A stretch of DNA of 64,000 nucleotides from contig ABHC01000003.1 in NCBI GenBank assembly GCA_000171835.1, positions 62,001 through 126,000 on the forward strand. Direction: 5' to 3'. A program made the position numbers and the translations under genes. The stretch comes from an alpha proteobacterium BAL199. Its GTDB lineage: Bacteria; Pseudomonadota; Alphaproteobacteria; Thalassobaculales; Thalassobaculaceae. Each line of letters starts with the position of its first letter. Positions within the stretch are counted from its first letter, which is position 1. Below, piece after piece: positions 1 through 64,000 of this stretch. A model generated the notes under the pieces. It worked only from the letters and a program-made list of their open reading frames with translations. It was not told the DNA's origin and did not search any database.

Positions 1-3
1 GCC

Positions 4-420
4 ATGCTCGAGGCGTACTGCCGGCTGTTCGAGACCCTGACACCGGATCGGCTCGAAGAATTCAGGGCGCTGTGCACGGACGACGTACGGTTCGCCGACC
101 CGTTCAACGACATTGCGGGAATCGAGCGCTTCATTGCGCTGTACCGCCACATGTACAAGGCCGTGTCGGAGCCCCGCTTTCTCGTGCTCGACCGGGTGTT
201 GTCGCCACAGGCCGGCTATGTCCGTTGGCAATTCACCGCCGTAGCGCGCGGTCGTTCCGTCGTCATCGACGGGATGAGTGAGATCCGCTTCGACACGACC
301 ACCGGCCGGGTTCGCGAACACATCGACCATTGGGACGCGGCCGGCCAACTCTATGAGCGGCTGCCCGTCGTTGGTTCATTGATCCGATGGCTGCGTCGCC
401 TGTTTGCCGCGCGCATTTGA
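4..420 (+). CDS. NTF2-like / SnoaL-fold protein
   Basis: A 138-residue protein of the cone-shaped NTF2-like (SnoaL) fold, recognised from the early helix, the ADPFNDI segment near residues 32-38 typical of ligand-pocket proteins of this family, and the closing strand with HIDHWD near residue 108. No catalytic role can be assigned. It ends head-on against the transporter at 455-1798. NTF2-like genes often accompany the cyclopropane-synthase/DUF1365 gene set seen next door, so a shared stress role is inferred. The ATG lies four bases from the window edge, so a longer upstream start cannot be excluded. Confidence 0.75.
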   Translation: MLEAYCRLFETLTPDRLEEFRALCTDDVRFADPFNDIAGIERFIALYRHMYKAVSEPRFLVLDRVLSPQAGYVRWQFTAVARGRSVVIDGMSEIRFDTTTGRVREHIDHWDAAGQLYERLPVVGSLIRWLRRLFAARI

Positions 421-454
421 GGACGGCTTGCGAAAACAGGGTGGGGAGCACGGA

Positions 455-1798
455 TCACATCCTGACGGCGGCTTCTCCCTCGATAAGCTGGATGCGCTGC
501 CTTAGATCGCTCTGCGCCGCTTGGTCGAGCGGGAACCGCCACATCAGGGTGATCGCGAACACCTTGAAGACCACCGGCACGGCACTGTAGAGCAGCGCCA
601 GCGTCAGCAGGGCCGAGGGCTGGTTCAGGCCATCGGCCGTGAACCCGGCCAGTTCCAGCAGCGGGAACGCCACACCGACCGCCAGTGCCAGCGCGAGCTT
701 GGTCGCCATCCCCCAGAACGCGAAATACACCCCGGTGCGCCGCCCGCCACCGGCCGCGGTGTCGACATCGATCACATCGGCCTGGATCGCGCTCGGCAGC
801 ACCAGGTCCGCACCCAGGCACAGTCCGGACAGAACGCAGATCACCAGGAACGGCCAGACGTCGCCGGCGCCCAGAAACGGCGCCCAGACAAACACGGCGC
901 AGTTCGCCGCCATGGCAAAGCACCAGGTTCGGTGCTTGCCGATCCGCCGGGCGAGGGCGAGCCAACCCGGCACCCCGACGATGCCGCAGAAGAAATACGC
1001 AAACAACAGGGGCCCCTGCATTTCGGGCTCGGCCAGGACGTGGGCGACGAACAGCAGGAACAGGGTGGCCGGCAGGCCGTTGGCGGTGCCGTTGACCAGA
1101 TAGGCCACGATCAGCCTGCAGAACGGTCGGTTGGCCGCCAGTAGCGCACCAGCCTGTCGCCATGGCACCGACTGCGCGCGCGCCACCGGCCGGTCCGGAA
1201 CGATGGTGACCGCGATCAGCACCGCCACCGGCAGTCCGATAACCAGCACCGGCGCCAACACCGCCAGGACCGCGCCAGGACGACTGTCCCCGTCGATCTG
1301 AAGAGCTGCCGGCAGGCCGGCCGCGATCAAGGTGCCCAGCACGACCGCGATCTCACGCGCGGCGGTGATCCGGGAGCGCTCGTGGTAGTCGTCCGAGAGT
1401 TCCGCACCCCACGCTCCATGCGGCAGTGACAGCATGGTCCAGCCGAGATAGAGCGCGAGGCTCCACAGCGTGAGGTATCCGACGCCGGCACCCTCGACCG
1501 GCCGGAACAACATCCACACCGACACCATCAGCAGCGGCAGCGATGCAACCAGCCAAGGCCGGCGGCGGCCGAACCGGCTGTGGGTGCGATCCGACAGCGC
1601 TCCGACCAGCGGGTCGGTCACCACGTCCCACAGGCGCGCCACCAGCAGGGCCGTTCCAACCGCCGCCAGAGGCAGGCCGAGCCCGGCGGTGTAGAACGTC
1701 GGCAGGAAGATGTAGAGCGGCACGCCCAGCGCGGCGGCCGGCAGGCCGGGAATCCCGTAGGCCATCAGCACCGGGAGCGGGGTCCGCCGGTCCGACAT
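455..1798 (-). CDS. MFS transporter of the GPH (MelB-like) family
   Basis: A 447-residue membrane protein with about twelve hydrophobic segments. The GPH signature is clear: acidic residues near 58 and 62 in the second helix, then DRTHSRFGRRRPW at about 70-82. The family couples solute uptake to a cation, usually for sugars, but relatives beside cyclopropane synthases have no known substrate. The ATG at 1798 is chosen because AGGAGG sits about eight bases upstream; an in-frame TTG at 1831 lacks such a site. It follows the fatty-acid synthase gene closely and is likely the last gene of the operon beginning at 5269. Confidence 0.85.
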   Translation of the reverse strand: MSDRRTPLPVLMAYGIPGLPAAALGVPLYIFLPTFYTAGLGLPLAAVGTALLVARLWDVVTDPLVGALSDRTHSRFGRRRPWLVASLPLLMVSVWMLFRPVEGAGVGYLTLWSLALYLGWTMLSLPHGAWGAELSDDYHERSRITAAREIAVVLGTLIAAGLPAALQIDGDSRPGAVLAVLAPVLVIGLPVAVLIAVTIVPDRPVARAQSVPWRQAGALLAANRPFCRLIVAYLVNGTANGLPATLFLLFVAHVLAEPEMQGPLLFAYFFCGIVGVPGWLALARRIGKHRTWCFAMAANCAVFVWAPFLGAGDVWPFLVICVLSGLCLGADLVLPSAIQADVIDVDTAAGGGRRTGVYFAFWGMATKLALALAVGVAFPLLELAGFTADGLNQPSALLTLALLYSAVPVVFKVFAITLMWRFPLDQAAQSDLRQRIQLIEGEAAVRM

Positions 1799-1834
1799 CG
1801 AGGCATCCTCCTGAAGCTGGACCGCGGTCAACCG

Positions 1835-3094
1835 CTATGGACGAACGTAGGCGATCTGGCAGACGTCGATGTGGCCGCCGCGGAACCCGCCTTCGCAGTA
1901 GGCAAGGTAGTAGTCCCACATCCGGCGAAACCGCGCGTCGAAACCCAGGGGCTCGATCTCCGGCCATTGCGCCAGGAACCGGGTCCGCCATCCCGCCAAA
2001 GTCCGGGCGTAATCGAGGCCGAATGCCTCCTCCGCGTCGACGCGCATGCCCTGCGCCTGGCCAAGCTCGTGGAGGTGCCGGCGGGTCGGCAACATGCCGC
2101 CGGGAAAGATGTAGCGCTGGATGAAGTCGGGGCTGGCTCGATAGTCCTCGAACCCGGCTTCGCTGATGGTGATCACCTGCAATGCCGCGCGGCCGCCATC
2201 GACCAGCCGATCGTGCAATTGCGCGAAGAACCGCGTCCAGAATGACTTTCCCACGGCTTCGAACATCTCGATCGACACGATGGCGTCAAAACGGCCGTCA
2301 ACATCCCGGTAGTCGCGAATCTCAAAGCTGACTCGATCATCGACGCCGGCACGGCGTGCCCGCTCGACGGCATAGGCATGCTGTTCGTTCGACAGGGTGA
2401 TACCGTGCACCTCGACGTCAAACTGTTGCGCGGCATACACCGCAAAGCCGCCCCAGCCACAGCCGATCTCCAACACCCGCTGTCCGGGCCGCAACTGCAG
2501 CATCTCGGCCATCCGACGGTACTTGGCGATCTGGGCGGCCTCCAGGGTCTGCCGGCTGCCCTCAAACCGGGCGGCCGAATAAGTCATGGAGGGATCCAGC
2601 CAACGTTCGTAGAACGCGTTCCCGAGATCGTAGTGATAGGCAATGTTGCGACGGCTGCCGCGTCGGGTGTTGCCGTTCAGCCAGTGCACAATCCGGCGTA
2701 CCAGCACTCGGATCAGACCCTGCGGATTCCCCTGATTCAGCGCGTTCTTGTTGCGCACGAACAGTTCGACCACTGCCACCGGATCGGGGCTGTCGACCGT
2801 GCCGTCCATGTACGCCTCAGCGAACGCCAGATCACCACCCAGGATAAAGCGCTTGATCGCCGCCAGATCCCGCAAACGAACGATGGCGTCCGGTCCGGGA
2901 ACACCACTGTCGAATGCCGCTTCGCGGCCGTTTGGCAGCACCAACGTCAGGCGTCCGACCGCAATCGCGGCCAGCATGCGAAACGCTGCGCGCGTCCACC
3001 GGTCCAGCCCGGGCATGGCATGGGGAGCAACCACCCGGCTGCCCGGATCCGCTCGGCGTTCCGGCACGCAGTCCTCATTCGTTATCACGGTCAT
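1835..3094 (-). CDS. Cyclopropane-fatty-acyl-phospholipid synthase family methyltransferase
   Basis: A 419-residue SAM-dependent methyltransferase acting on unsaturated acyl chains of membrane phospholipids. The HYDLGN motif is at about 154-159, the SAM-binding VLEIGCGWGG at about 207-216, and IEMFEAVG plus the RYIFPGG segment further on, all typical of Cfa enzymes. The ATG at 3094 starts five bases after the DUF1365 stop; a longer open frame back to 3256 overlaps that gene and looks non-coding. In this gene set the enzyme may methylate the chain without forming a ring, as in furan fatty-acid synthesis in Rhodobacter. The product cannot be decided from sequence alone. Confidence 0.9.
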   Translation of the reverse strand: MTVITNEDCVPERRADPGSRVVAPHAMPGLDRWTRAAFRMLAAIAVGRLTLVLPNGREAAFDSGVPGPDAIVRLRDLAAIKRFILGGDLAFAEAYMDGTVDSPDPVAVVELFVRNKNALNQGNPQGLIRVLVRRIVHWLNGNTRRGSRRNIAYHYDLGNAFYERWLDPSMTYSAARFEGSRQTLEAAQIAKYRRMAEMLQLRPGQRVLEIGCGWGGFAVYAAQQFDVEVHGITLSNEQHAYAVERARRAGVDDRVSFEIRDYRDVDGRFDAIVSIEMFEAVGKSFWTRFFAQLHDRLVDGGRAALQVITISEAGFEDYRASPDFIQRYIFPGGMLPTRRHLHELGQAQGMRVDAEEAFGLDYARTLAGWRTRFLAQWPEIEPLGFDARFRRMWDYYLAYCEGGFRGGHIDVCQIAYVRP

Positions 3095-3099
3095 TGTCT

Positions 3100-3954
3100 T
3101 TACAGCGCTCCGGGGTTTGTCGGGTCCGGGCGCACGCTGCGTCCGAGCGAAACGGCATCCGCCGGCGGGTCCGGCCGCCTGTGAAACGGCGCGCCCTTCC
3201 ACCAGAGGCGGACCGCCTCCCAGTGGATTGCCGCCATCACCTTGACCGTGACCCACGAGTGGGTGAACAGGCTGGCCAGGAGACGGGCATCGGTCAGCGG
3301 ACGGCGGTCGCCGGCCTGGGTCGCGATCAGCCGGTCGTCGCCACCCGGGCCGACCAACCGGATCAGGACCCGCAGGCGTTCACCGGGCTCGTCCAGCCGG
3401 AAGCGATAGCTCCCTTCGATCGGCAGAAATGGCGAGACGTAGAACCGTTTATCCACGGTCTGGATCAATGGCGCGCCCGGACGGTGGTCGTCTTCGACCG
3501 GCACGAGGTATCCGTGCTGGTCGCCGAAGGTATTCTTGACCTCGTAGAGCACACCGGCCAGCGCGCCATCGGCCCGATAGCCCCAGTAAATGGTGATCGG
3601 GTTGAACACGTAGCCGAGCACTCGCGGGAAGCACAGCACGAGGATCCGCCCGCCATCGAGCGGCCGTCCGGCGCGGGCAAACTCCCGCTCGATCCAGGGT
3701 CGAAGGTCCGAGCCGTCGCGGGCGCCATGGTCCCGGAAGTGAAAGCTGAACAGGTTGGCCCGCTCGACCGAGAACAACAACAGGTCGCGATCGATCGCGA
3801 CCAACTCGTCGAGGTCCAAAAGCACGGATGCCACACGGTATCGGAACCGATGGCGAATGGCCCCTACCCGAGTGTGCATGACGCTGCCGAGGTAGAGCGC
3901 CGACCGTCGTGCCGGAGTGAAAACAGGCGATGCCAAGGACTCAGTCCGCCGCAT
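3100..3954 (-). CDS. DUF1365 family protein
   Basis: About 284 residues of the DUF1365 family, recognised by the opening SALYLGSVMHTR and HRFRYRVASVLLDLDEL, the central FSFHFRDHG segment, and the GYVFNPITIYWGY block. The biochemical role is unproven; family members sit between a flavoprotein and a cyclopropane synthase and have been linked to modified fatty acids in alphaproteobacteria. The start MRRTESL at 3954 overlaps the end of the flavoprotein gene by 14 bases, suggesting translational coupling. A later ATG at 3879 would remove conserved N-terminal sequence. Confidence 0.85.
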   Translation of the reverse strand: MRRTESLASPVFTPARRSALYLGSVMHTRVGAIRHRFRYRVASVLLDLDELVAIDRDLLLFSVERANLFSFHFRDHGARDGSDLRPWIEREFARAGRPLDGGRILVLCFPRVLGYVFNPITIYWGYRADGALAGVLYEVKNTFGDQHGYLVPVEDDHRPGAPLIQTVDKRFYVSPFLPIEGSYRFRLDEPGERLRVLIRLVGPGGDDRLIATQAGDRRPLTDARLLASLFTHSWVTVKVMAAIHWEAVRLWWKGAPFHRRPDPPADAVSLGRSVRPDPTNPGAL

Positions 3955-5269
3955 CGGCCAGCACAGCGTTCGAACCGGCCCCGGCATACCGCCGATCCGC
4001 CGGCGCGACCCGGCATGGCCACGGCGGTTCGACCCCCAACGATCGCCCGACCGCTATTGCCGCCTTCAGGCCGTCCTCATGAAAGCCCCAGCCGCAGTAG
4101 CTGCCGCAGAACCACAGACCGCGCGCGCCTTGGATCGACGGCAGGCTGTCCTGGGCCGATACCGCAGCCGTATCGAAGACCGGATGCTCATAGGAGAACC
4201 GTGCGAACTCCATCTTCGGGTCCGGTTCGTGCAGGGGATTCATACTGACGAACAACGGCCGTGCAGGGTCCAAATTCTGCAGTCGGTTCATCCAATATGT
4301 CAGAGCCACCCGGCGATCGCTGCGCTCGGACCGGTCGGCCTGATAGTTCCACGCCGCCCAGGCAGCCCTGCGACGCGGCATCAACGACCGGTCACGATGC
4401 AATATGGCCGTGTTCGACTGGTAGCGAAACGCGCCCAGGACTCGGCTCTCGGCATCCGTCGGATCGGCAATCAAGCGAAGGGCCTGATCGCCGTGAGTGC
4501 CGAACACCACATGGTCGTAGGTCTGAGCATCCCCGTCGGCGGTCTCGACCGTCACCCCGGACACGTTCGGTGTCACTCGACGTACCGGGGCCGCCGCCCG
4601 AATCCGGCCAGGCAAAGCCGAGGCCAAACGCTCTACATAGCACTGGGAACCGCCGCTGACGGTGCGCCACTGCGGTCGATCGACCAGATTGAGAAGCTGG
4701 TGGTTCTCGAAGAACCGGATGAACGACTTCGCCGGGAACGCCAGCATGGTCTCGACCGGACACGACCAGATCGCCGCCCCCATCGGCAGAAGATGGTCGT
4801 GGATGAAACCGTCACCATACCGTTCCAGGGCCAGCCACTCACCGAGCGTCGGCCCTGTGCCCGGTTGCTTCAACAGGCGGGCCGCACCCGAGAAAAACCG
4901 CAGAATGTCCGCCATCATGCGCCAGTACCGGCGGCTCATCAGATTGGCCGGCTGAGCCAACATGCCTCGCGGCGAGCCCTCATACTCCAGACGACCTTCA
5001 TCGACCGAGACGCTGAAGGTCATCTGGCTCGTTTCGGTAGCAACACCGAGATGCTCGAACAGGCGCACGAGGTTGGGATAGTTCCGCTCGTTGTAGACGA
5101 TGAAGCCGGTGTCGACCGAGACCGGAACACCGTCGTAGTCGACCGTAACCGTGTTGGCGTGGCCACCGAGCCGGGCGTCCTGCTCGTACACGGTCACATC
5201 GTGGCTCGTGCGCATCAGCCATGCGGCGCTGAGACCGGCGATGCCAGATCCGATGACAGCAATGCGCAT
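3941..5269 (-). CDS. FAD-dependent amine-oxidase-like oxidoreductase (desaturase-like)
   Basis: A 442-residue flavoprotein. The dinucleotide motif GSGIAGLSAAW occurs at residues 7-17, followed by the acidic residue and GGHAN motif (about 34-38) of the NAD(P)/FAD amine oxidase group. A second FAD contact, LWFCGSYCGWGFHEDG, lies near the C-terminus. The ATG at 5269 gives the usual short leader to the Rossmann strand. It heads the row of four co-directional genes down to 455, with overlaps or gaps of a few bases. In Rhodobacter the counterpart is in the sigma-E regulon and needed for furan fatty acids (recalled, not checked); desaturation of a methylated chain is the inferred role. Confidence 0.85.
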   Translation of the reverse strand: MRIAVIGSGIAGLSAAWLMRTSHDVTVYEQDARLGGHANTVTVDYDGVPVSVDTGFIVYNERNYPNLVRLFEHLGVATETSQMTFSVSVDEGRLEYEGSPRGMLAQPANLMSRRYWRMMADILRFFSGAARLLKQPGTGPTLGEWLALERYGDGFIHDHLLPMGAAIWSCPVETMLAFPAKSFIRFFENHQLLNLVDRPQWRTVSGGSQCYVERLASALPGRIRAAAPVRRVTPNVSGVTVETADGDAQTYDHVVFGTHGDQALRLIADPTDAESRVLGAFRYQSNTAILHRDRSLMPRRRAAWAAWNYQADRSERSDRRVALTYWMNRLQNLDPARPLFVSMNPLHEPDPKMEFARFSYEHPVFDTAAVSAQDSLPSIQGARGLWFCGSYCGWGFHEDGLKAAIAVGRSLGVEPPWPCRVAPADRRYAGAGSNAVLADAAD

Positions 5270-5301
5270 AAGGTCGTCGCTCCCTTGGTTGCTGCGATCT
5301 C

Positions 5302-5327
5302 TACGCATCCGGACACGGTTTGGATCA
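5302..5327 (-). promoter_or_regulatory. Candidate ECF11 (sigma-E/ChrR type) promoter
   Basis: On the minus strand TGATCC (5327-5322) is followed after exactly 16 bases by CGTA (5305-5302), the arrangement I recall for ECF11 sigma factors that respond to singlet oxygen. It would start transcription about 25 bases before the flavoprotein ATG at 5269. A second TGATCC lies 17 bases upstream (5344-5339) without a matching -10. Confidence 0.5.
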
Positions 5328-5524
5328 GGTCACGCGGTGGATCATCGCGGCTCCATCGCACATGACGCCCGCACTGCTGTTCATTTTCCCCCGTTGGCCA
5401 AGATGTATCCACCCGGCCAGGAGAACAATCGTCGTTTCAGCGGTTCCCGAACCGCGCTCAGATCGATCCGCACTTACCACATGTATTCGCGAGCGCGGTC
5501 GGCACGCTATGCTACAAAGGAGCA

Positions 5525-7219
5525 GTGAACTTTCGCGGCGCGGCGAGACATGACCGAATGATCGAAAGCGGCGGCCGGCTCGTGCCCAGCCCCAGCGTAC
5601 GACGCAAGGACGCGGCGCGCTGGCTTGTGATCGCCGCGCTCGGTTGTTTGCTGCTGATCGCTCTGATCGAAAGCATTTCCGCGCTGGCGTCGCGGCAAAA
5701 TGCGCGCAATGCCGCCGCCGATGACTTGAACACCCTTCGGGTCCAGCTTCAGCAGATCTTGAACGTGGATGTGCAGTTGATCCGGGGTATGGCCGGTTAC
5801 ATCAGAAGCAATCCCGATATCAGCCAAAGCGAGTTCGAACTGATTGCCGAGGACATGCTGCAGGGTGCATCGGATCATGTTCGCAATCTCGGGCTGGCCC
5901 GTGATCTCGTCATTACCCACATGTACCCGTTGGCGGGAAATCAAGCAGCGCTCGGCCTTGATTATCGCCAAACGCCCGATCAATGGATTGCGGTACAGAA
6001 GGTCATCGAAAGCAACCGAACCGTTGTGGCCGGTCCGCTAGAGCTCAAGCAGGGCGGCGTTGGGTTAATCGCGCGTTTTCCGATCCGTCTGCGGTCGGGG
6101 TCGGGGTCGGCCAACGAGCGCCCACTGTGGGGAATCGCCTCCACGGTTATCGACTTCGAAAAGCTGTTGGTCCGCGCCGGCTACCCCGTGTTCGAGGAGA
6201 ATTATCGGCTCGCCCTCACGGGCCGCAACGGTGATCCGGCCGACGCACGGATTTTCTGGGGCGATCCCGATGTCCGCCAATACAGCCCGATCGAACTGAC
6301 GGTCGAAATCGTCAATGGCGAGTGGAAGATTCTGGCTGCACCAACGGGTGGATGGGCCATGCTGTCGCCTTTCCTCCCGCTGACGGTGTTCCTCGGCATC
6401 ATGCTTTTCGTCGGGATCAGCGCGCTGATCTGGATGCGCTACCGGAGCGCTCTGGATCGCGACGATTTCTACCGCCGTCTCGTCCTTGCCGCCCAGCAGG
6501 CCGAAGCGGCGAATACGGCCAAATCCAGCTTCATGGCCGTCATGAGCCATGAGTTGCGAACGCCGCTGAACGCGATCATCGGCTTCAGCCAGTTGCTGGT
6601 CGAAAGCGAGGATGGAAGCCCGCTTTGGAAGCGTGCCCGAGGCTACATCGCGGACATTGAGCGAAGCGGCCAATTCCTGCTTTCGATCATCAGCGACATA
6701 CTGGACCTTTCCAGAATCGAGAGCGGTCGCTACGAGCTCAAGCCAGCGCCGCTCGACGTTGTCGAGGAGGTTCATCGGATCGCTCGGCATCTGGCCGTCA
6801 GCTTCGAGGAAAACAACATCGATCTGACGTTGCCGCCGGCCTCCCAGCGGGCATCCGCCTTTGCGGACCCCCGGGCCCTGCAACAGGTCCTGATGAATGC
6901 CCTGTCGAATGCGCAGAAACACAATCCGCCAGACACCACCGTCACAGTGTCGGTTCGGATGCCTTCCTACGACACGGTGCAGATCGAAGTAACCGATACC
7001 GGGGTCGGCATCCCGACCGACCAATTGTCGCGAATCTGGGAACCGTTCGTTCAGATCGAGTCGAGCTATTCGAGGAAGGGCGGCGGAACCGGGCTGGGCC
7101 TCACGATCTGCCACGGCCTGGTGACAGCGATGCTGGGGACGATCGAGGTCACGAGCGAATTCGGCTCGGGAACCACTATCCGCATCACACTTCCGACCGC
7201 CCCGCCACAGTCAGACTGA
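5525..7219 (+). CDS. CHASE-domain sensor histidine kinase
   Basis: A 564-residue membrane kinase. A membrane helix at about 31-52 leads into an extracytoplasmic CHASE domain (about 60-225; MYPLAGNQAALGLD and ELKQGGVGL are typical), then a second helix at about 278-304. The DHp domain has the phospho-acceptor in SHELRTPLNAIIGF near residue 342, and the ATPase domain shows an N-box (NALSNAQKHN) and DTGVGIP. There is no receiver or partner regulator next to it. Start: the GTG at 5525 has AAGGAG only two bases away, so the ATG at 5558 is a fair alternative. CHASE domains sense small ligands; the ligand is unknown. Confidence 0.9.
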   Translation: MNFRGAARHDRMIESGGRLVPSPSVRRKDAARWLVIAALGCLLLIALIESISALASRQNARNAAADDLNTLRVQLQQILNVDVQLIRGMAGYIRSNPDISQSEFELIAEDMLQGASDHVRNLGLARDLVITHMYPLAGNQAALGLDYRQTPDQWIAVQKVIESNRTVVAGPLELKQGGVGLIARFPIRLRSGSGSANERPLWGIASTVIDFEKLLVRAGYPVFEENYRLALTGRNGDPADARIFWGDPDVRQYSPIELTVEIVNGEWKILAAPTGGWAMLSPFLPLTVFLGIMLFVGISALIWMRYRSALDRDDFYRRLVLAAQQAEAANTAKSSFMAVMSHELRTPLNAIIGFSQLLVESEDGSPLWKRARGYIADIERSGQFLLSIISDILDLSRIESGRYELKPAPLDVVEEVHRIARHLAVSFEENNIDLTLPPASQRASAFADPRALQQVLMNALSNAQKHNPPDTTVTVSVRMPSYDTVQIEVTDTGVGIPTDQLSRIWEPFVQIESSYSRKGGGTGLGLTICHGLVTAMLGTIEVTSEFGSGTTIRITLPTAPPQSD

Positions 7220-7255
7220 CGCCCCGGAAACGACGCGTGACCGGTCCGCTCGGCC

Positions 7256-9892
7256 TTACGGCGTCTCCCTTATCGCTTCGAGATGCGGTGTCGAGGTCTG
7301 CTCGGCGAATGCCGCGTAACGCTGTCTCGTCGCGGCAACAGCGTCGCGCAGTGCGTTGATCAAGGCGACATCAATCTGATCGGCCCGTGCCGCGGCTTCA
7401 ATCAAGCCGGCACCGGAAGCAATGCGCGTCAGACCGACATTTCCTGACACTCCTCGAACCGCGTGGCCGATGGCTCGCACGCGTTCGGGATCATCCGCCA
7501 AGCTCGCCATCTGGTCGACCTGCTCTTCGATCGTCGTCAGAACCTCGTGTGTCAACGAGACGGTTCGGCCATGGCCTAGCCGTGCCATGAGATCGCCTTG
7601 CTGTTTTGCGCTGAGCAATTCGACCGCTTCCAGATCCTGCGCGCTGGACAAGCCCACCGGCACGCTCACCGGCTGGCTATCCCCTATGGAGGCGCCCGCA
7701 ACGCCTGTGACGGAGGCCAGGGCCGACAGCAGTTGGTCCCATTCGATCGGCTTGGGCAGGCAATCGGTCATTCCAGCCATTCGGTAGGCGTCACGCTGCT
7801 CCGTGAATGCGTCGGCCGTCAGACCGATGATCGGAATTTGACTCCAGGTCGTCGCTTCAGCGCGGATCCATCGTGTCGCCTCGACGCCATCCAGCACCGG
7901 CATGTTCACGTCCATCAAGACCGCGTCGTACTGTGTGCCGGACCGCAGCCGCTCCAGGCATGCAACACCGTCTCCGACCGTGTCGACGGTGTGGCCTTCT
8001 TCCGTCAGATACTGGGCGATAATGTCGCGATTCAGTGGCACGTCATCGGCCAGCAAAATCACCAGGGGTCGCGACGGGATTTGGCCAGTCTTTGACTCGA
8101 CCGATGCCAGGCGATCACCTTCTTCCAGTTCCAGATCGATGTAGAAAGTGGATCCGGTTCCCGTCCCGCCCGACGAGACCCCGATATTTCCGCCCATTCT
8201 CGTCATCAGGCCCGCCGAGATCGCCAAACCGAGGCCGGTGCCGCTCGCGCTTGGCGCATCCAAGCGATCGATCTGCGAGAATTCCCGAAACAGCAGGGCC
8301 TGTCCTTCTGAGGAAATCCCAGGCCCAGTGTCGATGACCTCGACCCGCAACCGATGGCAGCGGGTCCCGGACGGCTCGGTGCCGTATCGAACTGTAACCC
8401 TCCCTTCTGCGGTAAACTTCACAGCATTGCCAACCAGGTTGAACAGGACCTGCGCCAGCCGCTCGGCGTCACCGACAAGTGCCTCGGGGAGAATGCCGGT
8501 ACGTTCCGTCTCAATGGTGATCCCTTTGGCGCGTGCCGTCGCTTCGAACAGTCCCGCAGCGTTGCGGATCAGTGCTTCGGGATCGAATGGCTTTGTCGTC
8601 AGTTCGATCTTATTTGCTTCGATCTTGGAGAAATCCAGGACCTGATTGATCAGGGACAGCAGATGCCGGCCAGCGGTGCGAGCTTCTTCGATGTCATGAC
8701 GCACCTCGGCCAGCGACCGGCGACGTTCCGTCAGATCGAGCATTCCCAGCACTCCGGTCAATGGAGTGCGCAGCTCGTGGCTGATCGCTGCCAGAAACCG
8801 CGACTTGGTACGGTTTGCGGTCTCGGCCTCCAATCGGGCGGCGTCAAGTTCATCTTCGCTGCGGCTGCGCTCCTCGACCATCATTGCGAAGCCTTGCGTG
8901 ACGGTCTGAAGCTCCCGGTACACGCTCGGAGTTAGCCGCGCCGTGGTGTCACCGTCACTGACTGAATGAAACACCTTCACGGCGTTGGAAATGCGCCGGA
9001 ACAGCGGTGCAAACACCAGGAAGGCGGCAACCAGCGACCCGCCCACCACGGCAAGCGCGATCAGTGCGGTCGACGCCGCGACCCCGCTCAACGTTTCATC
9101 GAACTCCGCGATGTCAATTTGCGTCACCAGGCAAGCCGCCGGCGTCTCGATCCACCGGTAGCTGACAATCACCGCGACGCCCCGGTAGTCGGTTCCGTCC
9201 TCAACGGCACTCTGGCCAGCAATGCAGCGATTGACGAACGTCTCGTGCACGCCGCCGACCAGTGCTCCAGTGTCCGCCGCCAGCCGGGGCGGTGACACCA
9301 GCAGGTTCCCGCTGCTGATCAGGTAGCTGTCTTCGCTCTTAAAGGCTGTGGACTTGGTCTGCAGGACCTTGGCAAATCCGACGGGGCTGAGAACCGCGCC
9401 CAGCACAAGCAGCCGCCCGTTGCGGCGGGCCGGCATCGCGACGGTCGACACCGATTTACGGCGATACAGGTCGTACACCGGCGGGCCGATATACAGTCCC
9501 TGCCGTCCGGCATTGAAGTACGTCTCCTCGCTGCGGATTTTGTTGAGCTGCGCCCGGTCCGTCGACTCCAGCACCTCGCCGGTCTCGCCATCGAGCACGA
9601 ACACTTCGTCCAGGCGCCCGCTGGTACTGTTCTTAATCGAACTGAGATGGCCTTCGACGTCATGTTCGATGATTCCGAGGAGCGACACCGCCTCGTTGAC
9701 CGACGCGGACACCTGGAAGGCCTTTTCGGCGTTGATCGCTGCAACGGTTCGTTCCGCCGCCGCGCGGGCTCGCGATACCAGTTGTGAGTGATGAACCCAG
9801 CCGGCGGCAAGTGGACCGATCACACCAATCGCAATGATCAGAGCGATGATCGACCCCCGAAGCGACAGGCGATCAACCAGGCGGACCACCAT
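7256..9892 (-). CDS. Hybrid sensor histidine kinase with HAMP, REC and HPt
   Basis: An 878-residue hybrid kinase. Two membrane helices (about 13-33 and 270-295) bracket a periplasmic domain of about 230 residues that resembles a double-Cache sensor. A HAMP linker follows, then the DHp with SHELRTPLTGVLGM (His near 371), the ATPase domain, a receiver with the acceptor Asp in DVNMP near 660, and a C-terminal HPt with GHAVRGVSGN (His near 810). All steps of an internal phosphorelay up to the HPt are therefore present. The start at 9892 overlaps the end of the THI5-like binding-protein gene by 20 bases, so the two are probably co-translated. No output regulator is adjacent. Confidence 0.9.
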   Translation of the reverse strand: MVVRLVDRLSLRGSIIALIIAIGVIGPLAAGWVHHSQLVSRARAAAERTVAAINAEKAFQVSASVNEAVSLLGIIEHDVEGHLSSIKNSTSGRLDEVFVLDGETGEVLESTDRAQLNKIRSEETYFNAGRQGLYIGPPVYDLYRRKSVSTVAMPARRNGRLLVLGAVLSPVGFAKVLQTKSTAFKSEDSYLISSGNLLVSPPRLAADTGALVGGVHETFVNRCIAGQSAVEDGTDYRGVAVIVSYRWIETPAACLVTQIDIAEFDETLSGVAASTALIALAVVGGSLVAAFLVFAPLFRRISNAVKVFHSVSDGDTTARLTPSVYRELQTVTQGFAMMVEERSRSEDELDAARLEAETANRTKSRFLAAISHELRTPLTGVLGMLDLTERRRSLAEVRHDIEEARTAGRHLLSLINQVLDFSKIEANKIELTTKPFDPEALIRNAAGLFEATARAKGITIETERTGILPEALVGDAERLAQVLFNLVGNAVKFTAEGRVTVRYGTEPSGTRCHRLRVEVIDTGPGISSEGQALLFREFSQIDRLDAPSASGTGLGLAISAGLMTRMGGNIGVSSGGTGTGSTFYIDLELEEGDRLASVESKTGQIPSRPLVILLADDVPLNRDIIAQYLTEEGHTVDTVGDGVACLERLRSGTQYDAVLMDVNMPVLDGVEATRWIRAEATTWSQIPIIGLTADAFTEQRDAYRMAGMTDCLPKPIEWDQLLSALASVTGVAGASIGDSQPVSVPVGLSSAQDLEAVELLSAKQQGDLMARLGHGRTVSLTHEVLTTIEEQVDQMASLADDPERVRAIGHAVRGVSGNVGLTRIASGAGLIEAAARADQIDVALINALRDAVAATRQRYAAFAEQTSTPHLEAIRETP

Positions 9893-10841
9893 ACGCCTCC
9901 TGCAACAGGCTGAGGTCGAACAGCGTATCGACGTCGAGGCCGGCGAGAGCCGGGTTTGTCGGCTCAAGAACCGTCGCAGCTGCCTGCCAGTCTTCCCTGG
10001 TCATCCAGCCGATCCGATCCTGCCCGGTGTGGACCAATGGGACGATCACGGCAAACATCTGGCCGATCTCGTCCTTCGAGAACGCTTGCGTCCGCCGCCG
10101 CACGAAGGGTGCAAGATTCGAATGGTTCACAATAGCAGCTTGCCAGCCGCGCATGCTCGCCCGCAGGAACGCCACCAGGTCATGACGACGGGTTCGAACG
10201 GTCTCCTCGGTCGCGAAGATGACCCGCGCATAGGCCCGGAAGCCATAGTCCTGCGGGTAAACATGGTTGAGGATCAATCCACGCGCTTCGATCTGCGCCG
10301 GCAGACCGGTGACGTAGGCGCCCCACACGTCGGCAGCCCCCTCTAGGACGAGATCGGGGTCGGACGGCAGCGGGAGAACCTGATAGGCCGATGGATCGAT
10401 CCCAAAGTGCCCCATCAGAAAGGTCAAGGCCGGGATCAGATCGGGTGTTGCACGGATACGCCGTCCAACGAAGTCTCGCGGGTGCCGGATGTTTGCATCG
10501 GGCAGCGAGAAGAAGGTAACCGGCGACCGGCGATAGATTGCAGCAAGCGCAACAATCGGAGCCCCGGCAGCTCGGTGCTGCAGGATCGCGTCACTCCAGG
10601 CCATTCCGACATCGGATCGACCGGATATGACAGGCTCTACAGCGTCAATACCTGGTCCGCCGGGCACGAACGCCACGGTCAACCCCTCGGCTGAGTAGTA
10701 CCCTTCATCCTCGGCAACGTAGAAGCCGGCAAACGACGGGTGGTCGACCCATCCCAATTCGACAGTCAAATCGGTCGCGGAGGCCCTTGCGCCCCACGCC
10801 ATGGCGCACGCAATGATGACGAGACCCAAGATGTGCCGCAT
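9873..10841 (-). CDS. THI5/NMT1-like periplasmic substrate-binding protein
   Basis: A 322-residue secreted protein; the signal peptide runs to about residue 24 (cleavage near ASA-TDL). The mature part matches the NMT1/THI5-like fold of ABC solute receptors: ELGWVDHPSFAGFYVAED, a GGPGIDAVEPVISGRSDVG glycine-rich stretch, and MAWSDAILQHRAAGAPIVA. Relatives bind pyrimidine, riboflavin-like or sulfonate compounds; the ligand here is unknown. No ABC permease or ATPase gene is near. The gene overlaps the hybrid kinase at 7256-9892, so the receptor probably presents its ligand to that kinase (inference). The ATG at 10841 begins the signal peptide; an upstream in-frame start at 10868 is less likely. 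Confidence 0.85.
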   Translation of the reverse strand: MRHILGLVIIACAMAWGARASATDLTVELGWVDHPSFAGFYVAEDEGYYSAEGLTVAFVPGGPGIDAVEPVISGRSDVGMAWSDAILQHRAAGAPIVALAAIYRRSPVTFFSLPDANIRHPRDFVGRRIRATPDLIPALTFLMGHFGIDPSAYQVLPLPSDPDLVLEGAADVWGAYVTGLPAQIEARGLILNHVYPQDYGFRAYARVIFATEETVRTRRHDLVAFLRASMRGWQAAIVNHSNLAPFVRRRTQAFSKDEIGQMFAVIVPLVHTGQDRIGWMTREDWQAAATVLEPTNPALAGLDVDTLFDLSLLQEAYGGPPG

Positions 10842-10978
10842 CGGCGTTCCCCGGACTGTTCGGGGCATGGTTAATCAAACTTTGTTAACAATCCCCGAAG
10901 ATCCACGCCTCCGAGATCGCCGGATGGCCGTTGCCCGCAGGCTCGGGGCCAAACACGCTCGAAACAGCCTTCCAGACG

Positions 10979-11116
10979 TCAGCCCTTCTTTTTCGACGCG
11001 CCCGGGGGCGTTGTCGTCCCCTTCATCGTGAACGACGATGCTGTCGCGGATTCCGCCGGCTTCTTGGTCTTCGGTTTGCGGACTTCCTTATTTCCACGCA
11101 TCTGTCCCTTGGCCAT
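10979..11116 (-). CDS. Small basic hypothetical protein (45 aa)
   Basis: A 45-residue lysine-rich protein beginning MAKGQMRGNKEVRKPKTKK and ending in GASKKKG, with no membrane segment or cysteine. Proteins with this opening are, as I recall, common in proteobacteria as uncharacterised small genes. An AGGAG lies seven bases before the ATG, which supports translation and this start over the longer open frame reaching 11248. It is on the same strand as the cold-shock gene but separated from it by a strong terminator, so it needs its own promoter or relies on read-through. Confidence 0.7.
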   Translation of the reverse strand: MAKGQMRGNKEVRKPKTKKPAESATASSFTMKGTTTPPGASKKKG

Positions 11117-11154
11117 GTCCGTCTCCTGATTACCGACCGAGTCGGTCGTCTGTT

Positions 11155-11192
11155 GAAAAACAAAAAACCCGCGACCTGGGTGAGGTGCGGGG
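11155..11192 (-). terminator. Rho-independent terminator after csp
   Basis: Read on the minus strand, CCCGCACCT pairs with AGGTCGCGGG around a short loop (one bulged base), followed at once by TTTTTTGTTTTTC. This is a textbook intrinsic terminator between the cold-shock gene and the 45-residue gene. Confidence 0.85.
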
Positions 11193-11295
11193 CAGCAAGG
11201 CGCGGAACGCCTCTTCAGGTTTTGTCCTGCCGCATCTTCACAAACCACAATCCGACATAACGTCGGTCGGCGATAGCGAGGCGATGCAGGAAACT

Positions 11296-11325
11296 GGCGG
11301 GCTCCGAAAATATCCGAAGCCCGCC
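11296..11325 (-). terminator. Hairpin just after csp stop
   Basis: GGCGGGCT (11296-11303) and AGCCCGCC (11318-11325) form an eight-pair stem 10 bases after the cold-shock stop codon. There is only a short T-run on the minus strand, so it may protect the mRNA 3' end or act with the stronger terminator further on. Confidence 0.5.
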
Positions 11326-11335
11326 AATATCTTAA

Positions 11336-11548
11336 TTAATCCAGAACTTTGAGGTTGTCGGCCGACATCTTGCCGCTCTTCCGGTCGGAAACGAGCTCAT
11401 AGTCAACCTTCTGACCTTCGCGCAGATCGCTCAGGCCAGAACGCTCAACAGCGCTGATATGAACGAAGGCATCGCTGCCGCCGCCATCCGGCTCAATGAA
11501 GCCGAAGCCCTTTTGAGCGTTGAACCACTTAACGGTTCCCGTAGCCAT
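11336..11548 (-). CDS. Cold-shock domain protein (CspA family)
   Basis: A 70-residue single cold-shock domain. It starts [18 protein letters not shown], containing RNP1 (KGFGFI), and continues to RNP2 (DAFVHIS). It binds single-stranded RNA and DNA and acts as an RNA chaperone. AAAGGGG lies a few bases before the ATG at 11548, and the upstream in-frame extension to 11629 is non-coding in character. The 3' side carries two hairpins, at 11296-11325 and 11155-11192. Confidence 0.95.
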
Positions 11549-11863
11549 GGAAACCCCTTTCACAAACTGTAGTTGCTTGCTCGCGAAACCGCGAACCGTC
11601 GAAATCGCAATTTTTTCAGGCGAGCGCATTCTCAGCTTGATGCAGAATCTCTTCGGCTCAAGACTAAGTCGTCCGACCGTCCATCGACCCGGAAGATGTG
11701 ATGTTAATCAAAGGAAATTGCAAGCCTGCATTTCAATTTTCTGCCGAGAGCCGGCCTTTTCTACCACAAACCGACGGCGGGGCAACGTATTTCTGGTCAG
11801 AAACTTGGCCCTCGGACGCTTGCGTAACCAGGATATCATGATGCGCGACCAGTCGATGCCGTC
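11549..11863. other. Intergenic region upstream of csp
   Basis: About 315 bases, locally AT-richer than the surroundings, between the PAS-DHp gene and the cold-shock gene. It presumably carries the csp promoter and a long 5' leader of the kind typical for cold-shock mRNAs, but I could not fix a convincing -35/-10 pair. No remnant of an ATPase domain was seen that could have belonged to the preceding truncated kinase-like gene. Confidence 0.4.
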
Positions 11864-12466
11864 CTATGGAGCGGCGAGCTTCCGCACGCTCGACCGAAGA
11901 TCCAGTGCGGACTGGTTGACGGTCTCCAAGCGACGCCGAATCGGATGATCATTCGGCAAATCGGCAAGGCACAGATGCAGATTGGCCAGCATCCCTCCGA
12001 TGATATTGTTCATATCATGAGCAAGGCGGCTCCGCGCATGCTGCTCGGCCTCATCCGGATGCCGCACACCCGTTACCGTCAAAACGATTGGTCCATCGGT
12101 CACCGAGCGAGCCGCAAGCTCGAACACTCGACCGTCTTCGAAGCCAATCTCTTGCCGAACGTCACTGCCTCGCATCGACGTCTCGATCAAGGCTGCCCAG
12201 GCTTCGGACAACGTACGGACATCTGACGCAGAATGCCCGCTTGCGGACGATGTGAGCATCCGGTGGAACGTCGCGCCAGCTTCGGCCCTTACCGCATCGG
12301 CAGCTTCGATCCGATGCGCTGCCAGAAACCGTTCATCGGCCGTCAGAACGTACCCCGACCGATCCAGCACCGCGAGCCCGACCCCCGCGGTACGTAACGC
12401 CGCGATCAGGATCGCGGCGTCGCATCCGTGCTCCCCCGGCCACAATGAACTGCCGGCCTCGAGCAT
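11864..12466 (-). CDS. PAS-DHp protein lacking a kinase ATPase domain
   Basis: A 200-residue soluble protein. Residues about 15-135 look like a PAS-type sensor (LDRSGYVLTADERFLAAHRI, then a DGRVFELAARSV strand). Residues about 143-198 form a histidine-kinase dimerisation domain with the H-box LAHDMNNIIGGMLANL (His near 150) and a second helix ending at SVRKLAAP. The protein stops where the HATPase domain should begin. The H-box closely resembles that of the hybrid kinase at 13855-16554 (IAHDFNNIIGG). It follows folE with an eight-base gap. It could serve as a histidine phosphotransferase or as a dimerising regulator of another kinase; both are inference. Confidence 0.75.
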   Translation of the reverse strand: MLEAGSSLWPGEHGCDAAILIAALRTAGVGLAVLDRSGYVLTADERFLAAHRIEAADAVRAEAGATFHRMLTSSASGHSASDVRTLSEAWAALIETSMRGSDVRQEIGFEDGRVFELAARSVTDGPIVLTVTGVRHPDEAEQHARSRLAHDMNNIIGGMLANLHLCLADLPNDHPIRRRLETVNQSALDLRSSVRKLAAP

Positions 12467-12474
12467 CGGACCGA

Positions 12475-13134
12475 CTACCGCTGAGCCGCGATCGCGTCGA
12501 AGAACCGCTGCTGCATCTGTGGATCCACGGAAAGTTCGCCGCTAAACGCCTGCGTGCGAAGGCGAGGAGCGCGCTTGTTGACGCCTTGCAAGGTCATGCA
12601 ACCGTGCTCAGCGTCGACAACCACACCAACCGCGCGTGGCGCCAGACCATCTTCGATGCACTGCGCGATCTGAGCCGTCATCCGCTCCTGGATCTGCAGC
12701 CGGCGAGCATAGGCGTCGACAACCCGCGCCAGCTTGCTGATTCCGACCACGGCGTTTGACGGGAGGTACGCGATGTGAGCCTTGCCGACGATCGGCGCCA
12801 AGTGGTGTTCGCAGTGCGAGACGAAATCGATGTCCGTCAGAATGACGAGGCCCTGGTAGCCGGAAACCTCGCTGAACTTTCTCTGCAGCAAGGCCACCGG
12901 ATCCAACGCATAGCCCGAGCAATATTCCGCAAACGCCCGGACCACACGACCAGGCGTATCGCGCAGTCCATCACGATCTGGATCCTCACCGATGGCTCGT
13001 AATAACGCACGAACCCCTTCTTCAGGCGCGTCGTAACTCACGTCAGGACGAACTTCGTCCGGCGTGTCCTCTTCGTCCACCGGATGCGACGCCAAGCGTC
13101 CGTTCCGAAAGACAGATACCGCGGACTCGTTCAT
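12475..13134 (-). CDS. folE: GTP cyclohydrolase I (type IA)
   Basis: A 219-residue enzyme converting GTP to 7,8-dihydroneopterin triphosphate, the first step of folate synthesis. Zinc ligands Cys108 and His111 (SHCEHH) and Cys179 (HGCMTLQGV) are all present, as are AYLPSNAVVGISKLARVVD and the RLQIQERMT block. Length and C-terminal region fit the family. It lies in a signalling neighbourhood rather than with other folate genes: a lone receiver gene is upstream and the PAS-DHp gene directly downstream on the same strand. The dfrA and thyA genes of this window are 28-32 kb away. Confidence 0.95.
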   Translation of the reverse strand: MNESAVSVFRNGRLASHPVDEEDTPDEVRPDVSYDAPEEGVRALLRAIGEDPDRDGLRDTPGRVVRAFAEYCSGYALDPVALLQRKFSEVSGYQGLVILTDIDFVSHCEHHLAPIVGKAHIAYLPSNAVVGISKLARVVDAYARRLQIQERMTAQIAQCIEDGLAPRAVGVVVDAEHGCMTLQGVNKRAPRLRTQAFSGELSVDPQMQQRFFDAIAAQR

Positions 13135-13220
13135 TCATCCCCTCGCCTGATAACATCGCCCCGCTCTATTCAACCCAGACGAAGCTTAACAACTGGTTAG
13201 CGCCGACGAATAACTTTGAG

Positions 13221-13619
13221 TCATTCACTGGTCTTGTTGGACGCCGATGACGCTGTCTTGCCGGTAACAAGGCCGTCGATCATCTCAAGCAGGTCGTTCG
13301 GGGCGAACGGCTTTTGCAGGATGGCGTCGGCCCCCAGAAGTGGCGCCTGGTTGAGAAACTGCGAGAGCTCTCCACTGGCACCGGACATCATGATGAATTT
13401 CATGTCGGGCGTGTTCCGCCGCACCGATCGAAGAACCTCGAACCCCTCCGAGTCCGGCATCAGCATGTCGCACACAACCAGATCCGCCGACCACTCGCGC
13501 AACAGCTGCGCCGCCTTGATACCGTTCGAAGCAGCCCGCACCTCGTGCCCGGCCCGCTGAAGTACTTCCTGGAGTGCATCGCGTAGGCCGTCGTCGTCAT
13601 CGACGAGGGAAATCTTCAT
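13221..13619 (-). CDS. Single-domain response regulator (REC only)
   Basis: A 132-residue stand-alone receiver. The acidic pocket (DDDD near residues 7-10), the acceptor Asp in VVCDMLMPDSEG near 51, the Thr/Ser switch at MMSGAS and the KPF lysine near 104 are all in place, so it should accept phosphate. It has no output domain. Its position between folE/PAS-DHp and the hybrid kinase at 13855 suggests it carries phosphate between these proteins, like other single-domain receivers in phosphorelays (inference). Confidence 0.9.
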   Translation of the reverse strand: MKISLVDDDDGLRDALQEVLQRAGHEVRAASNGIKAAQLLREWSADLVVCDMLMPDSEGFEVLRSVRRNTPDMKFIMMSGASGELSQFLNQAPLLGADAILQKPFAPNDLLEMIDGLVTGKTASSASNKTSE

Positions 13620-13854
13620 GCCTCACTCCTGCAGTCCGGTGACGCGCTGTTCATCGCCCCATCGCCCAGCACGCTGACTACGAGCGCCTCTGAACAGGGG
13701 CGCCATTTCATGTTCGAGGATCGTCGAGATGGAAGACGGACACTCATCCGACACCGATCCCCCTCTCCTCGCCCAACATAAATCATCTGAGTTCACGGTA
13801 GACCAACCGTAAACAGTCATGCCCTTTGGCTCAAGAGCGCCGAGGAGACATCTT

Positions 13855-16554
13855 CTACGCTGTCAGATCAGGGACCGGCACGGCCGAGAGTCGATCGTCC
13901 CCTGAGGTACCGCTCAGTACGGTTCGCACTGAGGCAGCGAGTTCGTCGGGAAGAACGGGTTTTCCAATCACGGAGTCGATACCCGCCGCAGTCAGTCGCT
14001 CGATGTCTTCGATCGAGACGAAGCCGCTCAGCATCAGTACCGGAACGTCGCCCCGAACCTTCTTCATCGCTATGACCAGTTCCTCACCCGTCATCTTAGG
14101 CATCGAACGGTCGGTGATAATCAGGTCCCATAGTCCGGGATCTGACATGAACGACTCCAACGCCTGCTCCGGTTCAACATGCGCCTCAACCACATAGCCC
14201 AGGCGCTCCAGGATCTCGCGGGTCACGGAGAGCAGCACACGATCATCGTCGATCAACAACACCCGTTCGCTGCCCGCTACCACCGGCTCCTTGGGCGCCT
14301 CACCGGCGCTTGCCGACAGCGGGCTGCGGATCTGAGGAAAGTAGAAATCGAACCGAGTCCCAACCTCGGCAAGGCTTTCGATGACCACCACGCCATCGTG
14401 ATTGCGAACAATTCCATGAACCGCCGCCAGGCCCAGCCCGGTTCCCTGACCAACCTCCTTGGTCGTATAGAACGGCTCAAAAATCCGCGGCATGACGTCT
14501 TCGGGAATCCCGCAACCGGTATCAGTGATGGTCAACCTGACATATTTGCCGTCAACCAGGGTTCCGGCGCGGCCATGCACAGATCGACTGTCCCAGGACC
14601 TGTCACGGCGGTCTTCCGGCGGCTTCGCTCCGACAACATCGATGCTTTGCACGGAAACCGTGACCCGGCCGCGCCGCTCGCCAATCGACTGGGCCGCGTT
14701 GACACAGACATTCAACATGACCTGGTGGATCTGGGTAGCGTCGCCCTCGATGAAACAACTCTCAACATTATGGGAACGGAGCGTCACGTTGCTCGGCATC
14801 AGTGACCGCAACGTCGACAAGCTCTCGGTCACCGCTATGCCCAGATCCAGCGGCCTGCGCTCCGACTCGGCGTTGCGGCTGTAGGTCAGGATCTGTCGAA
14901 CAAGGTCTCGGGCTCGAGTCCCGGAATCCATGATCTGCTGAAGCCGGCTGTACGCCGGGTCGTGCTTTGGCACATCTCCGATCATCAGCGAGCAGTTTCC
15001 GATGATACCGCCGATGATATTGTTGAAATCATGGGCGATTCCACCGGCCAGGGTGCCGAGCGCCTGGGTCTTCTGGGCGGCATGATACATTTCAGTCAGC
15101 CGGACACGTTCGGCTTCTGAGGTGATCCGATCGGTTACATCTTCGTAGGTTTTGACAAACCCACCGGTCGGCAACGCCGTCACGATGGTTTCGACTACCC
15201 GGCTATCCTGCAGGTGCCGCTGCTGACGGAGATTTCCAGAACGGGTACGAAGCAGTTCCTCGATCGCGGAGACCTGTGAGTTGACTATCGCCTCGGGATC
15301 GCCCGGACCGAAATCGCCCCTACGCGCCGCAAATGTCGCTAGATCCCGATAGGCGGCTGACGTGTCCACGAGCTCTTGCGGGTAGTGGTTGACCATCAAA
15401 TACTGGTTGTTAAACAGAACCAAATTGGCAGAGGCATCGAACACCGCGATGCCCTGCTTCATGTTATCAAGCGTCGTCTGAAGAAGTTCCGACTTCTGCG
15501 CGACCAGGCTCTCACGCTTCTTCAGCTCGGTGATATCTGTGTGAACGCCAACCAGACGGCCGTCACTGGTTCGACGTTCACTGATCCGCAGCCAATGACC
15601 GTCGGACAGGCGGCTTTCGAATGTCGTCTCGGCAGTCGCTCGGCGTTGTTCGAGGATAGACGCTACCCATTCATCGACACCGCCCTCCCGGACCGTGACA
15701 CCGCCGTTGCGCACCGCCGCCCGCAACAGATCCTCAAAGCTTATGCCAACACAAAGAAGGTCGGCCTGCTGCGGGTGGAGATCGACATAGCGCTTGTTGA
15801 ACAACGCCACCCGATCATCCTGATCATAGATGATGAAACCTTCCGAGATGCTGTTGATCGCCAGTTCAAGCTCGTTGCGCGCCGTGATGGCCTGGGTGGC
15901 GGCACGCTCCTTGTCGCCAACCGCCCGGTGGGTCTTGATGATTTGACGAAACAACAGAAAGAAGATCACAAGTCCCATAACGAGGGTCAGGCCGAACAGT
16001 CCCAGCAGTTGCTGATACAGTTCGTTATGGCGTGACCGCCCGCGGCTGACCTCATTGGACTCATAAAGCAGAGCCCGTCTGACCAGATCGTGAACCGGCC
16101 CGCCAAGAGTATCGAGCTTTCGCTTGACCTCCGCCAATGCGTCCAACGAGACGGATTGCAGATCCTCCATCTCGCCTTCAACAGTCCTCAGGACCTGGAT
16201 GATCTCTTTGGCCGACTGAACGACGCCATCGATCGCCCGAAGCTCAGCCGTCTGCGTTCCCTCCAGCAGCGGGGGCAGCCGGCTCCAAAAGATCTCGAAC
16301 CGCTGGCGGGCAACCTCGGCTGTCTCGGGGTTGGGTGCGAGTTCGTAGTCCTTCAGCGAGTCTCGGAATCGAAGAAATTCGATCTCGGTCTGCGCCAGGA
16401 ACCATACGTTGATGCGGCTTTCTTTCTCGATCAGTTCCCGTTGCTGAATCAGGCCCTGAAAGATGAAGAAGACACCAACAAGGAATGCGCAAAACCCAAC
16501 GACTAGAACGCCGTATCGCAGCATCAACCACGCCAGTTCGCGCAGACTAACCAT
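13855..16554 (-). CDS. Hybrid sensor histidine kinase with two PAS domains and REC
   Basis: An 899-residue kinase. A membrane helix near 11-36, a periplasmic helical sensor region of about 150 residues, and a second helix near 190-210 precede two PAS-like domains (NSISEGFIIYDQDDRVALF; DNMKQGIAVFDASANLVLF). The DHp has GGIAHDFNNIIGG (His near 507), the ATPase domain has DTGCGIP and GTGLGLA, and a C-terminal receiver carries the acceptor Asp in IITDRSMP near 812. It has no HPt. The ATG at 16554 has AGGAG about nine bases upstream and is preferred to the open frame reaching 16647. The gene follows the periplasmic molybdopterin-fold gene by 56 bases. Confidence 0.9.
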   Translation of the reverse strand: MVSLRELAWLMLRYGVLVVGFCAFLVGVFFIFQGLIQQRELIEKESRINVWFLAQTEIEFLRFRDSLKDYELAPNPETAEVARQRFEIFWSRLPPLLEGTQTAELRAIDGVVQSAKEIIQVLRTVEGEMEDLQSVSLDALAEVKRKLDTLGGPVHDLVRRALLYESNEVSRGRSRHNELYQQLLGLFGLTLVMGLVIFFLLFRQIIKTHRAVGDKERAATQAITARNELELAINSISEGFIIYDQDDRVALFNKRYVDLHPQQADLLCVGISFEDLLRAAVRNGGVTVREGGVDEWVASILEQRRATAETTFESRLSDGHWLRISERRTSDGRLVGVHTDITELKKRESLVAQKSELLQTTLDNMKQGIAVFDASANLVLFNNQYLMVNHYPQELVDTSAAYRDLATFAARRGDFGPGDPEAIVNSQVSAIEELLRTRSGNLRQQRHLQDSRVVETIVTALPTGGFVKTYEDVTDRITSEAERVRLTEMYHAAQKTQALGTLAGGIAHDFNNIIGGIIGNCSLMIGDVPKHDPAYSRLQQIMDSGTRARDLVRQILTYSRNAESERRPLDLGIAVTESLSTLRSLMPSNVTLRSHNVESCFIEGDATQIHQVMLNVCVNAAQSIGERRGRVTVSVQSIDVVGAKPPEDRRDRSWDSRSVHGRAGTLVDGKYVRLTITDTGCGIPEDVMPRIFEPFYTTKEVGQGTGLGLAAVHGIVRNHDGVVVIESLAEVGTRFDFYFPQIRSPLSASAGEAPKEPVVAGSERVLLIDDDRVLLSVTREILERLGYVVEAHVEPEQALESFMSDPGLWDLIITDRSMPKMTGEELVIAMKKVRGDVPVLMLSGFVSIEDIERLTAAGIDSVIGKPVLPDELAASVRTVLSGTSGDDRLSAVPVPDLTA

Positions 16555-16610
16555 AGTTGACGGGCTCCTGAGCAGGATTGGCATTGCTGTGTCAAACCGC
16601 GGTAATGGCG

Positions 16611-17132
16611 TTACTTGAACTGAATTTCTTTGACCTGCCAAACCCACTTGGCCTGGGTCTGCTTGTTCTTCAACTCAGGGAAATCGTCCTGTGGGTAGAT
16701 GATCCACAGCGGTCCCTTGTCCCGTATCCGAAGAAGTTCGCCATTCATGCGGTATGCAAGGATGACTGGATACTTCGCGAAATCGTCGGTTGGGATCTCG
16801 ACCTTGTAGTCATTCAACGCAATCGCAACCGCCATCGCCCCGGAAGCCCCGAGCCGCTCGATCAGCGTGCTGAGCAGCACCCCCTCGAACTCCGGGCGCC
16901 CTTCTGTCCAAGCCGTCGACGTCACGAGTTTGGTGCGACCGAGACCTTCAAGCATGGCAAGATCGAAGACGGCCGTTTCACCGACATTCTTGACTTTGAT
17001 CTGACCGGTCACCTGCAGCAGCGGTTTGTCCTGTGGCTGCGACAACGACTCCGCCGAAACGGTTCCTGTCACCAAAGTGACAACAGCGACAATGCAAGTC
17101 GCGAAACCGAGCAACGAGCGTTTCATGAACAT
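16611..17132 (-). CDS. Periplasmic molybdopterin-oxidoreductase-fold protein without Mo-ligand Cys
   Basis: A 173-residue secreted protein with a signal peptide to about residue 28 (cleavage near VSA-ESL). The mature part matches the small sulfite-oxidase-fold family: STAWTEGRPEFEGVLLSTL, ALNDYKVEIPTDDFAKYPV, MNGELLRIRDKGPLWIIYP. The cysteine that ligates molybdenum in true sulfite oxidases is absent (Trp/Thr in the corresponding loop), so catalysis is unlikely. It is encoded immediately upstream of the hybrid kinase at 13855-16554; a role as its periplasmic partner is inferred. An MKRS start three codons in (17126) is equally possible. Confidence 0.8.
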   Translation of the reverse strand: MFMKRSLLGFATCIVAVVTLVTGTVSAESLSQPQDKPLLQVTGQIKVKNVGETAVFDLAMLEGLGRTKLVTSTAWTEGRPEFEGVLLSTLIERLGASGAMAVAIALNDYKVEIPTDDFAKYPVILAYRMNGELLRIRDKGPLWIIYPQDDFPELKNKQTQAKWVWQVKEIQFK

Positions 17133-18182
17133 AACAGTCTCCCTCTCCTCAGAGTGTGCAGGTCGGCGGTCCGGTCAATCGGGCCTGCGACCATCGCGCG
17201 ATGGCTCAGGGGCCCGGAGGTAGAACACCGTCGCCGCCAGAGTAGCCAAGCCGAGAACAGCAAAGAACGCAGCGTATCCTGCCACCGGTGTCCCGAACCA
17301 GTTGTGCGCCGCTTCGACAATCATTCCGCTGACGATTTGTAGGATCGCCGTCCCCCCCATCAACACGCCATTCAGCGTCGTGGTACCGCGTCCGACCAGT
17401 CGGGACGGAATGAGCGCCACCCCGTGGCCCATCAGCACGACGCTGTAGGCACCCACGGTGCAGATAATGACCAATAAGGGCACGGTGATGACAAGCGAGG
17501 TGCCCGCGAACAACGCGAGGACGACCAGCAGACCGCCCGTCGACACGCTGCCGGCGACGACCACCCGACGAAAGCCAGAAACCCGCCGCTGGATCGGTCC
17601 GTAGGCCAAGGTCCCGATCACGAAGGCGATCGCCAGGACCGAGAGAAGGTTGCCCCGATCGAGGCTTTCCAACTGATGGACCTCATGCAGATACGGGGCA
17701 CCCCAGAGGCCGATGATCGTGATCACCGACGCATAGCCAAGCGCTATTAACGGGACAACCCGAAGAAGTCCCGGAACCCGGAAGACCTCGCGCAGGCCTC
17801 GGACCGAGTCGCCGAGCGTCTGAGGGCGGGCGGTGCTGTCTTCGGCACCCGGTCGGGTATCGCGGACGGTCACGAAAAAGATCACTGCCATGACGGCGGT
17901 GAATGCCGACAGGGCGAGGAACGTCGACCGCCAACCGATCCACTCAGTTGCAGCCGCCAGCGGCGAAGTCGCGAGCAGACTGCCCAGGTTCGCCGCTGCA
18001 AACAGAATGGTCATCGCCCTGATGAAGTCGGACGGGTTGTGCCAACGCGACAGGATCACCAGTGATCCGACCATCCCGCCGGCAAACCCGAGTCCGATCA
18101 GAAACCGCCCGGCAACGAGCATTCCGAGCGAATGCGCCACCGCAAACAGGCATGACCCGATGACGGCAAAGATCAACATGGA

Positions 18183-18191
18183 GGAGACCAC
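18183..18191. repeat. Target-site duplication, left copy
   Basis: GGAGACCAC, identical to 19622-19630. A nine-base direct repeat flanking the element fits IS256-family insertion. Confidence 0.9.
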
Positions 18192-19621
18192 GGGTATGTC
18201 CCGGTCGATGTTGAAATAGGGGAGCAGGCGTTGCCCGCCTTGAGCCATTAGGCTCGGGGTGTCGAATCCGCGAAGGAGAGCAACGCCATGAAGAAAGCTA
18301 CCAGATCTGCCGGCGTGGTGCCGGCGGCAATCGTCGATGAGGCTTGGCAGGAAGTCGGAGCCAGCTTCGATCGTTTCTGCCTGACGGCGGGCCTGGCGAC
18401 TTTGGCGACGATGATGGATGAGGAGGCGGCCGAGCTGTGCGGCCCGCGCTACGGCCGGGCTGCTGGGCGAGACGGGTATCGCTGGGGCAAGACCAAGGGG
18501 AAGGTCGGCTTCCACGGCGGCAAGGTCGAGATCGATCGTCCTCGCGTTCGTGCTCGCGACGGCGGCGAGCTGGCGCTGCCGAGCTGGGAGGCGGCGCAGT
18601 CGGAAGACCTGCTCGGCAAGTGGGCGCTGAACCTGATGCTGATCAACGTCTCGACCCGCAAGTTCGGCCGCGCCGTCCGCCTGCCGGGCGGCGACATCCC
18701 GGCGGCCCCCGGGTCGGGAGTGTCGAAGTCGGCGGTGTCGCGGCGGTTCGTGGCGCTGTCGGCGGAACGCATGAAGGAATGGATGGCCGCCGACTTGTCC
18801 GCCCTGGACCTGCTGGCGATCCAGATCGACGGCATCCACATCGAGGAAGACCTGATGCTGCTGGCCGCCGTCGGCATCGACGGCATCGGCGACAAGCATC
18901 CGCTCGGCGTGATCGAGGGGGCCAGCGAGAACGCCGCCGTGGCCCAGGCGCTGCTCGACAACCTGGTCGGCCGCGGCCTCGATCCCGCGGTCTGCCGACT
19001 GTTCATCATCGACGGCGCCAAGGCGCTGTCGAAGGCGATTCGCAACACCTTCGGCCGCGACACCCCGATCCAGCGCTGCCAGGTCCACAAGGCCCGCAAC
19101 ATCGCAGAGCGCCTGCCCAAGTCCTTGCAGGCCGGCGTCCGCAAGGCGCTGCGTCAGGCCTGGGAACTGGACGACGCCGACAAGGCCGAGAAGCTGATCC
19201 GCAACCTCGCCCGTCGCCTGGAGCGCGACGCCCCGGGCGTGTCGGCCAGCATCCTGGAGGGCCTCGACGAGATCCTCACCGTCACCCGCCTCGGTCTGCC
19301 AGTCGAACTACGCCGGTCGCTCGCCTGCACCAACATCATCGAGAACATGAACGGAACCGTCCGCCGGGTCTGCCGCAACGTCAAACGCTGGCAGGACGCG
19401 GCCATGGCGCTGCGCTGGACCGCCGCTGCCATGCTCGAGGCCGCCAAGGGTTTCCGCCGCCTCAAGGCCCACAAGCAACTCCCGAGCCTGCGCCGAGCCC
19501 TGGCGGCCCACCAGGACAGGAACGCGATCAACCACGACCTTGAACAGCAGGCGGTCGCCGCATAGCATCGTCAACCAACAGCGCCTGCCGAGCAAATTTC
19601 AACACGGCGAGGGACATCCCC
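18192..19621 (+). mobile_element. IS256-family insertion sequence (1430 bp)
   Basis: The element is bounded by imperfect terminal inverted repeats of about 26 bp (20 of 26 match): the left end begins GGGTATGTCCC and the right end, read inward, GGGGATGTCCC, both reaching TGTTGAAAT. It is flanked by a 9-bp direct repeat GGAGACCAC. It carries one transposase gene and lies antisense inside an MFS transporter gene. The transposase frame is intact, so the element may still be mobile. Confidence 0.93.
18288..19565 (+). CDS. IS256-family (mutator-type) transposase
   Basis: A 425-residue transposase. The DDE catalytic residues are visible: first Asp in LAIQIDGIHIEE (about 183), second Asp in FIIDGAKALSKAI (about 246) followed by RCQVHKARNI, and Glu in CTNIIENMNGTVRR (about 352). 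The length is usual for the family. No frameshift or internal stop is seen. It is transcribed opposite to the disrupted host gene. Confidence 0.95.
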   Translation: MKKATRSAGVVPAAIVDEAWQEVGASFDRFCLTAGLATLATMMDEEAAELCGPRYGRAAGRDGYRWGKTKGKVGFHGGKVEIDRPRVRARDGGELALPSWEAAQSEDLLGKWALNLMLINVSTRKFGRAVRLPGGDIPAAPGSGVSKSAVSRRFVALSAERMKEWMAADLSALDLLAIQIDGIHIEEDLMLLAAVGIDGIGDKHPLGVIEGASENAAVAQALLDNLVGRGLDPAVCRLFIIDGAKALSKAIRNTFGRDTPIQRCQVHKARNIAERLPKSLQAGVRKALRQAWELDDADKAEKLIRNLARRLERDAPGVSASILEGLDEILTVTRLGLPVELRRSLACTNIIENMNGTVRRVCRNVKRWQDAAMALRWTAAAMLEAAKGFRRLKAHKQLPSLRRALAAHQDRNAINHDLEQQAVAA

Positions 19622-19630
19622 GGAGACCAC
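19622..19630. repeat. Target-site duplication, right copy
   Basis: GGAGACCAC, identical to 18183-18191, immediately outside the right inverted repeat of the IS256-family element. Confidence 0.9.
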
Positions 19631-20159
19631 ATGGCGGGCGCCGTAGCGATCGAACAGCACGCCGATCGGAACCTGGAGCACTGCAAAGATGACAAAAAAT
19701 GCCCCCGACGACAGCCCGATGGCACTGGCATCGACATGCATCTCCGCCATCATCTCAGGGGCTATCACGCCATTGGATGATCGGAAAAACTGGCTGAGAA
19801 CCGCCAAGCCAATCATCACGAACAGCATGATGTTGACCCGCGACAGCCACATGGACTGCGGCCGTTCGCTCTCGTTGTTGGCAACGTCAGACATATCGCA
19901 CTCGCGTGACAATCCAATTTCCTCGGCGCCGTTTCGGTTGGTCAGCAGTTCCCAATCGCCGCGCCCCCGATTGGCCGAACGAAGAACGATAGACAAATTT
20001 GAGTTAACAAATACTGAACCTTGAGCGTGAAGGGTACCGTGTTCGTACGGTCATCGTGAGCTGTCGAGTCTGAGCCGGCTACGCCCGCTTGCGGACCGCC
20101 CGCTGATCCACCGACATTTCGCGCTCATTCCGGGTGTGGGCTTGCGCTATATTGTGCCG

Positions 20160-21094
20160 ATGCATTGGTGTCGTTTGTGGACCCTCGGTCTTGCGCCTGT
20201 TGCCTTTGCTGCATCGTTTTTCAGCACAGGCATCGCGGTTGCGTGCACCCTGGAGGTGGCGAGAACGGACTGGGTGAGCTTACGACAGCCACCCGGTTCG
20301 AGCCCGAAGCCGTTGCCCAGGCATTGCCGGGTTGTCAGGTCCTACCGAGAGCCGGATGGAGCGAAGGTGACCCCGTTGACGTCCTTTCCGTCTTGGACGG
20401 CCGAACCCAGTTGGCTCTGGTGTTTCCCGATTGGACCGGCAAGATCTACTCAGTGGTCATAGAAAATCCCGTTGTCCGAAATCGACTGGGTCCATCGATC
20501 GGAACATCATTCGCGAAGGCTTACGAAAACGGCACCGTTCCAATCTGCGTGCCCGGCACCGAAGAGGCCACCGGCCGTGTGCTGTGCCAGGCAACCCCCG
20601 AAGGGCGCTTGATGTATGTGTTCGAGGGCCGTTGGAATGGACCGGACGACACGCTTCCTCCGGCTCAAGAGCTGTCACGTTGGCTGATCATCGCCCTCGT
20701 TTGGCGCTCAGTGCCACTTGAGGACCCTCGCTGGGTCGATGTCGGCGGGTTCGACCCCGGCGAAGGCCCAGGACTGGCACAGCAGATCAAGCGATCGGTC
20801 GATGATCCCGCGAACTTGTCCAAGCTTGTGCTCTACCCGATCGTCTTGCGCAGCGGCGTCGCAGAGCGTCAGGAAGAAGTCGCAGTGCCCGATGCCGCCA
20901 CCTTCCTGATTGAGTACCAGCGACGCCTGACCACCGCCTTCGTCCGAGCGGTACGAGAGGAGCCCATGCAGGCCGTCCTCATCAATGACAACGGCGCCGC
21001 TTTGGCGGGCGGGCGTATCTGGATCGCTCCGGTGTGCGTAACCGAGACCTGTGCCCAACATCGCGCGGGCATCACATCCATCAACATGTTCTAG
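20160..21094 (+). CDS. DUF1131 (RpoE-regulated lipoprotein-like) protein, apparently frameshifted
   Basis: The body of the protein (GLGELTTATRFEPEAVAQAL onward, with SIGTSFAKAYENG and FEGRWNGPDDTLPPA) resembles DUF1131, the family of the E. coli envelope-stress lipoprotein YfeY. In this frame the N-terminus is implausible, while the neighbouring frame from the ATG at 20160 gives a good signal peptide ending IAVAC followed by TLEV. Adding one G near 20256-20260 joins them as CTLEVGENGLGEL, so a single-base deletion or sequencing error is likely. After the DUF1131 part, about 130 further residues have no recognised domain. As it stands only a product lacking the leader could be made, unless ribosomes slip. 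Confidence 0.65.
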
Positions 21095-21107
21095 GCAGGA
21101 GAGCCGC

Positions 21108-22493
21108 TCAGGCAGCCAGTTGCACACGATTGCGACCGGCTTCCTTGGCACGGTAAAGAGCGTCATCAGCGCGTTTCAGAACAGTGTCGATACCCGTGTC
21201 CATATCCGACCGAAACACGTCTACGCCGAAACTGGCTGTGAAACGAACCGCTCCCTGTTCGGTTTCAACCGCGGTCCGCTCGAACGCCACGCGGATCCGT
21301 TCGGCAAGTTGTTGGGCTCCCGACACCGTTGTCTCCGGCAACAGGAGCACAAACTCCTCTCCGCCGAACCGAGCCGCAACGTCGCCGGAGTTTCGAAGCG
21401 CGCCTTGAACAGTCGCCGCCACATCCTGCAGAACCAGATCGCCAATGTCGTGCCCGTAGCGATCATTGACGGACTTGAAATGGTCGACATCGATCATGAC
21501 CACCGACATCGGTCGATCGTGCCGAACCGCCCGTTCGACCTCCTCGCGAGCCCGCATCAGAAAGGCCCGGCGGTTGCTCAAGCCGGTCAGCGGATCCGTG
21601 GTGGCCAACCGTTCCAGTTCCTGACGAAGCCGGTGCGATTCCGTGACGTCGACCATCACGCCGGTGACGCCGATCAGCCGGTTTGACGCATCCCACATCT
21701 TCGCCTTGTGCAGGACCATGCGACGGGCGCCGACGCCGGCAAAGCTCATGTCATCTTCATAGGCTTGCCGCGGCTCGTCCCCGTCGTACAGCGCTCGATC
21801 CCAGTGTTCGATCGAAGCCAGAATGGCGGGTGCCAGAAACTCGGCGGGCGTCCGCCCCACAACGTCATCGCGGCTTCGGCCGTGCAGTTCCGCGTAGCGC
21901 TGATTGACCATCTGGTAACGGCCGTTTTCTCGGCTGCGGAAGAACACCGGAATCGGAATTGCTTCCAGGAGGTCGGCTACAAACCGCTCGGCGTTGCGAG
22001 CTTCGGTGCGTGCCGCATCGGTGTCCTCGGCGATCCGGGCAAGGTCGGTTGCCTGCGCATCCAGGACTTCATACTGGTACAGCAATTCCACGCGCTGCTG
22101 TTCCAGTGCCTCGTTGGCTTCGATCAGTTCGGTCACATCGGCGAATGTGACGATCACCATGTCGTCAGCCTTCACGGCCGAAACGCGAAACACGATGGAC
22201 AGTTCGCCAGCCCGACGATCCACCTCAAACCGGGCCGCCTCCCCGGTCTCCCACACATTCCGGTAGCGTGCGAACGCAGCCTCGTCGCCTTCGAAGAAAT
22301 CCCGCAACGCCCGCTGCCCTACCAAGTCCGGCTGTCCCCGGCCGAGGATCTCCTGAGCCCGGTCGTTTACGACGGTGAACACCAGGTCCACGAGCGCACC
22401 ATCGCCGGTCAACTCGGGCTCAAGGATCACAATCCCGTCGAGGCTGGCATCCAGGAGCGCGTCAAAAAGCGTCGATTTCAGGTTGGGTTGCAT
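21108..22493 (-). CDS. PAS-PAS-GGDEF diguanylate cyclase
   Basis: A 461-residue cytoplasmic protein with two PAS-like domains (about 8-130 and 170-290; AIPIPVFFRSRENGRYQMVNQ and the VDVTESHRL exit), a coiled linker and a GGDEF domain opening TTDPLTGLSNRRAF. The active-site loop reads ARFGGEEF (about 373-380), so synthesis of cyclic di-GMP is expected. The inhibitory RxxD site five residues upstream is not preserved (NSGD). No EAL domain is attached. The ATG at 22493 starts just before the first PAS; a longer frame to 22601 looks spurious. It lies 111 bases after rodA on the same strand. Confidence 0.9.
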   Translation of the reverse strand: MQPNLKSTLFDALLDASLDGIVILEPELTGDGALVDLVFTVVNDRAQEILGRGQPDLVGQRALRDFFEGDEAAFARYRNVWETGEAARFEVDRRAGELSIVFRVSAVKADDMVIVTFADVTELIEANEALEQQRVELLYQYEVLDAQATDLARIAEDTDAARTEARNAERFVADLLEAIPIPVFFRSRENGRYQMVNQRYAELHGRSRDDVVGRTPAEFLAPAILASIEHWDRALYDGDEPRQAYEDDMSFAGVGARRMVLHKAKMWDASNRLIGVTGVMVDVTESHRLRQELERLATTDPLTGLSNRRAFLMRAREEVERAVRHDRPMSVVMIDVDHFKSVNDRYGHDIGDLVLQDVAATVQGALRNSGDVAARFGGEEFVLLLPETTVSGAQQLAERIRVAFERTAVETEQGAVRFTASFGVDVFRSDMDTGIDTVLKRADDALYRAKEAGRNRVQLAA

Positions 22494-22604
22494 GCCTCGT
22501 CTGACTGTCAGAGAACCAGTATCATCGCTACTGTCGGCCGAGCAGCGCGGCCCATCATCTGCAGTGTGGAGGCCAAGTCTTGTAATCTGGTTAACGCGCA
22601 ACCG

Positions 22605-23762
22605 TCAGTCTTCGTCAACCCCGGCGCGCCCGATCCGCACATCGCGATGAACCGACACCCCGATGACCATCCCAAAGCCCAACATGATGGTCAGCATCGC
22701 GGTGCCACCGTAGCTGATCATCGGCAACGGTACGCCAACCACTGGGATCAGCCCCATCACCATGGCGACGTTGATGAAAAGATAGAGAAAAAGGGTCGTG
22801 GTCACCCCAAGCGCCACCAGTCGGCCGAACTGACTGCGCGCGCGAATAGCAATTGCGATGCCGTAGCCGACCACCAGCACGTACAGGCCAATCAGGCCCA
22901 GCCCCCCGACCAAGCCGAACTCTTCGGCCAGCATGGTGAAGATAAAGTCGGTCTGCTTCTCGGGCAGGAAATTGAGGTGACTCTGACTGCCTTCCAGAAA
23001 GCCTTTGCCAAAAAGGCCGCCGGACCCCAGCGCGATCTTCGACTGCAGGATGTGGTATCCGGAACCGAGCGGATCACTCTCCGGATTGAGGAACGTCAAT
23101 ATCCGCTGCTGCTGATAGCCGCGCATAAGCTGCCAAGCGACAGGGACCGCTGCGATCCCCACCCCGATCAAGGTCAGGAACTTCCAGATCCGAACGCCGG
23201 CAAGAAAGAACATCGCCCCGGCGCCCATTATGATCATCAGTGCCGTCCCAAGGTCGGGCTGGCGAAGCACCAGGACAACCGGCATTGCGATCATCAGTAG
23301 GGGCGGAAGCAGATTGACCGGGTTGCCTACTTCGTCCCAAGTCAAGCCGTGGAAGTATCGGGCCAGCGCCAACACCAGCGCAATTTTCATAAGTTCTGAG
23401 GGTTGAAGCTGAAACACGCCCAGGTCGATCCAACGCTGAGCCCCCATGCCGATTTCACCCATCACCTCCACGCCAAGCAACAGGGCCAGGACGCCTGAGT
23501 AGATGATATAGGCGCTCCGCATCCAGAACCGCACGTCGACCATGGCGACGGACAGCATCACGACCAGCCCGACCCCGAAGCGTATCGCCTGGCGAAAGGC
23601 CCAAGGGCTGAAATTACCGTTGGCCGCGGAGTACAACATCGCAAAGCCGATCGAGGCAATTGCTCCCATCAGAAGCACCAGCAGCCAGTTCACGGCAGCC
23701 AGCTTCTGCCCGAGGGTCATCTCGGGAGGGTTCAGTCCTTCGAAATGGTAGCCACCAGCCAT
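22605..23762 (-). CDS. rodA: Rod-shape peptidoglycan glycosyltransferase RodA
   Basis: A 385-residue SEDS-family integral membrane protein with about ten helices. It polymerises lipid II glycan strands with PBP2 during cell elongation. Family features include QPDLGTALMII and, near the C-terminus, the loop GLIPVVGVPLPMISYGGTAM. It is the last gene of the mre operon, four bases after the PBP2 gene. Confidence 0.95.
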   Translation of the reverse strand: MAGGYHFEGLNPPEMTLGQKLAAVNWLLVLLMGAIASIGFAMLYSAANGNFSPWAFRQAIRFGVGLVVMLSVAMVDVRFWMRSAYIIYSGVLALLLGVEVMGEIGMGAQRWIDLGVFQLQPSELMKIALVLALARYFHGLTWDEVGNPVNLLPPLLMIAMPVVLVLRQPDLGTALMIIMGAGAMFFLAGVRIWKFLTLIGVGIAAVPVAWQLMRGYQQQRILTFLNPESDPLGSGYHILQSKIALGSGGLFGKGFLEGSQSHLNFLPEKQTDFIFTMLAEEFGLVGGLGLIGLYVLVVGYGIAIAIRARSQFGRLVALGVTTTLFLYLFINVAMVMGLIPVVGVPLPMISYGGTAMLTIMLGFGMVIGVSVHRDVRIGRAGVDED

Positions 23763-23766
23763 GCTC

Positions 23767-25767
23767 TCAGCCCTGCCGTCTCAGACCATCGACCGCCTCG
23801 CTCAACGGCCCATTTGGTCCAGGTTCCACCCGCAACGCCTCAAGGAGAATATCGGCCGCTATCGGAGCCGCTTTGGAGGATCCTCCGCCACCGTGTTCGA
23901 CCACCACCGACACGGCAAAGCGCGGGGAGGCTACCGGTCCGAAGCCAACGAACAACGCATGATCGCGATCGCGCCAAGGCAGATCCTCATTCTTGGTGAT
24001 GCCAGCTGCTCGCTGTGCCATCGAGATTCGCTTGACCTGCGATGTGCCGGTCTTTCCACCGATCGCCGGTTCGTCCTTGGCTGAACGAACCCGGCGGGCG
24101 GTTCCGCGGTCGCCATTCACGACGGCGTTCATCGCATCCCGCATCGCGTCAAGGTCGCGCGCGTTCAGGCCCAGCGAAGGAAAACTCTTTCGAGAACCAT
24201 TGGTCTCCCGCACCAACCGCGGCACCACCGCCCTGCCGCCATTGACGATGCGCGCGGTCATGGTCGCCAGTTGGAGCGGGGTAGCCAACACGAATCCCTG
24301 GCCAATCGCGGCGATCAACGTCTCGCCCCGTTGCCATTGCTCGCCGCGCGTTGCCAGCTTCCAGTCCCGGGTCGGTATCAGACCGCGGCGTTCTCCCGGT
24401 AGATCGACATCGAGCATCTGACCAAGACCAAGACGCTGCGCCATCGTTGCGATCCGATCGATGCCGATCCGCTTGGCAAGCTCGTAGAAATAGACGTCAC
24501 AGCTCTGTTCGATGGCACCGTTCATGTCCAGCGAGCCATGACCGTGCTTCTTCCAACAGTGAAAACGGGTATCGCCGAGTTCGAGGTAGCCCGGACAGAA
24601 GAACCGGGTATCGGCACTCGCTAGGTCGCTCTCCAGCGCAGCGAGACCGACCAGCATCTTGAACGTCGACCCCGGCGGGTACTGCCCGGCAATTGCCTTG
24701 TTGGTAAGCGGCGAGCGCGGATTGGACAGCAGGCCCTCCCAATCCTTCGGGGAAAGCCCATGGTTGAACGGGCTCGGGTCGTAGCCGGGAACCGAAACGA
24801 TGGCCCGCAACTCCCCGGAATGGACATCCATCACCACCACCGCGCCACTTTCCGGCTCCACCCGGCGGCCATTTTTATCGACGAGTATGGTATCGCTGGA
24901 ATCGTCGCCCCGCACCGGTGTACCGGCAGGCGCCTGAGCCAGAGCGGCCAGAGCGCGCGGGTCGTCCAATGGAATGCGCTCAGCGTTTCCACGAGACAGG
25001 CGCTCGGTCACGTATCGCTGCAGATTGACGTCGATGCTCAGTTGAACGTCGCGCCCTGGTTCGCCCTCGTCGCCTGGCAGTTTGCGAATAATCCGCCCCA
25101 GCGCATTGACCTCGACCTGGCGCTGACCAGCGGTCCCTCGCATCTCCAGGTCGTGAATTTTCTCGATACCGCTCTTTCCGATACGGAAATCAGGCAGTTC
25201 GAGAACCGGATCGCCAGTAAGTTCATTCTCCGAAACCGCGGCGACATAACCGGTACAATGAACCGCGATATCGCCGAACGGATAGCGGCGAGACCGCCCG
25301 ACTTCGATCCGAACCCCTGGCAGATAGGGGGCATTGACAGCCACCCGGGCAATTTCATCGCGGCTGAGATTCTCAAGAACCGTTACCGGGACAAAGGCGC
25401 GCTTGCGCTTGACGTCCTTCAGGACCCGCCGGACATCCCACTCAGGCACCTCGATGATCGAGCCCAGAGCCGCCAAGGTAGCCGCCACATCGCCCGTTTG
25501 TTCACGAACGATCTCGATACGGAAGTTGTCCTGATTGTCGGCCAGCGCGACACCGTTCACGTCCAGTATCCGGCCACGGATCGGCGGCAGGAGTTCAAGA
25601 TTGAACTGGTTGTCGCGTGACAGCAGCGCGTATCGATCAGCCTCGACGATCTGAAGATAATACAGGCGTGCAGCCAGCGCGCCGACCAAGCCGAGTTTGC
25701 CGGTCGCCAGCATCAATGCGCGCCGGGTGAAGATCCTCTGGCTGTCCTGTTCACTCGCCTTCAACAT
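23767..25767 (-). CDS. mrdA: Penicillin-binding protein 2
   Basis: A 666-residue class B transpeptidase cross-linking peptidoglycan in the elongasome. An N-terminal membrane anchor lies at about 15-45 (RRALMLATGKLG onward), then the pedestal domain, then the transpeptidase domain with the nucleophile in PPGSTFKML, the second motif SCD (SCDVYFYELAKR) and GKTGTSQ near the C-terminus. It is slightly longer than E. coli PBP2, as is common in alphaproteobacteria. It lies between mreD and rodA with single-digit gaps. Confidence 0.95.
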   Translation of the reverse strand: MLKASEQDSQRIFTRRALMLATGKLGLVGALAARLYYLQIVEADRYALLSRDNQFNLELLPPIRGRILDVNGVALADNQDNFRIEIVREQTGDVAATLAALGSIIEVPEWDVRRVLKDVKRKRAFVPVTVLENLSRDEIARVAVNAPYLPGVRIEVGRSRRYPFGDIAVHCTGYVAAVSENELTGDPVLELPDFRIGKSGIEKIHDLEMRGTAGQRQVEVNALGRIIRKLPGDEGEPGRDVQLSIDVNLQRYVTERLSRGNAERIPLDDPRALAALAQAPAGTPVRGDDSSDTILVDKNGRRVEPESGAVVVMDVHSGELRAIVSVPGYDPSPFNHGLSPKDWEGLLSNPRSPLTNKAIAGQYPPGSTFKMLVGLAALESDLASADTRFFCPGYLELGDTRFHCWKKHGHGSLDMNGAIEQSCDVYFYELAKRIGIDRIATMAQRLGLGQMLDVDLPGERRGLIPTRDWKLATRGEQWQRGETLIAAIGQGFVLATPLQLATMTARIVNGGRAVVPRLVRETNGSRKSFPSLGLNARDLDAMRDAMNAVVNGDRGTARRVRSAKDEPAIGGKTGTSQVKRISMAQRAAGITKNEDLPWRDRDHALFVGFGPVASPRFAVSVVVEHGGGGSSKAAPIAADILLEALRVEPGPNGPLSEAVDGLRRQG

Positions 25768-25773
25768 CGCCGA

Positions 25774-26283
25774 TCACCGCACGACGTAGCGGTGCATACG
25801 AACAAAAATCCAGGCCACCAACGGGAACAGTGTGACCGTAACAAGGTACTGGAACACCGCCGGCTCGGGGCCGATCGGTTGAAGAACCAGCATCGATGCC
25901 AGCAGCCAAATTAATAAGGCGGACAACCCATGGATCAACAGGAATCCGAGCCAAGCCAGCGCAAACGGCTTGCCCAGGAAAGCTCGACGCTGAGACAGCG
26001 CCAAGCCATGAACCACCATGAGACTCAAGGCTGTCATTCCGAGCGGGGTCGCTGCCAGAATATCCTGGAGCACTCCTACCAGAAACAACGCGAACGGCGG
26101 CTGCAAGTCCGGACGGAACACAGCCCAGTAGAAGGCTGCCATCGCCGTATACGCCGGAACGACCGTGGCATAACCGGGCACCCCGATCGGCACGACCGAC
26201 AGGATGGCCAACAGCACGGTCAAAGCGATGGGCGTGGCATGGCGCAGCCAGAGATCGACTCGCTGGGTGGCCGTCATCCTCAT
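25774..26283 (-). CDS. mreD: Rod shape-determining protein MreD
   Basis: A 169-residue protein with five or six membrane helices and the conserved FLVGVLQDILAATPLGMTAL segment (near 80-100). It connects MreB and MreC to the membrane-embedded wall synthases. Its ATG overlaps the mreC stop by four bases, and the PBP2 gene follows after six bases. Confidence 0.9.
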   Translation of the reverse strand: MRMTATQRVDLWLRHATPIALTVLLAILSVVPIGVPGYATVVPAYTAMAAFYWAVFRPDLQPPFALFLVGVLQDILAATPLGMTALSLMVVHGLALSQRRAFLGKPFALAWLGFLLIHGLSALLIWLLASMLVLQPIGPEPAVFQYLVTVTLFPLVAWIFVRMHRYVVR

Positions 26284-27206
26284 TGTGGATCAGGCTTCAG
26301 CGCCGAACCCCGGCCGGCTCGATCTTGTCCCATGAGTGAGAACGGGGGCGTTCCGGACGAAGGTTTGACCACACCACCGAGCCCGTAATCCACCAGCCGA
26401 ACGTACTCCAACCGGTTCCAATCGACATAGGGCGTAATCTTGATTGTGCTCTCAACAATCGAGGTCACCACCCCGATCGGCAGCCCCGGCGGAAACACAC
26501 CTCCATGCCCGGATGTGACGATCCGGTCACCAGCCAACACCTGGGCATTCTGCGGCAGATAGACCAGCCGCGGCAGTCGCGTGTTGTCCCCGGCCAAGAC
26601 TGCCGGATCGCGTGTCCGCTCAACGACCACCGGTATCTGCGAGTTCAGATCGGTGATCAACAACACCCGAGCGTGCCGCTGACCGACATCGACCACCCCT
26701 CCAACCAGCCCTTCACCGGTAACCGCCGCGAGGCCTCGCCGCACGCCCTGGTCGGCGCCGGCGCTGATCATGGCGCTGCGCACGAACGCGCCGCCGGCAT
26801 CGGCAATCACCCGGGCTGTTACGAACGACGTGCCGGGTTCAGAAACGAAGTTGTTGAGTGCTCTGAGAGCCTTGTTCTCGGCTTCAAGACGCCGGGCGAC
26901 ATGCTGCCATCGCTCCAGCCGGCCGTTGTCGACCCGCAGACGTTCGTTCTCCACCCGAAGATCGCGAAGACGACGCATTGCGGCAACGGTGTCCGCGACA
27001 CTCGCCGCCGGACGCGACAAAACTTCCAATACCGGAGCAACGACATCCGCCACTCCGGTCCGGAACCGCTCAACCAGCAGCACATCGGCCTTGCCGAGCA
27101 GCATGAGGGTGAATGCACCGGCGAGCAGCAACGCAAACGCAAACCGGCTCCAAAACGACCGCACGGGTTGCGCGACGCTGATGAAGGAGCCGGGACGCCG
27201 TGCCAT
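26280..27206 (-). CDS. mreC: Rod shape-determining protein MreC
   Basis: A 308-residue bitopic protein: a cytoplasmic tail, a membrane helix at about 20-42, a periplasmic coiled coil at about 70-115 (LRVENERLRVDNGRLERW) and a beta-rich C-terminal domain. The QNAQVLAGDRIVTSGHGG stretch is typical. It organises PBP2 and RodA along the elongasome. It lies 47 bases after mreB and overlaps mreD. Confidence 0.93.
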   Translation of the reverse strand: MARRPGSFISVAQPVRSFWSRFAFALLLAGAFTLMLLGKADVLLVERFRTGVADVVAPVLEVLSRPAASVADTVAAMRRLRDLRVENERLRVDNGRLERWQHVARRLEAENKALRALNNFVSEPGTSFVTARVIADAGGAFVRSAMISAGADQGVRRGLAAVTGEGLVGGVVDVGQRHARVLLITDLNSQIPVVVERTRDPAVLAGDNTRLPRLVYLPQNAQVLAGDRIVTSGHGGVFPPGLPIGVVTSIVESTIKITPYVDWNRLEYVRLVDYGLGGVVKPSSGTPPFSLMGQDRAGRGSALKPDPQ

Positions 27207-27253
27207 TCTCGCTGCTCAACCTCTCCGTCGGCGTATCGCGGCCGTCCTGTGGA

Positions 27254-28522
<1,269 letters not shown>

Positions 28523-28594
28523 TCAACCGAATTGCCATGGATGCGACAACTGGCGCAGTCCGATCCGCCCTGCCGGTCTATCCGAAAATGCAAA

Positions 28595-28618
28595 CGGCGC
28601 CGTCTTCCGACGGCGCCG
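28595..28618 (-). terminator. Terminator after ilvC
   Basis: A perfect ten-pair stem (GGCGCCGTC with GACGGCGCC plus one outer pair) closes a four-base loop, followed on the minus strand by TTTGCATTTTC. It lies 26 bases after the ilvC stop. Confidence 0.85.
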
Positions 28619-28644
28619 CTGCAGCGACCAGTAACCGGCCGATC

Positions 28645-30337
<1,693 letters not shown>

Positions 30338-30455
30338 GTCGGTTGGATTCACCTTGTCTCTCCCGGAGCGCAGCACCGGAACGGGCGCGCCCTCAACAAT
30401 ACTGACAACGAGGATGGCAGGCGACGGTCGGCCACGCGGGCCGACCGCATCCAGA

Positions 30456-32252
30456 TCACACGAGTACCATGCCCTCTTCGGAGGTTCGCCGTTCGGCCTG
30501 GTCTTCCGGGCCGAGGATCATCTCGTGATGCGCCGCGCCCGACGGGATCATCGGGAAGCAGTTTTCATCCTGCTTTACCGCGACATCGACCATTACCGGC
30601 TGCTTGATCTTGATCATCTCGTCGATGACATCGTCCAGTTCCGACGGCTTGGTTGCCCGCAGCCCGACGCCACCGAACGCCTCGGCTACCTTGACGAAGT
30701 CCGGCAGGGCCGCCGAATAGCTCTCCGAATACCGGCCGCCGTGGATCAACTCCTGCCACTGGCGAACCATGCCCATCCACTGATTGTTGATGATGAACGC
30801 CTTAACCGGCAGGTTGTATTGCCGCAGGGTCGACAGTTCCTGAATGTTCATCAGGATGCTCGCCTCGCCGGCGATGTCGACGACCAGCGCGTCCGGATGC
30901 GCGATCTGCACGCCCATGGCCGCGGGAAGCCCATACCCCATGGTCCCGAGGCCACCGGAGGTCATCCAGCGGTTCGGTTCGTCGAACCCGAAATACTGGG
31001 CCGCCCACATCTGGTGCTGACCGACCTCGGTCGTGATGTAGCAGTCCATGCCGCGGGTTTTCTCGAACAATCTGCGGATGGCGTGCTGAGGCAGGATGAC
31101 GTCGTCATTCGGCCGATACGCCAAGCATTTGCGAGACCGCCAACCGTCGATCTGCTTCCACCATTTCGCGCGGGCAGCCTCGTCCGGCTTGCAGCCTTTG
31201 GCGGCCCAGACCGCCAGCATCTGCTCCAATACGGTCGCGGCGTCGCCGATGATCGGGATGTCGACGGCAACGTTCTTGTTGAGCGACGACGCATCGATAT
31301 CGATGTGGATCTTCTTGGCGTTCGGCGCGAAGCCCGAGAGACGGCCGGTCACCCGGTCGTCGAACCGGGCGCCGACGCACACCATCACGTCGCAATCGTG
31401 CATCGCCCAGTTGGCTTCGTAGGTGCCGTGCATGCCGAGCATGCCCAGGAAATGCCGATCCGAGGCCGGAATGGCGCCCAACCCCATCAGCGTCAGCGTC
31501 GCCGGGTAGCCGGTCTTGTGGACAAATTCGGTGAACAGCTTCGATGCTTTCGGCCCGGAATTGATCAGCCCGCCGCCGCCGTAGAAGATCGGTCGCTTCG
31601 CCTTGGCGATCAGATCGACCGCCCGCTCCACTGCGCTGGTATCGCCCTTGACCTGCGGGCGATAGCTCTTGAGTTCAACCTCTCCAGCCTCGACGTAGGG
31701 ACAGTCGGCGAACAGGATGTCCTTCGGCAGGTCCACCACCACCGGGCCCGGACGGCCGTGTGCGGCGACGTAGAACGCCTCGTGCATGACCCGCGCGAGC
31801 TGGCCTGGCTCCTTCACCAGATAGTTGTGCTTGGTGCACGGACGGGTGATGCCGGTGGTGTCGGCCTCCTGAAACGCGTCATTGCCGATCAGATGGGTCG
31901 GCACTTGGCCGGTCAGGCACACGATCGGGATCGAGTCCATCAACGCATCGGTCAGGCCGGTAACCGCATTGGTAGCCCCTGGACCGGACGTCACCAACAC
32001 CACGCCGACCTTGCCGGTTGAGCGGGCATAGCCCTCGGCCGCGTGAACCGCCGCCTGCTCGTGCCGGACCAGAATGTGGCGTACTGCATTGGTCTTGAAG
32101 AGTTCGTCGTAGATCGGCAATACCGCCCCGCCGGGATAGCCGAATACGACCTCTACACCCTGATCCTGCAACGCCTTGAGAATGATCGCTGCGCCCGACA
32201 TTGTCGTAGGCGCCGTGGTGCGACGGGGGGATGAACTACGGGGATGAGCCAC
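30456..32252 (-). CDS. ilvI: Acetolactate synthase large (catalytic) subunit
   Basis: A 598-residue thiamine-diphosphate enzyme. The catalytic Glu lies in LVRHEQAAVHAAEGYARS (near residue 65), the FAD domain in the middle, and the cofactor motif reads AGEASILMNIQELS followed by IINNQWMGMVRQWQ. The GEA in place of GDG is, as I recall, frequent in alphaproteobacterial forms and not a sign of inactivity. A GTG start at 32252 has AAGGAG seven bases upstream; the ATG at 32201 is weaker. Heads the ilvI-ilvH-ilvC row, downstream of miaA. Confidence 0.95.
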   Translation of the reverse strand: MAHPRSSSPRRTTAPTTMSGAAIILKALQDQGVEVVFGYPGGAVLPIYDELFKTNAVRHILVRHEQAAVHAAEGYARSTGKVGVVLVTSGPGATNAVTGLTDALMDSIPIVCLTGQVPTHLIGNDAFQEADTTGITRPCTKHNYLVKEPGQLARVMHEAFYVAAHGRPGPVVVDLPKDILFADCPYVEAGEVELKSYRPQVKGDTSAVERAVDLIAKAKRPIFYGGGGLINSGPKASKLFTEFVHKTGYPATLTLMGLGAIPASDRHFLGMLGMHGTYEANWAMHDCDVMVCVGARFDDRVTGRLSGFAPNAKKIHIDIDASSLNKNVAVDIPIIGDAATVLEQMLAVWAAKGCKPDEAARAKWWKQIDGWRSRKCLAYRPNDDVILPQHAIRRLFEKTRGMDCYITTEVGQHQMWAAQYFGFDEPNRWMTSGGLGTMGYGLPAAMGVQIAHPDALVVDIAGEASILMNIQELSTLRQYNLPVKAFIINNQWMGMVRQWQELIHGGRYSESYSAALPDFVKVAEAFGGVGLRATKPSELDDVIDEMIKIKQPVMVDVAVKQDENCFPMIPSGAAHHEMILGPEDQAERRTSEEGMVLV

Positions 32253-32320
32253 CGTTCCGCTCCTTCTGCTGCGATCGGGCGTGCCGCAATCGGCGGGCCG
32301 GATCAGGTTAAGACAGACGC

Positions 32321-32342
32321 GGCGCGGGGGTTGGCCCGCGCC
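32321..32342 (-). terminator. GC-rich hairpin between miaA and ilvI
   Basis: GGCGCGGG and CCCGCGCC form a perfect eight-pair stem with a six-base loop between the miaA stop and the ilvI start. The following T-run is poor, so it could be a weak terminator of miaA or part of an ilvI leader control. Confidence 0.45.
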
Positions 32343-32362
32343 GACCGGCGGAAACTAGTCAG

Positions 32363-33319
32363 TCAACATTCGAGCGTCAACACCAGTTCGCGAATTTTCG
32401 GAAAGATTTTTTCAAATTCGCTTTCCGAAAATTTCGCGTCAACGCGGCAATCAGACCGGAACTGATGTCGAAACCATGTGCGCTGGCGTTTGGCATACTG
32501 CCGCGTCGCCGTTACCGACGTTCGAACCGCCTCATCCAATGAAATCCGGCCGTCCAGGAACGCCGTAATCTGCGGCACACCCAGCGCCTTCATGACTGGC
32601 AGCGCCGGATCGAGCGCGCGCGCCAGCAGATTCCGCACTTCCACAATCGCGCCGGTTTCGACCATGGTCCGGAACCGCCGTTCGACGGCGTCTGCCGAGA
32701 CCGGGCTCGGCGGGAATAGCAGTACCGTTCTGAACGTCATGTTTTCAGGCGGTAGAGCGGCATCGGCCTGCCACGCCGACAGCGGGCGGCCAGTGCCGGT
32801 CGCCACCGCCCACGCTCTCTGCAGTCGCTGGGCGTCGCCGGGAGAGAGTCGATCGGCCGTGATCGGATCAAGCGCATGCAGTTCCGCCCGAAATGCATCG
32901 CCACCCATCGCGGCATAGCGGGCCGCAGCTGCCCGGGCGACCGCATCCGGCACTGCCGGTATGTCGGCGATCCCATCCAAGAGCGCGCGCAGATATAGAC
33001 CGGTACCGCCGCACACGATCGCACGTTTTCCGGCGTCCGTTGCCGTCCTGATCTCGGACAGGGCCGCGTCGCGCCACCACACAACCGATCCACGGTCGGC
33101 ACCGTCCAGAACACCAAACAGGCGATGAGGCACCCGGCCCTCATTGGCCGAGTCCGGTCGGTCTGTCAGGATGCGCAGATCCCGGTAAACCTGCATGGAG
33201 TCGGCGTTGATCACCACGCCGTCCAGTACCTCAGCCACGCGCACCGCCAGCGCGGACTTGCCGGATGCCGTCGGGCCGGCGATGACGAGGACGGTCGTTG
33301 GATCGGGCGTGCTGGACAT
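32363..33319 (-). CDS. miaA: tRNA dimethylallyltransferase
   Basis: A 318-residue enzyme adding the dimethylallyl group to A37 of tRNAs reading UNN codons. The P-loop GPTASGKS is at residues 15-22, followed by NADSMQVYRDLRILTDRP and the DPITADRLSPGDAQRLQRAW block. The open frame extends far upstream, but the ATG at 33319 gives the usual N-terminus. Transcribed away from serB with only 31 bases between the two start codons, so their promoters must overlap the opposite gene or the short gap. Confidence 0.93.
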   Translation of the reverse strand: MSSTPDPTTVLVIAGPTASGKSALAVRVAEVLDGVVINADSMQVYRDLRILTDRPDSANEGRVPHRLFGVLDGADRGSVVWWRDAALSEIRTATDAGKRAIVCGGTGLYLRALLDGIADIPAVPDAVARAAAARYAAMGGDAFRAELHALDPITADRLSPGDAQRLQRAWAVATGTGRPLSAWQADAALPPENMTFRTVLLFPPSPVSADAVERRFRTMVETGAIVEVRNLLARALDPALPVMKALGVPQITAFLDGRISLDEAVRTSVTATRQYAKRQRTWFRHQFRSDCRVDAKFSESEFEKIFPKIRELVLTLEC

Positions 33320-33350
33320 GAGGCCAGCGGCTACGCCATAAGGCGGCACC

Positions 33351-34253
33351 ATGCAATACGTCCTGACCCTGACCACCGATCCTGCCACGCGACGTCTGAC
33401 CGCGGACCACGCCGCGAGCGCCGCGCAAGCACTGATCCGAGGTGGCGCGACCGTCGGCAATGCAGACTGGCTGGCCGTTGACGTCGCGGTCGATTTGCCG
33501 TTCGACGGCTCCGATATCGCCACCGCGGTCGTCCTTGTTCGCGATGCCTTGGAAGGTTTGCCGATCGACGTCAACGCCCAGCCGGTCACCGGGCGCCGCA
33601 AGCGCCTACTGATCGCCGACATGGACTCCACGATCATCACGTCGGAGTCGCTGGATGAACTGGCGGCGTATGCCGGCCTCAAGGACGTCATCTCCGAAAT
33701 CACGGCGCGGGCCATGCGCGGCGAACTCGATTTCGAGGCGGCGTTGATCGAACGCGTTGCCATGTTGGCTGGGCTGGCAGAATCGGTGATCGACGAGGTG
33801 CTCGACGGGATCGAGGTGACCGCGGGCGCCGAAGCCCTCGTCGCCACCATGAAAGCCGACGGTGCGGACTGCGCACTGGTATCTGGCGGTTTCAAGCCAA
33901 TGACCGCCGCGATTCGGATGCGACTGGGTTTCGACGAGGACCGGGCCAACCATCTGGAGGCCCGGAACGGAGCCCTGACCGGGCGGGTGATTCCGCCGAT
34001 CCTGGGCCGTGAGGCGAAACTTGCCGCCCTTCGCGAGTTGGCAGCCGCCGCCGGCATCGCGCCGGCCGACGCCGTCACGGTCGGCGATGGCGCCAACGAC
34101 CTCGCCATGCTGCAGGCGGCCGGGCTGGGTGTGGCGTTCCGCGCCAAGCCGGCGGTTCGAGAGGCGGCCGGCTTCCGGATCGATCATGGCGATCTGACCG
34201 GGTTGCTGTACCTGCAGGGCTATCGCCTGTCGGACATCAGGCAAGGTGCCTGA
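33351..34253 (+). CDS. serB: Phosphoserine phosphatase
   Basis: A 300-residue HAD-family enzyme making serine from phosphoserine. The N-terminal part (about 1-80) is an ACT-like extension. The catalytic motif DMDSTII has its Asp pair at 90 and 92, motif II is LVSGGFKPMT, and motif III is TVGDGANDLAML. AAGGCGG precedes the ATG. The gene stands alone on this strand, with a strong bidirectional hairpin 50 bases after its stop. Confidence 0.95.
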   Translation: MQYVLTLTTDPATRRLTADHAASAAQALIRGGATVGNADWLAVDVAVDLPFDGSDIATAVVLVRDALEGLPIDVNAQPVTGRRKRLLIADMDSTIITSESLDELAAYAGLKDVISEITARAMRGELDFEAALIERVAMLAGLAESVIDEVLDGIEVTAGAEALVATMKADGADCALVSGGFKPMTAAIRMRLGFDEDRANHLEARNGALTGRVIPPILGREAKLAALRELAAAAGIAPADAVTVGDGANDLAMLQAAGLGVAFRAKPAVREAAGFRIDHGDLTGLLYLQGYRLSDIRQGA

Positions 34254-34304
34254 ACGCTTCAGGGTTTCTGACGGCGCCTCTCGAGCGTAAGCCGAACGAG
34301 GAAC

Positions 34305-34328
34305 GGCGCCGGTCCGAAGACCGGCGCC
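34305..34328. terminator. Perfect hairpin between convergent serB and degP
   Basis: GGCGCCGGTC and GACCGGCGCC form a ten-pair stem with a CGAA tetraloop in the short gap between two convergent genes. T-runs are weak on both sides; a bidirectional terminator is the likely role. Confidence 0.65.
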
Positions 34329-34344
34329 GCCTCACACTCCGCAA

Positions 34345-34377
34345 AAGGGCCTACGGGGGGCGGGGGGATCAGCCCTT
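34345..34377 (-). terminator. Hairpin overlapping the degP stop codon, G/C-tract loop
   Basis: AAGGGC pairs with GCCCTT around a 21-base loop containing six G, C, six G on the plus strand. On the minus strand the stem is followed by a short T-run. The left arm uses the last codons and stop of degP. It is likely part of the degP 3' end; the G-tracts might also form a quadruplex. Confidence 0.4.
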
Positions 34378-35895
34378 ATCGATGCGGAGCGCAAAGAAGC
34401 GCAAATCGCCCTGCCGATCGATCAGCAACAGGACCGACTTGCGACCGCTTTCCGCCGCAGCTTTCACGCCACGGACAACGTCTTCCGGGGCGCCGACCTC
34501 ATTCTGTGCAACCTCAACGATGACATCACCTGGACGCAAACCCTTCTCGCTCGCGATACCAGCTTCATCGACCTGGGTGACGACGACGCCTTTAACCTGT
34601 TCGCCGATCGTATACTGCGCACGCAATTGCGGCGTCAGCGTGGCGAGACCGAGACCGAGCGAGTCAACACGACCTTGTGTTCCCTTGGGCGTAGCAGCCT
34701 CCGCCGGCTTGTCTTTCTGCAGGCTGGCTTGTTCAGCCTGCTCGAGTTCGCCCAGTTTGGCCGAGAACTCGACCGGCTTGCCGTTGCGCCAGACCTTCAC
34801 GCTGACCGTCTTGCCGACTTCGGTCTCCGCCACGATCCGCGGCAACTCACGCATCTCCGAAACGTCCTGTCCGGCGAAGCTGAGGATGACGTCGCCCGAT
34901 TGAATGCCCGCTGCCTTGGCCGGACCATCGGCGGTTACATCAGCGACCAGCGCGCCGCGCGCCTTGTCCAGGCCCAGCGACTCGGCAATCTCGTCGGTGA
35001 CCTGCTGGATGCGCACACCCAGCCAGCCGCGGCGGGTTCGACCGAATTCGCGCAACTGAGTCACGACGTTGGTCGCGAGTTTCGAGGAGATCGCGAACCC
35101 GATGCCGATCGAACCACCAGACTGCGAGAAGATGGCGGTGTTGATGCCGATCACGTCACCTTCGAGATTGAACAACGGCCCGCCGGAATTACCCCGGTTG
35201 ATCGAGGCATCGGTCTGGATGAAATCGTCATACGGCCCCTGGCCGATGTCGCGACCACGCGCCGAGACGATGCCTGCGGTGACCGTACCGCCGAGCCCGA
35301 ATGGATTGCCGATGGCAACCACCCAGTCGCCAACCCGCATCCGATCGGAGTCGCCGAACTTGACGAACGGCAACACACGTCCGCCGGTATCAATCTTCAG
35401 GACGGCCACATCGGTCTTCGGATCGGTGCCGAGCAGCTTGGCCGGAAACTCGGCATCGTCGTGCAGCCGAACCGTGATCTCATCGGCATCAGCAATGACG
35501 TGGTTGTTCGTCACCACGATGCCATCTGCGGAGACAATGAAGCCTGACCCGAGCGACTGGGCTCGACGCGGTTGTTGAGGCCGATTGTTGCCGCCATTCC
35601 GCTCGAAGAAGTCCTTGAAAAGGTCTTCCAATGGTGAACCTGGCGGGAACTGCGGCATGTCCATCGCCGGGCCGCGGTCGGTCACCGTCTGCGTCGTCGC
35701 CACATTCACCACCGCCGGCAACAACCGCTCGGCAAGGTCAGCGAAACTTTCCGGCGGCGCCTTGGCAACAGCGGGCGCGGCGACCGGAATGACCAAGGCC
35801 GTGGCCAACACCGCCGCCATCCCCAACCGTGTCACAGATCGCAGGATCGATCCGTGACTCTCCCCCTCGGCCGCATGTCGCACCAGAACGGTCAT
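34369..35895 (-). CDS. degP: Periplasmic serine protease/chaperone, DegP (HtrA, Do) family
   Basis: A 508-residue secreted protease with a signal sequence to about residue 45. The catalytic triad is His132 (TNNHVI), Asp162 (KTDVAVL) and Ser237 (RGNSGGPLF), followed by two PDZ domains (about 285-375 and 410-500). It degrades or refolds damaged envelope proteins. GAGAGG suits the ATG at 35895 better than the one at 35904, which it abuts. Normally this gene follows hflK-hflC-DUF2065; here an IS630-family element sits in the gap, which may alter its expression. Confidence 0.93.
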   Translation of the reverse strand: MTVLVRHAAEGESHGSILRSVTRLGMAAVLATALVIPVAAPAVAKAPPESFADLAERLLPAVVNVATTQTVTDRGPAMDMPQFPPGSPLEDLFKDFFERNGGNNRPQQPRRAQSLGSGFIVSADGIVVTNNHVIADADEITVRLHDDAEFPAKLLGTDPKTDVAVLKIDTGGRVLPFVKFGDSDRMRVGDWVVAIGNPFGLGGTVTAGIVSARGRDIGQGPYDDFIQTDASINRGNSGGPLFNLEGDVIGINTAIFSQSGGSIGIGFAISSKLATNVVTQLREFGRTRRGWLGVRIQQVTDEIAESLGLDKARGALVADVTADGPAKAAGIQSGDVILSFAGQDVSEMRELPRIVAETEVGKTVSVKVWRNGKPVEFSAKLGELEQAEQASLQKDKPAEAATPKGTQGRVDSLGLGLATLTPQLRAQYTIGEQVKGVVVTQVDEAGIASEKGLRPGDVIVEVAQNEVGAPEDVVRGVKAAAESGRKSVLLLIDRQGDLRFFALRIDKG

Positions 35896-36022
35896 CTGCG
35901 TCATCCTCTCTTCGACTCGCTACAGCCGCGCCTGCGCGCGCCATGTCTCGGATCAAACATCAGGTGGGCATCCGCCAACACCAGTCAACGCTGATACGTC
36001 GGATACCCGCTTTGATCACAGC

Positions 36023-37105
36023 CTAGTGGATAGAATCCAACACTTGGTGCCCACGCCTGACGGCGGCGATGATTTTGTCGGGATCGGCTGTCCAGTTGAA
36101 GGGCTTCGGATCTGAGGCGTTGTGCTCGTCGAGGAAGCGGTTGATGGCGGCCTGGAGGTCGGCGACAGAGCGGAAGACGCCGCGCTTGAGGCGGCGCTTG
36201 GCGAGCCTGGCGAAGAAGCCTTCGACGGCGTTGAGCCAGGAACATGAGGTCGGCACGAAGTGGAAGGTCCAGCGGGGATGGCGGTGCAGCCAGGCGCGGA
36301 CCTTGGGGTGCTTGTGGGCGGCGTAGTTGTCGAGGACGGCGTGGATCACCTTGCCGGCCGGAACCTGGGCCTCGATGTGGTTGAGGAAGCGGATGAACTC
36401 CTGGTGGCGGTGACGCTGCATGTTGCGGCCGATGACGGTGCCGTCGAGCACGTTGAGGGCAGCGAACAAGGTGGTGGTGCCATGGCGCTTGTAGTCGTGG
36501 GTCATGGTGCCGGCGCGGCCCTTCTTCAGCGGCAGGCCGGGCTGGGTGCGGTCGAGCGCCTGGATCTGGCTCTTCTCGTCGACGCTGAGCACGATGGCGT
36601 GGGCCGGCGGGTCGACATAGAGCCCGACCACGTCGCGCAGCTTGGTCACGAACTCCGGGTCGTTCGAGAGCTTGAACTGCCGGATCCGATGCGGGGCCAA
36701 ACCGTGAGCACGCCAGATCCGCTGCACCGAACTAACCGAGATGCCGGTCTGTGCCGCCATCGTTGCGGCGGTCCAGTGGGTCGTCTCGCCGGGCGGATCG
36801 GTCAGGGTCAGGGCGACGACGCGCTCGGCCACCGAGGGGTCCAGCGGCGGGATCCGCGACGGGCGCGTCTTGTCCCGCAGCAGCCCGTCCACGCCTTCGG
36901 CGGCGAAGCGCTCCTGCCAGCGCCAGACCGCCGTCTTGGCGACCCCGGCCTCGCGCATGATCGCGTTGGTGCCCAGGCCCGCGGCGGTGAGCAGCACGAT
37001 CCGGCAGCGCCAGACGTGCTTTTGCGGGCTGTTGCGGTCCGCCACGATCGCCTCCAGGCGGGCGCGATCGGCGGTACTGACGGTGAAGCTGATCCCGGTG
37101 CGCAT
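36023..37105 (-). CDS. IS630-family transposase
   Basis: A 360-residue transposase. An N-terminal helix-turn-helix (GLGTNAIMREAGVAKTAVWRW) and second winged domain precede a DDE catalytic core: Asp in VLSVDEKSQIQALDR, Asp in HAVLDNYAAHKHPKV and Glu in CSWLNAVEGFFARLAK. The frame is intact. The stop codon TAG is formed by the TA of the target duplication plus one flanking host base, outside the element proper. The start may be the ATG at 37105 or 37120. Confidence 0.93.
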   Translation of the reverse strand: MRTGISFTVSTADRARLEAIVADRNSPQKHVWRCRIVLLTAAGLGTNAIMREAGVAKTAVWRWQERFAAEGVDGLLRDKTRPSRIPPLDPSVAERVVALTLTDPPGETTHWTAATMAAQTGISVSSVQRIWRAHGLAPHRIRQFKLSNDPEFVTKLRDVVGLYVDPPAHAIVLSVDEKSQIQALDRTQPGLPLKKGRAGTMTHDYKRHGTTTLFAALNVLDGTVIGRNMQRHRHQEFIRFLNHIEAQVPAGKVIHAVLDNYAAHKHPKVRAWLHRHPRWTFHFVPTSCSWLNAVEGFFARLAKRRLKRGVFRSVADLQAAINRFLDEHNASDPKPFNWTADPDKIIAAVRRGHQVLDSIH

Positions 37106-37174
37106 GCCCCAGACTCGCACGCCACCGAACCCGCGGGAATCCTGAGCGGGATTCTAATGTCGGATTTTATCCAC
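36026..37174 (-). mobile_element. IS630-family insertion sequence (1149 bp)
   Basis: Ends are inverted repeats: the left begins GTGGATAGAATCCAACA and the right, read inward, GTGGATAAAATCCGACA. The element is flanked by TA on both sides (36024-36025 and 37175-37176), the target duplication of this family. It lies in the gap between the DUF2065 gene and degP, breaking no coding sequence. Confidence 0.92.
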
Positions 37175-37215
37175 TAGTCATTGCCCTCAGATTGCGGCGG
37201 CGGTTTGGCAACCTG

Positions 37216-37401
37216 CTATCCGCGGATCAACCAAACCGCCACGACACCGATTGCCGCCGCCGCCAACCCCGCCCCACGCAGGGTCGAATCCGGCAATTCC
37301 ATCGCCACTTCCAGGGCACGTCGCATCGCAGCCGGAAACGCCGAATACAAAACCCCTTCGATCACCAAAACCAGGGCAAGCGCCGTGAATAGGTCCTGCA
37401 T
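37216..37401 (-). CDS. DUF2065 small membrane protein
   Basis: A 61-residue protein with two membrane helices (LFTALALVLVIEGVLY and GAGLAAAAIGVVAVWL) around a short basic loop with AFPAAMRRAL. This DUF2065 family is regularly found between hflC and degP in proteobacteria, as here, with a 14-base gap after hflC. The function is unknown; a link to membrane proteolysis is inferred from context. Confidence 0.85.
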   Translation of the reverse strand: MQDLFTALALVLVIEGVLYSAFPAAMRRALEVAMELPDSTLRGAGLAAAAIGVVAVWLIRG

Positions 37402-37415
37402 CGGCGCCCTCCCGA

Positions 37416-38312
37416 TCAGTTCGCTGGAGCCTTCTCCTGTCCCGGCACACCGGACATCGAGTTGAAGTACCGGAAGAAATCACTGTTCGGCGACAGCACC
37501 ATCGTGGTCGTCTCGCTGTCCGTGATCGCTGTCCGGTAAGCCTGCATCGACCGGTAGAACGAGAAGAACTCCGGATCCTTGCCGAAAGCGTCGGCGTAGA
37601 TCTTGATCGCTTCGCCGTCGCCCTTACCGCGAAGGGTTTCGGCCTGCTTCTGCGATTCCGCAACGATCACGACCCGCTGCTTGTCGGCATCGGCCCGGAT
37701 CTTCTGGGCCTGCTCGAAGCCCTGGGCCCGGAACTCCTTGGCTTCCCGCTCCCGCTCGGACTTCATCCGGTTGTAGATGTTCTCACGTGTGGCATCGGGG
37801 TAATCCGCTCGCCGGATCCGGACCTCGATGATCTCGATACCCAGCCGTTCCGCGGATCCGTTAACCTCGGCCTTCATGTCGGCCATGATCCCGACCCGCT
37901 TGTCGGACAGCACGTTGAACAAGGTCTGGTTGCCGAGCACCCGGCGTAGCGACGAGTTGATGATCGCCGACAGGCGGGCACGAGCTTCACGCTCGGTTCG
38001 AACCGCCCGGAAGAACTGCAACGGGTCGATGATCCGGTAGCGGGCATAGCTGTCCACATCGAGACGCTTCTGATCCGACAGGATGACCTGCTGCTTCGGC
38101 GGATCGACGTCCAAGGCACGGCGCTCGTAGTAGACCGCATCCTCAATGAACGGAATCTTGACGTTCAGGCCCGGGTCCTGGATCTGCCGACGCGGTTCGC
38201 CGAATCGCACGACCAGCACCTGCTGGGTTTGCGAGACCACGAACAACCCGTTGACGGCGATGAAGCCGAGCACGATGACAATGACACCGAGAATGGCGAG
38301 CGTGCGGTTCAT
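37416..38312 (-). CDS. hflC: FtsH modulator HflC
   Basis: A 298-residue SPFH/prohibitin-family protein with one N-terminal membrane helix (about 5-27), the SPFH domain in the periplasm, and a long helical region with EREREAKEFRAQGFEQAQKI. With HflK it forms the cage around the FtsH protease. The ATG overlaps the hflK stop by four bases. The neighbours DUF2065 and degP complete the usual envelope-quality cluster. Confidence 0.95.
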   Translation of the reverse strand: MNRTLAILGVIVIVLGFIAVNGLFVVSQTQQVLVVRFGEPRRQIQDPGLNVKIPFIEDAVYYERRALDVDPPKQQVILSDQKRLDVDSYARYRIIDPLQFFRAVRTEREARARLSAIINSSLRRVLGNQTLFNVLSDKRVGIMADMKAEVNGSAERLGIEIIEVRIRRADYPDATRENIYNRMKSEREREAKEFRAQGFEQAQKIRADADKQRVVIVAESQKQAETLRGKGDGEAIKIYADAFGKDPEFFSFYRSMQAYRTAITDSETTTMVLSPNSDFFRYFNSMSGVPGQEKAPAN

Positions 38313-39475
38313 TGGGTGCCTCCCTGCTGCGAACGCGGTGCACCCGGCGCCGGCCGACTCATACGCCTTTGAACCTCCGGAAGCGGAAGATACGGCACCA
38401 CGCCGCTGCCGCTGGCGCTGTCGTCGATGATCACCTTGTTCACGTTCTTCAGGACCTCTTCCAGGGTCTCCAGATAGATCCGCTTGGTCGTGATGTCTTT
38501 CGACTGTGTGTACGCCTGGTACACCGAGTCGAAGCGGTTGCCGTCACCCTGCGCCCGGTTCACCACTTCCTGGCGATAGGCGTCGGCCTGCTCGACGATC
38601 TGTGCGCCCTCGCCTCGAGCCCGCGGCACCACGTCGTTGCGGTAGGCTTCGGCTTCATTCTTCATCCGCTCAAGATCCTGCTTGGCGCGGCTGACTTCGT
38701 TGAAGGCGTCAATGACCTGCCCTGGCGGATCAACTTCCAGCAACTGAACCTGCCGGATCTCGATGCCGGCGCCGTACTCGTCGACCAACTTCTGAAGCAG
38801 GATTTGCGCGTCGGTCTCGATCGGACCACGACGATCGGTCAACGCGTCCTGAATGCGGGTTCCACCAATGATATCGCGCATCACCGCCTCGGCCGCGACC
38901 TTCACGGTCTGGTCCGGCTCGCGCATCGCGAACAGATATTTCGACGCATCGGAAATACGCCAGAACACGACAAAATCGATGTCCACCAAGTTCTCGTCAC
39001 CGGTGATCATCTGGCTCTCTTCGGGCACGTCGCGGACCGACGACGAGGTTCGTGACGAGCCGTCGCCGGTCGAGCGGAAGCCGATCTCGATGCGGTTTTC
39101 CAATGTCACGTTCGGCAGGAAGACGTCGCCGATCGGCGACGGCCAGTTCCAATGCAGGCCCGGCTCGGTCGGAACGCCGTTGAACTTGCCGAATACGAGC
39201 GCCACGCCCTGCTGGTTCGGCTGAACACGGTACAAACCACTGAAAAGCCACACCGCGAGCAGCGCCGCAATGCCGAGAATAATGATCTTCGGACCACCAA
39301 ACCCGCCTGGAAACATGCCCCTGAAACGCTGCTGGCTACGCCGCAGCATGTCTTCGATGTCTTTCGGATTTGGTCCGCCGCCGGGACGTCCCCAAGGCGA
39401 GTTGCCTCGGCCGCCACCGGACCCTCCGCCCCCCCAGGGTCCCTGACCGCCACCGCCTTGATCGCTCCACGGCAT
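38309..39475 (-). CDS. hflK: FtsH modulator HflK
   Basis: A 388-residue SPFH protein. The glycine-rich cytoplasmic start (residues 1-35) is followed by a membrane helix at about 58-80 (IILGIAALLAVWLFSGLY), the SPFH domain (LHWNWPSPIGDVFLP) and the helical region ending in a proline-rich tail. Partner of HflC. GGAAG/AAAGGAA upstream of the ATG gives a good ribosome site. Transcribed away from mrp. Confidence 0.95.
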   Translation of the reverse strand: MPWSDQGGGGQGPWGGGGSGGGRGNSPWGRPGGGPNPKDIEDMLRRSQQRFRGMFPGGFGGPKIIILGIAALLAVWLFSGLYRVQPNQQGVALVFGKFNGVPTEPGLHWNWPSPIGDVFLPNVTLENRIEIGFRSTGDGSSRTSSSVRDVPEESQMITGDENLVDIDFVVFWRISDASKYLFAMREPDQTVKVAAEAVMRDIIGGTRIQDALTDRRGPIETDAQILLQKLVDEYGAGIEIRQVQLLEVDPPGQVIDAFNEVSRAKQDLERMKNEAEAYRNDVVPRARGEGAQIVEQADAYRQEVVNRAQGDGNRFDSVYQAYTQSKDITTKRIYLETLEEVLKNVNKVIIDDSASGSGVVPYLPLPEVQRRMSRPAPGAPRSQQGGTQ

Positions 39476-39533
39476 CGCGTATTCCTTTCTTCCTCACCCA
39501 GCCCACCGGGCGGCTTAGCATGCGCGCCTTGCG

Positions 39534-39562
39534 TTGCAAAGCCGACCCCGAGGCTCTATGTC
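39534..39562 (+). promoter_or_regulatory. Candidate promoter of mrp
   Basis: TTGCAA (39534-39539) and TATGTC (39557-39562) are separated by 17 bases, 67 bases before the mrp ATG. Two small stem-loops lie in the resulting leader. Confidence 0.5.
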
Positions 39563-39628
39563 CCCGCTATTCGGGGTTCATGCCCCGTCGTGGACGGGGA
39601 TATCGTCGGAATCGTGGGGATTTCAAGA

Positions 39629-40774
39629 ATGGCAAGCGTTTCAGAGGAAGCGGTCCGTGAGGCACTGGCCGGAGTCACCGATCCGGGTGGCGCCGGTGGG
39701 CTTCCTGTACTGGCCGCCGTCTCCGGCGTGGTCATCAAGGACGGAAACATCGGCTTCGCCCTCGAAGTCGACCCAGCGCGCGGGCCGCAACTCGAAGGCT
39801 TGCGCAAGGCTGCCGAAGCCGCCGTTCTGGCAATCGACGGAGTGACATCAGCCACCGCCGTCCTGACCGCTCACCGCCAGGGCGCCGGACAAACCCGGGC
39901 GCCCGCGCCGGCAGCACAAGGCCATCGCCATGCTCACGGCGGTCAGGGCGCAGGTCCCTCGAAGGTCAATGTCGACGGCATCCGTTCCATCGTCGCCGTC
40001 GCTTCCGGCAAGGGCGGTGTCGGCAAGTCGACCGTGGCTACCAACCTCGCGCTTGCGTTGTCGGCACAGGGGCTGCGGATCGGGCTGCTGGACGCCGACG
40101 TCTACGGGCCGTCCCTGCCCCGCATGATGGCCATCACCGGCAAGCCCCAGTCGAAGGACGGCAAGACCCTGATCCCGCTGGTGAACCACGGCATCAAATG
40201 CATGTCGATCGGCTTCATGGTCGCCGAGGACACCCCGACCATCTGGCGCGGCCCGATGGTGATGAGCGCGTTGGAACAGATGCTGCGCGATGTCGAATGG
40301 GGCGAACTCGATATGCTGGTGGTCGACATGCCGCCCGGCACCGGTGACGCCCAGCTCACCATGGCCCAGCGCGTGCCGCTGACCGGATCGGTGATCGTAT
40401 CGACACCGCAGGACATAGCGCTGCTGGACGCCCGCAAGGGTCTCAACATGTTCCGTCGGGTCGACGTGCCGGTGCTCGGGATCGTTGAGAACATGAGCTA
40501 TTTCCTGTGCCCGCACTGCGGTGAGCGCAGCGAGATCTTCGGCCACGGCGGTGCCCGCCAGGAAGCCGAGCGGTTGGGCGTACCCTTCCTCGGCGAGATC
40601 CCCTTGCATCTTTCGATCCGCGTTGCCGGGGACTCAGGTACGCCGATCGTCGCCGCCGAACCGGACAGCCCGCACAGCCTGGCATTTTCGGCGGTTGCCG
40701 ATGCGGTCTGGCGGGATGTCGCCAAGCGACTCGGTGACACCCGACGGCAGCCGCCAAAGATCTCCTTCGACTGA
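39629..40774 (+). CDS. mrp: Mrp/ApbC/NBP35-type iron-sulfur cluster carrier ATPase
   Basis: A 381-residue P-loop protein. An N-terminal DUF59-type domain (about 1-85) is followed by a histidine/glycine-rich linker, then the deviant Walker A SGKGGVGKST at about 126-135, the switch VVDMPPGTGDAQL and the cluster-binding CPHC near residue 293. It transfers Fe-S clusters to target proteins. The ATG at 39629 is preferred by fit to the DUF59 start; the open frame upstream belongs to the opposite strand. Confidence 0.93.
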   Translation: MASVSEEAVREALAGVTDPGGAGGLPVLAAVSGVVIKDGNIGFALEVDPARGPQLEGLRKAAEAAVLAIDGVTSATAVLTAHRQGAGQTRAPAPAAQGHRHAHGGQGAGPSKVNVDGIRSIVAVASGKGGVGKSTVATNLALALSAQGLRIGLLDADVYGPSLPRMMAITGKPQSKDGKTLIPLVNHGIKCMSIGFMVAEDTPTIWRGPMVMSALEQMLRDVEWGELDMLVVDMPPGTGDAQLTMAQRVPLTGSVIVSTPQDIALLDARKGLNMFRRVDVPVLGIVENMSYFLCPHCGERSEIFGHGGARQEAERLGVPFLGEIPLHLSIRVAGDSGTPIVAAEPDSPHSLAFSAVADAVWRDVAKRLGDTRRQPPKISFD

Positions 40775-40778
40775 CCGC

Positions 40779-41303
40779 TCAACCGCCAGCGCGGATCCGA
40801 TCATAGTCGACGAAGTCGAACGCCGGCCGTCCATCGTCCGCCGGATGATGTTCGCGCGCGGTCTCCGACCACTCGGCTGCATCGAAGGCCGGGAACCAAG
40901 CATCGCCGGTCGGCTCGCACTCGACCCAGGTCAACCGAAGTCGGTCGGCCATCGGCATCGCCTGAGTGTAGATCTCGCCGCCGCCGGCGATCACGATCTC
41001 GTCAGGTTCGCCGGTCCTGGCCATTTCAATCGCCGCCTCCAGCGATGGCGCGGTTTCAGTGCCATCGGCCATCCACCCTCGGTCGCGGGTCACCACAATG
41101 ATCCGACGCCCCGGCAACGGCCGGCCGATCGAGTCGAAGGTCTTCCGGCCCATGACCATTGGCTTGCCCAGCGTAACGGCCTTGAAGCGCCGCATATCGG
41201 CAGGCAGATGCCACGGCATCGCGCCAGCGTTGCCGATCACGCGATTACGGGCCAGGGCGGCGACCAGAACGATCAATGGGGTGCGCGTTGCGTTCGTGCT
41301 CAT
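40779..41303 (-). CDS. dfrA: Dihydrofolate reductase
   Basis: A 174-residue NADPH-dependent enzyme regenerating tetrahydrofolate after thymidylate synthesis. VAALARNRVIGNAGAMPWHLPADM with its acidic active-site residue, MGRKTFDSIGRPLPGR and VIAGGGEIYTQAM are characteristic. The ATG at 41303 gives the family length. It ends four bases from the mrp stop on the opposite strand. Unusually, two TPR genes separate it from thyA, which normally lies beside it. Confidence 0.95.
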   Translation of the reverse strand: MSTNATRTPLIVLVAALARNRVIGNAGAMPWHLPADMRRFKAVTLGKPMVMGRKTFDSIGRPLPGRRIIVVTRDRGWMADGTETAPSLEAAIEMARTGEPDEIVIAGGGEIYTQAMPMADRLRLTWVECEPTGDAWFPAFDAAEWSETAREHHPADDGRPAFDFVDYDRIRAGG

Positions 41304-41349
41304 ACCGACACACTGGCACCGGCTCGGCTGGTGCGGCAAGGTCTCGAGC

Positions 41350-42876
41350 ATGCGCGCTGAACACGGATCAGAGATCGACCAAGCTCGCCGTCTGGCGGCC
41401 GAGGGGCAGACCGAATCTGCGATCGAACGGCTCGACGCATTGTCCCGGTCATTGCCCGAAGACGTCAGCGTTCTCTACGCGCTTGGTGCGATTGCGCGAT
41501 CCGCCGGCCTGCTTGATGAAGCCGAACGCGCCTTTCGCGCCGTGCTCGATCGCCAACCGAACGAGGTCGAGGCCGCCATCGCTGTTGCCAATGTGCTGGT
41601 TGCCAAGGGCAATCCGGGAGCAGCTACTCGGATCCTGACCCGAATACACAACCTGTCGCCCCAGCTTCTGCCGGCGTCGCTGGCGCTTGGCGCCGCGCTG
41701 CTGGCCGATGACAACCCGACCGACGCCTTGGCGCTGTTCGACCACATCATCGGGCAGCACCCGGATCTCCCGCAGGCCCACGCCAACCGGGCAGAAGTGC
41801 TCGCCCGACTCGGACGTTATCGAGCATCCTTGGCCGCCGCCGAACACGCGCACCAGCTGGCGCCAGCCGATGCCCGAATCGGGTTGAACAAGGCATTCGC
41901 TCTGTTCACTGAACGGCGGATCGACGAAGGCCTGGCCGCCTACGAAGCTCGGTTGGCCCCCGATCTTCCCACGGCCGCGATCCGCGAGGGTTTGGGCCTG
42001 CCTCGATGGGACAGCGGCCCGCTCCCCGCCGGCCGGCTCCTGATCGCCGCCGAGCAGGGTCTTGGCGACGAGATCCGCTTCGCCGCCGCCGTCTGGGCGC
42101 TCGCGCAGAATGGCGTCCCCATCGTCCTGGAGTCCGAGCCTCGATTGGTTCCGTTGCTCCAGAGGAGTCTGCCAACCGCTACCGTCGTGCAATACGACCG
42201 CCGCCGCAGCGGCGTCAGGCCGATCTTCCGGTACCGCTGGTTGGACGGCCTGGACGAACCGCCCGCCGCTTGGATCGAAGCAGGCAGCCTGCCCCTCCGC
42301 CTCGGGCTGATCCGAGAGACGTCGATCGCTCCCGCGGGATATATCAAGCCCGACGAGGAGCGGGCGGCCGGATTCCGACGCTGGGTCCGATCAATCGGCG
42401 ATGCCAAGCCGACCATTGGCATCGTTTGGGGCAGTGGCGACCAAAGCGCGGCGCGCCACCGCTTCTATCCGCCCCTGGAAGCCTGGGGGCCGGTTCTGAG
42501 CGTTCCGGGCATCCGGTTCGTCGACCTGCAGTATATGGACTCAAGCGCAGATCGGGCGGCACTCAACGATATGTTTGGGGTCGAGATCGTGCCGGTCGAG
42601 GTTCTCGACAAACGCAACGATCTCGACGGCACCGCGGCACTGGATGCCGCGCTGGATGCCGTTGTTGGCGTTTCCAGTTCGGTAGCAGCGCTCGCCGGCG
42701 CGGTTGGAACGTCGACGGTCGAGGTCCTGGGCGAACGAAACTGGATTCCCAAGATGTCCGGGCGCGACGGCTGGCTTGGCCCGATCCAGCAGATCGAGCC
42801 GGAGATCCCGGGTGACTGGGCCGACGTGATTACGAGGGCAGCCGCCGCGTTGAAGGAATTGATCGGCGGCGGCTGA
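41350..42876 (+). CDS. TPR protein with C-terminal glycosyltransferase-like domain (A)
   Basis: A 508-residue protein. Residues 1-210 hold about six TPR units (alternating A-L-G/A-A patterns such as LDEAERAFRAVLDRQPNEVEA). The C-terminal half resembles the GT9/GT41-like domain often fused to TPRs in alphaproteobacteria: LLIAAEQGLGDEIRFAAAVW near 217-236, TIGIVWGSGD near 355, and AVVGVSSSVAALAGAVGT near 437. Related proteins act in flagellin or surface glycosylation in some species; a donor or target cannot be named. It meets a diverged paralogue head-on at 42882. Confidence 0.8.
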   Translation: MRAEHGSEIDQARRLAAEGQTESAIERLDALSRSLPEDVSVLYALGAIARSAGLLDEAERAFRAVLDRQPNEVEAAIAVANVLVAKGNPGAATRILTRIHNLSPQLLPASLALGAALLADDNPTDALALFDHIIGQHPDLPQAHANRAEVLARLGRYRASLAAAEHAHQLAPADARIGLNKAFALFTERRIDEGLAAYEARLAPDLPTAAIREGLGLPRWDSGPLPAGRLLIAAEQGLGDEIRFAAAVWALAQNGVPIVLESEPRLVPLLQRSLPTATVVQYDRRRSGVRPIFRYRWLDGLDEPPAAWIEAGSLPLRLGLIRETSIAPAGYIKPDEERAAGFRRWVRSIGDAKPTIGIVWGSGDQSAARHRFYPPLEAWGPVLSVPGIRFVDLQYMDSSADRAALNDMFGVEIVPVEVLDKRNDLDGTAALDAALDAVVGVSSSVAALAGAVGTSTVEVLGERNWIPKMSGRDGWLGPIQQIEPEIPGDWADVITRAAAALKELIGGG

Positions 42877-42881
42877 ACGGT

Positions 42882-44459
42882 TCACCCGCCGTCCACCGCC
42901 TTGCGCATCCGGCCCAGCGCGCGTGTCCAGTCGCCCTTGAGATCCTGCCAGTACAGCCGCGCGCTGGGATACCAGGAGATCCGATCACGTCCCGCGCCCC
43001 ACCGGGCGTCCGCACCAGCATCCAGAAGGATTCGAGTATCTATGCCTGCACCGGCCGACAGGTGTCCGACCAATGAGTCAATCGTCACGACCACATCGCA
43101 GGCTGCCGCCCGCGCCGCCAGTTCGTCAGCATCGTTCGGGTCCGGGTCGGGCTCGATCCGGATGCGATCGGCGGCAATGGTGCGTTCCTCGTCGCTCATG
43201 CCGCGCTGAAGCGCCACCACCACCCGCCCCGGTGCCGACACCGCATCCAGGAGCGGAGAGAACGGCACCGACCGTCGGTCCGCATCCGAGTCCGGGTGGC
43301 GCCAAGTGATCCCGATGACCCGAGTCTCATCACTCTCGGCCCATCGCGCGCGCCAACGTTCCCGCTTGGAGTCATCGACTTTCAGATACCCACGCGGGAC
43401 GGTCGCGTAATCGTCTCGATAGGCTTTCAGGCGATGCGGCAATCCACCGATCGGACTTTGCCAATTCAGAAAATGCCCGGCGAGTTCGGGGTCTGGCGGT
43501 GTCGCCCGGACGACGATCTGTGCGTCCGGAAACGAGCGACCGAACAGATCCGCCAGCCGGGGGTCGCATTCAAGCAACAGCGTCGTCGGATCCTGGGCCG
43601 CGACCAGTTGGATCATCGCGCCGAAATAGATCTCGTCGGCCGGCGTCCCCTCACCCCAGACCAGAATCGCCGAGTCGGCAAGAGCGCTTCCGTCCCACAT
43701 CGGGCTCTCGAAGCTTCGAGGCTTCACCCCGACCCGGTGATCCAGCGCGTAAGCATCAAACCGTGCCTCATACGCCCCCCATGCCTCCTCGTGCCGGCCG
43801 ACGGCCAGCAGCGCATGGGCCAGTACCGTTCGCGCCACCGGGTTACCGTTCGATGCTTCCACAGCGCGTTCGCTGGCCTCAACGGCCTCTTCCGGACGCC
43901 CAAGGCGCAGGCAGACCTCAGCAAGCCCGGCAAGGCCGCGAACGGACGACGGCAACCGTTCAACGGTCTCCCGGTAGGCATCCTCTGCCTCCTCGGGGCG
44001 CTCCAAAGCCATCAGAACATGGCCCATGGCCAGCCAAAGCGCTGGCGAATCAGTTCGCCGGTTCAGGGCACGCCGCACATCGGTGTAGGCCTCATCGGCG
44101 CGCCGGCCAGCCAGCATCGCTTCCGCTCGCTCGGCCTGGGCATCGGGCCACAACGGTGAGGTCTCAGGGATACGATCCAGACAGGCCAGCGCCTCGCGCA
44201 CGGCACGCGCCCGCCACGCTACCCGTCCCATCAGAAGAAGCGCTTCAGGCGCATCAGGGGCAATGCGCCAGGCGGCCTCGGCGCGCTTTAATGCCTCTGC
44301 CAACTTGCCGAGTTCCAACAAGACATCGGCAGCGCGGGCACGAGCGGTGATCGGCGCGCCATCGACCGCCGCATCGTAGGCGTCGACAGCAGCAGCCCGA
44401 TTGCCTTCACGAGCAAGCCTGTCGCCCTCTGCCAGCGGGTCTTGCCGTTGAACCATCAA
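42882..44459 (-). CDS. TPR protein with C-terminal glycosyltransferase-like domain (B)
   Basis: A 525-residue relative of the gene at 41350-42876. About seven TPR units fill residues 1-230, with the usual sugar-transferase-like domain after it: ILVWGEGTPADEIYFGAM replaces the EQGLGDE motif, VIGITWRHPDSD, VVVTIDSLVGHLSAGAG and the ISWYPSARLYWQ ending. The sugar-binding loop differs from copy A (EGTPADE against EQGLGDE), so donor use may differ or activity may be lost. It is on the thyA strand, 12 bases after thyA. Confidence 0.8.
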   Translation of the reverse strand: MMVQRQDPLAEGDRLAREGNRAAAVDAYDAAVDGAPITARARAADVLLELGKLAEALKRAEAAWRIAPDAPEALLLMGRVAWRARAVREALACLDRIPETSPLWPDAQAERAEAMLAGRRADEAYTDVRRALNRRTDSPALWLAMGHVLMALERPEEAEDAYRETVERLPSSVRGLAGLAEVCLRLGRPEEAVEASERAVEASNGNPVARTVLAHALLAVGRHEEAWGAYEARFDAYALDHRVGVKPRSFESPMWDGSALADSAILVWGEGTPADEIYFGAMIQLVAAQDPTTLLLECDPRLADLFGRSFPDAQIVVRATPPDPELAGHFLNWQSPIGGLPHRLKAYRDDYATVPRGYLKVDDSKRERWRARWAESDETRVIGITWRHPDSDADRRSVPFSPLLDAVSAPGRVVVALQRGMSDEERTIAADRIRIEPDPDPNDADELAARAAACDVVVTIDSLVGHLSAGAGIDTRILLDAGADARWGAGRDRISWYPSARLYWQDLKGDWTRALGRMRKAVDGG

Positions 44460-44471
44460 TCGACCGTCGTG

Positions 44472-45266
44472 TCAGACTGCAACCGGTGCGGCAATGTGCG
44501 GGTGCGCCTCATAGCCGTCAATCCGCACATCCTCGAATGTAAATTCGAACAAATCCTTAACGTTCGGATTCAACCAAAGTCGAGGCAAAGGCAATGGCTC
44601 GCGCTGGAGTTGCCGCCGCGCCTGTTCGAGATGATTCAGATAGAGGTGCGCGTCACCGAACGTATGGACGAATTCACCCACACCAAGACCGGTCACATGG
44701 GCGATCATATGGGTGAGCAGGGCGTAGGAGGCGATGTTGAATGGCACGCCGAGGAAGATGTCGGCACTGCGTTGGTACAGCTGGCACGACAGCTTGCCGT
44801 CCGCGACGTAGAACTGGAACAGGCAATGGCATGGCGCCAGCGCCATGTCGTCCAGTTCACCGACATTCCACGCCGACACGATCAAACGGCGGGAATTGGG
44901 GTTGTTGCGAAGCTGATCCAGCAGGACCGATATCTGGTCGACGGTGCTGCCGTCCGGGCTTCCCCAGCTTCGCCACTGTTTTCCGTAGACCGGTCCGAGA
45001 TCACCGTCAGGCCGAGCCCATTCGTTCCAGATGCGGACGCCCCGCTCCTGCAGGTACCGCACATTAGTATCGCCAGCCAGGAACCATAACAGTTCGTGCA
45101 CGATCGACTTCAGATGCAGCTTCTTGGTGGTGACCATCGGAAAGCCCTTCGACAGATCGAAGCGCATCTGGTGGCCGAACACGCTGCGCGTCCCGGTACC
45201 CGTCCGGTCTCCCTTCAGTGCACCGTCCGTCAACACATGGGTCATGAGATCAAGGTACTGACGCAT
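44472..45266 (-). CDS. thyA: Thymidylate synthase (ThyA)
   Basis: A 264-residue enzyme methylating dUMP with methylene-tetrahydrofolate. Catalytic Cys146 lies in [12 protein letters not shown], the phosphate-binding RTGTGT at 21-26 and the [19 protein letters not shown] block are present, and the length equals that of E. coli. GGAGG lies about seven bases before the ATG at 45266. TPR gene B follows on the same strand. Confidence 0.97.
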
Positions 45267-45369
45267 GCCGTTCCTCCGTCGCGGGCGGACCATGATAACT
45301 GAGTCGCACTGACAAGCGGTCCCCCCTTTCGTTCCATCAGTGAACCGCTTATATGTATGAGCGTCGGCG

Positions 45370-45650
45370 ACGGTCGACTACGGCGATAAACGGGCGACAG
45401 AATAAGCGTAGCGGACCCGGGGGCAGTACCCGGCGCCTCCACCAAATTTCCCTGAAAGCGTCAGGGTGTACGGGGGCGAAATAGGATCGACGCGCGTGGT
45501 AAAAGCCGTCTTTTCGCTCGGCATGGCACCACCGTTATCGGGCCATATGATAGTTGCGAATGACAACTATGCTGGGGAACTCCGCGCCGCTGCTTAAGCG
45601 GTAAGGAACCCTGTTCAATCCGTTGCGGTTAGCGTCGTAACGTGGGGCTC
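45370..45650 (+). ncRNA. ssrA: Permuted two-piece tmRNA
   Basis: The acceptor piece comes first: GAATAAGCGTAG, a T-arm CCGGG-GGCAGTA-CCCGG and CGCCTCCACCA ending at 45444. A 27-base spacer with a CCCTGA/TCAGGG hairpin follows, then the coding piece from 45472 (GGGGGCGAAATAGGATCGAC). GGGGGCG pairs with CGCCTCC as the acceptor stem. The tag frame at 45556-45597 reads ANDNYAGELRAAA and stops at TAA within a stem. Long-range pairing of TACGGCGATAA (45379-45389) with TTAGCGTCGTA (45629-45639) supports the two-piece fold typical of alphaproteobacteria. Outer ends are approximate. Confidence 0.93.
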
Positions 45651-45678
45651 GCGGGCCGCCTAGCAACAGAAGGCCCGC
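45651..45678 (+). terminator. Terminator-like hairpin after ssrA
   Basis: GCGGGCC (45651-45657) and GGCCCGC (45672-45678) form a seven-pair stem directly after the coding piece, followed by a pyrimidine stretch (ACTTCCTCTCC). Confidence 0.6.
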
Positions 45679-45768
45679 ACTTCCTCTCCAGACCGTTTCC
45701 AAAGTTTTGCCTTGAGGCTCGCCGGTCGGTGGTGTTCATTGGCGGGATGTCCTGACCAATGAGAGCCG

Positions 45769-46245
45769 ATGGCAGAAGATCTTTTTCGGTACGACCTGAT
45801 GGTCGAGAATGCCCTGCGCGGCGTGGTGCGCGACGCCTTGCGGCGTGCGCTCAACCACGGTCTGCCTGGGAATCACCATTTCTATCTGACCTTTAAGACC
45901 CGCGCTCCCGGTGTCGAGATCCCCTCTTATCTGATCGAGCGCTATCCTGACGAGATGACCATCGTCCTGCAGTTCCAGTACTGGAACCTGGAAGTTGAGG
46001 ACCAGCGGTTCTCGGTCATGCTGAGTTTCAACGACATTCGCGAACGTCTGGTGGTGCCGTACGAGGCTCTGACCGGGTTTGCCGATCCGTCGGTCCAGTT
46101 CGGCCTGCAGTTCCAGGACGGCAGCGCCAGCGGCTCGGGCGACAGCGACCCCGATCCGACCCCGCCGGAAGGTGGCGGCGACGCGCCAGCCGACGGCGGC
46201 AGCGGCGAAGTCGTTTCGCTCGACCATTTCCGCAAGAAAAAGTGA
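45769..46245 (+). CDS. sspB: ClpXP adaptor SspB, alphaproteobacterial type
   Basis: A 158-residue protein. The substrate-binding domain (about 1-112; [47 protein letters not shown]) is followed by a flexible acidic Gly/Ser/Pro tail and a C-terminal ClpX-docking peptide [11 protein letters not shown]. It tethers ssrA-tagged proteins to ClpXP. It lies about 100 bases after the tmRNA gene that encodes the tag, a functionally sensible pairing. Confidence 0.93.
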
Positions 46246-46295
46246 CGCTGGGCGGCACCGATGTGCCGCTGGCCTGCAAGAAGAGAGGACACGCG

Positions 46296-47906
46296 ATGCC
46301 GGCGTTCGATTTCACCGAGATGTTCCCGCTCGGCCCGGACACGACCGAGTACCGCAAGCTGACCAGCGACCATGTGTCGGTTTCGGCCCTCGGGGGCCGC
46401 GAGGTGGTTTCGGTTGAACCCGAAGCGCTGACCCTGCTGGCCGAACAGGCGTTCCGCGACATCTCGCACCTGCTCCGCCCGGGACATCTGCAGCAGCTGC
46501 GCAACATCCTCGACGATCCCGATGCTTCGCCCAACGACCGTTTCGTCGCCTATGACCTGTTGAAGAACGCCTCTATCGCGGCCGGCGGCGTGCTGCCGAT
46601 GTGCCAGGACACCGGCACCGCAATCGTCATGGGCAAGAAGGGTCAGAACATCTTCACTGGCTTCGACGATGAAGAAGCGTTGTCGCGCGGCATCTTCAAC
46701 ACCTACGTCAACACCAACTTGCGCTACAGCCAGTTGGCGCCGCTGGACATGTTCGCCGAGAAGAACACCGCCTCAAATCTGCCGGCGCAGGTCGAGCTCT
46801 ACGCCGACAAGGGCGATGCCTATAAATTCCTGTTCATCCAGAAGGGTGGCGGATCAGCCAACAAGACCTTCCTGTATCAGCAGACCAAGGCCGTTCTGAA
46901 CCCGGACTCGCTGGCCAAGTTTCTGGATGAAAAGATTCGCACCCTCGGCACCTCGGCATGCCCGCCCTACCATCTGGCGATCGTGATCGGCGGCACCTCG
47001 GCCGAGTTTAATCTCAAGACCGTCAAGCTGGCGTCCACCCGCTATCTCGACGGCCTGCCGACCGCCGGATCGGAAACCGGCCACGCCTATCGCGATCTGG
47101 AGTGGGAACAAAAGATCCTGCAGATGACCCGCGAGATGGGCATCGGCGCTCAGTTCGGCGGCAAGTATTTCTGTCACGACGTCCGGGTGATCCGGCTGCC
47201 GCGCCACGGCGCCAGCTGTCCGATCGGCATCGGCGTCTCGTGCTCGGCGGACCGTCAGGCGACCGCCAAGATCACCCGAGACGGTGTCTACCTGGAGCGG
47301 CTGGAGAGCGATCCGGCGCGATTCCTGCCAGACATCGACGAGAACGCGCTGACCGCCGACGCGGTGGAGATCGACCTCACCCGGCCGATGGAAGAGATCC
47401 GGCGGACCTTGTCGCAGTTCCCGATCAAAACCCGGGTGTCGCTGAGCGGCCCGATGATCGTCGCGCGCGACATCGCGCACGCCAAGCTCCAGGAACTGAT
47501 CGACGCCGGCAAACCGCTGCCGGACTACGTCAAGAACCACCCGATCTACTACGCCGGTCCCGCCAAGACTCCGGCGGGCTATGCCTCGGGTTCGTTCGGC
47601 CCGACCACGGCCGGACGCATGGACAGCTACGTCGGCCCGTTCATGGCAGCAGGCGGCAGTTTCGTGACCCTGGCAAAGGGCAACCGCTCCCCTATGGTAC
47701 GCGAAGCCTGCAAAAAGCATGGCGGCTTCTATCTTGGCTCGGTCGGCGGTGCGGCGGCCAAACTGGCCCTGAACTGCATCAAGAAGGTCGAGGTTCAGGA
47801 ATTCCCAGAGCTCGGCATGGAGGCCGTCTGGCGGATCGAGGTCGAGAAGTTCCCGGCGTTCATCGTGGTCGACGACAAGGGCAACGATTTCTTCGCCAAC
47901 ATCTGA
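46296..47906 (+). CDS. Class I (iron-sulfur) fumarate hydratase
   Basis: A 536-residue 4Fe-4S hydro-lyase interconverting fumarate and malate in the citrate cycle. Cluster cysteines are seen in [10 protein letters not shown] (about 110) and in [17 protein letters not shown] (two cysteines near 310-318). The C-terminal beta domain begins near [11 protein letters not shown] and contains [23 protein letters not shown] split across the cleft. AAGAGAGG precedes the ATG at 46296; the open frame from 46242 starts inside sspB. The small hydrolase gene follows after nine bases. Confidence 0.95.
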
Positions 47907-47915
47907 CGAGCGAGC

Positions 47916-48542
47916 GTGGCTGCGGCGTTGCTGATCGACGGGCCGTCGGATGCACCGACGACGCTGGTGCTGGCCCACGGGGCGGGCGCCGCGATGGACA
48001 GCCCGTTCATGGCCGGGATAGCCCAGCAGATCGCCGGCTTCGGGCATCGGGTCGTGCGGTTTGAGTTCCCCTATATGGCAGCCCGTCGGATCGACGGACG
48101 GCGTCGTCCACCGGATCGTCAACCAATGCTGCTGGATGCCTGGCGCGCAATCGTCGACGGCTTGGGCGGTTCGGACCGTCTAGTGATCGGCGGCAAGTCG
48201 ATGGGCGGCCGCATGGCATCGCTGCTGGCGGCGGAAGTCGGTGTCCGAGGCCTCGTCTGCCTCGGCTATCCGTTTCATCCACCCGGCAAACCGGAGCGAA
48301 CGCGGGTCGAACATCTTTCTGGATTGACGGTCCCGACCTTGGTCGTTCAAGGGACGCGAGACCCGTTCGGAAGCCCGTCGGATGTTGCCGGCTATGCGCT
48401 GTCGTCCGCCATCGAGATCACCTGGATCGACGATGGGGATCACGACCTGAAGCCTCGTAAAGCGTCGGGCCGGACGCACGCCGACGCGCTCGATACAGCC
48501 GCGCGCGCAGTAGACCATTTCTTGAAATCGCGATGTCGCTGA
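47916..48542 (+). CDS. Alpha/beta-hydrolase family protein
   Basis: A 208-residue hydrolase of the small KANL3/Tex30-like group: LVLAHGAGAAMDSPFM near 17-32, nucleophile elbow GGKSMGGRMAS (Ser near 94), acidic residue in VVQGTRDPFGS, and His in DDGDHDLKPRK. The catalytic triad therefore seems complete. The substrate is unknown. GTG start nine bases after the fumarase stop; probably the same transcript. Confidence 0.8.
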   Translation: MAAALLIDGPSDAPTTLVLAHGAGAAMDSPFMAGIAQQIAGFGHRVVRFEFPYMAARRIDGRRRPPDRQPMLLDAWRAIVDGLGGSDRLVIGGKSMGGRMASLLAAEVGVRGLVCLGYPFHPPGKPERTRVEHLSGLTVPTLVVQGTRDPFGSPSDVAGYALSSAIEITWIDDGDHDLKPRKASGRTHADALDTAARAVDHFLKSRCR

Positions 48543-48548
48543 CGGCGC

Positions 48549-48935
48549 TCAGCGTCGAAGTATCTTGCGGGCCTCATCCACGCTGAGCCCGGCGGCATCG
48601 ATCTCGGCCGACGAAGCCAGCGGAAAACCGACTTTGCTCGTCGTGACCGCGGGTCGCAACCTGAGCCAGCCGTCGTCCCCGAGGACCGGCCCATCCTCGC
48701 TGGTCAGCATCCAGCCGAGCGCAACGCCAACCGCAACCGGACCGGCCACCAATACGATGACGGCGACCAGAACGAGCAATCGGCGCACTGCGATTGAAAA
48801 CGCAGACGCTTCCCAGGCAGAACCATCGATCGATTGAATGCTCACATCGAGACTCCCCAGCTCGACGGTTGCAAAACGTGACTCGTTAAGCTTAACGCAT
48901 CGATTCGGGTTTTTGAAGTCCCTTTGGACAACCAC
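48549..48935 (-). CDS. Hypothetical single-pass membrane protein
   Basis: Up to 128 residues, no family recognised. A membrane helix at about 53-75 (LLVLVAVIVLVAGPVAVGVALGW starts it) is followed by about 50 residues with DGWLRLRPAVTTSKVGFPLASS and a C-terminal DEARKILRR. The true start may be the GTG at 48845, shortening the N-terminus by about 30 residues, because the first segment looks non-coding. Tail-to-tail with the hydrolase, seven bases apart. Confidence 0.5.
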   Translation of the reverse strand: MVVQRDFKNPNRCVKLNESRFATVELGSLDVSIQSIDGSAWEASAFSIAVRRLLVLVAVIVLVAGPVAVGVALGWMLTSEDGPVLGDDGWLRLRPAVTTSKVGFPLASSAEIDAAGLSVDEARKILRR

Positions 48936-48981
48936 GAATAGACCGGAGAAATGACCACCTCAGTCAGCGCCAAAGCTCTGG

Positions 48982-50151
48982 CTAGACCGATGCTACATCC
49001 GGGCGAGCGGCGACGTAGCCCTCTAGTTTCTTTATTAAATACATGACGTCTTCGTCGCTCACGCCCATCTCGTCCGTGTCAAACCGGGTCAACACCCGTT
49101 CAATCACAGTCTCGGCGAAACGCTGACGATCGGCCGGTCCGTCTCCCAGTTCGGTCTCGTCAACTGTTTCAACCGCAGCGCGCAACACGACGCGATCGCG
49201 TGGCCCGATGCCGGCCTTGTCCGCCAGCGCATCGAGGCCGCGCCGACCGCTGTCGTGGACCAGCCGTCCGGCGTTGTCGACCGGCACCTTGGCCAGAACG
49301 GCCAGGGCCGTCTCCACGAACGTCACATCGCCGATGCACGCGGCACGAACCACAATCGAGGAGGTCAGGCGGCCGCCATTGGCCAGCGAGCGAACCAGAT
49401 CCTCCACCCGCTCGGGGGGGGAGCTGTCGTTGACCAAGCCAAGAGTGGCGCGCTCGCGGCCATCCAGGATGAGATCGGTGGCCAGATCCAGCGGCAACGA
49501 ATGCCGCCGGACCAACTCGCCCTGCAGGCGCTCGGAGACCATGGCAACAAGGCGCTCCGCCACCGCGACTGGCAGGGCGTCACGGGCAACCAAGGGCGCA
49601 TGAACCCGTTCGCTTTCCGGAAAACGGTCGAGCGCCAGATCCAATGTCGGCTCAGCAAGCACCGCTCCGGGATTCGATACCACGGCTACGACCACGTTCT
49701 CCGTGCCGTGCGCGACCAGCGCATCGGCCACCGCCTCCGACAACGTGGGGCGCGCCGCGACCGCAAGCTGCTTGTCCTCGTCGTCGGCGGAGATCAACTC
49801 GACCAGGTCGCTATCGGTCAGTACGCTGAACTCCTCCAGCACCGGCCGCGCCACGCTTGCGATATCGCGGGCCAGCGCGATTGCCACGTCATGCGGCAGA
49901 TCCGAAGTTCGGCGCACGGCGGCCGCCAGACTCTCTCGCACCTGGCGTTCAACATCGATTGCGAGCCGTCGCACGATATCGGTCGCGAGTTGGAGCTCTC
50001 CGGCACCTAATGCACCGGCTTCAAGCGCCTTACCGACCGTCGCCGCCACTTCCGCCCGGGCGTCAGGAGTGGCGCCCTTTGCCAGACGGGCAGCCAACTC
50101 AGCCGTCGGCAGACCTCCAGACTGGCGATCCGAGGGCTTCGATCCGCTCAT
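48982..50151 (-). CDS. DUF2336 (HEAT-like) protein
   Basis: A 389-residue soluble, mostly helical protein of the DUF2336 family common in alphaproteobacteria. Repeating helix pairs such as HDVAIALARDIASVARPVLEE and the SVLTDSDLVELISADDEDKQ block are typical. The role is unknown; some relatives have been linked to cell-surface or stress functions. A run of eight G on the plus strand (49414-49421) encodes Pro-Pro and is a possible slippage site. An inverted repeat lies 48 bases upstream of the start. Confidence 0.75.
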   Translation of the reverse strand: MSGSKPSDRQSGGLPTAELAARLAKGATPDARAEVAATVGKALEAGALGAGELQLATDIVRRLAIDVERQVRESLAAAVRRTSDLPHDVAIALARDIASVARPVLEEFSVLTDSDLVELISADDEDKQLAVAARPTLSEAVADALVAHGTENVVVAVVSNPGAVLAEPTLDLALDRFPESERVHAPLVARDALPVAVAERLVAMVSERLQGELVRRHSLPLDLATDLILDGRERATLGLVNDSSPPERVEDLVRSLANGGRLTSSIVVRAACIGDVTFVETALAVLAKVPVDNAGRLVHDSGRRGLDALADKAGIGPRDRVVLRAAVETVDETELGDGPADRQRFAETVIERVLTRFDTDEMGVSDEDVMYLIKKLEGYVAARPDVASV

Positions 50152-50498
50152 GACTCACACCTCCCGTGGGCCCTGGTCCTGCCGGGCACAAACCACGCTA
50201 ACGTTCGGTCGTTAAAGAAACGTTGCCACATCATCGACCGACGATCGCAAGACAGCATACCTGAACATTCGACCGGTCGCACCAAACAGGCGGAGCCGGG
50301 TCCGATCAAGCCGCCGACAAACCTCTACCTTTGCCCACCGACGTCGTGCGCTGGAGCGGCAGCCAAAGTCTGCCGAACCCAACCGAAGGGTCAAAAAACG
50401 TACCCGCCCAGCCCGCCCGATGACGCCACCGCTCGGGAAGCTGTCACCAGGCTGCTTGGGTCAACAATCCAGGCCTGCCGCTAACGCACCGCCGGTTT
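50152..50498. other. Intergenic region upstream of DUF2336
   Basis: About 350 bases between the TRAP permease stop and the DUF2336 start. It holds an inverted repeat TAACG-N6-CGTTA (50199-50214) that could be an operator. A 60-codon open frame on the minus strand (50212-50394) has no ribosome site or family resemblance and is not called. No terminator with a T-run was found for the permease gene. Confidence 0.4.
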
Positions 50499-53129
50499 TC
50501 AGAAGGCCGGTACGTCGGTCCGGCGTCGCTGCAACATGATGATCAATCCCAGCAGCAGGAACGCCGGGATGTAGAACACTTCCTTGGCAATGCGCGAGAC
50601 CGGTACCTCGACGGCGGTGATCCGCACGGGCTTGTCACCGTAGAAGTCGAAGTCCTTCATCTTGCTGCCCGGCACGCTGCTCGGCTGGAACGGCTCCTCC
50701 AGTTTGGCGACGCCATCTTCGACGATCACTTGGAGATCCGCCTGCTTCAAGCGTTCGTCACCGGTGGCACCCTTGGCACCAAGCGGCAGCAGGAAGGTCG
50801 TCGCCTCGGTCTTGCCGGCGAACTTGATCGACGGCCCCTCCACCACCAGGCGGAGATTGGCATTGTCGGGCTCGATCTGCGCGAACTCGACCACCTTGGT
50901 TGGATTTTCCTGGCTGAATGGCGGTTCGATCAAGTCGAGCCAGAAGCCCGGCCGGAACAAGGTGAACGCCACCAGCAACAGGGCAGCCGCTTCCCACCGC
51001 TGGTTTCGGGCGAAGAAGTAGCCCTGGGTCCCCGCTGCAAACAGCATCATTGCCACCGTGGCGATGACGAACACGTACGCCCCCTCCCAGACCGTCACAT
51101 TGATCAGCAGGAGGTCGGTGTTGAAGATGAACAAGAACGGCAATGCGACGGTGCGAAGCGAGAAATAGAATGCCGTCATACCGGTCTTGATCGGATCCGC
51201 TCCGGAAATCGCCGCGGCGGCGAACGACGCCAAGCCGACCGGAGGCGTCACATCCGCCATGATGCCGAAGTAGAACACGAACAGGTGGACCGCGATCAAC
51301 GGTACGATCAGGCCGTTCTGCGCACCGATCTCCACCACCACGCCCGCCATCAGCGAGGAAACCACGATGTAGTTGGCGGTCGTCGGCAGGCCCATCCCCA
51401 AGATCAGGCTGAAGATTGCCACCAGCACCAGCATGACGATCAAGTTGCCGCCGGACAGGAATTCGATGAACTCGCCCATCACCTGATGGGCGCCGGTCAG
51501 CGATATGGTGCCAACGATGATGCCGGCGGCGCCGGTCGCAACCGCAATTCCGATCATGTTGCGGGCGCCGGCGATCAGGCCTTCCAGCACACTATGGAAG
51601 CCGGTCAAGAACGCCGCACCATAGTCACCGGTACCGCGGAACATCGCTTTCAGCGGGTTCTGTGTGAGTTGGATGAAGATCATCGCGACGGTGGCCCAAT
51701 AGGCCGACAGGCCCGGCGACAGCCGTTCGATCATCAGGCACCACACCAGCACCACGATCGGCAACAGGAAGTAGAGGCCGGTCAGCAGGGTTGGTCCGGA
51801 TTCCGGCAGTGTGACGATCGGCGAATTCGGATCATCGAGTTCAAGGTCCGGGCGACCCGCCGCCAGCCAGATCAGCGCCACATAGACGACGGCGAACAAC
51901 ACGACTACCGCTTCGAACGTGGTGTTCGGGAACACATCCTTCGTCCAGCCCAGCCCGTAGTAGATCACCGCGGCGGTGATCCCCATCGCCAGGAAACCGG
52001 TCAGAACGCCAATCAGCTTTTGGACGGCGGTCCGCACCGGACCGGGCTTCGGCAGCCCCTGCATGCCCGATTTCAGGGCTTCAAGGTGCACGATATAGAG
52101 CAAAGCGATGTAGGAGATCGTCGCCGGCAAGACTGCGTGGCGCACCACATCCAGGTAGCTGACGCCGACATACTCAATCATCAGGAACGCCGCAGCGCCC
52201 ATCACCGGCGGCATGATCTGGCCGTTGACCGACGATGCGACTTCGACGGCGCCGGCTTTGTCGGGCGAGAACCCGACGCGCTTCATCAGCGGGATGGTGA
52301 ACGTGCCGGTCGTCACGACATTCGCAATCGACGAACCGGAGATCAGACCGGTCATCGCCGAGGAAACCACCGCTGCCTTCGCCGGACCGCCCCGCAGGTG
52401 GCCAAGCAGCGCGAACGCGACCTGGATGAAGTAGTTGCCGGCGCCGGCCTTATCCAGCAGCGAACCGAACAGCACGAAGAGGAAGACCATCGACGCGGAG
52501 ACGCCAAGAGCGACGCCGAACACGCCCTCGGTCTGCATCCAGAAATGCCACATGGCCTTCCCGTAGGATGCGCCCTTCCACTGGATGACTTCCGGAATGA
52601 ACGGCTGATCACCGAAGAAGACGTAGATCATGAAAACCGACGCCACGATCAACAGGGGCAGACCAAGCGCCCGGAAGGTGGCGATCATCAGCACCAGCAG
52701 GCCGATCGTCGACGCGACCAGATCAGCGGTGGTCGGCAGGCCGGCGCGGTACGCGATGTTGCCCTTCTCGACGATCAGATACAGGCAACTGGCGATCCCG
52801 AGTGCCGCCAACGCCCAGTCGTACCAGGGAACCCGGTCGCGCGGCGAAGTCTTGAGCAATGGATACGACAGCGCGGCCAAGGCCAGCGCGAATGCGAGGT
52901 GGATGGCGCGCGCATCATCGGAATTGAAGATGACGTTCACGCCGATCAAATCGGTCAGGAAGTAGGGAATGTCCGAGGCGATGTAGAGCTGGAACAGCGA
53001 CCACACCAGGGCGAAGCCAGCCAGGAAAACCCCAACCGGCCCGGCCGGATTTCGGCTTCCGGTGTCGGACGAGGCTACGAGGTCCTGGAGGTCGACATCA
53101 GTATTCTTGGCATCGCTCTGTGAACTCAT
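50499..53129 (-). CDS. TRAP transporter fused permease (4TM/12TM) with DUF3394
   Basis: An 876-residue membrane protein fusing the small and large TRAP permease subunits, as is usual for TAXI-type systems. The first part holds about four to five helices; the large part contains FGSLLDKAGAGNYFIQVAFA, SSAMTGLISGSSIANVVTTG, GLPTTANYIVVSSLMAG and FYFGIMADVTPPVGLASFAA. Residues about 690-850 form the soluble DUF3394 extension between the last helices. Sodium-driven solute uptake is expected. It lies 90 bases after the TAXI receptor gene, on the same strand. Confidence 0.93.
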   Translation of the reverse strand: MSSQSDAKNTDVDLQDLVASSDTGSRNPAGPVGVFLAGFALVWSLFQLYIASDIPYFLTDLIGVNVIFNSDDARAIHLAFALALAALSYPLLKTSPRDRVPWYDWALAALGIASCLYLIVEKGNIAYRAGLPTTADLVASTIGLLVLMIATFRALGLPLLIVASVFMIYVFFGDQPFIPEVIQWKGASYGKAMWHFWMQTEGVFGVALGVSASMVFLFVLFGSLLDKAGAGNYFIQVAFALLGHLRGGPAKAAVVSSAMTGLISGSSIANVVTTGTFTIPLMKRVGFSPDKAGAVEVASSVNGQIMPPVMGAAAFLMIEYVGVSYLDVVRHAVLPATISYIALLYIVHLEALKSGMQGLPKPGPVRTAVQKLIGVLTGFLAMGITAAVIYYGLGWTKDVFPNTTFEAVVVLFAVVYVALIWLAAGRPDLELDDPNSPIVTLPESGPTLLTGLYFLLPIVVLVWCLMIERLSPGLSAYWATVAMIFIQLTQNPLKAMFRGTGDYGAAFLTGFHSVLEGLIAGARNMIGIAVATGAAGIIVGTISLTGAHQVMGEFIEFLSGGNLIVMLVLVAIFSLILGMGLPTTANYIVVSSLMAGVVVEIGAQNGLIVPLIAVHLFVFYFGIMADVTPPVGLASFAAAAISGADPIKTGMTAFYFSLRTVALPFLFIFNTDLLLINVTVWEGAYVFVIATVAMMLFAAGTQGYFFARNQRWEAAALLLVAFTLFRPGFWLDLIEPPFSQENPTKVVEFAQIEPDNANLRLVVEGPSIKFAGKTEATTFLLPLGAKGATGDERLKQADLQVIVEDGVAKLEEPFQPSSVPGSKMKDFDFYGDKPVRITAVEVPVSRIAKEVFYIPAFLLLGLIIMLQRRRTDVPAF

Positions 53130-53219
53130 CGTGCCCCCCGGTCACTCGTTCTGTCGAAGATTGATTGCGTGCAGATGAGACGGCCGGGAGCACCGATCGG
53201 CACTCCCGGCCGGCGCTCA

Positions 53220-54200
53220 TTACATCAGGCCGAGTTCCTTGAATGCCTTGGCTGCACCTGGATGGATCGGAGCCGAGAATGGCTTCACCATTTCAGCCGC
53301 CGTCAGATGGGCGAAGGCGGGGTGCAGTTTCTTGAAGTCGTCGATGTTGCTCAACACCGCCTTGGCGACGACGTAGACCACGTCGTCCGGCACTGTCGTC
53401 GCGCTGACGAAGGTCGCAACGGCACCGAAGGACACGGTGTCGTTCGGGCTGCCCGGATACATGCCGCCGGGGATCGTCACCTTGCGGAAGTACGGGTTGT
53501 CGGCGATCAGCTTGTCGAACGCCGGGCCGGTCACGTTGACCAGATTGGCTTCACAGGTCGCGGCGGTCTCCTGGACCAGCGCGGCCGGATGACCGACCAG
53601 CCAGAAATACGCGTCGATCTTGTTGTCGCAGAGGCCCTGACCGGTTTCGGCCGACTTAAGCTCAGCGGCCAGCTTCAGATCGCTGCGCTGCCAACCGACG
53701 GCCTTCTCGATGACTTCCCACGTGGTTCGCGTGCCGGAACCGGCATTGCCGATGTTCACGCGCTTGCCCTTGAGGTCTTCGAAATTGACGATGTTCGAAT
53801 CCTTGCGGGCCACGATGGTGACCGGTTCGGCGTGCACCGCGAAGACGCTACGGAGTTCGCTGAACGGCCCGGCGCTGGCGAAGTCACCAGTCCCGGTGTA
53901 GGCGTAATGCTGGACGTCCGACTGTGCCACTCCGAATTCGAGCTCGCCCGCCCGGATGGTGTTCACGTTGTACGTGGAACCACCGGTGGATTCGACCGAA
54001 CACCGCAGACCGTGCTCTTTGCGGTCCTTGTTCACCAGACGGCAGATCGCGCCGCCGGTCGGGTAGTACACGCCGGTCACGCCACCTGTGCCGATCGAGA
54101 TGAACCGCTGCTCAGCGGCCGATGCGCCATCGGAAACACCAACGGCGAGTGCAGCAGCACCCAATGCGACAGCAAACGTCGTTGCAAAAAGTTGCTTCAT
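53220..54200 (-). CDS. TAXI-family TRAP substrate-binding protein
   Basis: A 326-residue periplasmic receptor. The signal peptide runs to about residue 28 (ASA-AEQ). The family motif FISIGTGGVTGVYYPTGGAI follows at once, then STGGSTYNVNTIRAGELEFGV and NIGNAGSGTRTTWEVI. TAXI receptors bind small carboxylates such as glutamate or related compounds. Downstream is its fused permease and upstream, on the same strand, a class III aminotransferase, hinting at an amino-acid-like substrate (inference). Confidence 0.93.
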   Translation of the reverse strand: MKQLFATTFAVALGAAALAVGVSDGASAAEQRFISIGTGGVTGVYYPTGGAICRLVNKDRKEHGLRCSVESTGGSTYNVNTIRAGELEFGVAQSDVQHYAYTGTGDFASAGPFSELRSVFAVHAEPVTIVARKDSNIVNFEDLKGKRVNIGNAGSGTRTTWEVIEKAVGWQRSDLKLAAELKSAETGQGLCDNKIDAYFWLVGHPAALVQETAATCEANLVNVTGPAFDKLIADNPYFRKVTIPGGMYPGSPNDTVSFGAVATFVSATTVPDDVVYVVAKAVLSNIDDFKKLHPAFAHLTAAEMVKPFSAPIHPGAAKAFKELGLM

Positions 54201-54505
54201 ATGAAGTCCTCCGAAGTCTCCCGTTTCTCACTCTTCCCGATGCAGCCCGTTCCCGTGGATCCTGTCATCGGATTATCGACCGGGGCCGTCAGGCCCTCCG
54301 GTCATTCTGGGGTCACTATCCCAGGAATCCCCACGCCTACTATGCTCATCCCGCCCTGCTCGCGTCAACTTACGCCCTGCCCTGGCCATCCGGCCGTTCG
54401 CCCTTGGCGTGCATGATGTTAACGACATTTCACCAGACGACTGCACCGCGACACGTTCGAACGCCCGATCCAACTGGACCTGGGTCTCACACGAATGGTG
54501 GTCCG
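54201..54505. other. Intergenic region upstream of the TAXI-TRAP genes
   Basis: About 305 bases between the aminotransferase stop and the TAXI receptor start, containing one candidate promoter (54339-54368). The implied leader of about 130 nt shows no structure I recognise as a riboswitch. Confidence 0.5.
54339..54368 (-). promoter_or_regulatory. Candidate promoter of the TAXI-TRAP genes
   Basis: TTGACG (54368-54363) and CATAGT (54344-54339) on the minus strand, separated by 18 bases, form a sigma-70-type promoter upstream of the receptor gene. Confidence 0.5.
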
Positions 54506-55831
54506 TTAAGCAGGCAGTACCGCGTCGATCGCATCGCCTAGCTTCTCGACGATTTCGGTAATGTGGCTCTGGTTGATGATGAACGGGGGGGCCACCAGAA
54601 TGTGGTCGCCGCGCCGACCGTCAATGGTCCCTCCCATGGGATAGACCATCAGCCCGCGCGCCATAGCCTCCCGCTTGATCGCCACGTTCACCTTGCGGGC
54701 CGGATCGAGCGGTTCCTTGGTGCTGCGATCAGCCACCAGTTCCAACCCGAGGAACAGCCCGCGCCCACGAATGTCCCCGACATAGGGATTGTTCCCGAAC
54801 CGGGTGTCGAGCGCCTGACGCAGCGCGGCGCCCTGCGTGCGGACGTTGCCGAGCAGGTTGTCTTCCTGGATCACCTTCTGGACAGCCAAACCCGCGGCGC
54901 ACGCCGCCGGATGTCCCATGTAGGTGTGACCGTGCTGGAAGAACCCTGAACCATCCCGGATCGCGGCATAGATGCGACCATCCAGGAGCACCGCCCCGAT
55001 CGGCTGGTAGCCGGCACCCAGTCCCTTGGCGATTACCAGTAGGTCTGGGGTGACACCGTCCTCCTGACACGCGAACAGGTGGCCGGTACGGCCCATGCCA
55101 CACATGACTTCGTCGAAGATCAGCAGCACGCCGTGGCGGTCGCAAATCTCGCGGATACGCTTCAGGTAGCCGGGCACCGCCGGAACCGCCCCGGCGGTCG
55201 CACCGACCACCGGCTCGCAGACAAAGGCCGCGACCGTCTCAGGCCCGGCGGCCCGGATCGCCGCATCCAGTTCATCGGCGGCGCGGATGCCATATTCCTC
55301 GACAGTCTCGTCGTCGCGGCGGTCCCGGTACTCGTAACAGGGCGCCACATGGGTGGCGTCGATCAGCATCGGGTGGAACTGCTCGCGCCGCCACTCGTTT
55401 CCGCCGATCGCCAAAGCTCCCAGGGTATTGCCGTGGTAGCTCTGTCGACGCGCGATGATCCGGTGCCGCTTGGGCTGCCCGATCTCCAGATAGTATTGCC
55501 GCGCCATCTTCAGCGCCGCCTCGACCCCCTCCGAGCCGCCGGACACGAAATACACCATGTCCAGGTTGCCCGGCGCGGATTCGACCAGGAAATCCGCCAA
55601 CTGCTCCATCGGCTGGTTGGTGAAAAAGCCGGTGTGAGCGTAGGGAATCGCGTCGAGTTGTGTCTTGACTGCGTTGATTACCCGCACGTCGCTGTGCCCG
55701 AGGCACGACACGGCCGCACCGCCCGACGCATCGAGGTAGCGCTTGCCGGCGGCATCGACCACGTAGACGCCATCGCCTCGTTTGGCGGTCGGCGGAACAG
55801 CTTTGGTCTGACGATGAAACACATGGGTCAT
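54506..55831 (-). CDS. Class III pyridoxal-phosphate aminotransferase
   Basis: A 441-residue enzyme. YLDASGGAAVSCLGH near the N-terminus, the phosphate loop VSGGSEGVEAALKMAR, the Asp of LLIFDEVMCGMGRTG and the cofactor lysine in VIAKGLGAGYQPIGAV are all present. The family moves amino groups from omega or alpha positions; the amino donor is not predictable. The ATG at 55831 gives a normal N-terminus. It lies upstream of the TAXI-TRAP genes with its own-strand continuation, so import and first catabolic step may be linked. Confidence 0.9.
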   Translation of the reverse strand: MTHVFHRQTKAVPPTAKRGDGVYVVDAAGKRYLDASGGAAVSCLGHSDVRVINAVKTQLDAIPYAHTGFFTNQPMEQLADFLVESAPGNLDMVYFVSGGSEGVEAALKMARQYYLEIGQPKRHRIIARRQSYHGNTLGALAIGGNEWRREQFHPMLIDATHVAPCYEYRDRRDDETVEEYGIRAADELDAAIRAAGPETVAAFVCEPVVGATAGAVPAVPGYLKRIREICDRHGVLLIFDEVMCGMGRTGHLFACQEDGVTPDLLVIAKGLGAGYQPIGAVLLDGRIYAAIRDGSGFFQHGHTYMGHPAACAAGLAVQKVIQEDNLLGNVRTQGAALRQALDTRFGNNPYVGDIRGRGLFLGLELVADRSTKEPLDPARKVNVAIKREAMARGLMVYPMGGTIDGRRGDHILVAPPFIINQSHITEIVEKLGDAIDAVLPA

Positions 55832-55917
55832 GCGACTCTCCCGCCGGACCATCCGGCTCTTAATCCGATGCAGTCAACGCCCGCCTTCCCAACGCGGTCA
55901 AGGGCGGTCCGACCTCA

Positions 55918-56556
55918 TCACTCCTGGGTTTCCGGGCGGGTGACGGTCCACACCACGATGTCGCGGAGCACCTTACCCAGCGCCTGATCGAAGGTATCGA
56001 CGATCGAGTGGATCTTGTTGTCCGGCGACGCGATCACACGTTCCACTGTGGTCGACGCAATGATCCGGCGTTGTGGCATGCGGACCAATTTGGCATTGAT
56101 CCGGACGTTGACCTTCGGCGCCTCGACTCCCTCTTGGTATTCCGCCTGAAACTCCCGCAGTTCGACCCGAAGCACAAAGTCCGAGCGCAGAGACACAGAT
56201 TCGCGGCCCACGCCGATAATGGCCTTTGAATTCTCGAAGGATTCGATCAACAGGCGCTGCACCATGTTCGGCGCGTCGTCGATCCACTGGGCACCGGCGT
56301 AGTAGTCGATCCTGTGCGCACCGCGGATCACAGCAATCCGCGTTGTAGCAAGACCAGCCGGAGATGACGGTCGATCGACGGCGAGCTGCCAGTCAACCGT
56401 CGGCAGGTTGGCCGGGAACGTGCTCTTCGGCGTGAGGGTATAGAGCTGCTGCGAGGGGCCTCCGAGCGACAGACCAGAACACCCGGCGACCATCACCAGT
56501 GCTGCAATCAGCGCGCCGCCGACGGCGTTGCGGACCAATCGAACGTTCGCCATCAC
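55918..56556 (-). CDS. ABC-transport auxiliary lipoprotein (PqiC/MlaB-associated type)
   Basis: A 212-residue lipoprotein with the lipobox VMVAGC (Cys near 26) and the ABC_trans_aux fold of about 180 residues: QQLYTLTPKSTFP, AVIRGAHRIDYYAGAQWIDDAPNMVQRLLIESFE. It probably sits on the periplasmic face of the outer membrane and receives lipid from the MCE protein. Its ATG overlaps the MCE gene stop by four bases; last gene of the four-gene lipid transport row. Confidence 0.88.
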   Translation of the reverse strand: MMANVRLVRNAVGGALIAALVMVAGCSGLSLGGPSQQLYTLTPKSTFPANLPTVDWQLAVDRPSSPAGLATTRIAVIRGAHRIDYYAGAQWIDDAPNMVQRLLIESFENSKAIIGVGRESVSLRSDFVLRVELREFQAEYQEGVEAPKVNVRINAKLVRMPQRRIIASTTVERVIASPDNKIHSIVDTFDQALGKVLRDIVVWTVTRPETQE

Positions 56557-57560
56557 TGCGCCTCCACCTGGCCTTCGCGCTTCCCGAACAGGAACTGCGA
56601 CGGATCGCGATTGAGCTGACGCACCACTCGATCGAGATTGCCAACGAGTTCGCGGGCCTCGAACAGGAACTGGGTCAGCTCGTACAGACCGGAGTTCGAG
56701 AAGTCGCGCATTCCCGGGCGGGCTTCGCCGAGCAGTGCCTCGAGCTGTGCCGCGGTTCCACCAATCCGCTCGGTGGTGAACGCCAGCCGGTCACTCAATT
56801 TTCCGATTTCGGCATCCACCCCGGTGACGGTGCCGCGCGCAGCGGACAGCGTGACCGAAACCTCCTCGGTAATCGTCTTGAAGTTTCCCCGGAGTTCCTT
56901 GATCAACGGAGTCAGATCGGCCATTGCCGCCCGAACCTCGGTGGCGGCAGCAGCCCCGTCGACGACCGCCGTTTCGATCTCGTCCGTACGTTGGGCCAGG
57001 ACGGCCGACACCGTCGCCAAGTTTCGCAGGATGTCGCGAACCGATTTCTGATTGTCGTCGCTGAGAAATCCCTGCAGGTGCGCAATCAGCGTCACCAACT
57101 GGCCCGCAATCTCCGGCGCCGATTGGAACACCTTCTCAAGCCGCGACGCCCGCGACGGTATGAGCGGCAGGGTTCCGGCTTCGGCTACCTGGAGGTTCGG
57201 TGCGTCGCGCGTCCCACCCTGGATCTGGATGAACCCGAGGCCGGTAAGCCCTTGGGATTCCAGAGTCGCATACATGTTCACCTTAATTGGGATGGCGGCA
57301 TCGAGTTCCACGGTCACGGCCACCTTCTCGACGTTGTCCGGATCAATCCGGATGTCGGTCACCGAGCCAACCGGCACGCCGTGATAGCGCACCCGGCTGC
57401 CCACGGACAGCCCGCCCACCGATCCGTCGAACTCGATGAGATAGTCGCGCACATCCTGATCGAGCCGGACGTTGCCGAACCAGACAGCCAACCCCAGGCC
57501 GCCCAGAAACAACGCCAGAACGAAGGCACCGACCACCGCGTATCCCGCTCGCGTCTCCAT
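56553..57560 (-). CDS. MCE (MlaD) family lipid-transport protein
   Basis: A 335-residue protein. An N-terminal membrane helix (about 7-28) precedes the MCE domain (about 40-120; LIEFDGSVGGLSVGSRVRYHGVPVG) and a long helical C-terminal region predicted to extend across the periplasm. It forms the hexameric ring bridging the permease with downstream carriers. Two bases separate it from the ATPase gene. Confidence 0.92.
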   Translation of the reverse strand: METRAGYAVVGAFVLALFLGGLGLAVWFGNVRLDQDVRDYLIEFDGSVGGLSVGSRVRYHGVPVGSVTDIRIDPDNVEKVAVTVELDAAIPIKVNMYATLESQGLTGLGFIQIQGGTRDAPNLQVAEAGTLPLIPSRASRLEKVFQSAPEIAGQLVTLIAHLQGFLSDDNQKSVRDILRNLATVSAVLAQRTDEIETAVVDGAAAATEVRAAMADLTPLIKELRGNFKTITEEVSVTLSAARGTVTGVDAEIGKLSDRLAFTTERIGGTAAQLEALLGEARPGMRDFSNSGLYELTQFLFEARELVGNLDRVVRQLNRDPSQFLFGKREGQVEAQ

Positions 57561-57562
57561 CG

Positions 57563-58381
57563 TCAGCCCCCCTCTGCTCCGATCCGGTCGGCCGCTGCCG
57601 GCGCCTCGAACGCCGCCCGCGCCCGCGGTCCATGGAAATACTCCTGAATCCAGGGATCTGGATGACCGACCAGCTCTTTCATCGTGCCGACCACGACGCG
57701 CTTGTTCACCAGCACGGCAATGCGGTCGCAGATCCGGGCCAGGCTGTCCAGGTCATGGGTGACCATCACCACTGTCAAACCAAGCGCCCGGCGCAGGTCC
57801 AGGATCAATTCGTCAAAAGCCGAGGCGCCGATCGGATCAAGCCCGGCGGTCGGCTCGTCCAGGAAGACCACCTCCGGGTCCAGCGCCAACGCCCGCGCCA
57901 ACCCGGCCCGTTTCTTCATGCCGCCTGACAGTTGTGACGGAAACTTGCCGCAGGCATCGGCGGGCAAACCGACCAATCCGACCTTCAGGCGTGCAAGCTC
58001 GTCCATCAGCACGCTTGGAATGCCGCCGCGCTCGCGCATCGGTACTTCGATGTTCTGACCAACGGTCAGGGCGCTGAACAATGCGCCCTCCTGGAACAGC
58101 ATGCCGAAACGTCCAGCCAGGCGGATGGTGCTTGAGCCGTCCCAGGCAACCGGTTCCCCGAGCAGCGTAATCTCGCCCTCGGCCGGCCGCTGCAATCCGA
58201 TGATCGTACGGAGCAGCACTGTCTTGCCGGTCCCGGACCCTCCCACGACGCCCAGGATCTCGCCGCGTTCAACGATCAGATCAAGCCCGTCATGCACGAC
58301 CTGCGACCCGAAGCGAGTGACCAGCCCACGGACCGTGATCGCCGGGTCGATCGGAGAATCGCCGGGACTCTGCATATTCAT
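57563..58381 (-). CDS. MlaF-type ABC transporter ATP-binding protein
   Basis: A 272-residue ATPase. Walker A GGSGTGKT lies at 47-54, the signature QLSGGMKKRAGLARA near 150, Walker B VVFLDEPTAGLDPIG near 173 and the switch His in VTHD near 209. The KK after LSGGM marks the lipid-transport (Mkl/MlaF) subgroup. The ATG overlaps the permease stop (ATGA), so translation is coupled. Confidence 0.93.
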   Translation of the reverse strand: MNMQSPGDSPIDPAITVRGLVTRFGSQVVHDGLDLIVERGEILGVVGGSGTGKTVLLRTIIGLQRPAEGEITLLGEPVAWDGSSTIRLAGRFGMLFQEGALFSALTVGQNIEVPMRERGGIPSVLMDELARLKVGLVGLPADACGKFPSQLSGGMKKRAGLARALALDPEVVFLDEPTAGLDPIGASAFDELILDLRRALGLTVVMVTHDLDSLARICDRIAVLVNKRVVVGTMKELVGHPDPWIQEYFHGPRARAAFEAPAAADRIGAEGG

Positions 58382-59517
58382 ATTCCAATCTTGGCGAAGG
58401 CGATCGCGAAGATCGCATTCAGGATGATCACCAGGAAGATCGACTCCACCACCGCCCGAGTAGTCTGCCGTCCGACGCTCTCGGCGCTGCCCGACACGCC
58501 GAGGCCGCTGTGGCAGCCAACCAACGCGATCGCCAGGGCGAACACCGGCGCCTTGATCAATCCGGTCGCAAAACTCCAGACAGTTACGCCCGCCGATAGT
58601 TGGGTCAGGAACTGTCCGATCGTCATATCCAACTGAAACATGCACACCATCGCACCGCCGACGAGACCCGCAACGTCGGCAAATACCGTCAGCGCCGGCA
58701 GCACAATGATCAACGCGATCACTCGGGGAAGGACCAGAACGTCGATCACCGACAGACCCATGGTCTCCAGGGCATCGATCTCCTGGTTCACCTTCATGGT
58801 GCCGATCTGGGCGGCGAACGCGCTGCCCGATCGGCCAGCGACGATGATCGCCGTCAGCAGGATGCCGATCTCGCGCAGAACCGAGATGCCGACTAGGTTG
58901 ACTGTAAGATTAGCAGCGCCGAAGCGCGTCAACTGCAGGGCCCCCATGTAGGCCAGGACCACTCCAACCAGAAAGCACAACAGTCCGACGATCGGCAGGG
59001 CCGTCACACCGGTTGCCTCGATCTGGGCGACGACTGCGGTACCGCGCAGCGTCATCGGACGCACCACGATGCGGCCTGAAGCGACCACCACCACTCCCAA
59101 CAACCCCAACAGATTGCGGCCGGTGTGCAGACCCTCGACCGAGCGTCGGCCCAGCCGCTCCAGGAAGTTGAGCAACGATGACGTTGGCGCCGGCGCAATA
59201 TCGGCCGATTGATCGTGCTCCGCCGCCTTGTCGAGGATCGCCTGCAACCCCTCGTCCAGGCCAACGATCTCGACCGGAACGCCACGCCGGTCGAACTGCG
59301 CCACTGTGCGCTGGATCACCCAGGCACCGGCGCTGTCGAGGCGGCTGAGGGACGTCGCATCGACCGTCACAGACGCGGCCGCGCGATCGGCCAACGCGCG
59401 GATCGCGGCGTCAACCGAGAGGGCCGTCTGCAAGGTCCAGGGTCCTCGCAGGCGCACCACCAATGTGCCGTCTCGAGTTTCGACCGTCAGAGCGTCGGCG
59501 ACCGTATGGTCCTTCAC
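58378..59517 (-). CDS. MlaE-type permease with N-terminal STAS domain
   Basis: A 379-residue protein. Residues 1-115 form a STAS-like domain (VDATSLSRLDSAGAWVIQ resembles the MlaB/anti-sigma-antagonist core). The rest is the MlaE permease with about five to six helices: FLVGVVLAYMGALQLTRFGA, EIGILLTAIIVAGRSGSAFAAQIGTMKV and EIDALETMGLS. Thus the MlaB function is fused to the permease rather than encoded apart. The GTG at 59517 has GGAG about eight bases upstream; the open frame to 59778 overlaps apt. Confidence 0.92.
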   Translation of the reverse strand: MKDHTVADALTVETRDGTLVVRLRGPWTLQTALSVDAAIRALADRAAASVTVDATSLSRLDSAGAWVIQRTVAQFDRRGVPVEIVGLDEGLQAILDKAAEHDQSADIAPAPTSSLLNFLERLGRRSVEGLHTGRNLLGLLGVVVVASGRIVVRPMTLRGTAVVAQIEATGVTALPIVGLLCFLVGVVLAYMGALQLTRFGAANLTVNLVGISVLREIGILLTAIIVAGRSGSAFAAQIGTMKVNQEIDALETMGLSVIDVLVLPRVIALIIVLPALTVFADVAGLVGGAMVCMFQLDMTIGQFLTQLSAGVTVWSFATGLIKAPVFALAIALVGCHSGLGVSGSAESVGRQTTRAVVESIFLVIILNAIFAIAFAKIGI

Positions 59518-59691
59518 GCTTGCTCCAAGGTGCTCGAACGTCGCCGAACCCACCAACTTCTCCCCGCGATCCGGCAGGCAGGATACCGACCGCGGCCTTG
59601 CTCTACCAGAACAGCAATCCGAGCGAGACGGTGGAACCCAACGGCGGTTTGTTTTACATGGAACGGCTGAGCGGACGCCTGGGAGAGTTTG

Positions 59692-60207
59692 ATGAACCTG
59701 AAGGACCACATCCGGTCGGTACCGGATTTCCCGAAACCGGGGATCCTGTTCTACGACGTCTCCACCCTGCTGGCGCATCCCGCCGCGTGGAAGGAGACCG
59801 TCCGGCGTCTGGCCGACGCTATCCGGCCGTTCAAACCCGACATGCTGGCCGGCATTGAGAGCCGTGGATTCCTGACCGCGGCACCGCTCGCCCTGGAACT
59901 CGGCCTCGGCTTCATCATGATCCGCAAGAAGGGCAAGCTGCCCGGTCCGACGGTGCCCTACACCTACGATCTGGAATACGGCACCGACACCGTGGAGATT
60001 CAGGAGTCAGCCGTCCCGGCTGGTGCCCGGGTCGTGATCCTGGATGACTTGCTGGCAACCGGCGGCACGCTGAACGCTTCGGTCCAGTTGCTGCGCAAGG
60101 TCGGGGCCAATGTCACCGGCGGCGCCTGCATCATGGAACTGTCGTTCCTGAAAGGCCGCGACAAGCTGGACATCCCGTTCGAATCCATCATCCAGTACGA
60201 CGACTGA
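59692..60207 (+). CDS. apt: Adenine phosphoribosyltransferase
   Basis: A 171-residue salvage enzyme making AMP from adenine and PRPP. The PRPP loop [14 protein letters not shown] occupies 114-127, and [14 protein letters not shown] and [10 protein letters not shown] are typical. GGGAGAG precedes the ATG at 59692. Divergent from the lipid transport row and convergent with the reductase at 60229. Confidence 0.95.
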
Positions 60208-60228
60208 CGGGATCGAGTCCGGGGTGTG

Positions 60229-61230
60229 TCAGTCGCCCCCGACCGTCACGATCGCCCGACCCTGGACCGTGCCCTTGAGGATCGACCGACCCAGGTCCGG
60301 CAGCTCCTCGAAGGCATGCGTATGGCTGATGGCGTCCAGCTTTGCCATCGGCAGGGTGTTGGCAATCGCCTTCCAGACGCGCTCGCGGCGCTCGCTGGGA
60401 CACATCACCGAGTCGATGCCCAGCAGGCTGACCCCGCGCAGCAGGAACGGCAGCACGGTCGTCGTGACCTCGTTGCCCCCGGTCAACCCGACAGCCGCCA
60501 CCGCGCCGTTGTACGCCACCTGGGTCAGCAGGTTGGCGAGCGTGGACCCACCGACATTGTCGATCGCCGCCTGAAAGCGTTCCCCGGCCAGTGGCCGCTT
60601 CGGTTGCTCGGAAAGCTCTGCCCGGTCGATGATCGAGGCGGCACCAAGCTCCTTCAGATACACGTGGGTTTCCGAACGGCCGGTTGACGCCACCACCGTG
60701 TAGCCCTTGGCCGCCAGCAGGGCCACCGCCACGCTGCCCACGCCGCCGGACGCACCGGTGACCAGCACCTCCCCGCGCTCGGGTGTTATCCCAGCCGCCT
60801 CGAGCGTGTCGACCGCCAATCCGGCCGTGAAACCCGCGGTACCGAGCGCCATCGAGCGCACCAGTGTGAGGCCTTCCGGCAGTTTGACCAGCCACTCGCC
60901 CGGCACCCGTGCCAGCGTCCCGCAACCGCCCCACCGAACCTCGCCGACCCGCCAGCCGGTCAGCACCACCTCGTCGCCCGGGGTGAAGCTCGGATTGGAC
61001 GACGCCTCGACCGTGCCGGAGAAGTCCACGCCCGGCACATGCGGGTAAGTCCGAACCAGCCGACCGATGCCGTTCATCACCATCCCGTCCTTGTAGTTGA
61101 CGGTTGTGTAGGCGACCCGGACCGTGACGTCGCCATCCGGCAGGTCGGTCACCGGGACATCCTCGAATGCGCCGGTCACCTTGCGGTCGGCGTCCTCGCG
61201 CAGGAGATAGGCCCTGAAGGTATCGGTCAT
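60229..61230 (-). CDS. acuI: MDR-family oxidoreductase, acryloyl-CoA reductase (AcuI/YhdH) type
   Basis: A 333-residue zinc-independent medium-chain reductase. NYKDGMVMNGIGRLVRTYPH near 44-63, the PGVDFSGTV block, the NADPH motif TGASGGVGSVAVALLA near 150 and RAIVTVGGD at the end match the AcuI/YhdH group, which reduces acryloyl-CoA to propionyl-CoA. The ATG at 61230 fits the family start. There is no dimethylsulfoniopropionate lyase in view, so a detoxifying role is possible. Confidence 0.85.
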   Translation of the reverse strand: MTDTFRAYLLREDADRKVTGAFEDVPVTDLPDGDVTVRVAYTTVNYKDGMVMNGIGRLVRTYPHVPGVDFSGTVEASSNPSFTPGDEVVLTGWRVGEVRWGGCGTLARVPGEWLVKLPEGLTLVRSMALGTAGFTAGLAVDTLEAAGITPERGEVLVTGASGGVGSVAVALLAAKGYTVVASTGRSETHVYLKELGAASIIDRAELSEQPKRPLAGERFQAAIDNVGGSTLANLLTQVAYNGAVAAVGLTGGNEVTTTVLPFLLRGVSLLGIDSVMCPSERRERVWKAIANTLPMAKLDAISHTHAFEELPDLGRSILKGTVQGRAIVTVGGD

Positions 61231-61321
61231 CGCGTGTCCTTTCGACTGCAAGGCATCAGCATGGCAACGCCTGTCCCGGGGAGCAATGTCGCAACCGGGG
61301 TCCGGGAACTGAGGAACACGC

Positions 61322-62698
61322 TCAACCGGCGCGCGTCATCTCCATCTCATGGCTTTCCGGCACGGTTCGACCAATGGCTACCGGTAGTCTGACGACCACG
61401 GTCGTTCCGCGTCCGGTACCGCTGTCCAGATCGAATTCGCCACCGTGTAGCGTCGTCAGTCGACGAGCGAGCGTCAAACTTACACCGATCCCGCTGAATT
61501 CCTGGGTTAAGGGATTGTCCAGGCGGACGAACGGAATGAACGCCTCCTTGACCTTATCTGCGGACATGCCGATGCCGGTGTCGCTGACCTGAACGGTCCA
61601 CCATTCCTCGTCTTCTGCCGAGACACTGACGGTCACGGAGCCTTTCTTGGGCGTGAAACGAATGGCGTTGGAGATCAGGCCATCAAGTATCTGGCGAAGT
61701 CGCTTCGGATCGCCCCGAACAGAAGCAGGCATGTCGGGAAGCGTGCACCGCAGCACCACCTTCCGGCTGGTCGCATTGCTCGATTGTTCGGCGACGCACT
61801 CGGCGACCAGTACGCAGAGATTCTCGTCCGACAACGACAGGGTCATGGTCCCGGTTTCGATCTCCGCCACATCAAGTATCGCGTTGATCGCCCGCAACGC
61901 TTCGACGCCGCTGAACTGAATGCCTTCGGCGTATTCGCGATACTTCGGATGCCCGAGTTTCCCCAGGCTTTCGCGAGCCATCAGATCCGAGAAGCCGATC
62001 ACGGCATTCATCGGAGTGCGCAGGTGGTGGCTGAGATAGGCCAGCGTCTGCCATTTATGACGGGCCGCAAGCCCCAGATCAGCACGGACGTTGTCCAGTT
62101 CCTCACGTTCGTCTTCCAGCGTGCCCTGCAACTGCAGCGTCTCTTGCAACTGCCGGCTGAAGGAGACCGAAGTCGCGATCAAGACGGCGGCATAGAACAG
62201 CACCAGCCCTCCCATGGCGACGAACAGAACCGACCCCTGCAGCAGGTAGACGGTGGCCAACGGGATCGTGGCGCCAAGGAGGTATCCGAGATATGCGGGT
62301 CGATACCAACTGAGCGACGACAATCCGCCAGCGGTCGTCCCTGCAATCACGAACCCGGCGAAGGCGAACTCCACGAACCCGCCGCTACCCCACAACAGCA
62401 CCGGCAACGCGCCCCAGGCCAGCCCGCTGGCCGTGGCCCCCGCGGAGTGAGCCTGAAGCTGCCGTTTGCTCGAACTACCGCGCCGCACCAGGACGGTGAT
62501 CGAAACCCACCGCATCACGACGATCGCGACGACTGCCAGAACCCACGACACACCCATCGAAAACGACAGCGCTGGCTCCACCGCGACGAAGGAAACGATC
62601 GCGATCACAATATTGGTGAGGCTCGTGACCCGTTTACGGCACAGCTCGGCAGCCTGTCTGTCTTCGATCAACATGCGGCGCGTCGGCCGATCAATCAT
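61322..62698 (-). CDS. Membrane sensor histidine kinase (non-hybrid)
   Basis: About 458 residues. The N-terminal half has roughly six membrane helices in pairs with short loops, a sensor similar to membrane-embedded input domains. After a coiled linker, the DHp has SHHLRTPMNAVIGF (phospho-His near 224), with His in place of the usual acidic residue after it. The ATPase domain shows LISNAIRF, DTGIGM and a degenerate G2 box (FSGIGVSL). No partner regulator is adjacent. The start at 62698 is tentative; the open frame reaches 62779. Confidence 0.88.
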   Translation of the reverse strand: MIDRPTRRMLIEDRQAAELCRKRVTSLTNIVIAIVSFVAVEPALSFSMGVSWVLAVVAIVVMRWVSITVLVRRGSSSKRQLQAHSAGATASGLAWGALPVLLWGSGGFVEFAFAGFVIAGTTAGGLSSLSWYRPAYLGYLLGATIPLATVYLLQGSVLFVAMGGLVLFYAAVLIATSVSFSRQLQETLQLQGTLEDEREELDNVRADLGLAARHKWQTLAYLSHHLRTPMNAVIGFSDLMARESLGKLGHPKYREYAEGIQFSGVEALRAINAILDVAEIETGTMTLSLSDENLCVLVAECVAEQSSNATSRKVVLRCTLPDMPASVRGDPKRLRQILDGLISNAIRFTPKKGSVTVSVSAEDEEWWTVQVSDTGIGMSADKVKEAFIPFVRLDNPLTQEFSGIGVSLTLARRLTTLHGGEFDLDSGTGRGTTVVVRLPVAIGRTVPESHEMEMTRAG

Positions 62699-62941
62699 CT
62701 CAGAACCCCGTGGAGTCGTGCGAACCCGCTCAAAGCCGAACCTGTGAGCGGTTGCCCGATCGACTACGGCTCCATTCATCTCTTGGATGCCTAAAAATAG
62801 TCTTAATTTCCAATAATTCCATGTGATTTGTACGTAATTCCGTCATTGCTGTAACGTGGATGTTTCGCGGAGCACGCTGCCTTGGTGATCGCGTCACGCC
62901 GGAAGCACCGCCGTCCGATCCACTGATCTGAGAGTCTTTCC

Positions 62942-64000
62942 ATGACCAGAACCGCAACCGACTCCGTCGGCCTACGGTCCCCCGTCAATCCCGAAGGATG
63001 GCAGCCCGATACCAACGGCATCAACGCGTACCGCGATGACGAGGCGCTCCAACAATTGCTGGCCCTGTACCTTCCGGCCTCCGATCTTGCGACCCTGCGG
63101 CCGACCTTTGAGAGCCTCGGAGATCTGATAGGCGGGCGGCTTGACCAGTTGGCGCACAGCGCCGACCGCAACCCGCCGACCCTGCATCCGCGCGATCGCC
63201 AGGGCCGCGACCGACAGTGGATCGAAAAGCATCCGGCCTATACCGAGATGGAGCGGATCGGCTACGGCGAGTTTGCCATGGCGGCGATGTCGCACCGCCC
63301 GGCCCTCGGCCTCAATCATCCGGTGCCGCACGCCGCGAAGTACGCCATCCAGTACCTGTTCGCCCAGGCCGAGTTCGGCCTGCTGTGCCCGATCAGCATG
63401 ACCGATGCACTGACCCGCACGATCCGCCACTTCGCCGACCCCGCACTGGTCGAACGCTACCTGCCCGGCCTGACCGCCGACGACCTCGAGCATCAGATCC
63501 AGGGCGCGATGTTCATGACCGAACGGGCCGCCGGCTCCGACGTCGGCGCCACCATCACCCGGGCGGTGCCGAACGGTAACGCGTGGCGGCTGCACGGCGA
63601 CAAGTGGTTTTGCTCGAACACCGACGCAGGATTGGCCCTGGTGTTGGCCCGACCGGAGGGTGCCCCTTCGGGGATCAAGGGGGTGTCGCTGTTCCTGCTG
63701 CCGCGCGACTTGCCGGAGGGCGGCCGCAACGCCTACCGGATCGTGCGGCTCAAGGACAAGCTCGGCACCCGCTCCATGCCGTCGGGCGAGATCACCCTCG
63801 AGGGTGCGCTGGCCTGGATGGTCGGCGAGCCGGGCCAAGGCTTCGTGCAGATGGCCGAGATGATCAACCAGTCGCGGCTGTCGAATGCCGTTCGTTCGGC
63901 CGGAATGATGCGCCGGGCGTGGCGCGAAGCGGTCACGGTGGCGCGCGGGCGCAGCGCCTTCGGACGCCGACTGATCGACATGCCGTTGCAACAGCGCCAG
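62942..64000 (+). CDS. Acyl-CoA dehydrogenase family protein (AidB-like), truncated by window end
   Basis: The first 353 codons of a flavoprotein; the frame stays open to the last base. MFMTERAAGSDVGATIT (near 188) is the FAD-binding stretch of AidB-type enzymes, and GDKWFCSNTDAGLALVLARP and KDKLGTRSMPSGEI follow. The extended N-terminus (MTRTATDSVGLRSPVNPEG) is usual for this subgroup, which includes the alkylation-response protein AidB and isovaleryl-CoA-like dehydrogenases; I cannot tell which. Divergent from the sensor kinase at 61322, with about 160-240 bases between. Confidence 0.88.
   Translation, partial: MTRTATDSVGLRSPVNPEGWQPDTNGINAYRDDEALQQLLALYLPASDLATLRPTFESLGDLIGGRLDQLAHSADRNPPTLHPRDRQGRDRQWIEKHPAYTEMERIGYGEFAMAAMSHRPALGLNHPVPHAAKYAIQYLFAQAEFGLLCPISMTDALTRTIRHFADPALVERYLPGLTADDLEHQIQGAMFMTERAAGSDVGATITRAVPNGNAWRLHGDKWFCSNTDAGLALVLARPEGAPSGIKGVSLFLLPRDLPEGGRNAYRIVRLKDKLGTRSMPSGEITLEGALAWMVGEPGQGFVQMAEMINQSRLSNAVRSAGMMRRAWREAVTVARGRSAFGRRLIDMPLQQRQ

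Follow-up and report, generated by a model that had tools for sequence, protein, structure and literature searches.

An ATPase-less DHp protein in a PruR-type operon with an apparent role in pterin synthesis and sensing

The five-gene operon described here appears, from its gene content, both to make and to sense pterins, and its last gene encodes a small protein that keeps the DHp helices of a histidine kinase without the ATPase domain. This protein, which probably passes phosphate between the kinase and the lone response regulator of the operon (or removes it), is conserved beyond chance, as judged from its occurrence in five other genomes, its invariant His and Asn residues and its dN/dS ratio. 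The operon lies in a stretch of 64,000 nucleotides from the alpha proteobacterium BAL199 (the window, to which positions refer unless another locus is named).

The recognition of pterins as bacterial signals is recent, and for the PruR systems published so far neither the source of the pterin nor what follows the kinase-type versions has been stated. The present cluster links a PruR receptor kinase to a dedicated pterin-making enzyme and adds a candidate for the downstream relay, which makes both questions testable in one operon. It also contains a naturally occurring kinase DHp domain that stands by itself and would show the minimum that a phosphotransferase or a phosphatase requires.

The DHp protein and its orthologues

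The gene (11864..12466, minus strand, read from 12466 to 11864, with an ATG start; the strand was not given in the initial annotation) encodes 200 amino acids. In Pfam, residues 29-141 (12044..12382, minus) match PAS_7 (E 3.3e-4) and residues 148-196 match positions 9-56 of the 66 of the HisKA profile (E 4.8e-3), both below the curated cut-offs; these matches agree with the PAS-like part and the histidine near residue 150 that had been noticed from the sequence at the outset. The DHp helical hairpin (residues 137-197; 11876..12058, minus) carries the motif H150-D-M-N-N, the codons of His150 and Asn154 being at 12017-12019 and 12005-12007 (minus). The same first reading had called the H-box helix pair complete, and this holds for the hairpin bearing His150 but not for the end of helix 2, since the last ~10 HisKA positions are absent from the protein; the hairpin is thus nearly complete. 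An AlphaFold model of the protein (two sequences) contains the two-helix hairpin at low confidence (mean pLDDT 42.6), so that its usable part is the PAS-like/hairpin outline only.

No Pfam match to HATPase_c, and none to the Hpt profile (PF01627), was found in the protein. The absence of an ATPase remnant, first noted for the next 235 bases, extends to the 1.5 kb downstream, here and at every orthologue, when the ATPase domain of the neighbouring kinase is used as query (the top match, E 0.08 over 24 aa, is at chance level). Besides itself, the closest relative of the protein in its own genome is the operon's hybrid kinase (E 1.8e-7, the next match being at 0.03), and the H-box resemblance proposed initially is therefore real; the two share AHD-NNIIGG. 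Among 61 HisKA matches genome-wide, two others have frames of less than 300 aa, each of them with an ATPase domain. A PDB search with the profile returned nothing, and promoter and terminator scans did no better than on shuffled sequence.

A search among 98 relatives (G000 being the BAL199 query genome) identified orthologues in five further genomes (G005, G002, G001, G035 and G030), that is, six with the query, from three genera of one family, which in our sample is the whole order (36 genomes). The initial annotation had suggested collecting homologues and checking both the missing ATPase domain and the adjacency to folE, and had named full-length kinases as the closest homologues that would speak against it. 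Both features are conserved in the six genomes: each protein lacks the ATPase domain and each gene lies directly behind folE, its start codon overlapping the folE stop (RTGA, either GTGA or ATGA) in all except BAL199, where the gap is 8 bp. Since every orthologue is without the ATPase domain, the nearest homologues are not full-length kinases, and a local truncation of a kinase is ruled out.

The proteins of G035 and G030 (96 and 81 aa) consist of the DHp hairpin without PAS, the gene beginning at the folE stop, which makes the histidine half the conserved core. Nine residues are invariant in all six (H150, N153, N154, G157, D169, P175, L180, N184 and R191), and N184 is specific to this family of proteins, because kinases carry M, L, I or V at that position. 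The Asn at H+4 is always kept; the acid at H+1 is lost in one orthologue (Q in G002). The best HisKA E-value among the orthologues is 9e-5, that of the BAL199 protein being sub-threshold. Between G000 and G005 the DHp protein is about 48-50% identical (FolE, 84%), with a dN/dS of about 0.24 (0.47/1.93) and dS near saturation; across comparisons the ratio is about 0.2-0.6, with saturated dS.

A profile search of 385 genomes of the class and 398 of the phylum, with scoring of the eight best candidates from each genome, gave no stand-alone homologue elsewhere; besides the query, every match so scored belongs to a frame that is open for 293 aa or more. One weak match of 50 residues came from a scan of genome contigs, none from a search of plasmids, and a search for stand-alone DHp proteins in the literature available found none.

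A PruR-type cluster with its own folE

At all six loci the gene order is the same: PruR-like gene, hybrid kinase, lone receiver (REC), folE, DHp gene. PruR proteins at least 55% identical to that of BAL199 occur in six genomes, and all six have the cluster.

The first gene (16611..17132, minus) encodes a putative periplasmic pterin-binding protein with a signal-like N-terminal segment, a PF00174 match (E 2.4e-8) and a Trp (TAWT) in the SUOX motif. With phmmer it matches the solved "Pterin Binding Protein" structures 7RKB (E 3e-42) and 7KOS (E 8e-36), the latter being A. tumefaciens PruR (PMC13259868). The TAWT motif is present at the six loci, and the Trp is as described for PruR. The hybrid histidine kinase (13855..16647, minus) has two hydrophobic TM helices around a WX7E periplasmic domain, two PAS_7 domains, HisKA (HDFNN), HATPase and REC; its WX7E reads WFLAQTEIE, and the motif is kept in all kinases examined. 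The regulator adjacent to PruR needs a periplasmic domain with WX7E (PMC13259868), and the combination of PruR with a DcpA-TorS-BaeS-type sensor kinase is known as PruR-DTB (Greenwich et al. 2024, reviewed in PMC13259868). With a SUOX-fold Trp protein lacking the Mo-ligating Cys as its first gene, followed by a WX7E regulator with a DcpA-type periplasmic domain, the present locus is a PruR-DTB system. Its core comes closest to VirA-like and CckA models (E 1e-71 for the CckA models), all matches being below the cut-offs.

The folE of the cluster (12475..13134, minus; GTP cyclohydrolase I, 219 aa; PF01227, E 1.5e-65) is one of two copies in the BAL199 genome, the second being located elsewhere. 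In the six cluster-bearing genomes it forms a divergent extra clade, scoring 219-227 bits against 244-253 for the housekeeping copy. This clade is missing from the other genomes of the family, nearly all of which carry just one folE (two in G008 and G011, none in four incomplete genomes), so the DHp gene and the folE paralogue co-occur strictly. Between folE and the kinase, the lone receiver (13221..13619, minus; 132 aa; PF00072, E 1.2e-23) is CpdR-like, the CpdR model (E 2.7e-18) and an OmpR model both matching below cut-off. Its catalytic Asp, Ser and Lys are present in the alignment and intact in five of the six genomes, the exception being G005, in which an in-frame TAA follows the phospho-acceptor region (L021, G005:C117, 5020-5403). 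At that locus the kinase frame is also split at about 2900, but pruR, folE and the DHp gene show no such damage; the two lesions are either draft or assembly errors or decay.

Outside the family, the nearest loci with a PruR-kinase pair (G091, G307 and G212) have neither folE nor the DHp gene nor this lone REC. In f88, another family, a PruR-kinase pair has a different lone REC gene as its divergent neighbour (L035, 9053-9445; L036, 3139-3492), a hint that PruR-DTB systems are repeatedly accompanied by lone receivers. Two further observations concern the surroundings in the window. A gene for a transporter of the major-facilitator type (17175-19996, minus) seems to be interrupted by a transposase ORF (18288-19565, plus). 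At 7256-10868, a hybrid kinase that includes an Hpt domain lies just downstream of a same-strand NMT1/THI5-like binding-protein gene and is possibly a binding-protein-fed sensor for a thiamine-precursor-like ligand.

The pterin- or folate-linked input that the initial annotation had guessed from folE is thus upheld for the locus, and is stronger than was seen then, because the operon begins with a PruR-type protein and its partner kinase. It is not upheld for the protein's own PAS: pterin sensing through that domain as a core function is unsupported, because the PAS is missing in G030 and G035. To judge from these genes, the likely pterin sensor is PruR with the kinase.

A candidate phosphorelay and its alternatives

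We give about even chances to the idea that the DHp protein is a bare-DHp histidine phosphotransferase, a dimer forming a four-helix bundle, which would link the two receivers of a pterin-sensing phosphorelay in the order kinase His, kinase REC, DHp His, lone REC, and would thus be a minimal counterpart of Spo0B and ChpT. The FolE paralogue, by analogy with its family, would raise dihydroneopterin-derived pterins; as in the published PruR systems, reduced periplasmic pterin would bind PruR, which would dock on the WX7E domain of the kinase; autophosphorylation would then change and, as is usual in the family, phosphate would go from the kinase His to its own REC. His150 may take this phosphate and give it to the lone REC, or return it, and the lone REC, since it has no output domain, would presumably work by protein contact.

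We infer the partners of this relay from gene order. With a DHp His, two receivers in the same operon and an H-D-x-x-N motif, a His-Asp-His-Asp relay is the simplest reading, and phosphotransfer by the DHp protein is plausible on these grounds. The REC of the hybrid kinase needs a phosphotransferase, a lone REC is at hand, and the cluster contains no further Hpt-type gene. The motif is shared with Spo0B, an established phosphotransferase. In Caulobacter, ChpT, a kinase-derived phosphotransferase, connects CckA to CpdR, and it is such a pair that the CckA-like kinase core and the CpdR-like REC recall here. A ChpT-family (PF10090) protein was not detectable genome-wide in G000 (the Caulobacter control was found), and this genome may lack the usual CckA-ChpT-CtrA relay or have a divergent form of it. 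Several points count against the relay: helix 2 is short in BAL199, the REC gene of G005 has its in-frame stop while the DHp gene is intact, and the known dimeric phosphotransferases Spo0B and ChpT keep an ATPase-like C-terminal domain, which the DHp protein does not have.

The main rival, which we consider rather unlikely, is that the dimer is a dedicated phosphatase, dephosphorylating the lone REC (or that of the kinase) and setting the off-rate of the pterin signal, with the Asn at H+4 positioning the attacking water. In HisKA proteins the requirement for the H+4 residue (T/N) is confined to phosphatase activity and that for the H+1 acid to kinase activity, and the isolated DHp of NtrB or EnvZ is a phosphatase in vivo (PMC3510030); the invariance of the Asn, together with the loss of the H+1 acid in G002, therefore fits a phosphatase at least as well as a relay. 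However, the His is invariant too, and HisKA phosphatases have no strict need for it as a phosphate carrier; the same motif is found in the phosphotransferase Spo0B, and without the DHp protein no phosphotransferase in the cluster joins the REC of the kinase to the lone REC. The two activities could coexist.

The initial annotation had also proposed mixed dimers with the hybrid kinase. In such a dimer the ATPase domain of the kinase would phosphorylate the DHp protein in trans, or the DHp protein would act as a dominant-negative inhibitor. This reading has lost ground and now seems improbable: the kinase is indeed the nearest genomic relative and has the matching H-box, but the DHp protein has drifted to 29-39% identity with the DHp of its cognate kinase (a domain that is 72% identical among the kinases), most kinase-invariant positions have changed, including those of the helix-2 bundle, the H+1 acid is lost in G002, and helix exchange with a membrane-bound kinase would be required. 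Still less probable, in our view, is a feedback loop in which either the signal or the DHp protein would bind to FolE and adjust pterin synthesis. The overlap of the DHp start codon with the folE stop in all genomes but that of BAL199 and the strict co-occurrence of the two genes suggest matched production, but translational coupling is common in operons, the DHp and REC motifs point to His-Asp chemistry, and we know of no FolE regulator of the DHp type. Finally, a functionless, decaying remnant of a duplicated kinase piece, as rapid change (48% identity, against 84% for FolE, between G000 and G005) and the loss of PAS in two genomes might suggest, is hardly credible for a frame open in all six genomes, with conserved position and folE overlap, invariant H, N, N, G and D, and the dN/dS values given above.

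Coming back to the phosphorelay, we would tentatively, and at somewhat less than even chances, go further and see in the operon a self-contained module, in which a dedicated FolE would make the signal, PruR and the hybrid kinase would sense it, and a bare DHp hairpin of ~80 aa, a kinase stripped of sensor and ATPase, would relay it as a histidine phosphotransferase of the smallest size possible, perhaps with feedback on FolE.

Comparison with known systems

PruR–kinase systems have been published; we found none in the literature that includes a folE, a receiver and an ATPase-less DHp protein of its own. As in PruR-DTB, a SUOX-fold PruR with Trp replacing the Mo-ligating Cys lies directly upstream of a kinase with WX7E, PAS, HisKA, HATPase and REC. 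The published pairs differ in being two-gene operons, and the review that describes them (PMC13259868) mentions no attached folE, receiver or DHp protein, the three components that the BAL199 locus adds.

The DHp protein has the DHp with phospho-acceptor His of a HisKA kinase but not the HATPase_c/CA domain. With Hpt domain proteins (PF01627) it would share a role in a phosphorelay, but it lacks the Hpt match and its predicted fold is the kinase-type two-helix hairpin, which must dimerise. PhyT/PhyP of the alphaproteobacterial general stress response (PMC5898713) likewise pair a kinase-derived phosphotransferase/phosphatase with a single-domain regulator, PhyT being in contrast a membrane protein of the HWE/HisKA_2 type, with HRxxN and a degenerate ATPase domain.

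As in Spo0B and ChpT, a DHp His sits in a protein unable to bind ATP, but the degenerate Bergerat-type C-terminal domain is missing. ChpT (CckA-ChpT-CpdR/CtrA; PMC3433190) is a DHp phosphotransferase working with a CckA-like hybrid kinase and a CpdR-like single-domain REC, a role that is only predicted for the DHp protein here; its atypical Bergerat domain (PF10090) has no counterpart in our protein, which ends after helix 2, its H-box sequence differs, and the BAL199 cluster is not a cell-cycle locus. Compared with Spo0B (PDB 1F51/1IXM), sequence homology is undetectable beyond the motif, and Spo0B has a C-terminal domain where the DHp protein has none, the shortest orthologues being of 81-96 aa and that of BAL199 adding an N-terminal PAS. 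The two nevertheless have in common a DHp hairpin of the dimeric type with H-D-x-x-N, a place between two receivers and no expected kinase activity.
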